Assembly: GCA_021325435.1 (NCBI GenBank)
Contig: JAJPHE010000111.1
Span: 1 to 62,311 of the forward strand
Direction of reading: 5' to 3'
Source of the DNA: Actinomycetota bacterium
GTDB lineage: Bacteria > Actinomycetota > Acidimicrobiia > Acidimicrobiales > JAJPHE01
Length of the DNA stretch: 62,311 nt
A model generated the notes under the pieces. That model did no database searches, was not told the origin of the DNA, and worked only from the letters and a program-made list of their open reading frames with translations. Position 1 is the stretch's first letter. Each line of letters starts with the position of its first letter. A program made the position numbers and the translations under genes. Below are positions 1-62,311 of the stretch, one piece after another.

Positions 1-748
1 CGCCCCGGTGGGCGGGGGGGCCCGGCATCTCGATGTCCAGGCCGGCGAGCAGCGCCTCGGCCGTGGTGTGGGTGCCGTGCCAGTCGGAGACGACGGCGCC
101 ATCCCAGCCCCATTCGTGGCGCAGCAGTGTGGTCAGCAGCCACCGGTTCTCCGAGCACCAGGTGCCGTTGAGCTTGTTGTAGGCGGACATCACCGCCCAC
201 CCACCGGCTTCGAGCAGGGCCGCCTCGAACGGGACCAGGTACGCCTCGCGCAGGACGCGCTCGTCTACGTCACTGCTGATGGTGAACCGTTCGAACTCGG
301 AGTCGTTGGCTACGAAGTGCTTCACGCACGAGGCCACGCCAGTGCTCTGCACGCCGGCCACGTAGGCGGAGGCCAGGGCGGCCGACAGGACGGGATCCTC
401 CGAGAAGCACTCGAAGTTGCGCCCGGACAACGGGTGACGGTGGAGGTTGACGGTGGGGGCCAGGAGCACGTGGGCGCCCTTGGAGCGGGCCTCGGCCCCG
501 AGCGCCTCTCCGACGGCGCCCACGAGATCGGGGTCCCACGTGGCTCCGAGGGCGGTCCCGCACGGGAAGCACATCGACCGGGCGCCGCCGGCGAAGTCCG
601 CTCCCCGGGCGCCGTTGGGCCCGTCGGACATCTTGATCGGGCCGATCGGGTCGTCGCCCACCGCCGGGGTGGTCCACTGGTCGACACCAGCCAGCATGGC
701 CACCTTCTCCTCGACCGAGAGACGGCCGACCTGCTCCTCGATGGTCAC
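1..748 (-). CDS. Glycoside hydrolase family 3 beta-glucosidase-like protein, C-terminus cut by window edge
   Basis: Reading from a GTG at 748, the translation has the layout of the GH3 N-terminal TIM barrel: an early KMSDGPNG segment, then LSGRNFECFSEDP, then VKHFVANDSEFER, and near the window edge VVSDWHG, whose Asp is the usual GH3 catalytic nucleophile. The family hydrolyses terminal beta-linked sugars from glycosides or oligosaccharides. About 249 codons are present; the remaining barrel and the C-terminal sandwich lie beyond position 1. An in-frame stop lies 54 bases upstream of the GTG, and the GGGGGAAG just before it is a weak ribosome binding site. It follows rsfS by 51 bases on the same strand but is not part of the conserved housekeeping cluster. 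No signal peptide is seen, so it is probably cytosolic. The substrate cannot be told. Confidence 0.85.
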   Translation of the reverse strand, partial: MTIEEQVGRLSVEEKVAMLAGVDQWTTPAVGDDPIGPIKMSDGPNGARGADFAGGARSMCFPCGTALGATWDPDLVGAVGEALGAEARSKGAHVLLAPTVNLHRHPLSGRNFECFSEDPVLSAALASAYVAGVQSTGVASCVKHFVANDSEFERFTISSDVDERVLREAYLVPFEAALLEAGGWAVMSAYNKLNGTWCSENRWLLTTLLRHEWGWDGAVVSDWHGTHTTAEALLAGLDIEMPGPPAHRG

Positions 749-799
749 GCGCTTCCCCCGCTGCTCGGGCGGCGACCCGCCGGGCCCGACCCTACCGGG

Positions 800-1204
800 C
801 TAGGCCTCGGCCCCGGCCCGGCGCAGCGGGGGCTGATCCTCCCAGTCGATCCGGTTGGCGTAGGACCAGAGCCGCTCGAGGTCGTAGTAGTGCCTGGCCT
901 CCTCGAGGAAGACATGGACGACCACGTCGCCGTAGTCGAGGAGCACCCACCGGGCGTCGTCCAGGCCCTCGATCCGCAAGGGGACGCCCAGGCCCGCCTG
1001 CTTCACCTTGGCCTCGACCTCTTCGGCGATGGTGCGCACCTGACGGTCGTTGGTGCCGCTGGTGATCACGAAGGCGTCGGTGATGGCCAGCAGCGGCCCC
1101 ACGTCGAGCACCACCGTGGCCACGCCCTTCTTGTCGGCCGCCGCCCGGGCGGCGGTGACGGCGAGAGCCCTGGTGGGCGTCACGCCGGTGGCCCGCTCAA
1201 CCAA
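800..1204 (-). CDS. rsfS: Ribosome silencing factor RsfS (Iojap/YbeB)
   Basis: A 134-residue protein with the Iojap fold: ALAVTAARAAADKKG, then DVGPLLAITDAFVITSG and a C-terminal LLDYGDVVVHVFLEEARHYYDLERLW, all typical of RsfS. The family binds ribosomal protein uL14 and blocks joining of the 30S and 50S subunits when nutrients are low. The start is TTG at 1204, chosen because GAGAGG lies a few bases upstream and because the family N-terminus fits. It lies 20 bases downstream of nadD on the same strand, the usual actinobacterial nadD-rsfS arrangement, so the two are probably co-transcribed. Length matches the family. Confidence 0.95.
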   Translation of the reverse strand: MVERATGVTPTRALAVTAARAAADKKGVATVVLDVGPLLAITDAFVITSGTNDRQVRTIAEEVEAKVKQAGLGVPLRIEGLDDARWVLLDYGDVVVHVFLEEARHYYDLERLWSYANRIDWEDQPPLRRAGAEA

Positions 1205-1224
1205 GATCGCCTCTCATCCGCGGC

Positions 1225-1806
1225 TCAAGCGTACAGACCCCGGTCGCGGATGACGCGGACGACGGGCGCGGGGATCAGGAAGTCGAGGGGCCTGCCGTCC
1301 GCCGCCCGGGCCCGCAGGTCCGTGCTCGATATCGATAGCGCCGGGATCTCCACCGCTTGCATCCGCCAGCCGACCAGGGTCGAGGGCGGCGTCCAGCCGG
1401 GCCGGTTCACGACGACCAGGGTCGCCTCTTTTCGTACCGCGTCGATCCTCTCCCAGGTGTGCAGCTCGTCGGCCAGGTCGGCCCCGACCATGAGGAACAG
1501 CTCGGAGCCCGGTTCCTGTTCCCGGAGGGCCTGCAGGGTGTCGGCCGTGTAGGAGGGGCCACCCCGCTCGATTTCGAGGGAACAGGCCTCGAGGCCGGGG
1601 ATCCCCTCGACGGCGGCGGCGACCATGGCCAGGCGGTCGGGGGCAGGGCTGACGGTGCGGTCCGCCTTCTGCCAGGGGGCGTTGGCTACCACCATGAGCA
1701 CCCGGTCGAGGGCGAGGGCGTGGCGGGCGTTCACCGCCGCGACCAGGTGCCCGACGTGAACCGGGTCGAAGGTGCCTCCGAACACCCCGACCCGGGACGC
1801 CCCCAC
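1225..1806 (-). CDS. nadD: Nicotinate-nucleotide adenylyltransferase
   Basis: 193 residues beginning with the nucleotidyltransferase signature GVFGGTFDPVHVGHL and carrying the later ISSTDLR motif; both are diagnostic of NadD. The enzyme joins nicotinate mononucleotide and ATP to deamido-NAD in NAD synthesis, in the cytosol. The start is GTG at 1806, nine bases after the stop of the F420-dependent enzyme gene upstream. Together with rsfS downstream, and proA, proB, obg, rpmA and rplU further upstream, it belongs to a gene order widely conserved in actinobacteria. No missing motif was seen. Confidence 0.96.
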   Translation of the reverse strand: MGASRVGVFGGTFDPVHVGHLVAAVNARHALALDRVLMVVANAPWQKADRTVSPAPDRLAMVAAAVEGIPGLEACSLEIERGGPSYTADTLQALREQEPGSELFLMVGADLADELHTWERIDAVRKEATLVVVNRPGWTPPSTLVGWRMQAVEIPALSISSTDLRARAADGRPLDFLIPAPVVRVIRDRGLYA

Positions 1807-1815
1807 GCCTGCGGC

Positions 1816-2745
1816 CTAACGCCCGGCCAGGCGGGACACGACCTCGGCGAAGGCCTCCATCTCGGGCTGATGGACCACCACGTAGTTGAAGCCCCACCGC
1901 TGGCGCCGGGCCTCGAGGGTCTCGCAGATGAAGTCGACCGAGCCCGCCAGGGCGAGCGGTATGTCGAGGGCCTCTTCCGGGTCGAGGCCGAACATGGGGG
2001 CGATGTTGGCCGCCATCTCCTTGGGCTCGACGCCGACCTGCACGAAGAAGGTGAGGCACTGCAGCTCGAGCTGGTCGAACCGCTCCCCCGCCCCGTCGCG
2101 CACCCAGGCCACCCGCTGGTCGAACTTGGCGGGCACCGACTCGGCCGCCGTCTCGGCGCCCACATATCCGGCGGCCAGGTTGGGGTTGATGCCCACGATG
2201 TCGGCGTGGCGGCCGGCGATGCCGAGCACCCGCCTGCTGCCGCCGCCGATCAGGATGGGCGGGCCGCCCGGTGTGTGGGGGCGGGGATGACCCTGGGCCC
2301 CGCTCAGCTGGTAGTGCTTGCCCTTGAAGGTGCAGCTGCCTTCCGCCAAGAGTTCCTTGATGACCTGGACGCCCTCCTCGAACCGCTGCACCCGGGTGGC
2401 GGGGGGGTCGTAGGCGATGCCGGACTCGTCGTAGTCGCTCTTCATCCAGCCGGCCCCGATCCCCGCTTCGAGGCGGCCCTCGCTGGCCAGGTCGAGGCTG
2501 GCCAGCTCCTTGGCCAGCACCAGCGGGTGGCGATAGTCGTTGTCGAAGACCAGGCTCCCCACCCGCAGGGTCGTGGTGGCCTCGGCGGCCACGGTGAGGG
2601 CCACGATCGGGGCCCACTGGTCCCCGAAATGGTCGGGCACGAACAGGGTCGAGTAGCCCAGGTCCTCGGTCTTGCGGGCCAGGTCACGCCAGGCCTTGCC
2701 GGTCGGGGCCCCGTCGACTTGGACGGCGAAGCGGAAGGGTCGCAT
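1816..2745 (-). CDS. LLM-class F420-dependent oxidoreductase (TIGR03621-like)
   Basis: 309 residues with the luciferase-like TIM-barrel pattern: an early [30 protein letters not shown], and [20 protein letters not shown] near the middle. The family uses reduced cofactor F420 for hydride transfer; the substrate is unknown. I chose ATG 2745 (MRPFRF) over an in-frame start nine codons earlier because the family begins here. A TACGCT box (2754-2759, minus strand) would start transcription about two bases before this ATG, which suggests a nearly leaderless message. The 67 bases to the divergent DAHP synthase gene hold promoters for both. It is followed within nine bases by nadD. Confidence 0.85.
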
Positions 2746-2812
2746 GGGCGGGCAGCGTACGGACCCGGCCAACTGCTTTGCCAGAGTGCCCGGATTAATC
2801 CACGCTATAGGG

Positions 2813-4153
2813 GTGACCCCGTGGAGCCCGGACAGCTGGCGGACGCGCCCGGCGGACCAGCAGCCGGACTGGCCCGACCAGGCCCGGCTGGACCGGGCCC
2901 TGAAGACGCTGGCCGGCCTGCCGCCGCTGGTGTTCGCGGGGGAGGCCCGCTACCTCACCGACGCCCTGGCCGAGGCGGCCGCCGGGCGGGCCTTCCTCCT
3001 GCAGGCCGGCGACTGCGCCGAGTCCTTCGCCGAGTACTCGGCCGACTCGATCCGCGACAAGCTCAAGGTGATCCTCCAGATGGCGGTGGTCCTGACCTAC
3101 GGGTCGGGGGTGCCGGTCGTGAAGCTGGGGCGCATCGCCGGCCAGTTCGCCAAGCCCCGCTCCGCCCCGACCGAGTGGGTGGGCGACGTCGAGCTCCCGT
3201 CGTTCCGGGGCCACATGGTGAACGACGACGCCCCCATCGCGTCGGCTCGGGTGCCCGACCCCGAACGGCTGATCGCCGCCTACCACCAGTCGGCGTCCAC
3301 CCTCAACCTCCTGCGGGCCTTCACCAAGGGTGGCTTCGCCGACCTGTCCCAGGTCCACGCCTGGAACCAGGAGTTCGTGGCGTCTAGCGGCGAGGGCCGC
3401 CGCTACGAGGCGGTGGCCTCCGAGATCGACCGGGCCCTGCGGTTCATGCGGGCGTGTGGCATCGATCTCGACGCCACCGCCAACCTCCACCAGGTCGACT
3501 TCTGGACCAGCCACGAGGCCCTCATCCTCGGCTACGAGGAGGCCCTCACCCGCCAGGACTCGCTGACCGGGGACTGGTACGACTGCTCGGCCCACCTGCT
3601 GTGGATCGGGGAGCGCACCCGGCGCCTCGACGGGGCCCATGTCGAGTTCCTGCGCGGCGTAGGAAACCCCGTGGCGGTCAAGCTCGGCCCCACCACCACC
3701 GCCGACGAGGCGCTGGGGCTGTGCGAGGCCCTCAACCCGAACCGGGTGCCGGGGCGCCTGACCCTGGTCTCGCGGATGGGCGCCGGGCGGGTGGAAGAGC
3801 TCCTGCCCCCGCTGCTCCGGGCCGTCACCGGCGCCGGCCATCCGGTGCTGTGGGTGTGCGACCCCATGCACGGCAACACCTTCAGCTCGGCCGACGGCCA
3901 CAAGACCCGCCGCTTCGGCGACGTCATGGCCGAGATCAAGGGGTTCTTCGAGGCCCACGCCGCCGAGGGCACCTGGCCCGGGGGGGTGCACATCGAGCTC
4001 ACCGGCGACGACGTGACCGAGTGCCTCGGGGGCGCCGAGGAGGTGCTGGAGGACCACCTGGCCCTGCGGTACACGACCACCTGCGACCCCCGGCTCAACG
4101 CCCGCCAGTCCCTCGACCTGGCCTACCAGCTGGCCGAGCTGCTGCGGGCCTGA
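2813..4153 (+). CDS. aroG: 3-deoxy-7-phosphoheptulonate synthase, class II (plant/mycobacterial type)
   Basis: About 446 residues, full length for class II DAHP synthase, which condenses phosphoenolpyruvate and erythrose-4-phosphate in the first step of the shikimate pathway. Recognisable segments are the [14 protein letters not shown] block near the start, [43 protein letters not shown] and [15 protein letters not shown]; the Cys, Arg and His residues that bind metal and substrate lie in these. The start is uncertain: GTG 2813 is preferred because the frame before it has no family homology and the promoter-like TAATCC (2796-2801) lies just upstream. There is no clear ribosome binding site. 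Its stop is five bases from the stop of the convergent VWA gene. It interrupts the minus-strand cluster. Confidence 0.93.
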
Positions 4154-4158
4154 GCTCC

Positions 4159-5595
4159 CTAGGCCAGCTCCTCGACGAAGCGCTCGAGCTGCTTCAGGTT
4201 GCGGCACTCGAAGACGCCGTCGCAGTGGGCGGCGTACTCCCCCACTATGGAGTCGCCCGTGTCCCAGTAGGAGCGGGGCTCCGGGTTGAGCCAGAACACG
4301 TGACGGGCCTTCTTGCGCAGCTCCTTCAACACCCACGCCTGTGACGCGTGGTAGTTGTTGCGGGCGTCGCCGAGGAGGAGGACGCTCGTCTTCGGGCTCA
4401 CCTCGCGGCCCCAGCGCTCCCAGAAGACCTCGAAGGCGTGGCCGTAGTCCGAGTGGCCGTCGACCCAGATCACGTCGGCCTCGGTGTTGACCCGGTGGAT
4501 GGCGTCGGTGATGTCCTCGACACCCTCGAAGTAGCGGGTCACCTCGTCGATGCCGTCCACGAACACGAAGCTGCGCACCCGGGAGAACTGGGAGCTGATG
4601 GCGTGCACCAGGTGCAGGGTGAAGCGGGCGAAGGCGGCCACCGAGCCGGAGATGTCGGCCACCACGAAGATCTCCGGCTTGGACGGCCGGGGGTAGCGGA
4701 ACTTGGGCTCGGCCGGCACCCCGCCGTAGGACAGGGAGTGGCGGACGGTGTTGCGGAAATCGAGGGGCCCCTTGCGCCCGTGACGGCGCTTGCGGGCCAG
4801 GCGGACCGCCAGCTTGCGGGTGAGGGGATGGATGGCCCGGCGCAGCGACACCAGCTCGTCGCGGGTGGCGTGCATGAAGTCGACGTTCTCGGGCAGCGGC
4901 TTGCGCAGCGTCTTGGCCATGGCCTCGGCGCCCCGGTCGGCGACCAGGCGCCGGCGGATCTCCGCCTCGACCTCCTTGCGCAGCTGGTCGATGCGGATCT
5001 CGTACTCGTCGCGGGTCAGTCGCTCCTCGAGCGGGGTCAGCCCTCCCTCCACCTCCTGGGCCGCCGACTCCATCAGCCGGGCCAGCAACCCTTCGAGATC
5101 GAGGTTCCGCAGCGTGCGGTAGAGGTAGTAGGTGCCGCCGACCGGGCGGCCCGGCTCCATGCCGGCGTAGCGGGTGACCGACTCGCGGGCGATGGCGCGC
5201 ATCATGGCCTGATCGTCTCGCTGGAGGGCCCGGTAGAGGATCTCGGCCAGCTCCTCGGGCGTCATCCCCTCCATGCCGCCCCCGGCCCGCCGGCCCTCCT
5301 CGCCCTCCATGCCGGCCATGGCGGCGACCTGCTCCTCCGGTGAGGCCTCCTCCTCACCGTCGCTGATGGCGAACTGCGGGCCCCGCAGGGAGAAGTAGAC
5401 GTCGAAGATGGTCTCGAAGGCCCGCCAGTGCGAGTTGCTCTTCACCAGGGTGGCGGCCAGGGCGTACTTGAACGCCTCCCGGTCCTCGATGGGGATGTGG
5501 CGGACCGCCTCCATGGCGTCGATGTCCTCGGTGAGGGACACGGGCAGCCCGGCGGCCCGCAGCTCGCCGATGAATCCGGTGAGAACGTCGAGCAC
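4159..5595 (-). CDS. VWA domain (CoxE-like) protein
   Basis: 478 residues. The C-terminal third is a von Willebrand factor A domain with the MIDAS metal-site motif DISGS and a later LLLGDARNNY; the N-terminal part is helical and acidic, as in CoxE-type proteins. Such proteins act with a MoxR-type AAA+ ATPase as a metal-dependent chaperone or metal-insertion pair. The MoxR gene lies three bases upstream on the same strand, so the pair is an operon. The start is GTG 5595. The client protein cannot be told: no molybdenum hydroxylase subunits lie nearby, unlike the carbon-monoxide dehydrogenase operons that gave CoxE its name. Confidence 0.85.
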   Translation of the reverse strand: MLDVLTGFIGELRAAGLPVSLTEDIDAMEAVRHIPIEDREAFKYALAATLVKSNSHWRAFETIFDVYFSLRGPQFAISDGEEEASPEEQVAAMAGMEGEEGRRAGGGMEGMTPEELAEILYRALQRDDQAMMRAIARESVTRYAGMEPGRPVGGTYYLYRTLRNLDLEGLLARLMESAAQEVEGGLTPLEERLTRDEYEIRIDQLRKEVEAEIRRRLVADRGAEAMAKTLRKPLPENVDFMHATRDELVSLRRAIHPLTRKLAVRLARKRRHGRKGPLDFRNTVRHSLSYGGVPAEPKFRYPRPSKPEIFVVADISGSVAAFARFTLHLVHAISSQFSRVRSFVFVDGIDEVTRYFEGVEDITDAIHRVNTEADVIWVDGHSDYGHAFEVFWERWGREVSPKTSVLLLGDARNNYHASQAWVLKELRKKARHVFWLNPEPRSYWDTGDSIVGEYAAHCDGVFECRNLKQLERFVEELA

Positions 5596-5598
5596 GGC

Positions 5599-6510
5599 CT
5601 AGGCGCCCGACGCGACCGACAGCTCTTTCGCCGCCTTCTGGATGTCGCTCTGGTACTTGAGCAGGATGTGGAGGGTGGCGGTGGCGTCCTCGGCGCCGAT
5701 CGAGTCGACGCCGAGCAGGACCAGGGTGCGGGCCCAGTCGAGCGTCTCGGACACCGAGGGGTGCTTCTTCAGCTCGAGGGTGCGCAGCGAGCGGACGATG
5801 CGGACGATCTGGTCGGCCAGGCTGTCGCGGATGTCGGGCACCCGGGTGAGCACGATCTCCTTCTCACGCTCGAGATCCGGGTAGTCGAGGTGCAGGTAGA
5901 GGCAGCGCCGCTTGAGCGCCTCTGACAGCTCGCGGGTGTTGTTGGAGGTGAGGAACACCAGGGGGATCTGGTTGGCGGTGACGGTGCCGAGCTCGGGGAT
6001 CGACACCTGGTAGTCGGAGAGGATCTCAAGCAGCAGGGCCTCGGTCTCCACCTCGACCCGGTCCACCTCGTCGATGAGGAGCACCACCGGCTCGTCGGCC
6101 CGGATGGCCTCGAGCAGCGGCCGGGTGAGGAGGAACTCCTCGGAGAAGATGTCCTCCTCGATGTCGGTCCAGGTGGTGCCGGACTCCTCGACGACCCGCT
6201 GGGCCTGGATGCGCAGCAGCTGCTTCTTGTAGTTCCACTCGTAGAGGGCCTTGGACTCGTCGAGCCCCTCGTAGCACTGGAGGCGGATGAGCCGGCTGTT
6301 GGTCATCCGGGCCACGCTCTTGGCCAGCTCGGTCTTGCCGGTGCCGGCGGGGCCCTCGATGAGCACGGGCTTGCCCAGACGCTCGGCCAGGTAGACGACC
6401 CCCGAGATGCCTTCGTCGGCCAGGTAGTCGACGCTGCGCAGCGACTCGCGCACCGCCGGAACGGACTCGAACCGGAACTGCCCGGTGGGTTGCACGACTT
6501 TGTCGGTCAC
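5599..6510 (-). CDS. MoxR-family AAA+ ATPase
   Basis: 303 residues with Walker [14 protein letters not shown], Walker [12 protein letters not shown] and sensor-like [19 protein letters not shown], the standard MoxR core followed by a helical lid. The family remodels or loads cofactors onto client complexes together with a VWA partner, here the next gene. The GTG start at 6510 overlaps the TGA of proA in a GTGA, which suggests translational coupling. Linkage to proA rather than to a metalloenzyme is unusual for a MoxR gene and gives no hint of its client. Confidence 0.9.
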
Positions 6511-7754
6511 GAGCGGATCTGCCCCTCTCCATGGACTACGTACTTGACAGTGGTCAGCTCCCGCAGGCCCATGGGGCCGCGGGCGTGAAGCTTCTGGGTG
6601 CTGATGCCGATCTCGGCACCGAAACCGAACTCCTCGCCGTCGGTGAAACGGGTGGAGGCGTTGATCATGACGGCGGCGGCGTCAACTTCGTGGGCGAACC
6701 GCTCGGCCGAGCGCAGGTCGGAGGTGACGATGGCCTCGGTGTGGCCCGACCCGTAGCGCCTGATGTGGTCTATGGCGGCGTCGAGGTCGTCCACCACGGC
6801 CACGCTCATCTTGAGGTCGAGGAACTCGCGGCCGAAATCATCATCCGAGGCCGGCCCGATGGAGCCGACGATCCGGCGCGACGCCTCGTCCCCCACGAGC
6901 TCGACCCCGGCCAGGGCGTCGACGACCCGGGGAAGGAACCGTTCGGCCACGTCCCGGTGGACCAGCAGGGACTCCGCCGCGTTGCACACGCTGGGCCGCT
7001 GGGTCTTGGCGTTGGCCACGATCGAGATGGCCATGTCGAGGTCGGCGGACGCGTCGACGTAGACGTGGCAGTTGCCGTCGCCGTCGATCACGTACGGGAC
7101 GGTGGCGTTCTCTAGCACGCTGGCGATGAGCGACGGGCCGCCCCTCGGCACCAGGCAGTCGATGACGCCCCGCAACTGCATGAACTCGACCGCCGACGAG
7201 CGGCTGGTGTCCTCCACCAGAACCACACAGTCCTCGGGGAGACCGGCCTTGGCCGCTCCCTCGCGCAGACACGCCGCCACGGCCACGTTGGAGTTGAGGG
7301 CGGAGGACGAGCCCCGCAGCATGGCGGCGTTGCCGGCCTTGAGGCACAGGCCGGCAGCGTCGGACGTCACGTTCGGGCGGTTCTCGTAGATGATGCCGAC
7401 CACCCCGAGGGGCACCCGCACCCGGCTGATGCGCAGCCCGTTGGGCCTCACCCAGCCGTCGACCACCTCGCCGACCGGATCGGCCAGGGCGGCGACCTTG
7501 CGCAGCCCCTCGCACATGGACTCGATGCGGGCCGGGCTGAGGCGCAGCCGGTCGACCACGGTGGCGGCCGCTCCGGAGGACTCCGCCGCCGACACGTCCT
7601 CAGCGTTGGCCGCCAGGACCTCGTCCGACCGGCGGGCGAGCAACTCGGCCGCGGCGTGCAGGGCGGCGTCCTTGGCCCCGGTGGTCGCCTGGGCCAGCTG
7701 ACGCGAGGCGGCGACGGCCCGGCGGCCCAGCTCGGCGACGGGGGCGGCTGGCAT
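6507..7754 (-). CDS. proA: Glutamate-5-semialdehyde dehydrogenase (gamma-glutamyl phosphate reductase)
   Basis: 415 residues with the aldehyde-dehydrogenase-like ProA core: [27 protein letters not shown], the catalytic cysteine in [12 protein letters not shown], and a C-terminal [18 protein letters not shown]. It reduces gamma-glutamyl phosphate with NADPH in proline synthesis. A GTG three bases earlier (7757) is also in frame. I chose ATG 7754 because a TAACCT box on the minus strand (7761-7766) would place the transcription start exactly on that A, giving a leaderless message. ProB lies about 0.9 kb upstream but is separated by the opposite-strand pspA. Confidence 0.95.
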
Positions 7755-7816
7755 CACGGAAGGTTACCGCCGGACTTGACCGCCCGGTCTAGTTGACGCG
7801 GCGTACCATCGGGCCC
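7755..7816. promoter_or_regulatory. Divergent promoter region between proA and pspA
   Basis: This 62-base gap holds a -10-like TAACCT reading left (7761-7766, minus strand) and TACCAT reading right (7804-7809). Counting seven bases from each box gives transcription starts at 7754 and 7816, on the proA ATG and one base before the pspA ATG. Neither gene has room for a ribosome binding site, so both are probably leaderless. TTGACC occurs at 7776-7781, but its 22-base spacing to TACCAT is too long for a standard -35. This is inference from spacing only. Confidence 0.5.
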
Positions 7817-8614
7817 ATGTTCAAGGTTCTTCGGCGAGTCTGGCGCTATCTGACGGCCTCGGCCAACACGAAGTTCGACGAGCGGGCGGACCCGAAGATC
7901 CAGCTGGAGCAGGCCCTGGCCGAAGCCCAGGACCAGCACAGGCGCCTCACCGAGCAGGCCGCCAACGTGATCGCCAACCAGAAGCAGACCGAGCTGCGCC
8001 TCAACCGGGCCATGGAGGAGCTGGAGAAGGCCAACAACTCGGCCCGCCAGGCGGTGCAGATGGCCGACGACGCCACCAAGCGCGGCGACCAGGGCAAGGC
8101 GGCCGAGTACACCCGGGCGGCCGAGGCGTTCGCCAACCGCCTGGTGGCGATCGAGTCCGAGGTGGAGTCGCTCAAGACCCTCCACCTGCAGTCGGCCCAG
8201 GCGGCGGACAAGGCCAAGGCGGCGGTGGCCCAGAACTCGTCCGCCCTGCAGTCCAAGCTCACCGAGCGCCAGAAGCTGCTCTCCCAGCTGGACCAGGCCA
8301 AGATGCAGGAGCAGGTGAACAAGGCCATGGCCTCGCTGTCGGAGACGGTCGGCCAGGACGTGCCGACTCTCGAGGAGGTGCGGGCCAAGATCGAGGCCCG
8401 CTACGCCAAGGCCCTCGGCCACGCCGAGCTGGCCGGTGAGACGGTCGAGGCCCGCATGGTCGAGGTGGAGCACGCCCAGGCCAACGCCCAGGCCCAGGCC
8501 CGGCTGGAGGTCATCCGGGCCCAACTCGGCCTGCCGGCCGCCGACGGCGCCCCGGCCGGCGACGCCACCAACGCCAGCGCGGCCGAGGCTCCCGCTCCCA
8601 CCGACCAGGCCTGA
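7817..8614 (+). CDS. pspA: PspA/IM30 (Vipp1) family membrane-stress protein
   Basis: 265 residues, almost wholly predicted coiled coil: after MFKVLRRVWRYL come long heptad-like stretches such as KIQLEQALAEAQDQHRRLTEQ and QMADDATKRGDQGKAAEYTRAAEAF, the usual PspA pattern (an ESCRT-III relative). It ends in an Ala/Pro-rich tail. PspA binds damaged inner membrane and keeps it sealed. The ATG at 7817 is preferred over one eight codons earlier because family N-termini begin with this amphipathic helix and a -10 box ends seven bases before it. No pspBC or regulator is adjacent. It is convergent with proB, 16 bases apart, and sits inside an otherwise minus-strand cluster. Confidence 0.92.
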   Translation: MFKVLRRVWRYLTASANTKFDERADPKIQLEQALAEAQDQHRRLTEQAANVIANQKQTELRLNRAMEELEKANNSARQAVQMADDATKRGDQGKAAEYTRAAEAFANRLVAIESEVESLKTLHLQSAQAADKAKAAVAQNSSALQSKLTERQKLLSQLDQAKMQEQVNKAMASLSETVGQDVPTLEEVRAKIEARYAKALGHAELAGETVEARMVEVEHAQANAQAQARLEVIRAQLGLPAADGAPAGDATNASAAEAPAPTDQA

Positions 8615-8630
8615 GGGGGACGGCGCCGGT

Positions 8631-9728
8631 TCAGCCGTCGGGCAGTAGCACCAGGTCGTCGCGGTGCACGACCTCGGGAGCCACGTCGGCGGGCAGCTCA
8701 CTGGTCCGCCGGCCGGCCCAGGCGGCCAGGGTGGCGCTCGAGTGGCGGACGAGACCCTTGGCGAATACCCGGCCCCCCTGGTCAGCCACCTCGACGGCGG
8801 CCTCGGCATCGAAGCGGCCCCGCACCTCGGTCACCCCCGCCGGCAGCAGCGAGGTGTTGCGCTCGACTATGGCCCGTCGGGCGCCGTCGTCGACCACGAT
8901 CGTTCCGGACGACCCGACGGCGAAGGCGATCCACAGCTTGCGGGCCGACAGCCGACGGTCCCGCGGCCGCACGACCGTGCCGACGCCCGATTCCCCCTCG
9001 GCGGCGGCGCCCAGCACCCCGGGCCGGCCGGCCGAGGCGATCACCGTGCGCACCCCCGACCAGGCCGCCATGCGGGCCGCGGCCAGCTTGGAGGCCATGC
9101 CGCCGCTGCCCCGCTCGCTGCCCGCCCCGCCGGCGGCCGCCTCCAGCTGCTGGTCGACCTCGATGACCTCCTCAATGAGGGAGGCCCGCGAGTCGACGCG
9201 GGGATCGGCGGTGAACAGGCCGGCGGTGTCGGTCAACAGGACCAGCAGGTCGGCGGAGACCAGGTGGGCGACCAGCGCCGCCAACCGGTCGTTGTCGCCG
9301 AAGCGCAGCTCGTCGTCAGCGACGGCGTCGTTCTCGTTGACCACCGGGACGACGCCGAGGTCGAGCAGCCGGGTGAGGGTCTGGCGGGCGTGCAGGTACT
9401 GCTGGCGGTGGACGAAGTCCAACGGGGCCAGCAGGACCTGGCCCCCGACCAGATGGTGGCCGGCCAGCACGTCGTCGTAGACCCGCATGAGCCGGCTCTG
9501 GCCCACGGCCGACACCGCCTGCAGGGTGCCGACGTCGGCCGGTCGGGCCCCGGCCAGGCCCAGGGCGGGCAGGCCGGCCGCCACCGCCCCGGAGGTGACG
9601 ATCACCACCCGGTGCCCGTGACCTCGCAGCCCGGCGACCTCGGCGGCCAGCTTCTCGATGGCGTGCCGGGCGACCTCGCCGGCCGGGTCGGTGATGGAGG
9701 ACGTGCCGATCTTGGCGACGACGATCAT
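8631..9728 (-). CDS. proB: Glutamate 5-kinase
   Basis: 365 residues: an amino-acid-kinase domain starting MIVVAKIGTSSI, with VVIVTSGAVAAG, PVVNENDAVADDELRFGDND and the GGMASKLAAA nucleotide-site segment, followed by a C-terminal PUA domain of about 80 residues. It phosphorylates glutamate in the first step of proline synthesis and is usually feedback-inhibited by proline. ATG 9728 is the family start; the frame upstream of it is the reversed shadow of obg. The gap from the obg stop is only five bases, so proB is co-transcribed with obg. Confidence 0.96.
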   Translation of the reverse strand: MIVVAKIGTSSITDPAGEVARHAIEKLAAEVAGLRGHGHRVVIVTSGAVAAGLPALGLAGARPADVGTLQAVSAVGQSRLMRVYDDVLAGHHLVGGQVLLAPLDFVHRQQYLHARQTLTRLLDLGVVPVVNENDAVADDELRFGDNDRLAALVAHLVSADLLVLLTDTAGLFTADPRVDSRASLIEEVIEVDQQLEAAAGGAGSERGSGGMASKLAAARMAAWSGVRTVIASAGRPGVLGAAAEGESGVGTVVRPRDRRLSARKLWIAFAVGSSGTIVVDDGARRAIVERNTSLLPAGVTEVRGRFDAEAAVEVADQGGRVFAKGLVRHSSATLAAWAGRRTSELPADVAPEVVHRDDLVLLPDG

Positions 9729-9733
9729 GGTGA

Positions 9734-10963
9734 TCAGTCGGGCTCGTATTCGAAGGAGAAGCCGCCCACCCTCACCACGTCGCCCTGGCGGGCCCCGGCC
9801 CGCGCCAGAGCCCGGTCGACCCCGAGCCGTCGCAGCCGGCCCTGCACGTACTCGAGGGCCTGCGGGTTGGTCAGGTCGCTGACGGCGACCGCCCGCTCGG
9901 CCGGTCGCCCCACCACGACGAAGCCGCCGTCGGCGGACCGCTCGACCCGGACGCCCCCGGCGACCGGACGGTGGACCACGGTCGCCTCGGGGGCGGGCTC
10001 CTCGGCCCGGGCCCGCCGGACCAGCTCGAGGGTGCGGGAGACCAGCTCCGCCATCCCCTGCCCGGTGACCGAGGAGATCAGCAGCCCGTCGAAGTCGAAG
10101 GCGGCCACGTCGGCCTTGGATCCGACGACCAGCATGGGCCGGCGGGCCAGCTCGGGCCGGTAGCGCGACAACTCGGCCAGCAGCACCTCCTGCTGGCGGT
10201 GCGGTGACACACCGTCGGCCGGGCACAGGTCGATGAGCACGACGAGGACGCGGGCCCGCTCGACATGTCGGAGGAAGCGGTGACCCAGCCCCTTGCCCGC
10301 GCTGGCCCCTTCGATGAGCCCCGGTATGTCGGCGACGACCATCTCACCGTCGCTGGTGCGGACCACCCCCAGGTGGGGCTCGAGGGTGGTGAACGGATAA
10401 TCGGCGATCTTGGGCTTGGCCGCCGAGATGCGCGATATCAGGGTGCTCTTGCCGGCGTTGGGGAACCCGATGAGGGCGGCGTCGGCCATCAGCTTCAGCT
10501 CGAGGTCGAACCAGCGCTCCTCACCCCGCTCGCCCTGCTCGGCGAACGACGGGGCCCGCCGCCGGTTGGTGAGGAAGCGGGCGTTGCCCTTTCCGCCCTG
10601 GCCTCCCCGGGCGGCCAGCCACCGGTCCCCGGCCGACACCAGGTCGGCCACCACCGCTCCTTCGAGGCCCTTCACCACCGTCCCCTCGGGGACCGGCACC
10701 ACGGCGTCGTCGCCGGCGGCGCCGTGACGGTTCTTGCCCTGACCGTGGCGTCCGTCGCCGGCCCGCCGGTGGGGATGGTCGCGGAAGCCCAGCAACGAGG
10801 CTACGTCGCGGTCAGCGACCAGCCACACGTCGCCCCCCGAGCCCCCATCGCCCCCGTCGGGGCCGCCCCGGGCGACGTGCGCCTCGCGCCGGAAGGAGAT
10901 GGCGCCGGCGCCGCCGTCACCGGCTTTGACGTGGAGTTGGGCCTCGTCCACGAAACCCGACAC
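9734..10963 (-). CDS. obg: GTPase Obg/CgtA
   Basis: 409 residues: the glycine-rich Obg domain (VKAGDGGAGAISFRREAHV, GGPDGGDGGSGGDVW), then a GTPase domain with G1 GFPNAGKST, G3 ADIPGLIEGA and a G4-like VGSKAD, and a C-terminal OCT domain ending GDVVRVGGFSFEYEPD. Obg couples ribosome assembly and stress to GTP level. G4 reads GSKAD instead of NKxD, which is worth checking. GTG 10963 is chosen because a TAGGAT box ends seven bases before it. It is separated from rpmA by an inserted plus-strand gene pair. Confidence 0.96.
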   Translation of the reverse strand: MSGFVDEAQLHVKAGDGGAGAISFRREAHVARGGPDGGDGGSGGDVWLVADRDVASLLGFRDHPHRRAGDGRHGQGKNRHGAAGDDAVVPVPEGTVVKGLEGAVVADLVSAGDRWLAARGGQGGKGNARFLTNRRRAPSFAEQGERGEERWFDLELKLMADAALIGFPNAGKSTLISRISAAKPKIADYPFTTLEPHLGVVRTSDGEMVVADIPGLIEGASAGKGLGHRFLRHVERARVLVVLIDLCPADGVSPHRQQEVLLAELSRYRPELARRPMLVVGSKADVAAFDFDGLLISSVTGQGMAELVSRTLELVRRARAEEPAPEATVVHRPVAGGVRVERSADGGFVVVGRPAERAVAVSDLTNPQALEYVQGRLRRLGVDRALARAGARQGDVVRVGGFSFEYEPD

Positions 10964-10969
10964 CTCTGA

Positions 10970-10975
10970 ATCCTA
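10970..10975 (-). promoter_or_regulatory. Predicted -10 box of a leaderless obg-proB transcript
   Basis: TAGGAT on the minus strand, ending so that transcription would begin on the G of the obg GTG start at 10963. No purine-rich ribosome binding site can fit. No good -35 is visible at 16-18 bases. The call rests on the same spacing recurring before proA, pspA and several other genes here. Confidence 0.5.
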
Positions 10976-11040
10976 CCCAGGGCACTGCCGGGCTCCTGGT
11001 GCTTGACTTCCGCCCGAGATCCCGCGACGGGGGGCGACAC

Positions 11041-12306
11041 ATGGACTTCGAGCTTCCGAAGGAGCTGGCCGACTATCTGGTCGAGCTCGACGAGTTCATC
11101 GAACGCGAGATCAAACCGCTCGAACGCCAGGACGACAACGTCCGCTTCTTCGACCACCGGCGTGAGGACGCCCGCACCGACTGGGATCGGGGCGGCCTGC
11201 CCAACCGCCAGTGGGAGGAGCTGCTGGCCGAGGCCCGGCGGCGAGCCGACGCCGCCGGTCACTACCGCTACCCCTTCCCGGCCCAGTACGGGGGGCAGGA
11301 CGGCACCAACCTCGGCATGGCGGTCATCCGCGAGCACCTGGCGTCAAAGGGGCTCGGTCTGCACTGTGACCTGCAGAACGAGCACGCCATCGTCGGCAAC
11401 AACGTCGGGCTGCTGCTGATGCTCCATTACGGCACGGACCAGCAGAAGCAGGAGTGGGTGGAGGATCTGGCCGGCGGCAGACGCGGTTTCGCCTTCGGCA
11501 TCACCGAGCCCAAGCACGGCTCGGACGCCACCTGGATGGAGACCCGGGCCGTGCGGGACGGGGACGAGTGGGTGATCAACGGTGAGAAGACCTGGAACAC
11601 GGGCGTGCACCACGCCGCCTACGACCTGATCTTCGCCCGCACCAGCGGCAACCAGGGCGACGGTCAGGGCATCACCGCCTTCCTGGTCCCCACCGACGCC
11701 CCCGGCTTCAAGGTCGAGGAGTACTTGTGGACCTTCAACATGCCCACCGACCACGCCCACATCTCGCTCACCGACGTGCGGGTCGGCGACGACGCCATCT
11801 TCGGCGGCGAGGGGCGGGGGTTGCAGGTCGTGCAGCACTTCTTCAACGAGAACCGCATCCGCCAGGCGGCCTCGAGCCTGGGGGCGGCCCAGTACTGCAT
11901 CGACCGGTCGGTGGAGTACGCCAACGAGCGGGCGCCGTTCGGCAAGCCGCTGGCCCACAACCAGGCCATCCAGTTCCCCCTGGTCGAGCTGCAGACCCAG
12001 TGCGAGATGCTCCGGGCCCTGATTCACAAGACGGCCTGGTTGATGGACCGCGACGGCGCCTTCTCGCAGTCGGAGCGAGTGTCGATGTGCAACTACTGGG
12101 CCAACCGCCTGTGCTGTGACGCCGCCGACCGGGCCATGCAGGTCCACGGAGGGCTCGGCTACTCGCGCCACATGCCGTTCGAGCACATCTACCGTCACCA
12201 CCGCCGCTACCGGATCACCGAGGGAGCCGAGGAGATCCAGATGCGCCGGGTGGCCGGCTACATGTTCGGGTTCATGAAACAGCGGGCGCCCAAAGGGGTC
12301 GAGTGA
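11041..12306 (+). CDS. Acyl-CoA dehydrogenase
   Basis: 421 residues with the acyl-CoA dehydrogenase layout: helical N-terminal domain, a central beta domain with FAFGITEPKHGSDATWMETRA, and a C-terminal helical domain with AANRLCCDAADRAMQVHGGLGYSR, where the FAD-binding and active-site helices lie. It oxidises an acyl-CoA to the enoyl-CoA using FAD and passes electrons to ETF. ATG 11041 follows a GGGGGGCGAC stretch that could serve as a ribosome binding site. Its TGA overlaps the GTG of the next gene (GTGA), and such a pair with a phosphotransferase-fold protein is common in actinobacteria. Substrate chain length is not evident. Confidence 0.9.
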   Translation: MDFELPKELADYLVELDEFIEREIKPLERQDDNVRFFDHRREDARTDWDRGGLPNRQWEELLAEARRRADAAGHYRYPFPAQYGGQDGTNLGMAVIREHLASKGLGLHCDLQNEHAIVGNNVGLLLMLHYGTDQQKQEWVEDLAGGRRGFAFGITEPKHGSDATWMETRAVRDGDEWVINGEKTWNTGVHHAAYDLIFARTSGNQGDGQGITAFLVPTDAPGFKVEEYLWTFNMPTDHAHISLTDVRVGDDAIFGGEGRGLQVVQHFFNENRIRQAASSLGAAQYCIDRSVEYANERAPFGKPLAHNQAIQFPLVELQTQCEMLRALIHKTAWLMDRDGAFSQSERVSMCNYWANRLCCDAADRAMQVHGGLGYSRHMPFEHIYRHHRRYRITEGAEEIQMRRVAGYMFGFMKQRAPKGVE

Positions 12307-13337
12307 GCGGCATCGCCGAGGGTCCGGTCACCGACTGGATGGTCGCCAACGTCGCCGGGGTGCGCCCACCGCTGCGCTTCCACCTCATCGCCGGCGGCCG
12401 CTCCAACCTCACCTACGAGGTCGCCGACGCCGCCGGCGCCCGTTACGTGCTGCGCCGCCCACCTCTGGGCCAGGTCCTCGCCACCGCCCACGACGTGGGC
12501 CGCGAGCACCGGATCATCAGCGCCCTGGCCGCCACTGACGTTCCCGTCGCCCCCGCCCTCGGCCACTGCCCCGACCCCGGGGTGACCGGGGCGCCGTTCT
12601 ACGTCATGGGCTTCGTCGACGGGGTCGTCCCCCGCGACGCGTCGGTGGCCGAGAAGGCGTGGGACGAGCGGGCCCGTCGGGCGGCAGCCGACTCACTGGT
12701 GGACGTGCTCGCCACCCTCCACTCGCTGGATCCCGACGAGGTCGGCCTCGGCGACCTCGGCCGCAAGGAGGGCTACCTGGCCCGCCAGCTGCGCCGCTGG
12801 CACGGCCAGTTCCAGCAGTCTCGCCAGCGCGACATCCCCGACGTCGACGAGGTCCACGACCGGCTGGCCGCCTCCGTGCCCGAGCAGGGCCGGGCCGGCA
12901 TCGTGCACGGTGACTACCGGATCGACAACTGCGTGTGCCGGCCCGACGGGCCGGTGGCCGCCGTCCTCGACTGGGAGCTGTGCACCCTCGGAGACACCAT
13001 GGCCGACGTGGGGATGTTGGCCATCTGCTGGACCCGCCCCGGTGACCGCAACCCGGCCCGGCCCGACTCCCCCACGCTGCTGGCCGGCTTCCCCGAACGG
13101 GCCGACGCCCTGGCCCGCTACGCCTCCGCCTCCGGGCGCGACCTGACGCTGCTCGGGTGGTACGAGGCCTTCGCCCACTGGAAGCTGGCCTGCATCGGCG
13201 AGGGCGTCTACGCCCGCTACCGGGCCGGCGTCATGGGCGAGCAGGCCGGCATCGACCTGACGGTCATGGCCGAGGGGGTGCTGCGCCGGGCCGGCGCCGC
13301 CCGCCGGGCCCTCGACGCCTTCGAGTCGGCCCGCTAG
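12303..13337 (+). CDS. APH-fold phosphotransferase family protein (ACAD10/11 N-terminal-like)
   Basis: 344 residues with the aminoglycoside-phosphotransferase/choline-kinase fold: an N-lobe with [10 protein letters not shown] and the Lys-like position in YVLRRPP, then the catalytic loop [12 protein letters not shown] and metal-binding [12 protein letters not shown]. In animals this domain is fused to acyl-CoA dehydrogenases (ACAD10/11), where it phosphorylates 4-hydroxyacyl-CoA. Its translational coupling here to an acyl-CoA dehydrogenase suggests a similar job in breaking down hydroxy fatty acids. This is inference from family and context; it is unlikely to be an antibiotic-resistance enzyme. 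Its stop codon shares the bases CTAG with the stop of the convergent rpmA. Confidence 0.85.
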
Positions 13338-13615
13338 GCCCCGGAGCCGTTCCCGTTGGCCGAGCCGTCGGCGATGACGTCGACGAGCTTGCGGCCCTTG
13401 CGGCTGCCGAACTTCACCCGGCCCTCGGCCGTGGCGAAGAGGGTGTCGTCGCCCCCCCGGCCCACGTTGTGGCCCGGGTGGAAGCGGGTGCCCCGCTGGC
13501 GGACGATGATGGCCCCGGCCTGGACCAGGGTGCCGTCGTAGACCTTGACCCCGAGCCGCTGGGCGGCGGAGTCGCGGCCGTTCCTGGTGGAGCCTCCACC
13601 CTTGGTCTTCGACAT
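13334..13615 (-). CDS. rpmA: 50S ribosomal protein bL27
   Basis: 93 residues starting [20 protein letters not shown], then [23 protein letters not shown] and [16 protein letters not shown], which is L27 throughout. The glycine-rich N-terminus reaches the peptidyl-transferase centre. The C-terminal tail ([12 protein letters not shown]) is a slight extension. It lies eight bases after rplU on the same strand, the usual pair. Its TAG overlaps the TAG of the opposite-strand phosphotransferase-like gene by two bases. Confidence 0.98.
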
Positions 13616-13623
13616 CGGCTACC

Positions 13624-13977
13624 TCAGGCTTCCCCGGCGGCGCCGGCGGACGCCCGCGAGCGGGACCCCCCTCGGCTGATGCCGGTGATCTCGATGGTGG
13701 TGTAGTGCTGGCGGTGACCCCAGCGGCGCCGGCTGTTGGACTTGGGCTTGTAGGTGAAGCCGGTGATCTTCGGCCCCTTGGCCTCGCCCACCACCGTGGC
13801 TGTCACCCCGGCGCCCTCGAGGTCGGCCGGGGCGGCTAGCACGGTTTCGCCGTCCACCAGCATGATCGGGGTGAAGCTGACCTGGTCGCCCCGGGCCGCG
13901 CCGAGCTGCTCGACGTCGAGGCGCTGGCCCTCGGCCACCTTGTACTGCTTGCCGCCCGTGCGGATCACCGCGTACAT
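13624..13977 (-). CDS. rplU: 50S ribosomal protein bL21
   Basis: 117 residues beginning MYAVIRTGGKQYKVAEGQRL and containing the L21 signature KPKSNSRRRWGHRQHYT, with a short Ala/Ser/Gly tail. It binds 23S rRNA. A TAGGAT box on the minus strand (13987-13992) would start transcription about three bases before the ATG, so rplU-rpmA has a nearly leaderless promoter of its own, separate from rne upstream (38-base gap). Confidence 0.98.
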   Translation of the reverse strand: MYAVIRTGGKQYKVAEGQRLDVEQLGAARGDQVSFTPIMLVDGETVLAAPADLEGAGVTATVVGEAKGPKITGFTYKPKSNSRRRWGHRQHYTTIEITGISRGGSRSRASAGAAGEA

Positions 13978-14015
13978 AGTCGGAGCATCCTACCCGAGCC
14001 GGGACGGCCCAGCGA

Positions 14016-15806
14016 CTAGAGCATCGACTCGTCGAACACCAGGCCCCGCCCGTTGCAGGTGGGGCAGGTCTCGGAGAACGAGGCCAGGAGGCCCTCGCCC
14101 ACCCGCTTGCGGGTCATCTCGACCAGGCCCAGCTCGGACATGTCGAACACCTGGGTGCGGGTCTTGTCGCGGGCGAGGGCGTCGCGGAACGAGGCCATGA
14201 CGCTCTCGCGGTTGGCCCGCACCTCCATGTCGATGAAGTCGATGACGATGATGCCGCCGATGTCACGCAGCCGGAGCTGGCGGGCCACCTCCTCGGCGGC
14301 TTCCAGGTTGTTCCGGTAGACCGTCTCCTCCAGGCTGGAGCTGCCCACGTTCTTGCCGGTGTTGACGTCGATGACGGTCAGGGCTTCGGTCCGCTCGATG
14401 ATGATCGAACCGCCCGAGGGGAGCCACACCTTGCGGTCGAGGGCCTTGTGCAGCTGTTCGTGGACGTGGTGGCGCTCGAAGACCGGCAAGGGCTCGTCGG
14501 GCGGGTACAGCTCGACCCGGTCGGCCAGCTCGGGGCTGATGCTGGCCACGTAGTCGCGGACGTCCTCGTAGAGGGCGGGGTCGTCGATGACCACCCCCCG
14601 GTACTGCCGGTTGAACTCCTCGCGGATGATCCGGACCGCCATGTCCGGCTCGCGGTAGAGCAGGGTCGGCGCCTTGCTCCGGCGGGCCTGGCCGTCGATC
14701 TGCTCCCACTGGGCCATGACCCGGGCCACGTCGCGGCGCAGCTCGTCGGCCGTGGCCCCCTCGGCCGCGGTGCGCACGATGAGGCCGTGGCCCTCGGGGC
14801 GGACGTCGTCGAGGATGCGGCGGAGGCGCTTGCGCTCCTCGTCGTCGAGGCGCTTGGAGATGCCGTAGGTGGAGCTGTTGGGGATGAGGACCACGAACCG
14901 CCCGGGCAGGGAGACCTCCTGGGTGAGGCGGGCCCCCTTGGTGCCGATCGGGTTCTTGGTGACCTGGCACAGGATGGTCTGGCCGGGGCGGAGGAGCTCC
15001 TCGATGCGGGCCGCGGTCCGCGAGCGGTCGGCCTCCCCCACCATCTCGTCGGGGTCGTAGCGGACATCGCCCCGGTAGAGGACGGCGTTCTTGGGCGTGC
15101 CGATGTCGACGAAGGCGGCCTCCATGCCGGGCAGCACGTTCTGGACCCTGCCCAGGTAGATGTTGCCGTCGATCTGGAGGGCGTCGTCCTGGGGCCGCGA
15201 CACGTAGTGCTCGATGAGGGCCCGGCCTTCGAGCACGGCGATCTGGGTGGCGTTGGGGCGGACGTGGACACACATCAGGTAGCGCCCGACGGGACGGCCC
15301 TTGCGCTCGGCCCCCCGCCGGCGCTCCAGGACTTCGGGGTCGACCGGCTCCCCGGAGGCGGCCACGACCGGAGAGGCCGCCTGCCCGGCCGAGCGGCCCC
15401 GGCCACCGCGCCGCCGGCGGCGTCGACGGCGGCCGCCCGAGCCCTCGTCCGCCTCGGCCGCCGGGCGGGCCGGGGGGGCGGGGGCCGGCCGGGTGTCTCC
15501 GATCCGGGGGCGGCGGGGCTCCTCCGGCGGCGGGCCCGGGGCCGCCACCGGCTGGTCAGCGGCCCCGGCGAGCCCCTTCGGTCCGTCGGCAGGCGCGTCG
15601 GGAGGGCTGGAGGCGGAGCCGGCGGGCCGGCCGCTCCGGCGCCGTCCTCCCCGCGAGCCGCGCCGGCGCCGGCCCGGGGGCCGGTCCCCGGCGGGAGCCG
15701 GGCCGGATTCGGCCGCACCCGGCGGGGGCTGGGGCGGCCGAGCTTCGGTGGGCTCAGGCCGGGGGGCGTCCCCGGGCGAGCTCGCACCCTGCGTGGGTTC
15801 CATCAT
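14016..15806 (-). CDS. rne: Ribonuclease E/G family protein
   Basis: 596 residues. The first 150 or so are a disordered Pro/Gly/Arg-rich region with RRRRRRRG runs, then an S1 domain (NIYLGRVQNVLPGMEAAFVDIG), the RNase H-like and DNase I-like core with IIVIDFIDMEV and the catalytic Asp-containing TVIDVNTGKN, and a C-terminal zinc-link CPTCNGRGL. The family cleaves single-stranded AU-rich RNA and organises the degradosome. The disordered arm is N-terminal, as in many actinobacteria, rather than C-terminal as in E. coli. The start at 15806 has a neighbouring ATG one codon in, with AAGGGA upstream. Confidence 0.93.
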   Translation of the reverse strand: MMEPTQGASSPGDAPRPEPTEARPPQPPPGAAESGPAPAGDRPPGRRRRGSRGGRRRSGRPAGSASSPPDAPADGPKGLAGAADQPVAAPGPPPEEPRRPRIGDTRPAPAPPARPAAEADEGSGGRRRRRRRRGGRGRSAGQAASPVVAASGEPVDPEVLERRRGAERKGRPVGRYLMCVHVRPNATQIAVLEGRALIEHYVSRPQDDALQIDGNIYLGRVQNVLPGMEAAFVDIGTPKNAVLYRGDVRYDPDEMVGEADRSRTAARIEELLRPGQTILCQVTKNPIGTKGARLTQEVSLPGRFVVLIPNSSTYGISKRLDDEERKRLRRILDDVRPEGHGLIVRTAAEGATADELRRDVARVMAQWEQIDGQARRSKAPTLLYREPDMAVRIIREEFNRQYRGVVIDDPALYEDVRDYVASISPELADRVELYPPDEPLPVFERHHVHEQLHKALDRKVWLPSGGSIIIERTEALTVIDVNTGKNVGSSSLEETVYRNNLEAAEEVARQLRLRDIGGIIVIDFIDMEVRANRESVMASFRDALARDKTRTQVFDMSELGLVEMTRKRVGEGLLASFSETCPTCNGRGLVFDESML

Positions 15807-15821
15807 TTCGGAAGTCCCTTC

Positions 15822-16496
15822 TCATGACGCCCGCCCGAAAGCGAGCGGCGCGTCCGTCGCATCCAGCGGGATGGGCTCCCACCGGGCGCCGTCGCGCTCG
15901 ATCCATTGGTGGGTCCGGCGGACCCTGGCGTTCTCCGGCTCGAAGCCCAGCCCGGCCAGCAGCTCCGAGGGGCGCAGCCCCCGGGGCTGGGTCGCCAGCT
16001 CGGCGGCCAGCACGCCGTCGGCGAACTCGAGGCGGATGATGGCGGGGCGGATGTCGTCGGTGACGTCCTGCCCCTTGCGCTGGCGGGTGATGACGACCGA
16101 ATCGGCGGCCAGCATCGCCTCCACCGCCGGAGCGAGGTCGCCGTCGATCTCGATCTCCCACCGGCAGGCGGTCACGTCGTTCTGCAGCGAGGAGCCGCCT
16201 TCGTCGCCGACGCCGCCGAGGACGTCCACTCCGACGGGCAGGGCGGCGGACAGCAACGGCGCCAGCTCGGCCGGGTCGGCGGCCCCGTCGAGCTCGACGT
16301 CGAGGTACTCGGCGACCGACTCCGCCCCGGTGGGCAGGGCGAGGCCGAAGCTGAGCTTGGGGCGGGGCGAGAACCCCCCGGAGTAGGCCACCGGCACCCG
16401 GACCCGGCGCAGGGCCCGCTCCCACATGCGGGCCACGTCGCGGTGGCTGGTCCAGCGGACCTTTCCGGCCTTGGCGAAGCGGAAGCGCAGCCTCAT
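15822..16496 (-). CDS. TIGR03936 family radical-SAM-associated protein (DUF2344)
   Basis: 224 residues starting MRLRFRFAKAGKVRWTSHRD, with VPVAYSGGFSPRPKLSFGLALPTG, the signature of this family. The family is always found with, or fused to, the TIGR03960 radical SAM protein, here directly upstream with an ATGA overlap. Its function is not established; association with RNase E/G and ribosomal protein genes suggests RNA or ribosome modification. Length is normal. Confidence 0.9.
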   Translation of the reverse strand: MRLRFRFAKAGKVRWTSHRDVARMWERALRRVRVPVAYSGGFSPRPKLSFGLALPTGAESVAEYLDVELDGAADPAELAPLLSAALPVGVDVLGGVGDEGGSSLQNDVTACRWEIEIDGDLAPAVEAMLAADSVVITRQRKGQDVTDDIRPAIIRLEFADGVLAAELATQPRGLRPSELLAGLGFEPENARVRRTHQWIERDGARWEPIPLDATDAPLAFGRAS

Positions 16497-18454
16497 GGGG
16501 CCGAGGTGGCCGCCACCCGAGCGGGGAGCAGCTCGACGGGCACGGCCCCGCCGGTCGAGAGGTCCTGGCCGGTCCCCTGGCTGCCGCCGGCCGGGGGGAC
16601 AGCGGAGGCGACCACGTGCTCCAGCCCGTAACCGGTGCAGGCGCCGCAGTCGTAGCACGGCGTCCAGCGGCAGTCCTCCAAGCCCTGGTGGGAGAGGGCG
16701 TCCTGCCAGTCCTGCCACAGGAAGTCGCGGTGGAGCCCGGCGGAGATGTGGTCCCACGGCAGGACCTCGTCCTCGTCGCGCTGGCGGTTCACGTACCACT
16801 CGATCGACAACCCGTGGGCGGCCATGGCCGCCTCCCAGCGGCCCAGGTCGAAGAACTCCGACCACTCCTGGAACGTGCCCCCGCCCCACCACACCTCCTC
16901 GATGACCGCCCCGATCCGGCGGTCGCCCCGGCTGGCGATCCCCTCGGCCAGGGTGGCCTTGGGATCGTGCCAGCGCAGGGCCACACCCCGGTCGCGCCGG
17001 GTGGCGTCGCGCAGCAGGTTGATCTTGCGCTGCAGCTCGGCGACGGTGTCTTGCCCGAACCACTGGAACGGGGTGTGCGGCTTGGGCACGAAACCCCCGA
17101 CCGACGCCGCTACCGTCACCTTGCGCCCGTATCGGTGGCCCACCGCCACGCAGTTGCGGGCCAGCTCGGCGATGCCGAGCGTGTCCTCGTCGGTCTCGGT
17201 CGGTAGGCCGGTGAGGAAGTAGAGCTTGACCCGCTGCCAGCCCTGCGAGAAGGCGGAGTCGACCGCCCCGTACAGGTCCTCCTCGCGGATCAGCTTGTTG
17301 ATCACCTGGCGCATGCGCCAGGTGCCGCCCTCGGGGGCGAAGGTGAGCCCGGTGCGGCGCACCTTCTGGATCTCCGACGCCACCCCGACGGTGAAGGCGT
17401 CGACCCGGAGGCTGGGCAGGCTGACCGACACCTGCCCGGAGCAGGTGGGGTCGTTGATGATGTCGGTGACCACCCCGGCGATGCCGGAGTAGTCGGCCGA
17501 GGACAGCGAGGTGAGGGCGACCTCGTCGTGGCCAGTGCGGGCCAGCCCCTCGGTCACCATGGCGCGGACCTGGTCGGCGGGGCGTTCGCGCACCGGACGG
17601 GTGATCATGCCGGCCTGGCAGAAGCGGCACCCCCGGGTGCAGCCCCGGAAGACCTCCACGTTAAGCCGGTCGTGCACCACCTCGGTCAGCGGCACCAGCT
17701 GGCGGCGGGGATAGGGCCAGGCGGCCAGATCGGAGATGGTGCGCTTCTCGACCCGCTCGGGGACGTCGGGGTAACGGGGGGTCACCGCCGCCAGGCGGGG
17801 GCCGTCGTAGGCCACGTCGTACATCGACGGCACGTACACGCCCGGCACGGCCGCCAGCCGGCGCAGCACCGCTTGGCGCGAGCCGGCGGTCCGGCCCGAC
17901 GCCTTCCATTCGAGCACCACGCTGTTGATCTCGGACACGACCTCCTCGCCGTCGCCCATGACGAACAGGTCGACGAAGTCGGCCAGCGGCTCGGGGTTGA
18001 AGGCGCAGTGCCCGCCGGCCGCCACCAGCAGGTCCTCCTCCCCACGACGCTCGGCCCGTACCGGCACCCCGGCCAGGTCGATGCAGTTGAGGACGTTGGT
18101 GTAGACGAGCTCGGCCGACAGGTTGAACGCCAGCAGGTCGAAGTCGGCCGCCGCCCGGTGGGTGTCGACCGAGAACAGCGGCACCCCCCGCCGGCGCATG
18201 AGCGTCTCCATGTCCGGCCACGGGGCGTAGGAGCGCTCAGCGAAAGCGTGGTCGCGCTCGTTGAGGATCTCGTAGAGGATCTGCAGGCCCTGGTTGGGCA
18301 GGCCGACCTCGTAGGCGTCGGGGTAGATCAGCAGCCACCCGACCTTGCCCGGTCCGCCCCGGGGAGCCTGGGCGCCGTCCTCGCAACCGATGTATCGGGC
18401 CGGCTTCTGGACCCTCGCCAGCAACGGCTCGATGCGGGGCCAGAGGGACGACAT
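16493..18454 (-). CDS. TIGR03960 family B12-binding/radical SAM protein
   Basis: 653 residues. The N-terminal half holds a B12-binding-like Rossmann segment (VGWLLIYPDAYEVGLPNQG, and VAAGGHCAFNPEPLADFVD). The radical SAM core has the 4Fe-4S motif CTRGCRFC, and the C-terminal region ends with a CYDCGACTGYG cysteine cluster. The family is conserved but uncharacterised. A TAGACT box (18465-18470, minus strand) overlaps the mrdA stop codon and would start transcription about four bases before the ATG at 18454, so the gene may have its own promoter as well as read-through from the mre operon. Confidence 0.9.
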   Translation of the reverse strand: MSSLWPRIEPLLARVQKPARYIGCEDGAQAPRGGPGKVGWLLIYPDAYEVGLPNQGLQILYEILNERDHAFAERSYAPWPDMETLMRRRGVPLFSVDTHRAAADFDLLAFNLSAELVYTNVLNCIDLAGVPVRAERRGEEDLLVAAGGHCAFNPEPLADFVDLFVMGDGEEVVSEINSVVLEWKASGRTAGSRQAVLRRLAAVPGVYVPSMYDVAYDGPRLAAVTPRYPDVPERVEKRTISDLAAWPYPRRQLVPLTEVVHDRLNVEVFRGCTRGCRFCQAGMITRPVRERPADQVRAMVTEGLARTGHDEVALTSLSSADYSGIAGVVTDIINDPTCSGQVSVSLPSLRVDAFTVGVASEIQKVRRTGLTFAPEGGTWRMRQVINKLIREEDLYGAVDSAFSQGWQRVKLYFLTGLPTETDEDTLGIAELARNCVAVGHRYGRKVTVAASVGGFVPKPHTPFQWFGQDTVAELQRKINLLRDATRRDRGVALRWHDPKATLAEGIASRGDRRIGAVIEEVWWGGGTFQEWSEFFDLGRWEAAMAAHGLSIEWYVNRQRDEDEVLPWDHISAGLHRDFLWQDWQDALSHQGLEDCRWTPCYDCGACTGYGLEHVVASAVPPAGGSQGTGQDLSTGGAVPVELLPARVAATSAP

Positions 18455-18467
18455 GATCCGAGCCAGT

Positions 18468-20522
18468 CTAGTGGTGGGTCCCTCCCTGCCCCCCGGTACC
18501 GGACGTCGTGGTGGTCGTCCCGCCGGTCGTGGTGCTGGTCGAGCCGGAAGTCGACTGCTGCGAAGGGGTCGGCGAGCCCGCCGGCTGGGCCGCCCCGGGG
18601 GCCGGCGGGCTCTGCACCGGCCCGACCGGGTGCTGGATGAGATATTCCAGGATCTGGCGGGCGACGGGGGCGGCGCCGCTGGCTCCGTAGCCGGCCTCGT
18701 CGATGACCACCGCCACCAGGTACTGCGGGTTGTCGGCCGGGGCGAAGGCCACGAACAGGGCGGTCGGCTCCTTGTTGCCGGCCGACGAGGTGGTGGCGGT
18801 GCCCGTCTTGGCCGCCACCGGGAACTGCGAGTCGGGGAAGCCGAGGAAGGTGCCGTAGGCCGTCCCCCGCCGGTTGGCCACCACGCCCTTCAGCCCCTCG
18901 AGGATGGTGTCGTGGACGCCGGGGGCGTAGGTCACGTGGGACAGCGCCTTGGGCTTGAACACGTCGACCACCTTGCCCGACCGGTCGACGACCCGGGCGG
19001 CCACGTGGGGCTGCCAGACCGTGCCGCCGTTGGCGAAGGCGGCGTAGGCGTCGGCCAGCTGCAGCGGGCTGACGACCGTCGCCCCCTGACCGAAGGCGAC
19101 CTCGACGTTGTCCCCGGCGTACCAGCCGTAGTTGGGGAAGGCCTGCGGGTAGTGGTCGTGCAGGAAGCGCCGCTCCGAGGGGCTGTCGACCCGGCCCTGG
19201 GCCGCCCCGCCCAGCGGGAACTCGGTCGGCTCCCCCAGCCCGTAGGCGTGGGCCATGTCCTGGATGGGCTCGGGGCCGAACTGGGAGCGGCCCGCGTAGA
19301 AGCGGTAGCCGAGGGTGTAGAAGAACACGTCGTCCGAGGCGGTGATGGCGGTGACCACGCTGATGGGGCCGAGCGCCTCGCTCTCGGCGTTGTGGAAGCT
19401 GCACTGCCCGGTGCAGTGCGGGATGGTGAACTCCCCGGGATCGTCGATGATCGTGTTCGGTCCGATCAGGCCGTCGTCGAGGGCGGCGGTGGACGTCACC
19501 AGCTTGAAGGTCGAACCCGGGGTGTAGAGGCCCTCGACGGCCCGGTTGATCAGCGGGTAGTGCGACGCCGGGTCCGACAGCGACTGGTACTCCTGGGAGC
19601 TGATGCCTCCCACCCAGACGCTCGGGTCATAGGTGGGATACGACGACATGGCGAGGATCGAACCGTCGCGGGGGTCCATCACGATGGCGGCCCCACTCGG
19701 CGCCGGGAAGTAGATGCCGGCCAGCGGGTCGAAGGTGTGCTGGAGCTTGCCGATCTCGTTGGCGAGGTCGGCTTCAACGGTCTGCTGCAGGCCCACGTCG
19801 ATGGTGAGCTGGACGTCGTCGCCCGCCACCGGCCGGCGCTGCCCGATGGTGCCGAGAACCCGGCCGCGGGCGTCCACCTCGAGGTTGGTGACCCCGGGGA
19901 CGCCCCGCAGCCACTGCTCGTAGACCTTCTCAACGCCGGCCTTTCCCACCAGGTCGCCCTGCTGGTAGCCCTGCCCCTTCAGCCGGGCCAGGTCGGCTGC
20001 GGAGGCGTCGCCGACGTAGCCGAGGATGTGGGCGGCGGCGGTGGTGTCGGGGTAGTCGCGCTGGGACAGCTCGGCCACGGCCACACCGGGGAACTGGTCC
20101 TGGTGCTCGCGTACGTAGACCACCTTGGCGATGTCCACGTTGGTCGCCACCGGCACCGGCTTGTACGGGCTGAAGCGGGGATCGCCGAGCTTCTGGCGGA
20201 TGTCGGCCGGGTTCATGCCGAGCAGCGTGGCCAGCTGGTCGATGACCGCCGGGTGCTTGGCGGCGGCGTCGCGCGACAGGGTGATGGCCACCACCGTGCG
20301 GTTGTCCACGACCGTCCGGCCGGTGCGGTCCACGATCAGGCCCCGGGGCGCTGGCTCGGTGACCGGGCGCACCTGGTTGGAGGTGGCGGCGGCCTGAAAG
20401 CTCGGAGCGTCGAGGATCTGCAGGTACCACAGCCGCACGAACATGGCGGCGAACAGGCAGCCCACCATTACCCCGACCACGCTCAGCCGGGCGCCGGGGC
20501 GGGGCCGGCGCATCGGCCTCAT
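18468..20522 (-). CDS. mrdA: Penicillin-binding protein 2 (elongasome transpeptidase)
   Basis: 684 residues: a short cytosolic stretch, one membrane helix (LSVVGVMVGCLFAAMFVRLWY), a PBP dimerisation domain, and a transpeptidase domain with the SxxK motif STFK in TPGSTFKLV and KTG in AAKTGTA. The second motif reads SDD (ITASDDVFFYTLG) where S-x-N is usual. A Ser/Thr/Gly-rich tail of about 50 residues ends the protein. It cross-links peptidoglycan during side-wall growth with MreB, MreC and MreD, whose genes precede it. ATG 20522 overlaps the mreD stop (ATGA). Confidence 0.93.
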   Translation of the reverse strand: MRPMRRPRPGARLSVVGVMVGCLFAAMFVRLWYLQILDAPSFQAAATSNQVRPVTEPAPRGLIVDRTGRTVVDNRTVVAITLSRDAAAKHPAVIDQLATLLGMNPADIRQKLGDPRFSPYKPVPVATNVDIAKVVYVREHQDQFPGVAVAELSQRDYPDTTAAAHILGYVGDASAADLARLKGQGYQQGDLVGKAGVEKVYEQWLRGVPGVTNLEVDARGRVLGTIGQRRPVAGDDVQLTIDVGLQQTVEADLANEIGKLQHTFDPLAGIYFPAPSGAAIVMDPRDGSILAMSSYPTYDPSVWVGGISSQEYQSLSDPASHYPLINRAVEGLYTPGSTFKLVTSTAALDDGLIGPNTIIDDPGEFTIPHCTGQCSFHNAESEALGPISVVTAITASDDVFFYTLGYRFYAGRSQFGPEPIQDMAHAYGLGEPTEFPLGGAAQGRVDSPSERRFLHDHYPQAFPNYGWYAGDNVEVAFGQGATVVSPLQLADAYAAFANGGTVWQPHVAARVVDRSGKVVDVFKPKALSHVTYAPGVHDTILEGLKGVVANRRGTAYGTFLGFPDSQFPVAAKTGTATTSSAGNKEPTALFVAFAPADNPQYLVAVVIDEAGYGASGAAPVARQILEYLIQHPVGPVQSPPAPGAAQPAGSPTPSQQSTSGSTSTTTGGTTTTTSGTGGQGGTHH

Positions 20523-21046
20523 CGCCACCTGCCCACGGCGCCGACCCGGGCCCTCGAGGTGGACAGCTCCATGGCCCAGCGCACGGCGCGTTCCGCCGGC
20601 ACCGCCAGCACAGCATTGGCGGCGCCGACCACGCCGGCGATCAGCCACAGACGATCCGAGATCATCTGGGACTGCCCCACGATGCCGCCCAGAAGGGCGT
20701 AGAGGATCTCGGCGGCGGCGCTGGCGGCCGCCGCGGTGGCGACCGACAGCCACCACGAGGTGCGCAGCACCCCGCCCTGCACCAGCCCGACAGCGTAGCC
20801 GACCAGGCAGAAGGTGAGGGCGGACAGACCGAACGGGGTCTGGAGGAACAGGTCGGTCACCAACCCGACGACGAACCCGACGATGGCGCCCCGGTCGGGG
20901 CCGCCCACCATGCCGGCCACCACAGCGAGGAGCACCATGACGTCGGGGTGGACGCCCTGCACGCGGAACCACCCGAGAAAGGCGAGCTGGAGGACGAGGG
21001 CGCCGACGATGACGAGGCTCATCCGGGCCCGGCCGACGGCGGTCAC
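20519..21046 (-). CDS. mreD: Rod shape-determining protein MreD
   Basis: 175 residues, hydrophobic, with about five predicted membrane helices (for example SLVIVGALVLQLAFLGWF and AIVGFVVGLVTDLFLQTPFG, the latter close to the MreD signature). GTG 21046 overlaps the mreC TGA as GTGA; an ATG eight codons further in is the alternative start. MreD belongs to the elongasome in the inner membrane. Its position between mreC and the PBP2 gene supports the call. Confidence 0.9.
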   Translation of the reverse strand: MTAVGRARMSLVIVGALVLQLAFLGWFRVQGVHPDVMVLLAVVAGMVGGPDRGAIVGFVVGLVTDLFLQTPFGLSALTFCLVGYAVGLVQGGVLRTSWWLSVATAAAASAAAEILYALLGGIVGQSQMISDRLWLIAGVVGAANAVLAVPAERAVRWAMELSTSRARVGAVGRWR

Positions 21047-21876
21047 GGGCCCGCGCTCCACTTCAGCACGTCGACATACTGCAGCTGGGAGAAGTCCACC
21101 AGCGGGGAGAGGGTGACGTCCTCTTGTAGGGAGTCGGGGCGCTGGACGGCGGTGGCGACATCGCCTACCGGTATGCCGGGGGGGTAGATGCTGCCCTCGG
21201 TGCCGCTGGTGACGAACACGTCGCCCTTCTGCAGCGGCGTGCCCGGCGCCAGGTAGTCGACCCGCAGCACCCGGTTGGCGCCCTGCCCCGTCGCCACCGC
21301 CACCACCCCATTGGGGGCCCGGACCCCGACGCTGGAGGACGGGTCGGTGAGGAGCAGCACGGTGGAGCGGTCGCGGGCGACCTGCACCACCCGGCCGATG
21401 AGCCCGGCCCCGGCGACGGCGGGCATGCCCGCTCGGAGCCCGGCGGCCGAGCCGCGGTCGATCTCGACCGTCAGCTGGAAGTTGGAGGTCGACAGGTACA
21501 CCACCTCGGCCGTCACCTTGGGGATGGCCTCGGCGAAGGGCAGCCCCTGCAGCCGGAGCAGGTCGGCCAGCTGGCGTCGCTGGTCGGCCTGCTCGAGGTG
21601 CTGGCGGCGCAGGTCGCCCAGCTGCTTGCGCAGCCGGGCGTTCTCGGCCTTGACCGAGCCATAGTCCACCGCTCCCCGAAAGAAGTTGCCCACCGGCCTG
21701 AAGGCGTCGGCCACCACCCGCCCCACCGGGGCGAAGGCGTCGCGGGCGCCGCTCTTGGCCTTGTCGATCACGGCGTTGGCGTGACCGCGGTAGGCGAGCG
21801 TCATGATCGTGGCCGCGGTGAGGACAAGCACGAGCAGCACATAGCGGGTGCGCGAGGTTCGCCGGGGAACGGCCAC
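21043..21876 (-). CDS. mreC: Rod shape-determining protein MreC
   Basis: 277 residues: an N-terminal membrane helix (YVLLVLVLTAATIMTLAY), a coiled coil around VKAENARLRKQLGDLRRQ, and the two-barrel MreC domain with AGMPAVAGAGLIGRVVQV and DVFVTSGTEGSIYPPGIPVG. MreC is the periplasmic-side scaffold that activates PBP2. GTG 21876 lies 15 bases after the mreB stop. Length and order match mreBCD operons. Confidence 0.95.
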   Translation of the reverse strand: MAVPRRTSRTRYVLLVLVLTAATIMTLAYRGHANAVIDKAKSGARDAFAPVGRVVADAFRPVGNFFRGAVDYGSVKAENARLRKQLGDLRRQHLEQADQRRQLADLLRLQGLPFAEAIPKVTAEVVYLSTSNFQLTVEIDRGSAAGLRAGMPAVAGAGLIGRVVQVARDRSTVLLLTDPSSSVGVRAPNGVVAVATGQGANRVLRVDYLAPGTPLQKGDVFVTSGTEGSIYPPGIPVGDVATAVQRPDSLQEDVTLSPLVDFSQLQYVDVLKWSAGP

Positions 21877-21891
21877 GGCGGACGGTTGCGG

Positions 21892-22929
21892 TTAGCGGGA
21901 GCTCGACGAGATCAGCACCTGCTTCAGCGCCTCGAACTCCTCCAGGCACTGGCCGCTGCCGATCGCCACCGAGTGGAGCGGGTTCTTGGCCACGACCAGC
22001 GGCATGCCGGTCTCGGAGGAGATCCGGGCGTCGAGCCCGTGGAGGAGCGAACCCCCACCGGTGAGCACGATGCCCTGCTCCATGATGTCGGCGGCCAGCT
22101 CCGGCGGGGTCTTGTCGAGGGTGACCTTGACGGCGTCGACGATGGCCGAGATGGGCTCCTCGAGCGCCTGGCGGATCTCCTCGGTGGTGGTGACGATCGT
22201 CTTGGGCAGGCCGGTGATCAGGTCCCGTCCCCGGATCTCGGCGTGCAGCTCCTCCTCCAGCTGGCAGGCGGAGCCCAGGGCGATCTTGATCTCCTCGGCC
22301 GTCCGCTCGCCGAGGGCGAGGCTGTACTCCTTCTTGATGAACTGGATGATGGCGTCGTCCATCTCGTCGCCGCCGATGCGGATCGACTGGCTGGTGACGA
22401 TGCCACCGAGCGAGATGACGGCCACCTCGGTCGTGCCGCCGCCGATGTCGACGACCATGTTGCCGGTCGGCTCGTGCACGGGCAGCCCGGCGCCGATGGC
22501 GGCGGCCATGGGCTCTTCGATGATGTAGGCCGGCTTGCGGGCGCCGGCGTACTCGGCGGCCTCCTGCACGGCCCGCTGCTCCACGCCGGTGATGCCCGAC
22601 GGCACGCAGATCACCATCCGGGGCTTGGCGAAGCGGCGCTGGTGCACCCGGTGGATGAAGTAGCGGAGCATCTTCTCGCAGATCTCGAAGTCGGCGATGA
22701 CCCCGTCCTTCAGCGGGCGGATGGCCTGGATGTGGCTGGGGGTCCGCCCGATCATCCGCTTGGCCTCGGCCCCGACGGCGAGCGGCCTGCCGTCGCGCAC
22801 GTTCACCGCCACGACCGACGGCTCGTTGAGCACGATTCCCTTGCCGCGCACGTAGACGAGCGTGTTGGCGGTGCCGAGGTCGACCGCCATGTCGCGGCCG
22901 AGCAAAGAGGACCAGAAGTTGTCAGACAC
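21892..22929 (-). CDS. mreB: Rod shape-determining protein MreB
   Basis: 345 residues of actin fold: phosphate-1 [33 protein letters not shown] for phosphate-2, and [13 protein letters not shown] for the adenosine site. It forms filaments that guide wall synthesis. GTG 22929 ([13 protein letters not shown]) is chosen because GGAAGG lies 11 bases upstream and a good promoter sits before it; the longer frame would start inside that promoter. Presence of mreBCD suggests rod-shaped cells with lateral wall growth, unlike the pole-growing mycobacteria. Confidence 0.95.
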
Positions 22930-22969
22930 GCCGGTACCGGCCTTCCGGTTCGACGACGGAGGTCGCGCC

Positions 22970-22998
22970 AGGCTACGGGAGCCGCGGGTTGCCCACAA
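22970..22998 (-). promoter_or_regulatory. Predicted sigma-70-type promoter of mreBCD-mrdA
   Basis: On the minus strand, TTGTGG (22993-22998) and TAGCCT (22970-22975) are separated by exactly 17 bases. Transcription would begin near 22963, leaving a 33-base leader with a GGAAGG site before the mreB GTG. This is the best two-element promoter I found in the window. Confidence 0.6.
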
Positions 22999-23012
22999 GC
23001 CGGGGCGTCGCC

Positions 23013-23426
23013 CTATTTGGTCAGCTCCGGGAAGAAGATGGCGATCTCGCGCTCGGCGGACTCCGGGCCGTCGGACCCGTGGACCAGGTTCTCGGTCATC
23101 TCGACGGCCAGATCGCCCCGGATGGTGCCGGGCGCCGCCTGCTTCGGGTCGGTGGCTCCCATCAGGGAGCGGACCACCGCCCAGGTGTCGCCCGGGCCCT
23201 CCACCACCATGACCAGGGCCGGAGATCGGGTGATGAACTCGACCAGCTGCCGGTAGAAGGGCTTGCCCTCGTGCTCGGCGTAGTGGCGGGCGGCGGTGCC
23301 TTCGTCGATGACCCGCAGCTCGGCGGCGGCGAGGCGCAGCCCCTTGCGCTCGAGGCGGCCGATGATCTCGCCGGCCAGCCCCCGCTCGACGGCGTCGGGC
23401 TTGCAGATGACCAGGGTGCGGTCCAT
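23013..23426 (-). CDS. ndk: Nucleoside diphosphate kinase
   Basis: 137 residues: starts [17 protein letters not shown], with the catalytic histidine in [16 protein letters not shown]. It exchanges the terminal phosphate between nucleoside triphosphates and diphosphates. A TAGCCT box (23436-23441, minus strand) would start transcription three bases before the ATG, so it is probably nearly leaderless. It lies between folC and mreB, a common actinobacterial order. Confidence 0.97.
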
Positions 23427-23458
23427 GGGGCGGTGAGGCTAGCGGCCCCCAGGAACGC

Positions 23459-24781
23459 TCAGACCGGGTCGGAGACCAGCTCGGAGCGGGCGGCGCCGAC
23501 GACGTAGAGCGAGCCGGTGATGAGCACCAGCTCCTCGGCCCGGGCCTCCTCGAGGGCCAGCTTCACCGCATCTGACACCACGGGCGCCTCCACCGCCGCC
23601 ACCCCCAGTCGGCCGGCGGCCGCGACCAGCTCTGAGGGGGCCAGGCCCCGCGGCGACGGCGGCCGGGTGGCGACGACCAGGCGGGCCCGCTCGGCGCCCA
23701 GGGCCTCCAGCATCTCGACCGGGTCGCGGCCCTGGAGCACGCCGACCACCAGCACCAGCCCCTCGACCCCGGCGAACTCCTCGGCCAGGGTGGCGGCCGC
23801 CGCCCGGGCCCCGGCCGGATTGTGGGCCCCGTCGAGCACGCACAGCGGCTGGCGGCCCACGACCTCCATCCGCCCGGGGGTGCGCACCGCGCCGAAGGCC
23901 TCCTCCACCAGGTCCGACGGAAGCGGGCGGCCGAAGAAGGCCTCGGCCGCGGCCAGGGCACAGGCCGCGTTCTGCCCCTGGTGGGCCCCGTGGACCGGCA
24001 GGTACACGTCGCGGTACACGGCCCCCGGGGTGCGCAGGGTGACCAGGCGCCCACCGTGGGCCAGCCGGTTGTCCTCGCAGGCGAAGTCCGCCCCCCTCCG
24101 CCAGACGGCCCCGGCCCCCGCCGCCTGGGCGGCCCGGTCGAAGATCGGGGCCAGGTCGGGGTCGTCCTCCCCGAGGACGAGGACGGAGCCCCCCTTGACG
24201 ATGCCGGCCTTGTCGGCCGCGATCTCGGCCCGGGTGGGGCCGAGGATCTCCTGGTGGTCGAGCTCCACGTTGGTCACCACCGCCACCACCGGGCGCACCA
24301 CGTTGGTGGCGTCCCAGGTGCCGCCGAGGCCGACCTCGACGACGGCGGCGTCCACGGCCACGTCGGCGAACCACCGGAAGGCGGCCGCCGTCAGCAGGTC
24401 GAACCGGTGCGGCACCGCCTGGACCAGGTTCTCGAGGTCGGCGAGGGAACCCAGGACGGCGGCGAGGTCCTCGTCGGATATGGGCTGCAGGTTCCAGGCC
24501 AGGCGCTCGTTGATCGTCTGGAGGTCCGGGCTGGTGTAGGTGCCGACCGAGAGGTTGCGGGCCATGAGCAGGGTGCTGGCCATGCGGGCGGTCGAGCCCT
24601 TGCCGTTGGTGCCGGTGATGTGGATGACCGGGTAGGCGTCCTGGGGGTCGCCCATCAGGCCGGTCAGCTCGCGGATCCGCTCGAGGGTCGGGGCCTCGCG
24701 CCGCGACAGGGTGGTGGCCTCCAGGTTGACGTGGCCCTCCAGCCAGGTGAGCGCCTCGGCCAGGCTCCAGGTCTCGCTCAC
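23459..24781 (-). CDS. folC: Folylpolyglutamate synthase / dihydrofolate synthase
   Basis: 440 residues with the Mur-ligase-type P-loop [14 protein letters not shown], the [18 protein letters not shown] segment, [21 protein letters not shown] and [15 protein letters not shown], all typical of FolC. It adds glutamates to folate and may also make dihydrofolate. GTG 24781 overlaps the TGA of the upstream synthetase-like gene (GTGA). In most actinobacteria the gene directly before folC is valS. Confidence 0.95.
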
Positions 24782-26262
24782 GAAGCCTCCCCGAGCACCA
24801 CGCCGGCCGCCTCGGCCGTCCACGGGTCGCGGCGGAGGCGCCCGGCTAGCTCGGACGCGGCCTCGGCGTCGAGGAGGTGGTCCTCGGAGCCCTCGGCGCC
24901 GGCCGGCAGCACCGCCACCGCCAGGGAGCCCCCCGCCAGGCGGTGGAGCACGGCGATGACCTCGGGCTCCGGAACCGACGCCGGCACGACCAGCGTGCCG
25001 CCTCGGTCGCGCAGCACCTCGGCCGCCCAGCTGGCCGCCACGAACCACGGATCCAGGGCGCTGCCGTCGGGGCGCAGCTCGCCCATGCACGCCCCGCACG
25101 AGCCGGGCCCCGACACGGCGACGGTCGGCTTGCGGCAGTCGAGGCACCACCCGACCGGCACGGGGGAACCGGCCCGCAGCTGCAGGCTGACGCACCAGTC
25201 GCCGGTGGCGGCCAAAGCCCGGCCGACCGCCGGACCGGCCACCGCCGGGCTGACCGCCACGTCCCCGGCGGCCACGGCGGCGGCGGCCGCCTCGGCCAGG
25301 GAGGCGGAGGCGAGGAACCAGTAGGAGCCGAGCCGGTCGACCACGGCCGTGCCGCAGACCCGGCACCGGCGCGAGGGCGAGCGGTCCGGGCGGGTGCCGA
25401 CCAGGGCCCCGGCCGAGGCCAGGGCCTCAAGGGCCTGCTGGCGGGCGGCGTAGCGGGCCAGGCCCTCCCAGGGACCCGAGGTGAGAGTGCCGTCCGCGGT
25501 CATGACCACCGGGGCCGCCAGCCCCCGGGCGGCTGCCACCGACCAGTGGTCGCGCCGATGGGCCGGCACCAGGAGGAACGGCCCCGCCGCGCCGGGGTCC
25601 GGCACCACCGGCACCGTGCGTCCGACGATGGGCAAGGTGGCCTCGTCCCCCGCCGCCGGGTGGCCCTCCGGCACCACCAGGGCAGCAACCCCGTCGAGCA
25701 GCTCCGCCCCGAACAGCTCGGCGTCCACGTCGCCGCCCTCCTCCCCGGAGACCAGCGGGACGGCGAGCACGGCGACCTCCTCGCCGGACGCCGGCTCGCC
25801 CGCCTCGACCTCGGCGTCGGCCACCACCGTCTGGCAGCGGGGGCAGCTGGTGACCACCCGGTCGGCGAAGGAGATCAGGCCGGCCTCGTAGAGGGAGACG
25901 AAGGCGGTGGCGCCGGCGGTGGCGGGGTCGGGGCCGGTGCCTTCCTCCGGGCACAGGCCGGCGGCGGCGAGGACGCCGGCCACCCGCTCGAGCTGCTCCT
26001 GCTCGACCTCGGCGGAGCGGGAGGCGAAGACCTCGGGGCCGGCGCTCACCGGGTCCAGCCCCTCGCGGGCCAGGCTCTGCTCGACCAGCCACTGCATCCA
26101 GACATCCGCCCTGACCAGGGGCAGGACCCAGTCGGCGGGCCCGTCCCGCCGGCGGCCCAGCTCGGCGGCGACGTCCACCGCCACCAGCTCGGCCAGCTCG
26201 GCGGGGGTCGGTCCGGTGCCCACGCGCAGCGGGGCAGGGATGAAGCGGCGGGCACCGTCCAC
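24778..26262 (-). CDS. Degenerate valyl-tRNA-synthetase-like protein, catalytic motifs missing
   Basis: 494 residues that follow the ValRS layout but without its catalytic parts. Residues 18-26 (PTPAELAEL) sit where the HIGH motif belongs. Residues 52-70 (VWMQWLVEQSLAREGLD) match the GIATQ..VE..L..EG segment, and 140-153 read CPRCQTVVADAEVE, almost the ValRS sequence. Residues 233-248 (PAHRRDHWSVAAARG) correspond to the editing-site PAHDPNDF, with its acidic residues changed. DWCVSLQL (355-362), paired CxxC motifs at 372-376 and 389-392, and LDPWFVAASW (403-412) follow in ValRS order. The protein then ends: no KMSKS and no anticodon-binding domain, against about 870 residues normally. The frame is open and coupled to folC by a GTGA overlap, so it is probably expressed. 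It cannot make Val-tRNA by the known mechanism; any role is unknown. Confidence 0.85.
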   Translation of the reverse strand: MDGARRFIPAPLRVGTGPTPAELAELVAVDVAAELGRRRDGPADWVLPLVRADVWMQWLVEQSLAREGLDPVSAGPEVFASRSAEVEQEQLERVAGVLAAAGLCPEEGTGPDPATAGATAFVSLYEAGLISFADRVVTSCPRCQTVVADAEVEAGEPASGEEVAVLAVPLVSGEEGGDVDAELFGAELLDGVAALVVPEGHPAAGDEATLPIVGRTVPVVPDPGAAGPFLLVPAHRRDHWSVAAARGLAAPVVMTADGTLTSGPWEGLARYAARQQALEALASAGALVGTRPDRSPSRRCRVCGTAVVDRLGSYWFLASASLAEAAAAAVAAGDVAVSPAVAGPAVGRALAATGDWCVSLQLRAGSPVPVGWCLDCRKPTVAVSGPGSCGACMGELRPDGSALDPWFVAASWAAEVLRDRGGTLVVPASVPEPEVIAVLHRLAGGSLAVAVLPAGAEGSEDHLLDAEAASELAGRLRRDPWTAEAAGVVLGEAS

Positions 26263-26326
26263 GGCGGCAGAGAGCGTAGCCAGCCGCCCGGGCCCGACCA
26301 GCGGGTCGCCGGCGACAGGCGGGGGG

Positions 26327-27052
26327 TCAGCCGGCGGAGAGCGAGGCGGCCTGCTTGGCCGTCAGAGCGGCCTGGTCGGCCAACCGCTGGGCCAGGGGCC
26401 GGGCCCCGTTGGCGACCTCCCCGAGGCGGGGGCCCACGCCGTCGGCCGTGTCACGCAGCCGCTGGTAGACCTCGTCGCCGAGGTGCTCGAGGCGGGGCCG
26501 GGCCGCCTCAGCCAACTGGGCGGCGCCCACCCGGGCCTGGCCGGCGAGCTGCTCGACCTTGGGACGGGCCTGGCCCGCCAGCTGCTCCACCCGGGGGCGG
26601 GCCTGCTCGGCCAGGTGGCCGGCGCCCACCCGGGCCTGCTCGGCCAGCTGCTCCACCCGGGGGCGGGCCTGCTCGGCGAGATGGCCGGCGCCCACCCGGG
26701 CCTGCTCGGCCAGCTGCTCCACCCGGGGGCGGGCCTGCTCGGCCAGGTGCTCGATGCGGGGCCGGGCGGCCTCGGCCGCCGAGGCGATGGCGTCGCGGGC
26801 GACGGGTGCGAGCACCCGGGCGGCCTCGGCGATCTCCCCGCCGGCGACCAGGGCGGCCGCGGCCAGCTTGCGCCGGCCCCGCTGGTCGAGAACGGCGCCG
26901 ACCAGGGCGCCGAGAGCCCCGCCGACCGCGCCGGACACGACCGCCTTGCGGGCGACGGTGCCCTCCTCGCCGTTGTCTCGCATGGCGGAGACGGCGCCGG
27001 CCCCCGCCCCGGCCGCCCCGCCCACTGCCACACCCAGCCAGATCTTGTTCAT
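26327..27052 (-). CDS. Membrane-anchored protein with 11-residue amphipathic repeats
   Basis: 241 residues, not assigned to a family with confidence. Residues 1-60 are Gly/Ala-rich and hydrophobic with two GxxxG-like stretches (VAVGGAAGAGAGAV and GAVGGALGALVGAVL), possibly membrane-inserting hairpins. Residues 70-205 are a helical array of 11-residue units such as LAEQARPRVEQ and LAEQARVGAGH, resembling apolipoprotein- or LEA-type lipid-surface helices. Three units are nearly identical in DNA (66-base period). It lies 99 bases after clpX on the same strand. A membrane-binding or envelope role is only a guess. Confidence 0.6.
   Translation of the reverse strand: MNKIWLGVAVGGAAGAGAGAVSAMRDNGEEGTVARKAVVSGAVGGALGALVGAVLDQRGRRKLAAAALVAGGEIAEAARVLAPVARDAIASAAEAARPRIEHLAEQARPRVEQLAEQARVGAGHLAEQARPRVEQLAEQARVGAGHLAEQARPRVEQLAGQARPKVEQLAGQARVGAAQLAEAARPRLEHLGDEVYQRLRDTADGVGPRLGEVANGARPLAQRLADQAALTAKQAASLSAG
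26581..26746. repeat. 66-base tandem repeat inside the 11-residue-repeat gene
   Basis: Two full copies (26581-26646 and 26647-26712) and a partial third (to about 26746) differ at only a few bases. Each encodes 22 residues, two 11-residue units. The near identity in DNA, not only in protein, points to recent duplication or conversion, and copy number could vary without changing the frame. Confidence 0.85.
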
Positions 27053-27151
27053 AGAAACGGTCGTTCCCCCACCTGGGTCGGTTCCATGCGGCCACGCCGC
27101 CGCGGCGGGCCAGGCTAGGGGTGGAAGGCGGAGAAGGGAAGAGGCGAGGGC

Positions 27152-28426
<1,275 letters not shown>

Positions 28427-28442
28427 CCCTGGTCTCCCGCCC

Positions 28443-29074
<632 letters not shown>

Positions 29075-29078
<4 letters not shown>

Positions 29079-30472
29079 TGGGCGACCTCCGCGGTGGGCT
29101 GGGGCTCCGTCGTGCCGGACGGTGCGGGCTGGGACTCGGTCTCCTCGCCGCCCGGCACCTCGCCGGCGGCGACCTCCAGCTCGGCCCTATCCACCGGACG
29201 CCCCTCCTCGTCCACCGGCTCGACGTGCTCGACGAGCCACGCCAGGGCCTTCGCCTTGCGCACATCCGAGCGTAGCGCCTCCAACCCGTCGGATCGTTGA
29301 AGCTGGCGGCGCAGCTCGTTCTCGCGCACGCCGAAGCGCTGGGCGAGGCGCTCCACCTCGGCGTCGAGGTCCTCGCCGGTGGCCTCGATGGACTCGGCGT
29401 CGGCCAGGGCCCGCAGGGCGAGGTCGGCCTTGACCGCCTCGACGGCGCCCTCGCGCAGGCTGGCGACGAACTCCTCCTCGGAGGTACCGGTGGTGGCCAG
29501 ATAACGGGCGATGTCGGCCCCCTGGGCCTCCAGCCGGTGGGAGAGGTCATGGGCCCGCCGCTCCATCTCCGAATGCACCAGCGGCTCGGGCGCCTCGTCG
29601 GTCACCAGGCTGATGAGGGCGCCCAGGGCCCCGTCGCGCAGGGCCATGCGGGCCTGCACCCGCCGCACCGTCTCCAGCCGGCGCCGGATGTCGTCGCGCA
29701 GCTCGGCCACGCTCTCGAACTCGGAGGCGTCGGCGGCCCACTCGTCGGTCACCTCGGGAAGGACCTTCTCCTTGACCTCCTTCACGAGGACCTGGAAGGA
29801 GATCTCGCCGTGCTCCCCCGCCTCGGCGTTGAACTTGAGGATGTCGCCGATCCGGGCCCCCCGAAGGTTGTCGTCGAGCTCGGGGACGATGAGGCCGGAG
29901 CCCACCTCGTACATGAAGTCGTCGGCCGACAGGTCGTCGAAACGCTCGCCGTGGCGGTAGCCGGACACGTCGATGGTGACGTTGTCCTTGTCCTGGGCGG
30001 GACGGGCCACCTCGCGCAGCTCGGCCATCGTCTCGCGCAGCCGGTCGACCTGGGCGTCCACGTCCTCGTCGGATACGTCGGTGCGGGGAACCGTCACCTG
30101 CAGGCCGGCGTAGCCCGGTATGGCGACGGTCGGGCGGATCTCGACCACCGCCTCGAAGGTCACCGCCCCGGACTCCTCCCCCGAGGTGATGTCGATCTCC
30201 GGGGCGGCGATCGGGTCCACGTCGTTGTCGCGCACCGCCTGGGCGTAGTAGTCGGGCAGCGACACCCGCAGCGCCTCCTGGCGGGCGGCGTCCTTGCCTA
30301 TGCGGGCCTCGATCACCCGGCGGGGCGCCTTGCCGGGACGGAACCCGGGGATACGGACCTCGCTGGCGATCCGGCGGAAGGCGGCGTCGAGCGCCTTTTC
30401 GAACTCGGCCTCCTCGACCTCCACCGAGAGCTTCACCTTGTTGCCCTCGAGGGGCTCGAGCAGCGTCTTCAT
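29075..30472 (-). CDS. tig: Trigger factor
   Basis: 465 residues: ribosome-binding domain with the [17 protein letters not shown] signature, an FKBP-type peptidyl-prolyl isomerase domain around residues 150-240 ([19 protein letters not shown]), and a helical C-terminal chaperone region with an acidic tail. It binds nascent chains at the ribosome exit. TACACT on the minus strand (30484-30489) would start transcription five bases before the ATG at 30472. The tig-clpP-clpX order is the standard one. Confidence 0.96.
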
Positions 30473-30539
30473 CGAGAAGCCCGAGTGTACCGGCCGCCTG
30501 GGCGGGCCCCGACCCCGTTAACGAGGCCGGCGCCCCTGG

Positions 30540-31766
30540 TCAGCGGGGCAGCTCGCGCCAGGGCAGCTCACGGTCGGCGCGGGGCTCGCCGGGCAGGCCG
30601 AGGACCCGCTCCCCGATGATGTTCTTCTGCACCTGGTCGGTGCCGCCGGCGATGTGACCGGCCGGACCCGACAGGAAAGCGTCGCGCCACGAGGCGGCCG
30701 TCTCGTCGCCTCCGGCCACCGCGGCCGGCCCCAGCATGGACAGGGCCGCCTCGGAGGTGCGGGTCCCCAGCTCGGCGCCGGCCAGCTTGGCCACCGACCC
30801 CTCCGGTCCGGGCACCTTGCCCTGGGCGGCGGCGGTGCGGGTGCGCAAACCGATGAACTTGAGGGACTGGCCCCGGATGTAGGCGTCGGCCAGGCTCTGG
30901 CGCACCAGCGGATCGGACCCGGCCCCCACCCGGGCGGCCAGCTTGATCAGGCGGTCGGGGCCGCCTCCCCGTCCACCCCCGCCGCCGGCGCCGATGGCGA
31001 CCCGCTCGTTCATCAGCGTGGTGATGGCGATCCGCCACCCGTCGTTCACGTCTCCGATCACGTTGTCCACCGGCACACGGACGTCGTCGAAGAAGACCTC
31101 GTTGAACGACGACGCCCCGTTCATCTGGCGCAGCGGGCGGATGGTGACCCCGGGGGCGTGCATGTCCACGATGAAGGCCGTGATGCCCCGGTGCTTGGGC
31201 ACCTCGGGGTCGGTGCGGCAGATGATCTCGCCGAAGTCGGAGTACTGAGCGCCCGAGGTCCAGACCTTCTGGCCGTTGAGCACCCACTCGTCCCCGTCGC
31301 GCACCGCCATGGTGGACAGGGACGCGACGTCGGAGCCGGCGCCGGGCTCGCTGAACAGCTGGCACCAGATCTCGTCCCCTCTGAGCAGCGGCACGAGGTA
31401 GCGCGACGCCTGGGAGTCGGTCCCATGGGCCCGCAGGGTGGGGGCGATCATGCCGAGGCCGATGACGAAGGCGGCCGCCGGCACGGGGTGGCGGGCCTCC
31501 TCCTGGTCGAAGATGACCTGCTCCATGGTCGTGCCGTTGCGCCCGCCGAGCTCGGGCTCCCAGGGGATCTTGGCCAACCCCGCCTCGAACTTGGCCCGTT
31601 GCCAGGCCTTGGCCAGGCTGATCCAGTCGGGCGAGCCCATGGCGTGCTCCTCCGAGGGAGGCCCCCCAGCCCGGCCGGAACCCACGACCTTGGGCACGTT
31701 CTCGTCGAGCCAGGCCCGGCACTCCTGGCGCCAGGCGGCCTGTTCCGGCGTGTCCTCGAAGTCCAT
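30540..31766 (-). CDS. Acyl-CoA dehydrogenase
   Basis: 408 residues: begins MDFEDTPEQAAWRQECRAWL, with QLFSEPGAGSDVASL in the FAD domain and the C-terminal GGTDQVQKNIIGERVLGLP typical of actinobacterial FadE proteins. It oxidises an acyl-CoA, possibly a steroid or branched side chain; the substrate is not evident. ATG 31766 is chosen because AAGGGGGAG lies seven bases before it. It stands alone, 67 bases upstream of tig on the same strand, and its fold differs clearly from the other acyl-CoA dehydrogenase at 11-12 kb. Confidence 0.9.
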   Translation of the reverse strand: MDFEDTPEQAAWRQECRAWLDENVPKVVGSGRAGGPPSEEHAMGSPDWISLAKAWQRAKFEAGLAKIPWEPELGGRNGTTMEQVIFDQEEARHPVPAAAFVIGLGMIAPTLRAHGTDSQASRYLVPLLRGDEIWCQLFSEPGAGSDVASLSTMAVRDGDEWVLNGQKVWTSGAQYSDFGEIICRTDPEVPKHRGITAFIVDMHAPGVTIRPLRQMNGASSFNEVFFDDVRVPVDNVIGDVNDGWRIAITTLMNERVAIGAGGGGGRGGGPDRLIKLAARVGAGSDPLVRQSLADAYIRGQSLKFIGLRTRTAAAQGKVPGPEGSVAKLAGAELGTRTSEAALSMLGPAAVAGGDETAASWRDAFLSGPAGHIAGGTDQVQKNIIGERVLGLPGEPRADRELPWRELPR

Positions 31767-32008
31767 GTCTCCCCCTTCCGGGCTCATCCTGGCTCACAGG
31801 CGGACAGAAGCGCACCCCGAACGGCGTCATCGGAGGCGGGGACCCACGTCTATTGGGGCAGTGGTCCCAGCCGGCGGCGCCGGGCGTCAGAAGCAGACAC
31901 CCACCGCCGCCCAGTCGGAGCACCGTCAGCCGAAGCGGTCGGCCTCTGGGGGGCCGGCCGGACCGGCCCGCCGGTGGGCCCACGACCTTTTCGGGTACTG
32001 CCCGCCCG

Positions 32009-32557
32009 GTGGCCACGAGCGAGCAGACCGGGCAGCTGGGCCTCGCCGAATACTTGGCGGCCACCCTGCGGCTCGTCCTGCTCGGGGGGGCCGCCATCGC
32101 CGCCATGGGAGTGGCTGGACGGTTCCTCCAGTGGCCGCTGCTGTCCGCGACCCTCGGCCCGACCATCTACGTGTTCATGGCCCACCCCCGCAGCGAGTCG
32201 GCCCGGCTGCGTTCCGCCGTGGTCGGGCACGCCACGGCCGTGGCTGCCGGGCTGTTCAGCGTGGCCGTGTTCGGCCTGTGGAACCACCCGGCCTCCAACA
32301 TGGCCGGGCACGTGACCCTGCACCAGGCGGGGGCGTCGGCGGTCGCGTTGGGTATCACCCTGGCCGTGCTCCACCTCGCCCAGGCCCATCACGCCCCGGC
32401 CGGCGCCACCGCTCTCTTGGTGGCCACGGGGATCGCCCACCCAGGCCGACCCCTGTTCGGCCTAATGATCGGGGTCGGAGCGGTCGTCGCCTTGGGGCCG
32501 GCCCTGGGCCGGTTCCCCCTGGGCCGGACCGGATTGGCCGAAGAAGAGCAGCAGTGA
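32009..32557 (+). CDS. HPP-family-like integral membrane protein
   Basis: 182 residues with four or five predicted membrane helices (LRLVLLGGAAIAAMGVAG, SAVVGHATAVAAGLFSVAVFGL, FGLMIGVGAVVALGPALG) and the LSATLGPTIYVFMAHPRSESA segment, close to the HPP-family pattern. Some HPP proteins take up nitrite, but most are uncharacterised. The start is uncertain; GTG 32009 is used because the frame before it looks non-coding and TACTGC (31996-32001) ends seven bases upstream. Its stop overlaps the next start as GTGA, so the two membrane proteins are coupled. Confidence 0.7.
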   Translation: MATSEQTGQLGLAEYLAATLRLVLLGGAAIAAMGVAGRFLQWPLLSATLGPTIYVFMAHPRSESARLRSAVVGHATAVAAGLFSVAVFGLWNHPASNMAGHVTLHQAGASAVALGITLAVLHLAQAHHAPAGATALLVATGIAHPGRPLFGLMIGVGAVVALGPALGRFPLGRTGLAEEEQQ

Positions 32558-33477
32558 GCTTCCTCGCCTATGTCCTGGCCGTCCTGGCCGCGGGGGCCAA
32601 CGCCACCTCCAACGTGCTGCAGCGGATGGCCAACCGCGAGGAGCCGCCCGAGCTCTCGATGAGCCCGCGCCTCATCGTCGACCTGGTCCAGCGGCCGGTG
32701 TGGCTGGCCGGCATGGTCGCCGTCATCCTCTCCTTCGCGCTCATGGCGGCCGCCCTGGGCATGGGGCAACTGGCCGCCATCCAGCCCATTGCGGTCCTCG
32801 AGCTGCCGCTCACCCTGGTGGGAGCGGCCAAGGTCTTCGGGGCTGGGCTCGGCAAACGCGAGTGGGCGGCGGCGGCCGTCATGAGCGCCGGGCTGGCCGG
32901 GCTCATCGCCTTCCTCTCCCCCGCCGCCGGCCACCACGGCCGGGCGCCCGCCGCCGACTGGCTGGTGGCCAGTGCCGCCACCATCGCCTTGGTCATCGCC
33001 TGCGTCGCCGCCAGCTACACCGGGCCTCCGGCACGACGCCCGGCGCTGCTCGGGGTGGCGACCGGAATCACCTTCGGGCTGACGGCCGCCTATATGAAAG
33101 GCATGACCGCCGGTTACCGGCACGGCATCGGCGGCGTCTTCCTCTCGTGGCAGACCTACGCCATGGTGGCGGCGGGGCTGGTCGGCATGTTCCTGATGCA
33201 GAACGCCCTGCAGGCCGGGCGCCTCATTGCCGCCCAGCCCGGCATCACTCTCGCCGACCCGCCCATCGCCATCGTCTGGGGCGTCTTCGTGTTCAAGGAG
33301 TCCACCAAGGGGGGCGTCTTCGTCGTCCTCGCCGTCCTGTCCGGGCTGGCCATGGCCGCCGGCGCCGCCGTGCTGGCCCGCTCGCCGCTGCTCGAGGGCG
33401 AGTCCGCCACCGAGGAGCCCGACATGCGGCAGAACGGCGATGAGGGCGAGCGGCGGGCCCCTACGATGGGCTCCTGA
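32554..33477 (+). CDS. DMT-superfamily (EamA/NIPA-like) transporter
   Basis: 307 residues with about nine predicted membrane helices (SFLAYVLAVLAAGANATSNV at the start, ADPPIAIVWGVFVFKES near the end) and two internal halves, as in drug/metabolite transporters. A polar tail of about 30 residues follows. GTG 32554 overlaps the HPP-like stop. The substrate is unknown. The stop codon ends one base before the first base of tRNA-Pro, so the tRNA may lie in the same transcript. Confidence 0.75.
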   Translation: MSFLAYVLAVLAAGANATSNVLQRMANREEPPELSMSPRLIVDLVQRPVWLAGMVAVILSFALMAAALGMGQLAAIQPIAVLELPLTLVGAAKVFGAGLGKREWAAAAVMSAGLAGLIAFLSPAAGHHGRAPAADWLVASAATIALVIACVAASYTGPPARRPALLGVATGITFGLTAAYMKGMTAGYRHGIGGVFLSWQTYAMVAAGLVGMFLMQNALQAGRLIAAQPGITLADPPIAIVWGVFVFKESTKGGVFVVLAVLSGLAMAAGAAVLARSPLLEGESATEEPDMRQNGDEGERRAPTMGS

Positions 33478-33478
33478 C

Positions 33479-33552
33479 CGGGGCGTAGCGCAGCCTGGTA
33501 GCGCACCACCTTTGGGAGGTGGCGGTCGTGGGTTCAAATCCCACCGCCCCGA
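33479..33552 (+). tRNA. tRNA-Pro (anticodon TGG)
   Basis: A full cloverleaf can be drawn: acceptor stem CGGGGCG/CGCCCCG, D-stem GCGC/GCGC, anticodon stem CCACC/GGTGG with loop TTTGGGA (anticodon 33513-33515), T-stem GTGGG/CCCAC with TTCAAAT. The discriminator is A; CCA is not encoded. It starts one base after the stop codon of the transporter gene. Confidence 0.97.
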
Positions 33553-33581
33553 CGGACGGAGAGTAGGTTCTCCGCTCCCGC

Positions 33582-33655
33582 GCGGGTGTAGCTCAATGGC
33601 AGAGCTCCAGCCTTCCAAGCTGGCTATGCGGGTTCAATTCCCGTCACCCGCTCCA
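33582..33655 (+). tRNA. tRNA-Gly (anticodon TCC), CCA encoded
   Basis: The cloverleaf has acceptor stem GCGGGTG/CACCCGC, D-stem GCTC/GAGC, anticodon stem CCAGC/GCTGG with loop CTTCCAA (anticodon 33614-33616) and T-loop TTCAATT. The discriminator is T at 33652 and CCA (33653-33655) is encoded, unlike the tRNA-Pro 29 bases upstream. Confidence 0.97.
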
Positions 33656-33667
33656 AAGGCTCAGTTA

Positions 33668-34660
33668 TCAGCGCCGGCGCAGCGTGTACACCGGCACCCG
33701 CCCGATGCCCTTCAGGGTGCGGACCCGGCGCAGCTGGCGGAGCGAGAACGCCGGCACCTCGCCGAGAAGGTCAGCCAGCTCGGCCGACACCAGCACGGTG
33801 CCGGGCCGGGCGATGTTCACCAGCCGGCTGGCCAGGTTGACGGCCGGTCCGAGCAGGTCGCCCTCGCGCACGATCACCGGGCCGAGGGCCAACCCAACCC
33901 GCACGTCGGGCACCGCCTCGTCGGCCGAGTAGGTGGCAGCCAGCTCGAGGCCCACCTCGGCGGCGGTGACGGGGTCGTCCACCGCGAAGAAGACCTCGTC
34001 GCCGATCATCTTCACCACCCGCCCACCGAAGGCGGCGATGCGGTCGTAGGCGATCTCCTCGAAGCGGTCGACGACCGTGGCCAGGGTGGTCTCGTCCGCC
34101 TCCTGGCTGAAGGCAGTGAACCCGACGAGGTCGGCGAACCCGACGGTCAACGAGATCCCACCTTCGCGGGCCTCGACCACGCCGACCGACTCGCGGGCGA
34201 GGGCAGCCAGCAGGTGACGGCGCCAGCCGTAGGTGATGTAGCGCTCGAGCTCGTCGGCCAGGGCAGAGACGAAGTTCACCACCGCCCCGGTCAGCTCGGC
34301 CGGTTCGACGCCCTCGGCCTGCATGACGCCGGCGAGGCGTTCGGCCACGACGTGGACCTCGGACTCGGCCATGCGGGCCGCCGACTGGCCGATGACCCGG
34401 GTGAGCTGGAGGAGGGTGGCCTGCTCGACCGCCCCTGAGTCGACCAGCCGGTGAGCGGAGCCCAAGGTCTGCAGGTCCAGGTCGGTGAAGATGCGCTCGT
34501 CGTCGCGGGCGTCGGGGAAGCCCATGGCCCGCCAGAGGCGACGGGCCTCGTCCTCCGGCACCCCCGACGCCGCTGCCAGCTCGGCCCGGGTGTAGCGGGC
34601 CTCGCCCACCACCCGGCGTTCCGCCTCTGACCAGACATACGGAGGCTGGACCTCGGTCAC
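33668..34660 (-). CDS. Class III adenylate/guanylate cyclase with N-terminal regulatory domain
   Basis: 330 residues. The first 160 form a helical regulatory domain beginning with an HTH-like ARYTRAELAAASGVPEDEARR, similar in layout to the pH-sensing inhibitory domain of mycobacterial Rv1264. The cyclase domain follows with metal-binding Asp in FADLVGFTAFS, Lys and Asp in VVKMIGDEVFF, and the Asn/Arg pair in GPAVNLASRL; the Lys favours ATP over GTP. No membrane segment is seen. It stands alone, convergent with tRNA-Gly. GTG 34660 is the start. Confidence 0.88.
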   Translation of the reverse strand: MTEVQPPYVWSEAERRVVGEARYTRAELAAASGVPEDEARRLWRAMGFPDARDDERIFTDLDLQTLGSAHRLVDSGAVEQATLLQLTRVIGQSAARMAESEVHVVAERLAGVMQAEGVEPAELTGAVVNFVSALADELERYITYGWRRHLLAALARESVGVVEAREGGISLTVGFADLVGFTAFSQEADETTLATVVDRFEEIAYDRIAAFGGRVVKMIGDEVFFAVDDPVTAAEVGLELAATYSADEAVPDVRVGLALGPVIVREGDLLGPAVNLASRLVNIARPGTVLVSAELADLLGEVPAFSLRQLRRVRTLKGIGRVPVYTLRRR

Positions 34661-34761
34661 TGGCCCAGGCTTGCAGAACCTGGGTCACGGGCGGCGCGAA
34701 TGGTGCCTACTACCATGCCGGTGGGCGGATTTCACCGGACCGGCGGCGAGCCGGGGCTGGG

Positions 34762-35217
34762 GTGCCGTCCCGACCCAACCAGCGACCGGAGGGTGCGACC
34801 CTGCGAGCGGCGACCGTCCGCACGATGATCATCGTCGCCACCGCGGCGGTGGGAGCGCTGCTCGTCGCCGGCATCGTCGGCGCCGTCGTGCACAACGGCA
34901 CTCCGTCGGCCACTCCACCCGCCCCCACATCCCCTGCCGCGCCCACCTCCACCGCCGCGCCAACGACGGCGGCTCCCTCCACCACCGCACCGGCCCGCAC
35001 CCCGACCTCCACCACGTCGCCGCCGACCACCGCGTCCGCCCCGAGCACGCCGACGACCACGGCCCCGTCGGGGCTGGCGGTGGGGGGCGGTGCCGTTCCG
35101 CAGGAGACGCAGCTGTCCAAAACCGGGGGCCAGCCCTTCGCCATCCCGGGGGCGGCCGTCGCCACCGGGGCCCTCTTGCTGCGCCGGCGTGTGAGGCGCC
35201 GCTCAGGCCGGCACTGA
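34762..35217 (+). CDS. Cell-wall-anchored surface protein with LSKTG sorting tail
   Basis: 151 residues: an N-terminal hydrophobic stretch (MIIVATAAVGALLVAGIVGAV) that could be a signal peptide, about 60 residues of almost only Thr, Pro, Ala and Ser, and a C-terminal LSKTGG followed by a hydrophobic segment and RRRVRRRSGRH. This is the plan of a sortase substrate, with LSKTG in place of LPxTG. No folded domain is present, so it may be a spacer or glycosylated mucin-like coat. The start is uncertain (GTG 34762, or ATG 22 codons later). No sortase gene is in the window. Confidence 0.6.
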   Translation: MPSRPNQRPEGATLRAATVRTMIIVATAAVGALLVAGIVGAVVHNGTPSATPPAPTSPAAPTSTAAPTTAAPSTTAPARTPTSTTSPPTTASAPSTPTTTAPSGLAVGGGAVPQETQLSKTGGQPFAIPGAAVATGALLLRRRVRRRSGRH

Positions 35218-35258
35218 CCCCTCGGGCAGCGACGAAGGGATGTATAGGCTCCCCCGCC

Positions 35259-36374
35259 ATGAAGACCAAGGCTGCGGTGCTCTGGAACCTCAACGAACCC
35301 TGGAAGGTCGAGGAGGTGGAGCTGGGAGACCCCGTCGCCGGTGAGGTGCGGGTGAAGCTCGCCGCCTCCGGGCTCTGTCACTCCGACGAGCATCTGGTCA
35401 CCGGAGACATACCGGCCGCGCTGCCGGTCATCGGCGGGCACGAGGGTGCCGGCATCGTCGACGCCGTCGGCCCCGGGGTGACGAGCGTCCAGGAGGGCGA
35501 CCATGTCGTCCTCGGCTTCATCCCGTCGTGCGGTCGCTGCCGCATGTGCTCGACCGGGCGCCAGAACCTCTGCGACCTGGGCGCCATGCTCATGGGGGGC
35601 GTGGCCCTGGCCGATCAGACCCACCGGTTCAAGACCGCCAGCGGTCAGGGGGTCGGCACCATGTGTCTGCTCGGCACCTTCTCGCCGTACACGGTCGTGC
35701 ACGAGTCGTCGGTGATCAAGATCGAGGACGACATCCCGCTCGACAAGGCCGCCCTGGTCGGGTGTGGCGTCACGACCGGGTGGGGATCGGCGGTCTACGC
35801 CGCCGAGGTGCAGCCGGGCGACACCGTCGTCGTGGTCGGCATCGGTGGCATCGGCGCCAACGTGGTGCAGGGGGCCAAGCTGGCCGGCGCCCGCTACATC
35901 GTCGCCGTCGACCCGGTCGAGTTCAAGCGTGAGCAGGCCCAGGCGTTCGGGGCCACCCACACGGCGGAGAGCATCGACAAGGCCTTCTCGCTGGTGAACG
36001 ACATCACCTGGGGCCAGCTGGCCGACAAGGCCATCATCACGACCGGGGTCGCCACCGGCGACCTGATCGCCCCCACCATGAGCCTCGTCTCCAAGGGCGG
36101 CCGGGTCGTCGTCACCGCCGTCGGCCCGTTCCTGCAGAGCGACGTCAAGCTCAGCCTGTTCGAGCTCACCCTCTTCCAGAAGGAGCTGCGGGGCAGCATC
36201 TTCGGGTCAGCCAACCCGCGGGCCGACATCCCCAAGCTCCTGTCGCTCTACCGCGACGGCCTGCTGAAGCTCGACGAGCTGGTGACCCGGACCTACACGC
36301 TCGAGCAGGTCAACGAGGGCTATCAGGACATGCGCGACGGAAAGAACATCCGCGGCGTGATCATGTACGACTGA
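35259..36374 (+). CDS. NDMA-dependent zinc alcohol dehydrogenase (TIGR03989-like)
   Basis: 371 residues of the zinc-dependent medium-chain family: catalytic zinc ligands in ASGLCHSDEHLVTGD and GGHEGAG, four structural-zinc cysteines in CGRCRMCSTGRQNLC, and the nucleotide fold VVVVGIGGIGANVV. The sequence matches the actinobacterial group that keeps tightly bound NAD and needs an artificial acceptor such as NDMA in the test tube; in cells it probably uses mycofactocin. No mycofactocin genes are in the window. TAGGCT (35245-35250) ends eight bases before the ATG, so the message is probably leaderless. Confidence 0.9.
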   Translation: MKTKAAVLWNLNEPWKVEEVELGDPVAGEVRVKLAASGLCHSDEHLVTGDIPAALPVIGGHEGAGIVDAVGPGVTSVQEGDHVVLGFIPSCGRCRMCSTGRQNLCDLGAMLMGGVALADQTHRFKTASGQGVGTMCLLGTFSPYTVVHESSVIKIEDDIPLDKAALVGCGVTTGWGSAVYAAEVQPGDTVVVVGIGGIGANVVQGAKLAGARYIVAVDPVEFKREQAQAFGATHTAESIDKAFSLVNDITWGQLADKAIITTGVATGDLIAPTMSLVSKGGRVVVTAVGPFLQSDVKLSLFELTLFQKELRGSIFGSANPRADIPKLLSLYRDGLLKLDELVTRTYTLEQVNEGYQDMRDGKNIRGVIMYD

Positions 36375-36378
36375 CGTC

Positions 36379-37542
36379 TCACCGCGGCGTGACCGTGCGC
36401 CGGAGCATCAGCGCTCCGGCGCTCAACAGCACCACGGCAAAGACGGCCAGCGCGGCCACGTCCCAGCCGATGGCCGCCAGACCGGCGTGGCGGAAGACGA
36501 GGGCGACGTAGCCGTCCATGGCCCAGGCCGTCGGGAACAGGTGCCCCACCGTGCGCATGGCGGGGCCGACGATGTCGAGGGACCACATGCACCCGCCGAG
36601 CATCCCCATGCCGATGGCGGCGGGGATGCCGATAGCCCCGGCCTGTTCGGGCGAGCGGGCCAGGGTGCCGAGGAGCATCCCACCGCCGGCGGCGGCCAGG
36701 GCCGCCAGCACGACGAGGACGATCACTCCCAATGGATTGCCCCAGTCGACCCGCAGGATCACCCAGCCGACCACGACCAGCAGGAGGGCCTCGACGACGG
36801 CGGCGACGACGAGAGGAACGGCCTCGCCCAGCATCACCGCCCCGGTCGAGGTCGGCGTGGACAGCATGCGCCGGGTGAGACCGAGCCGGCGGCTCTGCAC
36901 GAAACCGGCCGAGCCGGTGAGGGCCACCACGAAGGTGAACAGCACCACGTTGGACGGCGCGGTGTAGGCGTAGGGGCTCGGGGACTGCACCTTCGAGTTG
37001 CGGTCGGCGGCGAAGGCGGCGTTGGTCATGGCCTCGGCCCGACCCAGCCCGGTCGCCAAGGGCACGCCCCGGGTGGCCAGGGCGTAGCGGGCGGCGGCGA
37101 TCTCTGCCCCCTGGGTCGCCAGCACGTTCGAGAGCTGAGCCCGGGCGTCCTCCGCCTGGGGCTGGCCCACGTCGTAGACGGCGGTGACCGTCGCCCCGCC
37201 CCCGGCGAGCAGGCGGGCGCCGTATCCGGCAGGGATGACCACGCCGGCCAGCAGCAGGTTGCGCCGAACGCTGCGCTTCACCGCCCCGGCGTCGTGCACG
37301 GTCCGAACCGAGACCTGATCGGAGCGGGCCAGGAGGGCCACGGCCCGGGCCGACAAGGCGGAGTGGTCCTCGTCGACCACGCCGACGACGATCTTCTTTC
37401 CGGCGCCGAACACGCCGCCGACCAGGAGCATGATCATCATGGGCAGAACGAGGGCGCCGAAGTAGACCCGGCGGTCGCCGCCCACCCGGCGCAGGTTGGC
37501 CAGGGCGATGGCCGCCGCCCGGCGCAGCTGGTCGCCGGTCAC
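36379..37542 (-). CDS. ABC-2 type exporter permease
   Basis: 387 residues: an N-terminal membrane helix, a long extracytoplasmic domain of about 150 residues (VVGVVDEDHSALSARAVALL), then five or six helices with ALTGSAGFVQSRRLGLTRRML and ARSPEQAGAIGIPAAIGMG, the ABC2_membrane_3 plan. GTG 37542 overlaps the stop of the second permease as GTGA. With that permease and the ATPase it forms a complete exporter. The substrate is unknown; no resistance or biosynthesis genes adjoin it. Confidence 0.85.
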   Translation of the reverse strand: MTGDQLRRAAAIALANLRRVGGDRRVYFGALVLPMMIMLLVGGVFGAGKKIVVGVVDEDHSALSARAVALLARSDQVSVRTVHDAGAVKRSVRRNLLLAGVVIPAGYGARLLAGGGATVTAVYDVGQPQAEDARAQLSNVLATQGAEIAAARYALATRGVPLATGLGRAEAMTNAAFAADRNSKVQSPSPYAYTAPSNVVLFTFVVALTGSAGFVQSRRLGLTRRMLSTPTSTGAVMLGEAVPLVVAAVVEALLLVVVGWVILRVDWGNPLGVIVLVVLAALAAAGGGMLLGTLARSPEQAGAIGIPAAIGMGMLGGCMWSLDIVGPAMRTVGHLFPTAWAMDGYVALVFRHAGLAAIGWDVAALAVFAVVLLSAGALMLRRTVTPR

Positions 37543-38801
37543 AGCCGGATCACCTGCCGGGCCCGGACCAGGGCGAGGGAGCCGCACACCAGGGCGAAGC
37601 CGGTCAGGGCGATGACCGGCCCGACGATCGCCCGGGCGCCGGCCCCGTCGAGGGCGAGGTCCCCGAAGCCCTGCAGGGCCCAGCCGTTGGGGGTGGCCAG
37701 GCTCAGCTTGGCCAGGAGCGGGGGCAGGCTGCCCGGAGGGAAGAAGTTGCCGCCGAAGAGGGCGAGCACCAGCCCGGTGATCAGCACGGCCAGGTCGGCC
37801 CGGGCCTGGTCGCGGGCGTTGGCGGCGACGAGGATGGCCACCCCGGCCATGGAGACGGCGGTGGCGACGCTCAGGGCCAGCACCGGCCCGGTCGCCCCCC
37901 ATGACGCCCCGAACAGGCGCGAGGTGGCGACCCACATGGTCAGGATGCTGAGGATGGCCAGGCCGAGCAGGCCGGCGATCTTGCCGCCGATCACCGAGGC
38001 CGCCCTCACCGGGGCGGCGACCAGCCGGGCCAGGGTGCCGCCCTCGCGCTCGGCGAGGATGCTGCGGGCCCCGGTGCCGGCCCCAATAAAGAGGAACACG
38101 ATGGCCATGGCCGGCGCGAAGTAACCGACGAGGCTCTGGCGGGCGCTCTGGCCCCGGTTGACGACCAGGACGGCCGGGGCCACCCCGGCGGCGCGCACCT
38201 CGGACGGCTCGAGCTGGGCGACCGGAGGACGCTGGCCGCCGTAGGTGACGGAGGCGGCCAGGGTGCCGGCCGCCAGCCGTGAGTTGATGGCGCCCACCAG
38301 GTCAGCGGCGATGGCGGCGCCGACCGGCGCCGACTTCGTTGCGATTACCCGCGGCGCCCACGACGGCGGACGGGTGGAGTTGCCGTTGCCGTGCCCGACG
38401 ACGGTCGCCGTCGCCCTGACCTGCTGGGGGGTCAGCGGCATCGCTTCGGCGGCGAAGGCGAAGGCCTTGGTGACGAAATCGGGGGGCACGACGACGCCTC
38501 CGGCGATGCGGCCGCGGCGCACGTCGTTGCGCATGGCGGTGAACGACGAGTACCGGACGACCGACACCTCGGGCGGTATCGAAGCTCCTTTGACGGCCGC
38601 GTCGACCACGGCGCGGGCCGCCGGCGTGGGACTGAGGTCGGCCAGGCCGATGGTGACGAACCCACCTGACGCTGACGGGTGGAAGGCGATCCCCATGATG
38701 GCGGCCAGGGCGAAGGGCGCCACGAAGGCCGTGATGATCACCGAGCGGTCACGCAGGCGGCGGCGCATCTCGGTGACCGCCACCCAGAAGGCGGCCCTCA
38801 T
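37539..38801 (-). CDS. ABC-2 type exporter permease
   Basis: 420 residues with the same plan as its downstream neighbour: one N-terminal helix (VIITAFVAPFALAAIMGIAF), a soluble domain of about 150 residues, then a block of helices with GAGTGARSILAEREGGTLARL. The two permeases probably pair as a heterodimer. The ATG shares one base with the TGA of the ATPase gene (TGATG), so translation is coupled. The longer frame upstream of 38801 runs into the ATPase gene and is not used. Confidence 0.85.
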   Translation of the reverse strand: MRAAFWVAVTEMRRRLRDRSVIITAFVAPFALAAIMGIAFHPSASGGFVTIGLADLSPTPAARAVVDAAVKGASIPPEVSVVRYSSFTAMRNDVRRGRIAGGVVVPPDFVTKAFAFAAEAMPLTPQQVRATATVVGHGNGNSTRPPSWAPRVIATKSAPVGAAIAADLVGAINSRLAAGTLAASVTYGGQRPPVAQLEPSEVRAAGVAPAVLVVNRGQSARQSLVGYFAPAMAIVFLFIGAGTGARSILAEREGGTLARLVAAPVRAASVIGGKIAGLLGLAILSILTMWVATSRLFGASWGATGPVLALSVATAVSMAGVAILVAANARDQARADLAVLITGLVLALFGGNFFPPGSLPPLLAKLSLATPNGWALQGFGDLALDGAGARAIVGPVIALTGFALVCGSLALVRARQVIRL

Positions 38802-39745
38802 CAGTCGCGCAACTCTCGGCCGGTCAGCGAGAGGAAGACCGCTTCGAGGTCCGGCTCGGCCACCTCCACGCTCCACATCTCGACGCCGCAGGCGTCGGCC
38901 GCCTCGATGAGGGGCCGCAGGACCCGGCGGCCGTCCGCCGCCACCAGCTCCACCGCGTCACCGACGTCCTCGGCCGATTCCACTCCGGGGAGGGCACGGC
39001 AGCGCTGGGCGAAGGCCGCCAGGTCGCCGTCGGCCGCCACCCGGACCCGGTCGCGTCCTCCCACCAGGTCGACGAGCTGGCGGCGGGTCCCCTCGGCGAC
39101 GAGCTTGCCGCCGTCGATGATGCCGATCCGGTCGCACAGCCGCTCGGCCTCCTCCATGTAATGGGTGGTGTAGAGGACGGCGAGGCCGGCCGAGCGCAGC
39201 GACTCGACCGTCTCGAGGATGGAGTTGCGGCTCTGGGGGTCGACGCCGACCGTCGGCTCGTCGAGCACGAGAAGACGGGGGTGGTTGAGCAGGCCGGCGG
39301 CGATGTTGGCTCGACGCTTCATGCCCCCGGAGTAGCCCTCGATGCGGTCACCCGCCCGGTCGGTCAACCCCACCGTCTCCAGCACCTCACCGACCCGGCG
39401 GGCGAGCTCGGCGCCCGACAGCCCGTACAGCCGCCCGAAAAAGCGGAGGTTCTCCGCCGCCGACAGCTCCGGGTAGAGGGCAACCTCCTGGGGCACGTAC
39501 CCGATGGCGGCCTTGGCCGCCACCGAGCGGGCGTTGATCGACCGGCCGGCCACCCACACCGAGCCGGCGTCGCAGGGAACCAGCCCGCAGATCATCGAGA
39601 TGGTGGTGGTCTTGCCGGCGCCGTTCGGGCCGAGCAGTCCGTAGCACTCGCCCTCGGACACGGTGAAGCCGACGCCGTCGACCGCCAACCGGTCGCCGTA
39701 GCGCTTCAGAAGGCCGTCACAGGTCAGGACCGGACCGTCCGTCAT
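38801..39745 (-). CDS. ABC exporter ATP-binding protein (DrrA-like)
   Basis: 314 residues: Walker [12 protein letters not shown]-loop [11 protein letters not shown], signature YSGGMKRR, Walker [13 protein letters not shown] and the switch His in [11 protein letters not shown], then a C-terminal extension of about 90 residues as in drug-exporter ATPases. ATG 39745 has GGGGGAAGG upstream. First gene of the three-gene exporter operon; no adjacent regulator. Confidence 0.93.
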
Positions 39746-39830
39746 AGCCAGCCGCCTTCCCCCAGGACGCCGCTCACCAAGGGTAGCCAGAAGGTCGCGG
39801 GCAGTGCCCGCCCGGGGCGGAGTCAGCGGC

Positions 39831-40664
39831 TCACGGGACCACGCCGCGCAGGGCGTCGGCGCCGAATGCCGGCTCGACCAGGGCGGCGATGTTGGGACCC
39901 CGACGGAGGGAGTGGCCGCCGTCCACGTTGATGCACTGGCCGGTGATCCACGTCGACTCGGGACCGACCAGGAACCGCACCAGGTTGGCGACGTCCTCCG
40001 GCTCACCCACCCGCCGGATGGGCATGCAGGACAGGTAGTCGTCGACCACCGCCTCGTTCCCCATCAGGCCGGCGACCAGCGCGGTGCGCACCAGGCCGGG
40101 GCGCACGCAGTTCACCCGCACGTTGCTGGCACCCAGCTCATCAGCGGCCAGGCGGCACAGGTGGTCGATGCCGGCCTTGGCCACGCCGTAGGCCCCGAAC
40201 CACCGGTGGGTGTTGGAGCTGGCGATGGAGGAGACGCCGACGAAGGAGCCCCCTCCGGACCGGACCATGACGGCGGCGGCGTGCTTGAGGGTCAGCATCG
40301 TGCCGGTCAGGTTCAGCTCGATGGTCCGCCGCCAGCGCTCGGCGTCGGTCAGGGTCAACGGGCCGATGGTCTCCGACCCGCCGGCGCAGGCCACCACCGC
40401 CTCCAGACGACCGGTCGCCTGCGAGGCCCGGACTACGGCCTCGTCGACCTGGTCCTCTTGGGTCACGTCGGCCACGACGTAGTCGGCCTGGCCTCCACCG
40501 ACGCCGCCGATCTGGTCCACCGCGGCCCGGAGACGGTCCTCGGACCGCCCGCAGATGGTGACCGAAGCGCCGTCGGCGGCCAGGCGGACGGCGCACCCCA
40601 GCCCGATACCGCTTCCGCCGCCGGTGACCAGTGCGCTGTATCCCTCGAGGGCAGTGTCAGCCAT
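39831..40664 (-). CDS. SDR-family oxidoreductase
   Basis: 277 residues with the classical SDR motifs: TGGGSGIG at 14-21, CAGG, and the catalytic Ser145/146, Tyr159 and Lys163 in SSIASSNTHRWFGAYGVAKAG. It uses NAD(P)(H) to oxidise or reduce an alcohol or ketone, possibly a 3-hydroxyacyl-CoA given its neighbours. It is divergent from the CoA operon and shares its 44-base promoter gap. It has all the residues that the operon's own SDR lacks. Confidence 0.87.
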   Translation of the reverse strand: MADTALEGYSALVTGGGSGIGLGCAVRLAADGASVTICGRSEDRLRAAVDQIGGVGGGQADYVVADVTQEDQVDEAVVRASQATGRLEAVVACAGGSETIGPLTLTDAERWRRTIELNLTGTMLTLKHAAAVMVRSGGGSFVGVSSIASSNTHRWFGAYGVAKAGIDHLCRLAADELGASNVRVNCVRPGLVRTALVAGLMGNEAVVDDYLSCMPIRRVGEPEDVANLVRFLVGPESTWITGQCINVDGGHSLRRGPNIAALVEPAFGADALRGVVP

Positions 40665-40672
40665 GGGCGCTC

Positions 40673-40701
40673 AACCTAGGCGTTGCCCGATCGCATAGGT
40701 T
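40673..40701. promoter_or_regulatory. Symmetric back-to-back promoter of the SDR gene and the CoA operon
   Basis: AACCTA (40673-40678) and TAGGTT (40696-40701) are inverted copies 17 bases apart, so each strand reads TAGGTT as its -10 box. The predicted starts are at 40666 for the SDR (two bases before its ATG) and 40708 for the first MaoC gene (one base before its GTG). With the usual 17-base spacing, each promoter's -35 position is occupied by the other's -10 box. Only one polymerase could sit there at a time. Confidence 0.5.
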
Positions 40702-40708
40702 CGGGACG

Positions 40709-41212
40709 GTGACCGCCGGGCCCCGCCAGGACTTCGACCCCAAGTCGTTCCCCGTCGCCCGCAAGGGCCGGTACTACGACGACTTCGAGGTCGGCCAGGT
40801 CCTCGAGCACCACTGGGGCCGCACCCTGACCGCAGCCGACAACGTCGCCTTCTCCACCGCTACCTGCCACTGGAGCCCGATGTACCTGAACGCCGAGTTC
40901 GCCCGGGCCCACGGCCACCCCGACGCGATAGTGAACCCGATGCTGGTGCTGTGCACCGCCGTGGGCCTGTCAGTCGAGGACCTGAGCGAGGCGGGCGGCC
41001 CCTTCCTCGGCGTCGACGGGTGCCGCTTCCACCGCCCCGTCTTCCCGGGTGACACCCTGACGGCCCGCTCGACGGTCATCGACAAACGCGAGTCGGCCAG
41101 CCGGGCGGGCACCGGAATCGTCACCTGGCACACGGAGGCCCACAACCAGCGAGGCGAGCTGGTGGTCGACTACCGACGGACGAACCTGGTGGCCAAGGAG
41201 CCGCGGTCGTGA
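40709..41212 (+). CDS. MaoC-like (hotdog) dehydratase family protein 1, active site altered
   Basis: 167 residues of hotdog fold: RYYDDFEVGQVLEHHWGRTLTAADN at the start and FHRPVFPGDTLTARSTVIDKRES later, close to the mesaconyl-/itaconyl-CoA hydratase-like group. In the usual hydratase the catalytic pair lies in a D-x-N-P-x-H motif. Here the same place reads H54-W-S-P-M-Y59, so both catalytic residues are changed. First gene of a seven-gene operon; GTG 40709 comes one base after the predicted transcription start. It may work as a pair with the next gene, as other actinobacterial MaoC proteins do. Confidence 0.82.
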   Translation: MTAGPRQDFDPKSFPVARKGRYYDDFEVGQVLEHHWGRTLTAADNVAFSTATCHWSPMYLNAEFARAHGHPDAIVNPMLVLCTAVGLSVEDLSEAGGPFLGVDGCRFHRPVFPGDTLTARSTVIDKRESASRAGTGIVTWHTEAHNQRGELVVDYRRTNLVAKEPRS

Positions 41213-41697
41213 CCGGCCCGCTCTCCTCGCTGACCGGCGCGTCGAACTATTTCGAGGACTTCCACGTCGGCCAGCGCATCCGCCACGCCAGGGGGGCGAC
41301 GGTCGACGAGGTGGAGGGCGGCTGGATGTCCAAGCTGGTGATGAACACGGCCCAGGCCCACTGGAATGAGGACTACCTGCGGGGCTCGCCGCTCGGCGAC
41401 GGCCGGGTCGTGTTCGGCCTTCTCACCGCCTCGGTGGTCATCGGACTGGCCAGCCAGGACACCGCCGAGAACGCCCTGGCCGAGGTGAGCCTCGACGGGC
41501 TCCGGTTCACCTCGCCGGTCCACCACGGCGACACGCTGTACGCCTTCACCGAGGTGATCGAGACCTCACCTGCGGAGCGCGACGACGCCGGGCTGGTCCG
41601 CTTCCGGCACTGGGGCACGACCCAGGACGACCGAGTGGTGTTCGAAGGAGAGCGAACGGTGCTGGTTAAGCGGCGGACCCACTGGTCTGACCGGTGA
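41209..41697 (+). CDS. MaoC-like (hotdog) dehydratase family protein 2, active site altered
   Basis: 162 residues, hotdog fold, related to the preceding protein: YFEDFHVGQRIRHARGATV, then SLDGLRFTSPVHHGDTLYAFTEVIE. The hydratase-motif position reads H51-W-N-E-D-Y56, with the same His and Tyr replacing Asp and His as in its neighbour. The GTGA overlap on both sides means strict co-translation, which fits a heterodimer. Whether it hydrates, binds or only supports its partner is not clear. Confidence 0.82.
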   Translation: MTGPLSSLTGASNYFEDFHVGQRIRHARGATVDEVEGGWMSKLVMNTAQAHWNEDYLRGSPLGDGRVVFGLLTASVVIGLASQDTAENALAEVSLDGLRFTSPVHHGDTLYAFTEVIETSPAERDDAGLVRFRHWGTTQDDRVVFEGERTVLVKRRTHWSDR

Positions 41698-42923
41698 CCG
41701 ACTACATGCGGGCCCACGAGGTGGCCGAGCCGATGCTGCCCGGACCGAGCGGGCCGCTGGCCGGCGTCAAGATCGTCGATCTCACCCAGGCCCTGGCCGG
41801 CCCCTTCTGCACCATGCTCCTCGCCGACCTCGGCGCCGACGTGGTGAAGGTCGAGCCGCCCCACGGCGACATGGCCCGCATGGTCCCTCCCTTCGCCGAT
41901 GACGACACCGAGCGGTCGTTCGGCGGCTACTTCGCCAGCATCAACCGCAACAAGCGGGGCATCGTCCTCGACCTCAAGACCGACACTGGACGCCGGACCC
42001 TCGAGCGCATGGTGGAGGGCGCCGACGCTCTCGTAGAGAACTTCCGCGCCGGCGTAATGGACGGGCTCGGCCTCTCCTACGAGAGCCTCTCCGACCGCAA
42101 CCCTCGCCTCGTGTACGCCGCCGTGCGGGGCTTCGGCGACCCCCGCACCGGCGAGAGCCCCTACGTCGACTGGCCGGCTTTCGACGTCGTCGCCCAGGCC
42201 ATGGGCGGGGTGGTCAGCTTTACCGGCACCACCGACGGCGAGACGTTTCGGGTCGGCCCCAGCGTCGGTGATCTCTACCCGGCCACGGTGGCGGCCCTCG
42301 GCATCACCGCCGCGGTGCTGCACGCCCGCCAGTCGGGCCAGGGCCAGTTCGTCGACGTGGCCATGTACGACGCTCTCACCGCCCTGTCGGAGGCGATCGT
42401 CTACCGCTACTCCTACAACGGGACGGTCACCCGGCCCACGGGCAACAGCCATCCCCAGTTGGCTCCGTTCGACCTGTACCCCACCGCCGACGGTAAGTGC
42501 GCCATCGCCGCCCCGTCGGCCAAGCATTGGGAGATCCTCTGTGAGCTGATGGGCCGCCCCGAGCTGGTCGACGACCCGCGCACGGTCACCAACGGTCACC
42601 GCATGAAGAACGCCGACTTCGTCCGCCAGGTGATGACCGACTGGACCAGTTCTCGCACCACGGCCGAGATCATCGAGGTGCTGGGAGGCAAGGTCCCGGT
42701 GGGCCCCGTCCACGACGCCGCCGACCTCTACGCCGATCCACACCTGCAGGCCCGCCACATGCTGGTCGCCGTCGACCACCCGGGGGTCGACCGCCCCGTC
42801 GTCTTTCCGAACAGCCCGATCAAGTGCACGGCGACGCCAACCGGGGTCCACCGCCGGGCGCCCCGGCTGGGCGAGCACACCCACGAGGTGCTGGCCGAGC
42901 TGGAGCTGGAGGAGAAGCAGTGA
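41694..42923 (+). CDS. CaiB/BaiF (class III) CoA-transferase
   Basis: 409 residues with the formyl-CoA-transferase fold: DLTQALAGPFCTMLLADLGADVVKVE, RGIVLDLKTDTGR, and the catalytic Asp193 in GDLYPATVAALG. It moves CoA between an acyl-CoA and a free acid without a covalent acid intermediate. Its place between MaoC proteins and a CitE-type lyase matches the activation step in itaconate- and mesaconate-type pathways; the acid itself is inference. Confidence 0.9.
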   Translation: MTDYMRAHEVAEPMLPGPSGPLAGVKIVDLTQALAGPFCTMLLADLGADVVKVEPPHGDMARMVPPFADDDTERSFGGYFASINRNKRGIVLDLKTDTGRRTLERMVEGADALVENFRAGVMDGLGLSYESLSDRNPRLVYAAVRGFGDPRTGESPYVDWPAFDVVAQAMGGVVSFTGTTDGETFRVGPSVGDLYPATVAALGITAAVLHARQSGQGQFVDVAMYDALTALSEAIVYRYSYNGTVTRPTGNSHPQLAPFDLYPTADGKCAIAAPSAKHWEILCELMGRPELVDDPRTVTNGHRMKNADFVRQVMTDWTSSRTTAEIIEVLGGKVPVGPVHDAADLYADPHLQARHMLVAVDHPGVDRPVVFPNSPIKCTATPTGVHRRAPRLGEHTHEVLAELELEEKQ

Positions 42924-43837
42924 CCCGACCGTTCCGCCTCCGCCGCAGCGAGCTGTCGACGCCGGGCACCAGCGAGAAGATGATGACCAAGGCCGCCGGC
43001 TCGTCCGCCGATCTGGTCTTCCTCGATCTCGAGGACGCAGTGGCGCCCAACCAGAAGGAGGGCGCCCGCCGGCCGGTGGTGGAGGCCCTCACCGGGCTCG
43101 ACTGGGGCTCGAAGGTCCGGGCGGTGCGGGTCAACGGCACCCATACCCAGTGGTGCCACGACGACGTGGTCGAGGTGGTCACCGGCGCCGGCGCCGTGCT
43201 CGACGTGATCATCATCCCCAAGGTCAAGGCTCCCCGCGACGTCTGGTTCGTGGACACCCTGCTCGCCCAGCTGGAGCGGAAGCTCGGGCTGCCCGAGAGA
43301 CGGATCGGCCTCGAGGTCCTGATCGAGGAGACGGAGGCGTTGGCCCGGGTCGAGGAGATCGCCGGGTGCTGCGACCGCCTGGAGGCGCTGATTCTCGGAG
43401 TCGGCGACCTGTCGGCCAGCCAGGGGGTGCGGCTGGGCCACATCGGCCAAGCGGCCGACCGCTACCCGGGGGACATCTGGCACTACGCCCGCAACCGGAT
43501 GATCGTGGCCGCCCGGGCCCACGGCCTCGATCCGATCGACGGGCCCTTCGCCGACTTCCGCGACCCGGACGGCTACCGGCGCGAAGCCGGATGGGCCGCC
43601 ACCCTGGGCGCCGTCGGCAAGTGGGCCATCCACCCTGACCAGGTCGGCATCGCCAACGAGGTCTTCTCCCCCACGGAGCGCGAGATCGAGCAGGCCCGGG
43701 CTGTGGTGGGGGCGGTGCGCCAGGCCGAGGAGTCCGGAGAGGGGTCGGCCAACCTCAACGGGGTGATGATCGACGCCGCCACCGCCCGGATCTTCGAAGC
43801 GGTCCTGCGCCGGGCCGAGCAGGCTGGACTGGCGTGA
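42920..43837 (+). CDS. HpcH/HpaI-CitE family CoA-ester lyase (malyl/citramalyl-CoA lyase-like)
   Basis: 305 residues: RSELSTPGTSEKMMTKAAGS and ADLVFLDLEDAVAPNQKEGAR at the start, the metal-binding Glu in GLEVLIEETEAL and Asp in ILGVGDLSAS, and KWAIHPDQVGIANEVFSP. The family splits 3-hydroxy-dicarboxylyl-CoA esters, for example citramalyl-CoA to pyruvate and acetyl-CoA, or methylmalyl-CoA to glyoxylate and propionyl-CoA. GTG 42920 overlaps the preceding TGA. Probably the carbon-splitting step of the operon. Confidence 0.88.
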   Translation: MTRPFRLRRSELSTPGTSEKMMTKAAGSSADLVFLDLEDAVAPNQKEGARRPVVEALTGLDWGSKVRAVRVNGTHTQWCHDDVVEVVTGAGAVLDVIIIPKVKAPRDVWFVDTLLAQLERKLGLPERRIGLEVLIEETEALARVEEIAGCCDRLEALILGVGDLSASQGVRLGHIGQAADRYPGDIWHYARNRMIVAARAHGLDPIDGPFADFRDPDGYRREAGWAATLGAVGKWAIHPDQVGIANEVFSPTEREIEQARAVVGAVRQAEESGEGSANLNGVMIDAATARIFEAVLRRAEQAGLA

Positions 43838-44622
43838 GCGACGTCGCCCCCGAGGCTCCGGCGCCGGCCCGCCAGCTGGCGGGGCGCACCGCCGTCGTCA
43901 CCGGCTCGGGGCAGAACATCGGCCGGGCCATCGCCCTGGCGTTGGCGGCGCAGGGCGCCAACGTCGTCGTCAACGGCCACGCCCACCGTGAACTGGTGGA
44001 CTCGGTGGTCGAGGAGGCCCAGGCCCTCGGTGCCGGTGCCATCGGGGTCATGGCCGATGTTTCCGAGCCCGAAGAGGTCGACTCCCTGGTGGCGGCAGCT
44101 CAGGATGCCTTCGGTGCCGTCGATATCGCCGTGTCGAACGTCGGGGTGCGGATGCGTCAGTCGTTCGAGGAGATCACCATCGACGACTGGCACCGAACGC
44201 TGGCGTCGAACCTGCACGCCGCCTTCTACCTGGCCCACTTCGCCCTGCCCGGCATGCGCCAGCGGGGATGGGGTCGCATCATTCACATCTCGGGCTACGA
44301 CGGGTGGACCGGCCACATGGACCAGCGGGCCCACAACGTGACCGCCAAGGCGGGGATGCACGGCCTGACCAAGGCCATCGCCCGCGAGTACGGCGTCCAC
44401 GGCGTTACCGCCAACACGGTGGCGCCCGGCGCCATCGCCACCGTCCGCGACGCCGAGCAGTACGTGCACGTCGATTTGGACGCCATCCGCAAGCGGCTCG
44501 CCGTGCCGACGTTCGGCCAACCGGAGGACATCGCTGCCGCCTGTGTCTACCTGGCCGGCGAGAGTGGGCGGTTCGTCACCGGCCAGGTCATCCACGTCAA
44601 CGGCGGGGAGTTCATGTTTTAG
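43834..44622 (+). CDS. SDR-family protein with the catalytic Tyr replaced
   Basis: 262 residues: cofactor motif TGSGQNIG (23-30), SNVG at 101-104, and Ser153 in HISGYDG. The expected Tyr-x-x-x-Lys reads N168-V-T-A-K172, so the catalytic Tyr is Asn (His167 stands next to it), and the Ser-to-Asn distance is 15 rather than about 13. The C-terminal VTGQVIHVNGGEFMF is normal. It could use another residue as acid/base or be a binding protein. Its stop TAG is part of the TAGGAGGTGA ribosome binding site of the next gene. Confidence 0.82.
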   Translation: MSDVAPEAPAPARQLAGRTAVVTGSGQNIGRAIALALAAQGANVVVNGHAHRELVDSVVEEAQALGAGAIGVMADVSEPEEVDSLVAAAQDAFGAVDIAVSNVGVRMRQSFEEITIDDWHRTLASNLHAAFYLAHFALPGMRQRGWGRIIHISGYDGWTGHMDQRAHNVTAKAGMHGLTKAIAREYGVHGVTANTVAPGAIATVRDAEQYVHVDLDAIRKRLAVPTFGQPEDIAAACVYLAGESGRFVTGQVIHVNGGEFMF

Positions 44623-44631
44623 GAGGTGACC

Positions 44632-45996
44632 ATGGCGGACGAGATCGGATTCACCGTGGAGGTGGCCGCCCGGGCGGCCGGGCTGTCGTTCGCCGACCTT
44701 CCTCCTGAGGTGGTCACTGTGGCCCGCCAGTGCGTCCTCGACTGGCTGGGGGTGACGCTGGCGGGGTCGACGGAGCCGGCGGCCACCATCCTGTTGGAGG
44801 AGCTCCTCGATGACGGGCCGGCCGACCGGGCCGCGGCCAGCGGCACGGTCGTCGGCCGTGCAGAGCGCCTCGGGCCCCGTGACGCCGCCCTGGTCAACGG
44901 GACGGCCTCCCACGCCCTCGACTACGACGACGTCAACGACGCCATGTTCGGGCACCCGACGGTGCCGGTGCTGCCCGGCGTGCTGGCCCTGGCCGAGGGG
45001 ATGGGGGCCTCCGGTGCCGACCTGTTGTGCGCCTTCGTGGCCGGCTACGAGGCCGAATGCCAGATCGGCCGGGCCCTGGGTGTCGAGCATTACCGAAGGG
45101 GCTTCCATTCCACTGCCATCAACGGCGCCCTGGGTGCGGCGGCTGCGTGCAGCCGGCTGATGGGTCTGTCGCCGCACGACACCGCTGTCGCTCTCGGCAT
45201 CGCCGCCACCGAGGCCGCCGGTCTCAAGTCGATGTTCGGCACCATGTGCAAGCCGCTCCATGCCGGCCAGGCGTCGGCCGCCGGCTTGCTGGCCGCCCGG
45301 CTGGCAGGGGGCGGGTTCACCAGCCGGGCGGACGCGGTCGAAACCGATCAGGGCCTGGCCGCCACCCACACGGCCGGCTTCGACCCCCGGCGGGGCCTGG
45401 CCGAGCCTCCCGGCGGGTGGCACATCCTCTCCAATCTGTTCAAGTACCACGCCGCCTGCTTCCAGACGCACTCGGCCATCGAAGGTCTGCGCCGGCTGCG
45501 CGACCAGGCCGGTTTCGGGCCGGACGACGTCGAGTCAGTCGTGATCCACGCCGAGCCGCTCCAGATGGGTATGTGCGCCATCCCCGAGCCGTCCACCGGT
45601 CTCGAGGTGAAATTCAGCCTGCGCCACACCGCCGCCTTCGTTCTCGCCGGCGTGGACACCGCTGCCATCGGCTCCTATCGCGACGAGAATGCTCGCGAGC
45701 CCTCGCTGGTCGGTCTGCGGCAGAAGGTGGAGGTGGTCGACGACCGCACCAGCGGCCGGGCCACCCCGATCGAGGTCCGCCTCCGGGGCGGGGAGGTGTT
45801 GACGGCAGCCCACGACGTCTTCGTGCCCGAGGCCGACCTGGCGCTGCAGGGCAAGCGGCTGGAGGAGAAGTTCCTGTCGTTGGCCGAGCCGATCATCGGG
45901 GCCTCAGCCGCAGGCCGTCTCGTCGGCGCGGTCAGTGAGCTGGCCCATCTTGGTGACGTACGGGAGCTGATGGCCGAGACCCGGCCGTCCGCCTGA
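44632..45996 (+). CDS. MmgE/PrpD family protein
   Basis: 454 residues with the PrpD layout: ARQCVLDWLGVTLAGS, ALVNGTASHALDYDDVND, GHPTVPVLPGVLALAEG, and a C-terminal domain around SAIEGLRRLRDQAGF. Known members are 2-methylcitrate dehydratase and cis-aconitate decarboxylase (itaconate synthesis). The best ribosome binding site in the operon (AGGAGGTGAC) precedes ATG 44632. A PrpD-like gene also accompanies itaconate-degradation genes in Pseudomonas. The substrate is not determined. Confidence 0.87.
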   Translation: MADEIGFTVEVAARAAGLSFADLPPEVVTVARQCVLDWLGVTLAGSTEPAATILLEELLDDGPADRAAASGTVVGRAERLGPRDAALVNGTASHALDYDDVNDAMFGHPTVPVLPGVLALAEGMGASGADLLCAFVAGYEAECQIGRALGVEHYRRGFHSTAINGALGAAAACSRLMGLSPHDTAVALGIAATEAAGLKSMFGTMCKPLHAGQASAAGLLAARLAGGGFTSRADAVETDQGLAATHTAGFDPRRGLAEPPGGWHILSNLFKYHAACFQTHSAIEGLRRLRDQAGFGPDDVESVVIHAEPLQMGMCAIPEPSTGLEVKFSLRHTAAFVLAGVDTAAIGSYRDENAREPSLVGLRQKVEVVDDRTSGRATPIEVRLRGGEVLTAAHDVFVPEADLALQGKRLEEKFLSLAEPIIGASAAGRLVGAVSELAHLGDVRELMAETRPSA

Positions 45997-46005
45997 GGAG
46001 GGACG

Positions 46006-47649
46006 ATGGATCTGAACCTGGCCACTCTCTACGAGGTGATCGCCGACGCCGTGGGCGACGAGGCCGCCCTGATACACGGGGACCGGATTCTCTCGTGGTC
46101 GGAGATCGACGACCGGGCGGCCCGGCTGGCCGCGGCCATATCGGCGGCGGGGCTGGGACCGTCGAGCAAGGTCGCCCAGTACCTCTACAACTGCCCCGAG
46201 TACCTCGAGTCCTGCTACGCCGGCCTCAAGGTCCGGGGGGTGCCGGTCAACGTCAACTACCGCTACCTGAAGGACGAGCTCCGCTACCTCCTGGACAACA
46301 GTGAAGCCGAGGCCCTCTTCTTCCACGGCTCGCTGGCGGAGCGGGTGGCCGAAGTCCGAGACCAGCTGCCCGGACTGAAGCTGCTGGTGCAGGTGGATGA
46401 CGGGGCGCCGCTGCTGGACGGCGCGGTCCTCTACGACGACGTGCTGGCGGCTCACCAGCCGATGGCACGAATCGAGCGCTCGGACGACGACATCGTCATG
46501 CTCTACACCGGCGGCACCACCGGTATGCCCAAGGGCGTCATGTATCGGTGCGGCGACGTCTACGGCGCCACCCTCTTCGCCATCGCCGCCCTGGCCGGCA
46601 CGTCTCGCCCGCAGACTCCCGAGGAGCTGGCCGAGCTGGCCCGGACGCTTCGCCCGAAGGGCCTCTCCCCTGTCCATCTGCCAGCCGGCCCGCTAATGCA
46701 CGGCGCCGCCATCGCCTCGTCGATCGCCGCCCTCTTGGCGGCGGGCACCGTCGTGACCCTCACCTCCCGCCATTTCGACGCTGACGAGCTGTGGAAGGCG
46801 GTACAGGACCGTCGGGTCACCCGGATCTCCATCGTCGGGGACCCCTTTGGCAGGCCGATGGCCGACGCCCTCGAGGAGGCCGCGTCGGCGGGCAAGCCGT
46901 ACGACGTCTCCTCGCTACGGGAGCTGGACAGCACCGGCACCATGTTCTCGGAGCCAGTCAAAGAGCGGATCCTCGCCCACGCCGACATCAAGATCGTCGA
47001 CAATCTCGCCTCCAGCGAGGCGCCAGGTATGGGCTCGACAGAGGTGACCCGGGGCTCCTCCGGCCAGACGGCCAAGTTCAAGCTCGGTCCCTTCGCCGCC
47101 GTCTTCACCGAGGACCACCGGCGGGTGGAAGCCGGCTCCGGCGAAGTGGGCCTGTTGGCGGTCTCCGGCGTGGTGCCCCTCGGCTACTACAAGGACCCTG
47201 AGAAGTCGGCCCGGACCTTCCCGACCATCGAGGGCCGCCGCTGGTCCGTCCCTGGCGACTTCGCCACCGTCGAGGCAGACGGGACCATCGCCCTCCTTGG
47301 GCGGGGATCGGTGTGCATCAACACCGCCGGCGAGAAGGTCTTCCCCGAGGAGGTGGAGGAGGTCGTCAAGGAGGCGCCGGCGGTCGAGGACTGCCTGGTG
47401 GTCGGCGTCCCAGACGAGAAGTACGGGGAGGCAGTGACTGCGGTGGTGTCGTTGCGGGCCGGCGCCTCAGCTGGCGAGGATGATCTGCGGGCCTTCGTGC
47501 ACGGCCGGCTGGCTGGTTACAAGTGCCCGCGGCGGTTTGTGATCGTGGATGCAGTGCGGCGGGCGCCGAATGGAAAGGCTGATTACCCGTGGGCAAGGGA
47601 GGTTTCGCTACGTCGATTCTCCGTAGCTCACGCTGTCGAAGATCATTAG
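46006..47649 (+). CDS. AMP-forming acyl-CoA synthetase
   Basis: 547 residues of the adenylate-forming superfamily: P-loop TGGTTGMPKGVMY, A7 motif WSVPGDFATVEADG, hinge GRGSVCINTAGEKVFPEEVEE and the A10 lysine in APNGKADY. The A5 region (NLASSEAPGMGS) lacks the common YGxTE. It activates a carboxylic acid to its CoA ester, probably the entry acid for this operon or a side product. ATG 46006 is preceded by GAGGAGGGACG. Its last three bases overlap the stop of the convergent secreted-protein gene. Confidence 0.9.
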   Translation: MDLNLATLYEVIADAVGDEAALIHGDRILSWSEIDDRAARLAAAISAAGLGPSSKVAQYLYNCPEYLESCYAGLKVRGVPVNVNYRYLKDELRYLLDNSEAEALFFHGSLAERVAEVRDQLPGLKLLVQVDDGAPLLDGAVLYDDVLAAHQPMARIERSDDDIVMLYTGGTTGMPKGVMYRCGDVYGATLFAIAALAGTSRPQTPEELAELARTLRPKGLSPVHLPAGPLMHGAAIASSIAALLAAGTVVTLTSRHFDADELWKAVQDRRVTRISIVGDPFGRPMADALEEAASAGKPYDVSSLRELDSTGTMFSEPVKERILAHADIKIVDNLASSEAPGMGSTEVTRGSSGQTAKFKLGPFAAVFTEDHRRVEAGSGEVGLLAVSGVVPLGYYKDPEKSARTFPTIEGRRWSVPGDFATVEADGTIALLGRGSVCINTAGEKVFPEEVEEVVKEAPAVEDCLVVGVPDEKYGEAVTAVVSLRAGASAGEDDLRAFVHGRLAGYKCPRRFVIVDAVRRAPNGKADYPWAREVSLRRFSVAHAVEDH

Positions 47650-48089
47650 CACGAGCCGGTCGTCGTCAAGCTCCCAGGCGCCGACGTCGCGGTCCATTTG
47701 TCGAGGACGGAAGTCACGGTGATCGAGTACACCACGCCCGCCGCAGAACTCTTCACAGTGATGGCGGCCGGAGAACCCGTAACGCTCGCGCTACCGTTAG
47801 AACCGCTACTGCCTCCTGCCGTCTCGGTCCAAGTAACTGTGTAAGTCTCGCCTGTGAACCTGGTTGACGGCCCCTGCCAGCTAACCGACACATTCTCCTT
47901 GTGGCCGTTTCCAGTACATGTTCCGTTGGACGGCGTCACTCCTGTACCAGCTGCCAAGGTTTGCGCCTTTCCGTGGCCGGTCCCAGTCTTGAGGCCCCCC
48001 CACTTCACAAGGGATAGGGCGGAGGCCCCAGTGGCCGGCACCAGTATGAACGCGGCAGCCACAATGAGGACGTGTCTAGCCCGCGTCAT
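47646..48089 (-). CDS. Secreted Fn3-like protein
   Basis: 147 residues: a signal peptide (VLIVAAAFILVPATGASA), then a single beta-rich domain (VSVSWQGPSTRFTGETYTVTW, AAGVVYSITVTSVLDKWTA) with fibronectin-III-like strands and two cysteines. No known family was recognised beyond that. ATG 48089 overlaps the preceding stop as ATGA, so it is the third gene of the surface-protein operon. Lower GC and less biased codons than the flanking genes suggest transfer. Confidence 0.6.
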   Translation of the reverse strand: MTRARHVLIVAAAFILVPATGASALSLVKWGGLKTGTGHGKAQTLAAGTGVTPSNGTCTGNGHKENVSVSWQGPSTRFTGETYTVTWTETAGGSSGSNGSASVTGSPAAITVKSSAAGVVYSITVTSVLDKWTATSAPGSLTTTGSC

Positions 48090-48616
48090 GCCTTGCCTCC
48101 GGACGCCGTGATGGCCAGTGGGAATATGCCACCCTGACAGCTGTTAGGCGCGGCCGAAAGCATCTGAATATCGAGCGTGCGGGTCGCCGATATCTTCTTA
48201 GGTATGAGCCAGGTCCCGGAGTACGGCGTGATTTGAAGGTTCGAAGCTCCGCACGACCCGTTAGCAGGTTGTGCGGTCACGCTAACGGTATAGATGTTGA
48301 TGTCGTAGCCGTTGGGATTACTCACCGTTACCAATAACTGGCCCGTGTCACCGGGATACAAGCCACTGGCGCCCCCGGTGATGGAAAAGAGCGGGTGTGG
48401 ATTGCCTCCGCCGTTGCCGCCCTTCCCGCTGTTCCCGTTTCCAGGAGTTGAAGCCGTTGATGACGACCCGCCGATTGCGGCGCCTTGTCCCGTGACAGTC
48501 TGGGCTTGGGCTGAGCCAGTTACGAACCAGGCCGCTCCTATTGCGCTAGATACCAACACGACGCTAACTACCAGCCGCCGGTAGGTCCTCGGTCGTGCTA
48601 TAGACAAGCGCATCAT
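48086..48616 (-). CDS. Secreted beta-sandwich protein, relative of the TasA-like neighbour
   Basis: 176 residues: signal peptide (RLVVSVVLVSSAIGAAWF), a Gly/Asn/Ser-rich linker (residues 45-70), then a domain with LYPGDTGQLLVTVSNPNGYDI, a cysteine in NGSCGA, WLIPKK and a second cysteine in NSCQGGIFPL. The same landmarks occur in the same order in the upstream protein: LFPGGNGDV..NPNAFQI, C, LAPN and CQGQTF. I therefore infer a shared fold and a disulfide. ATG 48616 follows GGAGAGACCGAGA; the next codon is also ATG. Confidence 0.6.
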   Translation of the reverse strand: MMRLSIARPRTYRRLVVSVVLVSSAIGAAWFVTGSAQAQTVTGQGAAIGGSSSTASTPGNGNSGKGGNGGGNPHPLFSITGGASGLYPGDTGQLLVTVSNPNGYDINIYTVSVTAQPANGSCGASNLQITPYSGTWLIPKKISATRTLDIQMLSAAPNSCQGGIFPLAITASGGKA

Positions 48617-48666
48617 TCTCGGTCTCTCCGCAGGTATGACCCAATAGGGCAACACAGTCGCTACAT

Positions 48667-48704
48667 GGCGATGTTGTGGGGGCGAGTTCCCCCACGACAT
48701 CGCC
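48667..48704 (-). other. Long stem-loop between the TasA-like gene and the next gene of the operon
   Basis: A 16-base inverted repeat (48667-48682 and 48689-48704) encloses a 6-base loop; 15 of 16 positions pair in the minus-strand RNA, with one C-A mismatch. There is no run of U after it, so it is not a clear terminator. It could stabilise the upstream message or partly stop transcription, giving more of the TasA-like protein than of the two following proteins. Confidence 0.7.
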
Positions 48705-48716
48705 TCTTCTCCAGTC

Positions 48717-49262
48717 CTAGCTACCGCTGCTCTGGGTCGCGGTCACATCCAACGTCGCGCTGAAGGTCTGGCCCTGGCACGCATTGTCCGCCGTTGAGGC
48801 CATAGTTGCGTTGTTGTGAAGAGTGACTTTCTGCGGGGTAGTCGTATTGGGTGCGAGAGTAAGACCCGTACCGTTGGCAGAGGCGAAGGCGAAGCTCACG
48901 GGATTCGCGGTCGAGCCATTCGCAGAAACCCCATTGTCACAGTTCGCCACGCTAGATGCGAAGTGCGGTGTGCTCGCGTCGAGCGTGGCATTCGTAACAG
49001 TGATCTGGAAGGCGTTCGGATTCGTCATGTAGAAGGTGACGTCACCATTGCCGCCAGGGAAGAGCTGGGCTGTCGGTGACGAGTCGGCGCTGACTGCAAA
49101 GGTCAGGCTGGTTGCTGCCGCTTTTCCCGTTCCGCTCTCTTGCGTGTTCCACAAGGTGTAGGTCAGGGTGGCGAAGGCCGCTCCGCCGGCCAGCAAGGTT
49201 CCGGCCGCGATTCCTGCGGCCCATGCCGGCTTGGCACGCATGCCTGAAAGAAAAGTTCTCAT
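48717..49262 (-). CDS. TasA/camelysin-like secreted protein with SipW-type leader
   Basis: 181 residues: AAGIAAGTLLAGGAAFATLTY followed by TLWNTQESGTGKA, which resembles the long SipW-processed leader of TasA-type fibre proteins, then a beta-rich domain with SADSSPTAQLFPGGNGDVTFYMTNPNAFQITV and two cysteines (ANCDNG and NACQGQ). TasA proteins form biofilm fibres in Bacillus; here that is inference from the leader and fold. No SipW peptidase gene lies in the window. ATG 49262 has AAGGAGA upstream. First gene of the three-gene surface operon; GC is clearly lower than around it. Confidence 0.65.
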   Translation of the reverse strand: MRTFLSGMRAKPAWAAGIAAGTLLAGGAAFATLTYTLWNTQESGTGKAAATSLTFAVSADSSPTAQLFPGGNGDVTFYMTNPNAFQITVTNATLDASTPHFASSVANCDNGVSANGSTANPVSFAFASANGTGLTLAPNTTTPQKVTLHNNATMASTADNACQGQTFSATLDVTATQSSGS

Positions 49263-49551
49263 TCGTCCTGTCTCCTTAGGGATGGATGGTTCGTCCGACG
49301 GGCGTCGGTTTCGCCACTCACTCCCCGGAGACCAGGCGACCAACTGGGCCTCTCGGATCAAAATGTCGCCCTTCGCGGGTTCCCATCTCGGTCCCCGCTT
49401 GGGGACAACCTTCGACCTCGCCCGACAACGCTGGGACATAGCGAGAACAACGGTCGCCCAATTCTGGGCTAGGATTTCGTGAAACTCACTAAGGGTGATC
49501 GTGCACCGTCGCAGAGCGCCGATCCACCGCTCTCTATGGGAGGTGGGGCGG
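49263..49551 (-). promoter_or_regulatory. Gap upstream of the surface-protein operon
   Basis: No gene is supported here. It holds the AAGGAGACAGGACGA ribosome binding region next to the TasA-like start and a perfect small hairpin GTCCCC-GCTT-GGGGAC at 49391-49406, and must contain the operon promoter. I could not pick a convincing -35/-10 pair. Confidence 0.4.
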
Positions 49552-50892
49552 CTAGGGCACCCAGCCGGTCGGGTCCGAGGCCAGGCAAGCCGGCAGCTCG
49601 CTCGGCGGGGGTGCCGGCACCAGTGCCGGCGGCCTCAGGAACGCCGGCGGGCGCGAAAAGTCAACGGAATCGAGCAGATTCGAGGCGTTGGCGTCGCGGC
49701 GGCTGAGCGCCGGCAGGTTCCACTTCGTCTCGATGAGCCGGAGGATGGACGTGTGGTCGTGGACGACGCTGGAGACGTAGCTCCGCCTGGCGTAGGGCGA
49801 GACGACGACGGCGGGCACCCGGAACCCGTAGTAGCTGTACAGGTCTCCGTAGGTGTCGCCGGCGGCCACGTCGGGCGGAATGTCGTCCGGGCGGACTGCC
49901 CGGGGCGGGGGCACGTGGTCGTAGTAGCCGCCGTGCTCGTCGTAGGTGAAGACCAGAAGGGTCTTGGGCCAGGCCGGGCTGTTAAGCACAGCGGAGATCA
50001 CCTGATAGGCGACGTACTCACCGGACCGGATGTCCTGGGGGTTCTCCTCGGACGCCTCGAACGACTCAGGGTCGACCAGGCTGACCGCCGGCAGGTCCCC
50101 GGCGGCGGCGTCGGCGAAGAACTGCGACAGGTGGACGCACTTGCCCGGGTTGTCCTCCACCACATAGGGGAACAGGCCGGGCGTCGGCAGGTCGGCGAAG
50201 TAGTCGCGCCAGCTGATCCCGTGTGCATTCAGCAGGTCGAAGATCGTGCTCGGCGCGGGCGGCTTGCGGGGCGGCGGGTCGGTGGGCGACGGGAACGGAT
50301 CGCTCACCAGGCCGAAGGCCGAGCCGGCGATCAGGAACCTCCGGTTCGGATAGGTCTGGGCCATGACGGAGGAGAAGTACCGGTCGCACAGCGGGAAGGT
50401 GCGGGCCAGCGACCAGTAGAACGGCAGGTCGGCGCCGGTCCAGTAGGCCATGGCGTCGCGGCTGTTGCCCGGGGCGGTGACGAAGCCGTCGTTCCGTCCG
50501 CCGTTCCACGAGCGGTGGGAGGCGTCCCAACTCTGGCTGACGTGGAAGTTGGCCTGGCATGCGGAGGCGGCGTGGTGAACGGTGACCGGTCGGCCGTCGG
50601 GCCCCGGGCAGGCGTTGGTGGGCACGGCGTGGCGGAGGGTGTAGCCGTCGCCACGGCCGAGCATGCCGAAGTAGCAGTCGAACGAGTGATTCTCCATCAT
50701 CACCACGACGATGTGCTCGATCTGCGTGATGGTGTCGGTCCCCTCCGCCAACTTCGGGTAGGGCCGGGCCCCCGGCCCGAGCAGGGACAGTGAGGTGTCC
50801 GAGGCCCGGGCCGCCGCCCGTCCCAGCACCGCCAGTCCGGCGGCTCCGGCCATTCCTCTCAGGAGGGCCCGACGAGACAAGAGGGAGTCCAT
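49552..50892 (-). CDS. Tat-exported phosphoesterase (phospholipase C family)
   Basis: 446 residues: twin-arginine leader (SRRALLRGMAGAAGLAVLG), then the phosphoesterase family opening IEHIVVVMMENHSFDCYFG, with Glu-Asn ligands for the metal, MAQTYPNRRFLIAGS, and TYDEHGGYYDHVPPP with further Asp/His ligands. The family includes phospholipases C and acid phosphatases that act outside the cytoplasmic membrane. It follows a second family member by nine bases. Catalytic Thr/Ser assignment is not attempted. Confidence 0.9.
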   Translation of the reverse strand: MDSLLSRRALLRGMAGAAGLAVLGRAAARASDTSLSLLGPGARPYPKLAEGTDTITQIEHIVVVMMENHSFDCYFGMLGRGDGYTLRHAVPTNACPGPDGRPVTVHHAASACQANFHVSQSWDASHRSWNGGRNDGFVTAPGNSRDAMAYWTGADLPFYWSLARTFPLCDRYFSSVMAQTYPNRRFLIAGSAFGLVSDPFPSPTDPPPRKPPAPSTIFDLLNAHGISWRDYFADLPTPGLFPYVVEDNPGKCVHLSQFFADAAAGDLPAVSLVDPESFEASEENPQDIRSGEYVAYQVISAVLNSPAWPKTLLVFTYDEHGGYYDHVPPPRAVRPDDIPPDVAAGDTYGDLYSYYGFRVPAVVVSPYARRSYVSSVVHDHTSILRLIETKWNLPALSRRDANASNLLDSVDFSRPPAFLRPPALVPAPPPSELPACLASDPTGWVP

Positions 50893-50901
50893 GCCGCTCC
50901 C

Positions 50902-52050
50902 CTAGTTGGCGAAGACGTCGCGCCCGAACACCACGGGGGTGGTCTGGGCCATGCCGAGCTTGGGCAGCCCGAAGAACGTCTCGATCGACGCCAAAAGCGA
51001 GTAGTGGTTGTAGCCGACGGTGCTGACCGTGCCTCCCTTGATGAATGGGGAGATCAGCACGGCGCCGGTCCGGCCGCCACCGGGGCCGACGATTCCGGGC
51101 AGGGGCGAGTCGGGCCCAGGCGTCTCCCCACAGCATGAGCTGGCGTCGGAGGTGCCGGCCTCGTCGAAGATCACCGCCAACATCCCGTCCTGGCGGAACG
51201 CCGGCGAGGAGGTGATCAGCGGCACCCAGGTCCGCAGGAAGGCGTCGGTGTCGGCCAGGGCGCTCGAGCCGGAAGGTTGGTTGACGCACGGGTAGTCGTG
51301 CCCGTCGGAACAGACGTTGGGCGTGATGAACGAGAGGTTGGGGGTCGTCTTCACCGACCGGAGGTCGGCGGCCAGTCCGGTCGTGCCTTTCGGGACGGAG
51401 GCTGGCATGGCCCCCGATGTGCTGCCGAGGGGCACCACGTGGGCCTTGCAGTAGGCGGCCTGGTCGATGACCGAGTGGAAGTAGACGAACGGGTCGTGCC
51501 TGCTCACGTACCCGTCGCCAGCCGTCGCCGTCTCCGTCTTGTCCTGGGAGTTGAGGGTGGGGTGCCCGCAGACCGCGGCCTCACGGCTGGGCACGTTGCC
51601 CATGTCCTGCATGTAGGCCTTCCAGGACAGGTGGGCAGAAGTCAGCTGGTTGCCGATGGTCGGCACCGAGGCCGGATAGACGCAGCCGGTGCCCACGGCC
51701 TGGCCCGGAGGCGCCGCCGGGCCGGTTCCGACGAAGTCGTCGAAGTAGGGGCAGTCGCCCTGGTTCTGCGGGTTGGGGGCCTGCCCGCTCACCATGGCTA
51801 TGTAGTTGTCGTTGCTCACGTGGCCGGTGCCGTAGTAGTCGCGCAACAGGGCGCCCTCCGACGGCAGGGTGCGGGCCAGGTAGGGGTCGGCGGCGGGGTT
51901 CCCGAACGTGGCCGAGTAGCCCTCGTTCTCGAGGACCAGCACGAAGACGTGCTTGACCGGCGGCCGGGCGCTGGCCGCAGGGGCCGGGGCCACGGCCAGA
52001 CCCATGGCGACCAGGCCTGAGATGGCACCAATCCAGGCTGATTTGGACAT
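50902..52050 (-). CDS. Secreted phosphoesterase family protein
   Basis: 382 residues: Sec-type signal peptide (IGAISGLVAMGLAVAPAPAASA), then VKHVFVLVLENEGYSATFG, SNDNYIAMVSGQAPN, and AVIFDEAGTSD, the landmarks of the same family as the next gene but a divergent branch (AcpA-like). Several cysteine pairs (CPYFD, GTGC, SSCCGE) suggest an exported, disulfide-stabilised enzyme. Tandem exported phosphoesterases using Sec and Tat routes probably scavenge phosphate or act on lipids; the substrate is unknown. ATG 52050. Confidence 0.87.
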   Translation of the reverse strand: MSKSAWIGAISGLVAMGLAVAPAPAASARPPVKHVFVLVLENEGYSATFGNPAADPYLARTLPSEGALLRDYYGTGHVSNDNYIAMVSGQAPNPQNQGDCPYFDDFVGTGPAAPPGQAVGTGCVYPASVPTIGNQLTSAHLSWKAYMQDMGNVPSREAAVCGHPTLNSQDKTETATAGDGYVSRHDPFVYFHSVIDQAAYCKAHVVPLGSTSGAMPASVPKGTTGLAADLRSVKTTPNLSFITPNVCSDGHDYPCVNQPSGSSALADTDAFLRTWVPLITSSPAFRQDGMLAVIFDEAGTSDASSCCGETPGPDSPLPGIVGPGGGRTGAVLISPFIKGGTVSTVGYNHYSLLASIETFFGLPKLGMAQTTPVVFGRDVFAN

Positions 52051-52370
52051 CGAGAGCTACTTCGCCCTCGAGGCTGAGCCTCCTGCCGGAGTCGCCGGGA
52101 GTTCATCTCCCGTTGACCCGGCCTTTCACCTGGCTACTCGGGGGCGGGACGCCCCCGCGGTGAGGTGGTTCTCCCGCCTCAGCCGGCGGCCCGGTGCACG
52201 GCGTCGGAGACGTCTCACTCAACCGGGCCAAGAGGCTCTATCAATTATCCCGCCGCCGGCGACCGTGGGGGGCTAGTCAGTTCGGTTGATTTTCCGTTGA
52301 TCCTTGAGACACCCCCCAAAGTTGTGGTTCCGTTGGGTCGCGGTCAGAAAACGACGTTATTGGAGGGGAT
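52051..52370. other. 320-base gene-free region, potentially structured leader of the phosphoesterase pair
   Basis: It separates the divergent phosphoesterase and small-protein genes. Several stem-loops can be drawn: CGGGAG/CTCCCG (52096-52112), CGGGGGC/GCCCCCG (52139-52157) and GAGGC/GCCTC near 52070. Read on the minus strand it contains GGGAGAACCACC followed later by AGGTGAA, loosely recalling the cyclic-di-AMP riboswitch, but the conserved CCGUCAGCU part is missing. I do not assign a class. An A+T-rich stretch at 52240-52290 may hold the promoter. Confidence 0.35.
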
Positions 52371-52571
52371 ATGCGATTCCGGCGGACCGTAACCGAGGAG
52401 CGGAGTGTCACCGATGACCGGAGCACCCGTCTCGTCCGCCATGAGGCAGGACGCATCGTCATTCAGCTGACCGACGACCACGTCGAGGAGCCGGCCTGGC
52501 TGGCCCGGGCCCGGCGCGACTTCGAGTCGCGCACCATGGAGCCGGCCATCTCGATCGCCTACCAACGGTAG
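52371..52571 (+). CDS. Small protein of unknown function (66 aa)
   Basis: A 66-residue, charged, soluble protein (MRFRRTVTEERSVTDDRSTRL, then RIVIQLTDDHVEEPAWLARARRDF). The reading frame is supported by a strong ribosome binding site (TGGAGGGGAT directly before the ATG). No family was recognised. It is the only plus-strand gene in this part and has no obvious partner. Confidence 0.55.
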   Translation: MRFRRTVTEERSVTDDRSTRLVRHEAGRIVIQLTDDHVEEPAWLARARRDFESRTMEPAISIAYQR

Positions 52572-52613
52572 CGCCGAGCCTCCCGGGCCGGGTCAGGGCG
52601 CAGGGCCGGGAAG

Positions 52614-52934
52614 TCAGCGCTGGATCTCTCGAGTGTTGCGCCTGGTGATGGCGATGACCACGCCGGCAGCCACGCCGATCTCGATTAGGACGGTCGCCAA
52701 CCGGTGCAGGGCCAGGGCGTGGCCCAGGAGGCTGCCTCCGATCGAGCCGACCAGTCCGGCGACCGCCGTCGGCAGGCAGCCGATGCTCTGGCGACCGGGC
52801 ACCACCAGCCGGCCCAGCCCGCCGATGATCAATCCCGTGATCACCGCGCTCACCAGGAGCCACAAGGTGAGGCCCACCAGGGGCACGATCACGAACATCA
52901 CGATAAGGATCACGAACAGCGCGGCCAGGAGCAC
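52614..52934 (-). CDS. Small membrane protein, GlsB/YeaQ/YmgE-like
   Basis: 106 residues with three or four predicted membrane helices: LFVILIVMFVIVPLVGLTLWLL, SAVITGLIIGGLGRLVVPG, and TAVAGLVGSIGGSLLGHAL. The order GLIIGGLGRLVVPGRQ..G...T...G..GS..GG..G is that of the transglycosylase-associated/YeaQ family, often induced by stress. GTG 52934. It sits among other small membrane and stress-type genes. Confidence 0.75.
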   Translation of the reverse strand: MLLAALFVILIVMFVIVPLVGLTLWLLVSAVITGLIIGGLGRLVVPGRQSIGCLPTAVAGLVGSIGGSLLGHALALHRLATVLIEIGVAAGVVIAITRRNTREIQR

Positions 52935-52977
52935 GGCGGAAGGCTAGGCCGCCCGAGCGCGACGGGCTCGGGCCCTT

Positions 52978-53433
52978 CTAGAGCTCGGAGAGCTCATCGG
53001 ACCTGCCCTGAGTGGTGCGCTGGGCCGTCGCCACCAGCAACGCCGCCTCCAACTCCGCCATCGGACGCTGCTTGCCCACCACCGCGCTGGCCCCCAATAG
53101 AAAGGCCTGCGTCTCCATGGAGGGGGTCAGGTTGCCGGAGAAGACCACGACCGTCGTCTCGGGGCACGCCTTGAGGAACAGGGGAAGGGCCTGCAGCCCG
53201 CCCATGCCCGGCAAGCTCAGATCGAGGACGATCATGTCCGGACTGACCACGGCGAGGCACTTGAGGGCGTCTTCGGCCCGCCCCACCTCCCCGACGACGT
53301 TGAAGCCCGAGCGGCTGAGATAGAGCCGGAGGGCAAGTCGCAGATCCTCGTCGTCTTCGACGAGCAGGAGTGACCGGAGCGTGGACGCGCTGGAGCCGAC
53401 TTCCCCCAGGTCTTCTCGAACAGCTGCGTCCAC
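52978..53433 (-). CDS. Receiver-domain response regulator (single domain)
   Basis: 151 residues: a CheY-like receiver with acidic pocket D27/D28 (LLLVEDDEDL), phosphorylation Asp71 in MIVLDLSLPGMGG, Ser99 in VVVFSG and Lys121 in VVGKQRP, plus a 30-residue C-terminal helix and no output domain. The GTG at 53433 is chosen because GGAGGAG lies eight bases upstream; other in-frame starts further upstream lack this. No sensor kinase is adjacent, so its partner is elsewhere. Confidence 0.82.
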   Translation of the reverse strand: MDAAVREDLGEVGSSASTLRSLLLVEDDEDLRLALRLYLSRSGFNVVGEVGRAEDALKCLAVVSPDMIVLDLSLPGMGGLQALPLFLKACPETTVVVFSGNLTPSMETQAFLLGASAVVGKQRPMAELEAALLVATAQRTTQGRSDELSEL

Positions 53434-53797
53434 GTCCGGCTCCTCCTGCTCCCCCACCAGGATCGCTTGCCGGGCCGCCCGTCGGCACCGCCCGGATGAG
53501 CCAATTTCGGATATGCCGTCAACCACCCCCCGGCCGCTGCCGGTGGCGCGCCGCCTGCAGCGCGTGGGTCCGGTGGCACCGGGACGTACCGATTGTCGCT
53601 CGAGTGCGCGGACCGCTCTGAGTGAGATACGTGCAGCGGGGCGCACTCGTTCCCGCTGTATGGCCGGTTCCAAACGACACGGCAGAAATGGTCAAAGACC
53701 CTAATTTTCTCTGCGGTTAAGCAAAGGTTAGGCACGGTGTGAGACGGGAACAACGCTGAAAGAGACGGGGTACAGACCCCCCTCCAAGGAGAAAAGC
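53434..53797. other. Gene-free region between the response regulator and the small membrane-protein pair
   Basis: No reading frame here looks coding, and composition falls around 53690-53730 (TAATTTTCT). Its right end holds the promoter described next; the left end must hold the promoter of the response regulator, for which I could not choose elements. Confidence 0.4.
53746..53773 (+). promoter_or_regulatory. Possible ECF-sigma or SigB-like promoter of the small membrane-protein pair
   Basis: GGGAAC (53746-53751) and GGGTAC (53768-53773) are separated by 16 bases. GGGAAC resembles the -35 of ECF sigma factors and GGGTAC the -10 of SigB/SigF-type stress sigmas. An AAGGAGAAAAGC ribosome binding site then precedes the ATG at 53798. 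The match is by eye only. Confidence 0.4.
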
Positions 53798-54049
53798 ATG
53801 GGCATTGGCGTCAGCGTCTTACTCATAGCGATCGGGGCGGTTCTGGACTTTGCCATCCACACGAACACCCCCGGATTCAACCTCAACACCATCGGGGTCA
53901 TCCTCATGGCCGTTGGAGGCATCGGCCTGTTGGTGGCCCTGATGGTCGGGTACGGACCTTGGGCTGGCCGGCGGGAGACGACGGTCGTCGACGGTGCCGG
54001 CCCCGCGGTCGCCGGACGGCGAGTTCGCCGTGAGACCTACGTGGATTAG
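53798..54049 (+). CDS. Small two-helix membrane protein (DUF6458-like)
   Basis: 83 residues: two membrane helices (VSVLLIAIGAVLDFAIH and IGVILMAVGGIGLLVALMVG) joined by a short NTPGFNLNT loop, then a basic tail with GRRVRRETYVD. The GFNLNTIGVILMAVGGIGLL pattern is common in uncharacterised actinobacterial proteins. It has a strong ribosome binding site (AAGGAG), and its stop codon is part of that of the next gene. Confidence 0.75.
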   Translation: MGIGVSVLLIAIGAVLDFAIHTNTPGFNLNTIGVILMAVGGIGLLVALMVGYGPWAGRRETTVVDGAGPAVAGRRVRRETYVD

Positions 54050-54058
54050 GAGGAAAAG

Positions 54059-54214
54059 ATGGGACTAGCAATTGCCGTTCTTCTGTTAGCCATTCTCCTG
54101 GGCGGACTCGGCTTTGCCGTTCACGTGCTTTGGATCGTGGCCGTAGTGATGGCTCTCATTTGGGTCATCGGCTTCTTCGCCCGGGGTAGCTCTGCCCGGT
54201 GGTACGGCTGGTAA
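54059..54214 (+). CDS. Small hydrophobic protein (51 aa)
   Basis: 51 residues, two membrane helices (AIAVLLLAILLGGLGFAVHV and WIVAVVMALIWVIGFFARG) and a SSARWYGW end. The start is clear: TAGGAGGAAAAG, which includes the TAG stop of the preceding gene, directly precedes ATG 54059. It resembles the lmo0937-type short hydrophobic proteins (LWxIAVxxxxLWxxG). It ends 27 bases before a terminator hairpin, closing a two-gene operon. Confidence 0.75.
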   Translation: MGLAIAVLLLAILLGGLGFAVHVLWIVAVVMALIWVIGFFARGSSARWYGW

Positions 54215-54240
54215 TCAGCTGAGAAGCCGATAGCTGTACT

Positions 54241-54272
54241 GAGAGTGGCCGCTCGCCAGGGCGGCCACTCTT
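54241..54272 (+). terminator. Intrinsic terminator after the small membrane-protein pair
   Basis: GAGTGGCCGC (54243-54252) pairs perfectly with GCGGCCACTC (54261-54270) around an 8-base loop; A-T and G-T pairs extend it to 54241-54272. The following TTCGCGTTC is a poor U tract, as is usual at this GC content. Best terminator seen in the window. Confidence 0.7.
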
Positions 54273-54283
54273 CGCGTTCCCGT

Positions 54284-54655
54284 TCAGCGGTCGAGCTCGA
54301 TCCAGGCGCACGATGCCCGCCCGATCGGGGTGACTCCGGCCCGGGCGGACTCCGACCCCACCTGGCGGACCACCTCCCGGCTGCGGTCGGCGCCGGCCCG
54401 GCAGATCATCTCCACCCTGATGGTGTCGGGCGACGCCTGCAGTCGAAGGTCCACGGCGTCGCCGGGGGCCGAAGCGGCCATGCGGCGGGCCGCCTCCACC
54501 ACGTCTGCCCGGCTGCCCAGACGCCAGCGGTCGAGAGCCTGGCGGGCGAAGGCGGCCGCCGCCTCGGAACGGGCGGGCCCCCGGAGCATCACCTCAGCGC
54601 TCGCCTGCCTGCCGGGCGAGCGCGGACGACGTCCCCCGCCGTAGGGTCGGTGCAC
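54284..54655 (-). CDS. Hypothetical protein, faintly histidine-kinase-ATPase-like
   Basis: 123 residues from GTG 54655; ATG 54589 (MLRGPARSE) is an equally good start and would drop a basic, low-complexity stretch. The order of a helix (AAFARQALDRWRL), a helix (ADVVEAARRMAASAP), strands (AVDLRLQASPDTIRVEMICRAG) and a final GRASCAWIELDR recalls the short ATP-binding domain of anti-sigma RsbW-type proteins, but their ATP-binding N and G boxes are not visible. Function unknown. A plus-strand frame also covers this span but looks non-coding. Confidence 0.45.
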   Translation of the reverse strand: MHRPYGGGRRPRSPGRQASAEVMLRGPARSEAAAAFARQALDRWRLGSRADVVEAARRMAASAPGDAVDLRLQASPDTIRVEMICRAGADRSREVVRQVGSESARAGVTPIGRASCAWIELDR

Positions 54656-54759
54656 GCCCCCCTCGTACCGCCTCGAACCGCCCGGGCAAACACCAGATCA
54701 TCGGGCGGCTTGGTCGGTTATGGGTGGAATAGCGGCGCCGGCCGGGTAGATCGGTCGGT

Positions 54760-55296
54760 ATGGATGCCATCACCCTTCTCGAGAACGACCACAAAACCGT
54801 CAACCAGCTCTTCGGGCGCTTCCAGCGCTCCTCGAAACCGGAGACGCTCAGCTCACTCGCCCGCGAGATCGTCCACGAGCTGTCGGTCCACGCCGCGGTC
54901 GAGGAGCAGTTCGTCTACCCGATGATCCGGCTGCGGGCCGAGCAGGGGGGCGAGCTGGCCGACCACAGCATCGACGAGCACGCCACAGTGAAGCGCTTGC
55001 TCGCTGACCTGGAGAAGTTGGACGCCACCCAGGCCGGCTTCGAGCGCAAGATGGGCCAGGTCATCGACGCGGTCCGCCACCACGTCAAGGAGGAGGAGTC
55101 CGAGATCCTCCCGACCCTGCGCCGGAGCGTCAAGCGCGACCAGCTGCAGCGGCTGGGCTCGATAATTGAGCAGGCCAAGGCCGTCGTCCCGACCCATCCC
55201 CACCCCCTGGTTCCGGGCACCGCCACCGCCCAGCTGATCGCCGGCCCGTGGGCCAGCGTCCTCGATCACCTCCGAGACCTGCTGACCGCGGCCTGA
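54760..55296 (+). CDS. Hemerythrin-domain protein
   Basis: 178 residues. The hemerythrin four-helix pattern is complete: His in ENDHKTV, HAAVEEQFVYP (His and Glu), DEHATVKRLL, and HHVKEEESEILP (His and Glu), which would bind a di-iron centre. Such proteins sense or buffer oxygen, nitric oxide or peroxide, or store iron. A C-terminal extension (THPHPLVPG..) has extra histidines. It stands alone, with GGGTAG at 54744-54749 about 11 bases before the ATG. Confidence 0.88.
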   Translation: MDAITLLENDHKTVNQLFGRFQRSSKPETLSSLAREIVHELSVHAAVEEQFVYPMIRLRAEQGGELADHSIDEHATVKRLLADLEKLDATQAGFERKMGQVIDAVRHHVKEEESEILPTLRRSVKRDQLQRLGSIIEQAKAVVPTHPHPLVPGTATAQLIAGPWASVLDHLRDLLTAA

Positions 55297-55399
55297 GCCG
55301 ACCAACCGGACGAATGTCGTAAAAGGCGGGCGGCGGACAGCCGCTGCCGGAGAGGCGCAAGGGAAAAGGCGCACCCCGTCTGGGTTTGTTATGGCACGT

Positions 55400-55423
55400 A
55401 TGGGCCATGGTCACCTGGCCCAT
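55400..55423. promoter_or_regulatory. Inverted repeat upstream of the subtilase gene
   Basis: ATGGGCCA (55400-55407) and TGGCCCAT (55416-55423) are exact inverted copies, 8 bases apart. The symmetry and spacing suit a dimeric DNA-binding protein. It lies about 50 bases before the likely start of the subtilase gene. Confidence 0.5.
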
Positions 55424-55458
55424 CCGGAAATGTGCCTTCCCATATCTCACCCAACGTG

Positions 55459-55494
55459 GTGCACTGTTCGCCATGAGTGGGGCGAACAGGGCAC
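55459..55494 (+). promoter_or_regulatory. Hairpin with the subtilase start codon in its loop
   Basis: GTGC-A-CTGTTCGCC (55459-55472) pairs with GGCGAACAG-G-GCAC (55481-55494): 13 pairs with one A-G mismatch. The 8-base loop starts with the ATG at 55473. There is no purine-rich ribosome binding site before this ATG, so the hairpin could gate translation, or the DNA palindrome could be an operator. Confidence 0.55.
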
Positions 55495-57074
55495 GTTCAC
55501 GACTCTCCCGCGCCATGCGGCGTCGGCTGCAGGGCCTGGCCGCGGCAGGGGTGGCGACCGCCTGCCTGGGGGCCGCCGCCTTGGCGGCGCCTCCGGCGTC
55601 GGCGGGGCTACTCAGCGGCGGCCTGCTGGGCGGGCTGCTGTGCCCCGTGACGAACACCCTGACCGGTGTGCTGAGCGCGGGCTGGGATGACGGCGCCACC
55701 ACCACGCCGTCGACCATGAGTGATGTCGAGTCGGTAATCGGAGCCGACCAGCTCTATTCGAGCGGCTACACCGGCCAGGGCATCGGCGTCGCCCTGATCG
55801 ACTCCGGCGTCGCACCGGTTCAGGGCCTCACGGGGACCGGCAAGGTCATCAACGGCCCCGATCTCTCACTCGAGAGTCAGAGCAGTCCGTATCCGTACCT
55901 GGACGACTACGGGCACGGGACGCACATGGCCGGCATCATCGCCGGCAACGACGGAAGCAGCGGAACATTCCAGGGTGTCGCCCCCGGTGCCCACCTCGTG
56001 GTGCTCAAGACGGCCGCTTTCACCGGCGCGGTCGACGTGTCGCAGATCCTGGCCGCTATTGACTGGGTCGTGCAGCATCGCAACGACCCTGGCATGAACA
56101 TCCGGGTGCTGAACCTCTCCTTCGGCACCGAGAGCCTTCAGAGCTATCAGCTCGACCCCATCGCCTTCGCCGTCGAGAACGCATGGAAGCACGGGATCGT
56201 GACGGTGGTCTCAGCCGGCAACGACGGAACGAACCACGGATCGCTCACCGATCCTGCGGTCGACCCGTACGTCCTGGCGGTCGGGGCCGCCAACCTGAAC
56301 GAGTCCAACCTGCTCGGGTGCGCCACCGTGGCACCGTTCTCCAGCCGGGGCAACGGCGTCCGCAACCCCGACATCATCGCCCCCGGCGTGTCAATCGTCA
56401 GCCTGCGTGATCCTGGCTCCTACATCGACGACAACCACCCCGGCGCAGTCGTGAACACCCGATTCTTCCGGGGCAGCGGCACGTCACAGGCGGCTGCCGT
56501 TGCTTCCGGGGCGGTGGCCCTCCTGCTGTCGGCCCGTCCGTCCCTGACCCCCGATCAGGTGAAGGCGCTGTTCGACTCGACCGCTTCCCCGCTCGGACTG
56601 CTCGACGGCAGCGCCGAGGGCCACGGAATGCTCCAGGTCGGGTCAGCCTTCGGCGCATCGGTTCCCTGGGGCTCGACGCAGTCGTTCTCGAGCGCCGCCG
56701 GCACCGGCTCCCTCGAGACGGCCCGGGGCGGCATCCACGTCTCGATGAACGGGGTAGCCCTGACGGGGGAGCAGGACATCATGGGCTCGCCTTGGAAGGG
56801 ATCGGTCTGGGCTCCGCTGTCCGCCAAGGCGTCGGCTTGGACGGGCGGCACCTGGAATGGCCGGGTCTGGAGCGGATCCTGTTGGTGCGGCACCAGTTGG
56901 GCCGGCACGACCTGGTCCGGGGCGGGTTGGACTGGCGCCGGCTGGACCGGGGCGGGTTGGACCGGAGCCGGCTGGACTGGCGCCGGCTGGACCGGGGCGG
57001 GTTGGACCGGAGCCGGCTGGACCGGGGCCGGCTGGACCGGGGCAGGTTGGACCGGCGCCGGCTGGACCTCCTGA
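55473..57074 (+). CDS. Secreted S8 subtilisin-like protease with C-terminal GAGWT repeats
   Basis: 533 residues from ATG 55473 (another ATG 14 codons later also precedes a good signal peptide, GLAAAGVATACLGAAALAAPPASA). The subtilase triad is complete: Asp110 in VALIDSGV, His148 in YGHGTHMAG and Ser338 in GSGTSQAAA, with oxyanion Asn250 in SAGNDG. From about residue 440 tryptophan recurs every five residues (WTGGTWNGRVWSGSCWCGTSW), ending in exactly ten GAGWT copies and a final Ser. The tail could bind wall polymer or the cell surface. It is nine bases upstream of a cyclic-di-GMP enzyme gene and probably co-transcribed. Confidence 0.88.
   Translation: MSGANRARSRLSRAMRRRLQGLAAAGVATACLGAAALAAPPASAGLLSGGLLGGLLCPVTNTLTGVLSAGWDDGATTTPSTMSDVESVIGADQLYSSGYTGQGIGVALIDSGVAPVQGLTGTGKVINGPDLSLESQSSPYPYLDDYGHGTHMAGIIAGNDGSSGTFQGVAPGAHLVVLKTAAFTGAVDVSQILAAIDWVVQHRNDPGMNIRVLNLSFGTESLQSYQLDPIAFAVENAWKHGIVTVVSAGNDGTNHGSLTDPAVDPYVLAVGAANLNESNLLGCATVAPFSSRGNGVRNPDIIAPGVSIVSLRDPGSYIDDNHPGAVVNTRFFRGSGTSQAAAVASGAVALLLSARPSLTPDQVKALFDSTASPLGLLDGSAEGHGMLQVGSAFGASVPWGSTQSFSSAAGTGSLETARGGIHVSMNGVALTGEQDIMGSPWKGSVWAPLSAKASAWTGGTWNGRVWSGSCWCGTSWAGTTWSGAGWTGAGWTGAGWTGAGWTGAGWTGAGWTGAGWTGAGWTGAGWTGAGWTS
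56919..57068. repeat. Ten 15-base repeats encoding GAGWT
   Basis: Ten consecutive 15-base units, each GAGWT, run to three bases before the stop codon. The units alternate between a few DNA variants, with some 30-base blocks identical. Loss or gain of units would leave the frame intact. Confidence 0.9.
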
Positions 57075-57083
57075 TCCGCAGCC

Positions 57084-59648
57084 GTGGCCCACGCCTCTTC
57101 ACCTGACGGCGAACGACGGAGTGGCCCCGCGGTCCTCGGGATCGCGGGGCTGGTCTTGGCTGCCCTTGCCGTCGCCGGCGTCCTCACTGCGATGGCCGGC
57201 TCGGAGGCGCGGTCGCTGATCCGGATTCCGGGGGCGGTGTGGGCCATCGGGGCCGCCTTCGCCGTGGCGGAGATGCTGCCCGTGCACTTCGAGCACCGTC
57301 GCGAGGCGATCTCCTTCACACTCAGCACCGTCCCCCTTGTCCTCGGGCTCTTCGCGGTCGGCCCGTGGCAGCTTGTCTGCGCCCGGGTCGCAGGTTCAGC
57401 GGTCGCCCTCGCCGTCCATCGGCGGCAGCGTCCCCTGAAGCTCTCGGTCAACGTCAGCAGCTTCGCTCTCGAGGTGGCGGCGGCGGTCGCCGTCTTCCGG
57501 GCGGTGGCACCCGTGAAAGGGACCGGTCTCGGCACCTGGCCGGCGGCCTTCCTGGCCACCGCCACCGGGGCTCTCTGCCTCTCCCTCGTCATCGCCTCGG
57601 CCATCAGCCTCTACCAGCGCCGCTGGGAGACCGGGCTCGCCACCTCCTTCACTGCGGTGCTCTTCTGCGCGGTGGTCGAGACCAGCCTCGGTGTGGTCGC
57701 TGTAACGCTGTTGGCGACCGAGCCGGCGGCTCTGCTTCCCCTTACCGTCATCACGGCCCTCGTGCTCGCCTCCTACCGCACCCATCGCTCGTTCCGCGAG
57801 AAGCACAACGACCTCGAGCAGCTGTACGACTTCGCCAGCAGGATGGGTGATGCCGTCCTCGACGGTCGCGTGGTCGCCACGGTCCTTCACGAGGCCACCG
57901 AGCTCATGCACGCCGAATCGGCCTCTCTGTTCGCCACGGTCGGCGACGGATGGGTTCGCATGACCATCGGAGAAGACGGCCACATCGTCAACCTGCCGGC
58001 CGGTGATGCGGGCGCGGAGCTGTGCCGCATAGCGGAGGCGGTCGGCGGCCCGGTGATCATCGGCAGCGACGAGGCTTCCATCCGCCAGCACGGCGAAGCG
58101 GCCGCCAACGCCGTCAGGATGCTGGCGGCTCATCAGGTCCTTGCCACACCACTGGTCGGTGCCTCGGGACCCATCGGCGCCCTGGTGGTCTCCGACCGCA
58201 GCGGCAACGTTCGGGGCTTCGCCGCCGACGACCTCCCCCGCTTCGCCACCCTCGCCAACCACGCCGGCGTGTCCCTCGAGAACAGCCAGCTGGTGGACCG
58301 GCTCCGTCAGCAGGTCGTCGAGAGCGAGTACCAGTCGCTGCACGACGCGCTCACCGGGCTGCCCAACCGTCAGCTGTTCGGTCGGGAGTTGAAGCAGGCC
58401 ATCGATAGCGGCGCCACCGCCGCCGTGCTGCTGCTGGACCTCGACCGCTTCAAGGAGGTCAACGACACCCTGGGCCACCACAACGGCGACCTGCTCCTCC
58501 AGCAGGTCGGCACCCGCCTGCGGGGGGCTCTCCGTCGCGGGGACGTGGTCGCCCGCCTGGGTGGCGACGAATTCGCCGTGCTGCTCCCGGACATCCAGGG
58601 GGACACCGCAGCCGTCCAAGTGGCGAAGGGGATCATCGACCTCCTCGAGCAGCCCTTCGCCATCGGCGACATGCTGGTGGACGTAGGAGCGAGCATCGGC
58701 ATCGCCGTCGCTCCCCGCGACGGTTCCGACCCCGTCATCCTCATCCAGCGGGCCGACGTCGCCCTCTACACGGCCAAGGGAGACCAGAGCGGGGCCGAGC
58801 TGTACCGGCCCGAGCGTGACGCCTACAGCCCCGAACGGTTGAGCCTCGTCGGCGAGCTCCGTCGGGCCGTCAACGAAGGCCAGCTCGACGTCTACTACCA
58901 GCCCCAGGTCAGCCTGCTCGACGACAGTGTCATCGGGGTCGAGGCCCTGGTCCGTTGGCATCACCCGACGCGGGGAACCATCAGCCCCGACGACTTCGTG
59001 TCGGTGGCCGAGCACACCGGCGTCATCGGCCCCCTCACCCGCTTCGTGTTGGATCGGGCCCTCGCCGAGTGCAGCGAGTGGCGGCGGAGAGGGCACAACC
59101 TGCGGGTGTCGGTGAACCTCTCGGCCCGCAGCCTGATCCAGGCGTCCGTCCCCGAAGACGTGGCCGCCCTGCTGGCCCGACACAACGTGGCCGCCAGCGC
59201 TCTGTGCCTCGAGGTCACCGAGAGCTCGATCATGACCGACCCCCGACGCACCATCGCCACCCTCGAGGCGCTGCGGGCGCTCGGTGTCACCATTGCGGTG
59301 GACGACTTCGGCACCGGCCACTCGTCGCTGGCCTACATCAAGCGCCTTCCGGTCGGGGAGATCAAGGTCGACCGATCGTTCGTCGCCACCATGTGCGCCG
59401 ATCGCAGCGACGAGGCCATCGTGTCCACGATCCTCTCGCTGGCCCGCAACCTTGACATCCCGGTGATCGCCGAGGGCGTCGAGGACGAGGCGACGGCCAG
59501 CCTGCTGCGGGCCATGAGCTGCGCCGCCGCCCAGGGCTACCTGTTCGGACGGCCGGTGTCGGCCCCGGACCTGACCGCCTGGCTGCAGGAGCGCGAGACC
59601 CGACGGTCTCGGGTCGTGGTGCCGCTCACGGGGCGGGCCAGCAGCTGA
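57084..59648 (+). CDS. Membrane GAF-GGDEF-EAL cyclic-di-GMP protein
   Basis: 854 residues: about seven membrane helices in the first 230 residues, a GAF-like domain (about 255-410), a GGDEF domain with intact GGDEF near residue 493 and the RRGD inhibitory site just before it, and an EAL domain with VEALVRW near 620, DDFGTGHSS and EGVEDE. Both catalytic sites look intact, so it could make and degrade cyclic di-GMP, with the GAF domain choosing. GTG 57084 follows the subtilase stop by nine bases. The linkage suggests that protease and second messenger control one surface or biofilm process. Confidence 0.92.
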   Translation: MAHASSPDGERRSGPAVLGIAGLVLAALAVAGVLTAMAGSEARSLIRIPGAVWAIGAAFAVAEMLPVHFEHRREAISFTLSTVPLVLGLFAVGPWQLVCARVAGSAVALAVHRRQRPLKLSVNVSSFALEVAAAVAVFRAVAPVKGTGLGTWPAAFLATATGALCLSLVIASAISLYQRRWETGLATSFTAVLFCAVVETSLGVVAVTLLATEPAALLPLTVITALVLASYRTHRSFREKHNDLEQLYDFASRMGDAVLDGRVVATVLHEATELMHAESASLFATVGDGWVRMTIGEDGHIVNLPAGDAGAELCRIAEAVGGPVIIGSDEASIRQHGEAAANAVRMLAAHQVLATPLVGASGPIGALVVSDRSGNVRGFAADDLPRFATLANHAGVSLENSQLVDRLRQQVVESEYQSLHDALTGLPNRQLFGRELKQAIDSGATAAVLLLDLDRFKEVNDTLGHHNGDLLLQQVGTRLRGALRRGDVVARLGGDEFAVLLPDIQGDTAAVQVAKGIIDLLEQPFAIGDMLVDVGASIGIAVAPRDGSDPVILIQRADVALYTAKGDQSGAELYRPERDAYSPERLSLVGELRRAVNEGQLDVYYQPQVSLLDDSVIGVEALVRWHHPTRGTISPDDFVSVAEHTGVIGPLTRFVLDRALAECSEWRRRGHNLRVSVNLSARSLIQASVPEDVAALLARHNVAASALCLEVTESSIMTDPRRTIATLEALRALGVTIAVDDFGTGHSSLAYIKRLPVGEIKVDRSFVATMCADRSDEAIVSTILSLARNLDIPVIAEGVEDEATASLLRAMSCAAAQGYLFGRPVSAPDLTAWLQERETRRSRVVVPLTGRASS

Positions 59649-59679
59649 GCCGCCTCGCCGCTCGGATCTGAGCGCCGGG

Positions 59680-59695
59680 GGGCCTCTAGGCCCCG
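59680..59695 (+). terminator. Possible weak terminator after the GGDEF-EAL gene
   Basis: GGGGCC-TCTA-GGCCCC forms a six-pair GC hairpin 31 bases after the stop. No U tract follows directly, though TCTTGTATGTTTT lies a few bases on and also serves as promoter for the next gene. Confidence 0.35.
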
Positions 59696-59718
59696 CCCCT
59701 CTTGTATGTTTTCGCCCG

Positions 59719-60345
59719 GTGCGGACCGTTACGGTCTCGGCGAGCTACGGGGCAGGCGGCAGCGTCATCGGGCCGGCTCTCGCCGGCGTGCTCAACCTGC
59801 CGTTTCTCGACCGGGCCGTCCATGCCGCTGACGCCGAGCAGGCGGCCGTCAGCCTCGGGGAGGCCGCCCTCGAGGAGGAGCGGACCCAGGGCGTCATCGG
59901 ACGCATCATGACCAGCTTCGCCCGGATGCCCGACGCCTTCGGCCCGGGAGCGCCACCCACCGGTCTGGTCGAGCCGGACGAGGCGGCCCGCCGCCAGGCC
60001 GAGGCCCGGGTGCAGGCCTTCATCGCCGAGCACGAGGGCGGGGTCGTCCTCGGGTGGGCCGGCACCCTGATCGTTCCCCACGCCTACCACGTCCGCCTCG
60101 ACGGCCCGCCGGAGCGCCGGGTCGAGCAGGCCGCCGTGCTCGAGGACCTCGACCGCGAGGCCGCCGCCCACCGGCGCCAGGAGACCGACCGGATCCGCAG
60201 CCTCTACATGCGCCGCCTCTACGGGCGGGACTGGGCCGATCCCCGCCTGTACCACCTGGTGGTCGACAGCACCGCCATCTCCTTCCAGGACTGCGCCCAG
60301 CTGATCGCCGCCGCCGCCCGGGCCTTCTGGGCGAAGCGGGCATAA
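59719..60345 (+). CDS. Cytidylate-kinase-like family protein
   Basis: 208 residues: begins VTVSASYGAGGSVIGPALAG, a P-loop-like segment of the cytidylate-kinase-like family, then LPFLDRAVH, the GGVVLGWAGTLIVPHAYHVRLDGP segment and a C-terminal YHLVVDSTAISFQDCAQLI. The family phosphorylates unknown substrates; it is not housekeeping Cmk. TATGTT (59705-59710) ends eight bases before the GTG start, so it is probably leaderless. Confidence 0.8.
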   Translation: MRTVTVSASYGAGGSVIGPALAGVLNLPFLDRAVHAADAEQAAVSLGEAALEEERTQGVIGRIMTSFARMPDAFGPGAPPTGLVEPDEAARRQAEARVQAFIAEHEGGVVLGWAGTLIVPHAYHVRLDGPPERRVEQAAVLEDLDREAAAHRRQETDRIRSLYMRRLYGRDWADPRLYHLVVDSTAISFQDCAQLIAAAARAFWAKRA

Positions 60346-60361
60346 TGCTCGGCCTCTAGTC

Positions 60362-60376
60362 GTTAGCTAAGCTAAC
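60362..60376. promoter_or_regulatory. Perfect 15-base palindromic operator before the MFS exporter gene
   Basis: GTTAGCT-A-AGCTAAC is an exact inverted repeat with a one-base centre, 48 bases before the MFS start, in a short A+T-rich stretch that also contains TAACTA, a possible -10. Size and symmetry suit a TetR- or MarR-type repressor. No regulator gene is complete in the window; one may start at the right edge. Confidence 0.6.
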
Positions 60377-60423
60377 TACCCCGGTCGGAGAGGTCCGGCC
60401 CATGTCCACCTGGAGGAGGAGCG

Positions 60424-62205
60424 ATGGCAGTGGCGACCACGGCGGCGATCGCCGGAGAGCGACCGCCGACCGACCGCTACAAGTGGATCGCACTGTCCAA
60501 CACGACCCTCGGCGTGCTGATGGCGACCATCAACTCGTCGATCCTGCTCATCGCCCTGCCCGACATCTTCCGAGGGATCGGGGTCAACCCGCTGGCGCCG
60601 AACTCGGGCGGCTACCTGCTGTGGCTGATCATGGGCTTCATGCTGGTGACGGCGGTGCTGGTGATGAACCTGGGCAAGCTCGGCGACATGTTCGGGCGGG
60701 TGAAGATGTACAACGCCGGCTTCGCCGTCTTCACACTGTTCTCGGTGCTGCTGGCCGTCACGTGGATGAAGGGCGACAGCGGCGCTCTCTGGCTCATCCT
60801 CATGCGGGTCGGCCAGGGGATTGGCGGCGCCATGTTGTTCGCCAACTCCTCGGCCATCCTCACCGACGCCTTCCCCGTGAGTCAGCGGGGCCTCGCCATG
60901 GGAATCAATCAGGTGGCTGCCATCGGTGGCTCCTTCCTCGGCCTGGTGCTGGGAGGCATCCTCTCCCCCGTCGAGTGGCACCTCGTGTTCCTGGTGTCGG
61001 TGCCGATCGGCCTGTTCGGAACGGTCTGGGCCTACCTGAAGCTCGAGGACCGCGGCCTCCGCACGCCGGCGCGGCTCGACTGGCTGGGCAACATCACCTT
61101 CGCGGGCGGGCTGATCCTGTTGCTGGTGGGCATCACGTACGGCATCGAGCCCTACGGCCATCACGTCATGGGCTGGACCAGCCCCAAGGTTCTCGGCGAG
61201 ATGGGCTTCGGCGCCGCCCTGTTGATCGGCTTCCTCTTCGTCGAGACCAAGATCAGCTATCCGATGTTCCGCCTGGAGCTGTTCCGCATCCGCGCCTTCT
61301 GGGCCGGCAACCTGGCCAGCCTGTTGGCCGCCATCGGGCGGGGCGGCCTGATGTTCATGTTGATCATCTGGCTGCAGGGCATCTGGCTGCCCCAGCACGG
61401 CTACTCGTTCGCCCAGACGCCCCTATGGGCCGGTATCTACATGCTGCCCCTGACCGCCGGATTCCTCATCGCCGGTCCAATGTCGGGGTTCCTGTCGGAC
61501 CGCTACGGCGCCCGCCCGTTCGCCACCGGCGGCATGGTCCTCGCCGCCGTCAGCTTCTTCCTGCTCGAGGCGCTGCCCGTCAACTTCTCTTACCTCGCCT
61601 TCGCCGCCCTGATCCTGCTGAACGGTTTGGCCATGGGCTTGTTCTCGTCGCCCAACCGGGCCGGCATCATGAACAGCCTTCCCCCTCACCACCGGGGCGC
61701 CGGCGCCGGCATGACCAACACCTTCATGAACTCGGCGATGGTGCTGTCGATCGGAATCTTCTTCTCGATCATGATCGCCGGCTTGTCGTCACGACTGCCG
61801 GCCGACATGTACACCGGCCTGGTGGCCCAGGGCGTGCCCGCCGACACCGCCGCCCAGGTGTCGCACCTGCCGCCCGTGGCCACGTTGTTCGCCGCCCTTC
61901 TGGGCTACAACCCGATCAAGACGCTTCTCGGGCCGGTGCTCACCCACCTGCCCGCCGCCCACGTGGCCTATCTGACCGGGCGCAGCTTCTTCCCTCGGCT
62001 CATATCCCCCGCCTTCTCGGCCGGCCTGCGGGCCGTCTTCGACTTCGCCGCCGGCGCCTGCGTCGTCGCCGCCCTGGCCTCGTGGCTGCGCGGTGGCAAG
62101 TACCACTACGAAGAGCCCGAAGAGCGCCCTGAGACCGACCCCGCCGTCGGCGCCGCCCGCGACGCGGCCCGTTCGGCTCCGGTGGGGGCCGGCCGTCAGT
62201 CCTGA
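60424..62205 (+). CDS. MFS exporter, DHA2 (EmrB/QacA) family
   Basis: 593 residues with about fourteen predicted membrane helices: ALSNTTLGVLMATINSSILLIALPDIF (DHA2 start), NLGKLGDMFGRVKMY in loop 2-3 and RVGQGIGGAMLFANSSAILTD with motif C-like SFLGLVLGGILSP. A cytosolic tail of about 40 residues follows. The family exports drugs or toxic metabolites using protons. ATG 60424 follows a good GGAGGAGCG site. Likely repressed through the palindrome upstream. Confidence 0.9.
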   Translation: MAVATTAAIAGERPPTDRYKWIALSNTTLGVLMATINSSILLIALPDIFRGIGVNPLAPNSGGYLLWLIMGFMLVTAVLVMNLGKLGDMFGRVKMYNAGFAVFTLFSVLLAVTWMKGDSGALWLILMRVGQGIGGAMLFANSSAILTDAFPVSQRGLAMGINQVAAIGGSFLGLVLGGILSPVEWHLVFLVSVPIGLFGTVWAYLKLEDRGLRTPARLDWLGNITFAGGLILLLVGITYGIEPYGHHVMGWTSPKVLGEMGFGAALLIGFLFVETKISYPMFRLELFRIRAFWAGNLASLLAAIGRGGLMFMLIIWLQGIWLPQHGYSFAQTPLWAGIYMLPLTAGFLIAGPMSGFLSDRYGARPFATGGMVLAAVSFFLLEALPVNFSYLAFAALILLNGLAMGLFSSPNRAGIMNSLPPHHRGAGAGMTNTFMNSAMVLSIGIFFSIMIAGLSSRLPADMYTGLVAQGVPADTAAQVSHLPPVATLFAALLGYNPIKTLLGPVLTHLPAAHVAYLTGRSFFPRLISPAFSAGLRAVFDFAAGACVVAALASWLRGGKYHYEEPEERPETDPAVGAARDAARSAPVGAGRQS

Positions 62206-62283
62206 AGTGATTGTTCCAAAAGTCCGCGCTTGTCAATGACGGGATAGCCCCCATCTGGGGTTCGTGGCCGCGTAGCCTTTGTC

Positions 62284-62311
62284 ATGGAAGCTGACCCCGT
62301 CGGAGTAGCGC
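62284..62311 (+). CDS. Start of a further gene, cut by the right edge
   Basis: Nine codons (MEADPVGVA) after ATG 62284. The start is supported by TAGCCT at 62273-62278, ending five bases before the ATG, the same leaderless layout seen elsewhere. Too short for any functional call; a regulator of the MFS exporter is one possibility, not supported by sequence. Confidence 0.45.

Follow-up and report, generated by a model that had tools for sequence, protein, structure and literature searches.

The window, that is, the whole 62,311-nucleotide stretch of Acidimicrobiales DNA that was analysed, carries beside folC a gene for a short relative of valyl-tRNA synthetase (ValRS) that appears to have lost the means of charging tRNA. 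Gene order, phylogeny and genome comparison show that this predicted pseudoenzyme (pseudo-valS, or the short form) is the vertically inherited valS of its class, demoted in place after replacement by a different synthetase, alt_ValS. The demoted resident enzyme probably survives as a non-catalytic binding protein built on a predicted zinc scaffold. The features of the locus, all on the minus strand, are the following.

24778..26262, minus strand: putative short ValRS-like pseudoenzyme of 494 aa (GTG start assumed), from the open reading frame, matches to ValRS models and relatives
26197..26208, minus strand: TPAE at the HIGH position, residues 19-22, from alignment with ValRS of the class
25834..25845, minus strand: CPRC, first half of zinc site 1 (Thermus thermophilus C176/C179), invariant in 15/15 short forms
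25690..25704, minus strand: ELLDG, replacing the editing motif around T219 (T219 to L in 15/15), from alignment
25555..25566, minus strand: PAHR, where editing-site D276 has become R and D279 is also gone, from alignment
25354..25365, minus strand: CRVC, second half of zinc site 1 (C344/C347), invariant in 15/15
25135..25146, minus strand: CLDC, first half of zinc site 2 (C417/C420), invariant in 15/15
25087..25098, minus strand: CGAC, second half of zinc site 2 (C438/C441), invariant in 15/15
24778..24781, minus strand: GTGA, a 4-nt overlap of the pseudo-valS stop with the folC start, read directly in the sequence
23459..24781, minus strand: folC, immediately downstream of pseudo-valS
26327..27052, minus strand: 241-aa Ala/Glu/Arg repeat protein, between clpX and pseudo-valS
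27152..28477, minus strand: clpX, which marks the upstream side of the ancestral clpX-valS-folC arrangement

The original prediction that the protein follows ValRS was borne out at the level of the family. A profile built from ten relatives matched T. thermophilus ValRS (1GAX) over residues 41-556 with an E value of 8e-82, and the window protein by itself matched NCBIfam valS (E 2.6e-27) and Pfam tRNA-synt_1 (E 5.5e-11), scoring 95 bits against TIGR00422, below the curated cut-off of 612 bits. The Pfam scan of the family returned tRNA-synt_1 only, plus a weak zinc-ribbon match in two members, and detected no anticodon-binding domain in the short forms. An AlphaFold2 model, computed from the window protein and a Streptomyces ValRS (L039), reached a pLDDT of only 38, and the fold and zinc sites are thus taken from the 1GAX alignment. 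Compared with ordinary bacterial ValRS (TIGR00422/NF004349, the clpX-valS-folC type), the short forms share the locus, the clade, both zinc sites and a core alignable from T. thermophilus residue 41 onward, but they lack HIGH, KMSKS, D81, most editing residues and the anticodon-binding domain, and measure about 440-600 aa versus 865-900.

The intact frame and its coupling to folC had been advanced as arguments against simple decay. The GTGA overlap stands, whereas the open frame carries little weight at this GC content, since the antisense strand over the same DNA is itself open for 725 codons and, in so GC-rich a window, an intact frame alone is no evidence of coding. The case that pseudo-valS is coding rests instead on its codon-position GC (0.82/0.58/0.96, like that of the neighbouring genes) and on its conservation across families. 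An Rfam scan near the locus found no RNA leader. The 241-aa protein upstream is a helical repeat of EQARPRVEQLA units, rich in Ala, Glu and Arg; similar repeat proteins lie at the same place in several genomes with and without pseudo-valS, and so it is not tied to this gene.

The residues that were lost were established by comparing 15 short forms with 25 ValRS of the class, using T. thermophilus numbering counted from the 1GAX alignment; the roles assigned to the numbered residues are those generally known for the T. thermophilus structure. At HIGH, G52 is gone from all 15 short forms and both histidines are retained in only three, with an HLAH vestige in slow members such as G016. KMSKS is missing from 15/15; in the longer short forms the sequence flanking it on both sides can still be aligned, and the loop therefore looks to have been excised. 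The window copy also lacks most of the remaining C-terminus, a stretch that many relatives retain. In the valine pocket, D81 is kept in none of the 15 and W456 has become R in 13 (the window copy still has W), while N44 is replaced by Arg in 8/15. Among the editing residues, R216, T219, F264 and K270 are found in 0/15, D279 in 4/15 and D276 in 12/15, the latter being Arg in the window copy. The losses of HIGH, KMSKS, the anticodon-binding domain and the editing-site residues had all been anticipated and were confirmed. On these grounds of sequence, aminoacylation by the short form is excluded and editing is strongly disfavoured.

What has been kept is equally consistent. The zinc cysteines C176, C179, C344, C347, C417, C420, C438 and C441 are each present in 15/15 short forms at an overall identity of 35-45%, and P42, E218, W400 and D454 are likewise retained in 15/15. 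Two zinc CxxC pairs had been described at the outset; such pairs are indeed present, but the count was too low, as four of them make up both ValRS zinc sites. The short forms are accordingly predicted to hold two four-cysteine sites that bind zinc. Of 314 columns at least 95% conserved in ValRS of the class, the short forms cover 263; the majority residue is the same in 120 of these, and 38 retain it in at least 90% of short forms. Additionally, the short forms have 37 columns where a residue other than the ValRS majority is conserved at 85% or more, and several families share the new motifs ELLPGxVAxxVPxGHPA, GxHWFL and LDARF.

The locus itself is the normal one for valS, as had been supposed: clpX and folC flank ordinary valS in genomes of the class and the phylum, clpP-clpX-folC is retained in the order, and the short form lies between clpX and folC in those relatives whose contig spans both genes. 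Among the 43 resolved genomes lacking the short form, clpX is within about 300 nt of folC in 34, and the wider clpX-folC gaps, where examined, contained no detectable valS remnant and no half-decayed copy. In a separate observation, on the Streptomyces diastatochromogenes contig (L039:4268-5797), a TnpB-like gene, named by eye only, lies directly upstream of valS and overlaps it. In a maximum-likelihood tree obtained by a quick method under a mixture model, the 15 short forms made up one clade (SH-aLRT 100) of long branches, nested inside the ValRS clade of the class (support 99). The short forms also scored 87-335 bits with an ordinary ValRS profile versus at most 43 with an alt_ValS-type profile. 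A FastTree run that included alt_ValS paired it with the short forms; this placement was rejected as long-branch attraction, being contradicted by the profile scores.

The folC-linked short form, whose presence in related genomes had been proposed as a check, was indeed found beyond the window. A protein search of 59 genomes recovered clear relatives in ten, the window's own genome included, at 38-44% identity to the window protein, and a profile search across the order, covering 397 genomes, found the short form in 15, from about ten families. The other profile matches in the order belonged to a longer, more distant ValRS type, and no ordinary full-length ValRS was among the matches from these 397 genomes. 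Outside this order, the class gave ordinary full-length ValRS as its best matches, mostly of 865-900 aa, and the phylum was alike; no short form was detected in 41 genomes of the class outside the order, most of which carry alt_ValS. Three candidates outside the order (G581, G575 and L160), considered as shorter or broken forms, proved to be ordinary ValRS interrupted by gaps in the sequence or by frameshifts. Presence and absence of the short form require seven changes on the clpP-clpX-folC tree; with a single origin at a single locus, repeated loss is the simplest account of this pattern, and so patchy a presence indicates that the gene is dispensable. In fact, G002, one of three genomes of the window's own family, is without it. 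G056 holds two copies, L227 (on C573) and L080 (on C564), that are 90% identical, one of them adjoined downstream by a glycosyltransferase-like gene and not by folC; this assembly has 6% contamination, and the double copy may reflect a duplication or a mixture of strains.

It had been suggested that the true valS was moved or replaced, and a genome search located the replacement. The window's own genome carries a second ValRS on contig C153 (33079-35669; L001, L226), of the NCBIfam type alt_ValS, with a score of 1138 bits (the alt_ValS of G016 reaches 1432). This is the only full ValRS found in that genome and bears HVGS and KMSKS; past the KMSKS region its frame appears to shift by one base, probably through an assembly error. 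The other holders of the short form also carry alt_ValS, of which only a contig-end fragment was found in G069, and it exceeded the cut-off in 154 of 296 genomes of the class, in families inside and outside the order. Like the short forms, alt_ValS (NCBIfam NF000540/PRK13208-like) belongs to the ValRS superfamily, but it is a distinct deep type that, unlike them, has the catalytic motifs and occupies a different locus. It is therefore predicted, from these motifs, to be the working valyl-tRNA synthetase wherever the short form occurs.

Further ValRS variants were encountered. A third type of about 1050-1100 aa occurs in several families of the order (L040-L045, L145-L158); where checked, it does not adjoin folC, and G020 has both this type and alt_ValS. 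G581 (L231), from the class outside the order, has a seemingly ordinary valS beside folC together with alt_ValS, at 4% contamination, and may possibly be an intermediate state of the replacement. An alt_ValS subtype with N-x-x-RR instead of PTERR, and with L or I in place of the KMSKS methionine, is commoner in holders of pseudo-valS; its members are L225/L266 (G003), L221/L265 (G005), L223/L263 (G032), L224/L264 (G056), L262 (G171), L243 (G025), L237 (G039) and L245 (G048).

Selection on the short form was estimated as dN/dS by the NG86 method; values among distant members are saturated (GC3 about 0.95) and were not taken as proof of neutrality. In close pairs of other families the ratio was 0.22 for G016/G069 (folC of the same pair, 0.22), 0.19 for the two G056 copies and 0.37 for G011/G067 (folC, 0.20), which points to purifying selection on the short form after the loss of catalysis. 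In the window's own family the picture differs: between G000 and G001 dN/dS is about 1, with silent sites saturated at a GC3 of 0.95, versus 0.39 for folC and 0.11 for clpX, and pseudo-valS protein identity is 35-39% versus 76% for FolC. The dN/dS check proposed in the original prediction came out in favour of a maintained gene in the close pairs; in the window's own family the saturation keeps the ratio from being a clean test, but the low protein identity does indicate fast change. At columns conserved in the other 13 short forms, G000 nevertheless retains 77% and G001 73%, and both have the same residue at 68% of these sites versus 22% of the variable ones (Fisher p 4e-11). These data are read as a short form that is constrained in most lineages and weakly so in the window's own family, where its role seems to be fading.

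This contrast bears directly on the view that the gene is a dying relic, an old valS decaying since the takeover by alt_ValS and persisting until deletion. Its patchy presence with several independent losses, the fast evolution of the window's own family together with the loss in G002, and the truncated C-terminus of the window copy are what such a relic would display. However, against it stand the dN/dS values of other families, whose close pairs have about 0.2 just as folC does, the eight cysteines invariant at 35-45% identity, the newly conserved columns and the lack of half-decayed copies among genomes without the short form, and we regard this view as unlikely. The suggestion that the frame serves chiefly to feed translation into folC, with the protein itself of little importance, draws on the GTGA overlap in the window and the close spacing in relatives. 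Coupling does not require conservation at the level of residues, though, and the short clpX-folC distances in 34 of the 43 genomes without the gene indicate that folC manages alone, which makes a feeder very unlikely.

Editing in trans, as a free-standing domain clearing mischarged tRNA(Val), was among the roles first raised, and the retained CP1 region, with D276 in 12/15 and E218 in 15/15, is what recalls it; yet F264, K270 and R216 are lost in 15/15, T219 has become L in 15/15, D279 is lost in 11/15 and the window copy lacks D276 too, so that this role is scarcely credible. A different proposal starts from the other pocket: because W456 has become Arg in 13/15 and N44 in 8/15, and new motifs are common across families, the valine/adenylate pocket may have been refitted for a new ligand, which would make the short form a ligand-binding regulator derived from a displaced ValRS; we hold this to be rather doubtful. 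Quite improbable as well, and itself one form of the preferred explanation, is an accessory or regulator specific to alt_ValS, for example one aiding an atypical active site. The methionine of KMSKS is replaced in alt_ValS of 7/14 holders versus 4/39 non-holders (Fisher p 0.004), but the association is post hoc, only four well-supported independent pairs remain given the phylogeny, and half of the holders, including the window's genome, have a normal KMSKS motif.

The reading that we favour is a demoted ValRS acting as a zinc-scaffold binding protein. The comparisons establish its first part: the resident valS still stands between clpX and folC, and alt_ValS, elsewhere in the genome, bears the catalytic motifs. 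The short form has lost its KMSKS loop and anticodon-binding domain and has a rewritten HIGH region, valine pocket and editing pocket, with the core around CP1 and its two four-cysteine zinc sites retained. The surviving protein would act by binding, not catalysis, its zinc-braced core offering a rigid surface or a remodelled pocket that holds a partner; candidates are the acceptor end of a tRNA, alt_ValS itself or a small ligand. It would be dispensable to the cell, an accessory or a regulator whose translation is coupled to that of FolC.

Several paralogues of aminoacyl-tRNA synthetases, among them HisZ and GenX/PoxA, are without aminoacylation and retain the synthetase fold, and such non-charging paralogues mostly arose as duplicates. 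The short form resembles HisZ and GenX/PoxA in keeping the fold after ordinary tRNA charging was lost, but these derive from other synthetases, whereas the short form is a resident ValRS demoted in place. AlaX and YbaK/ProX are free-standing, shortened editing proteins derived from synthetases that keep the editing active site; the short form is likewise synthetase-derived and shortened but, unlike them, has not retained that site. A search confined to open-licence papers, which is weak evidence, returned nothing relevant on a ValRS pseudoenzyme or on alt_ValS in the class.

Most known proteins derived from synthetases seem to go back to spare duplicates; in this case the enzyme that was replaced was an essential, resident one, and its catalytically dead core has persisted in its own gene cluster long enough to be found in about ten families. 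In automatic annotation these genes may be labelled valS or class I tRNA ligase and so mislead gene counts. The class holds the ordinary enzyme, alt_ValS alone, and alt_ValS with the dead form, and with all three states in one class the passage from essential enzyme to pseudoenzyme to loss is open to comparative study.
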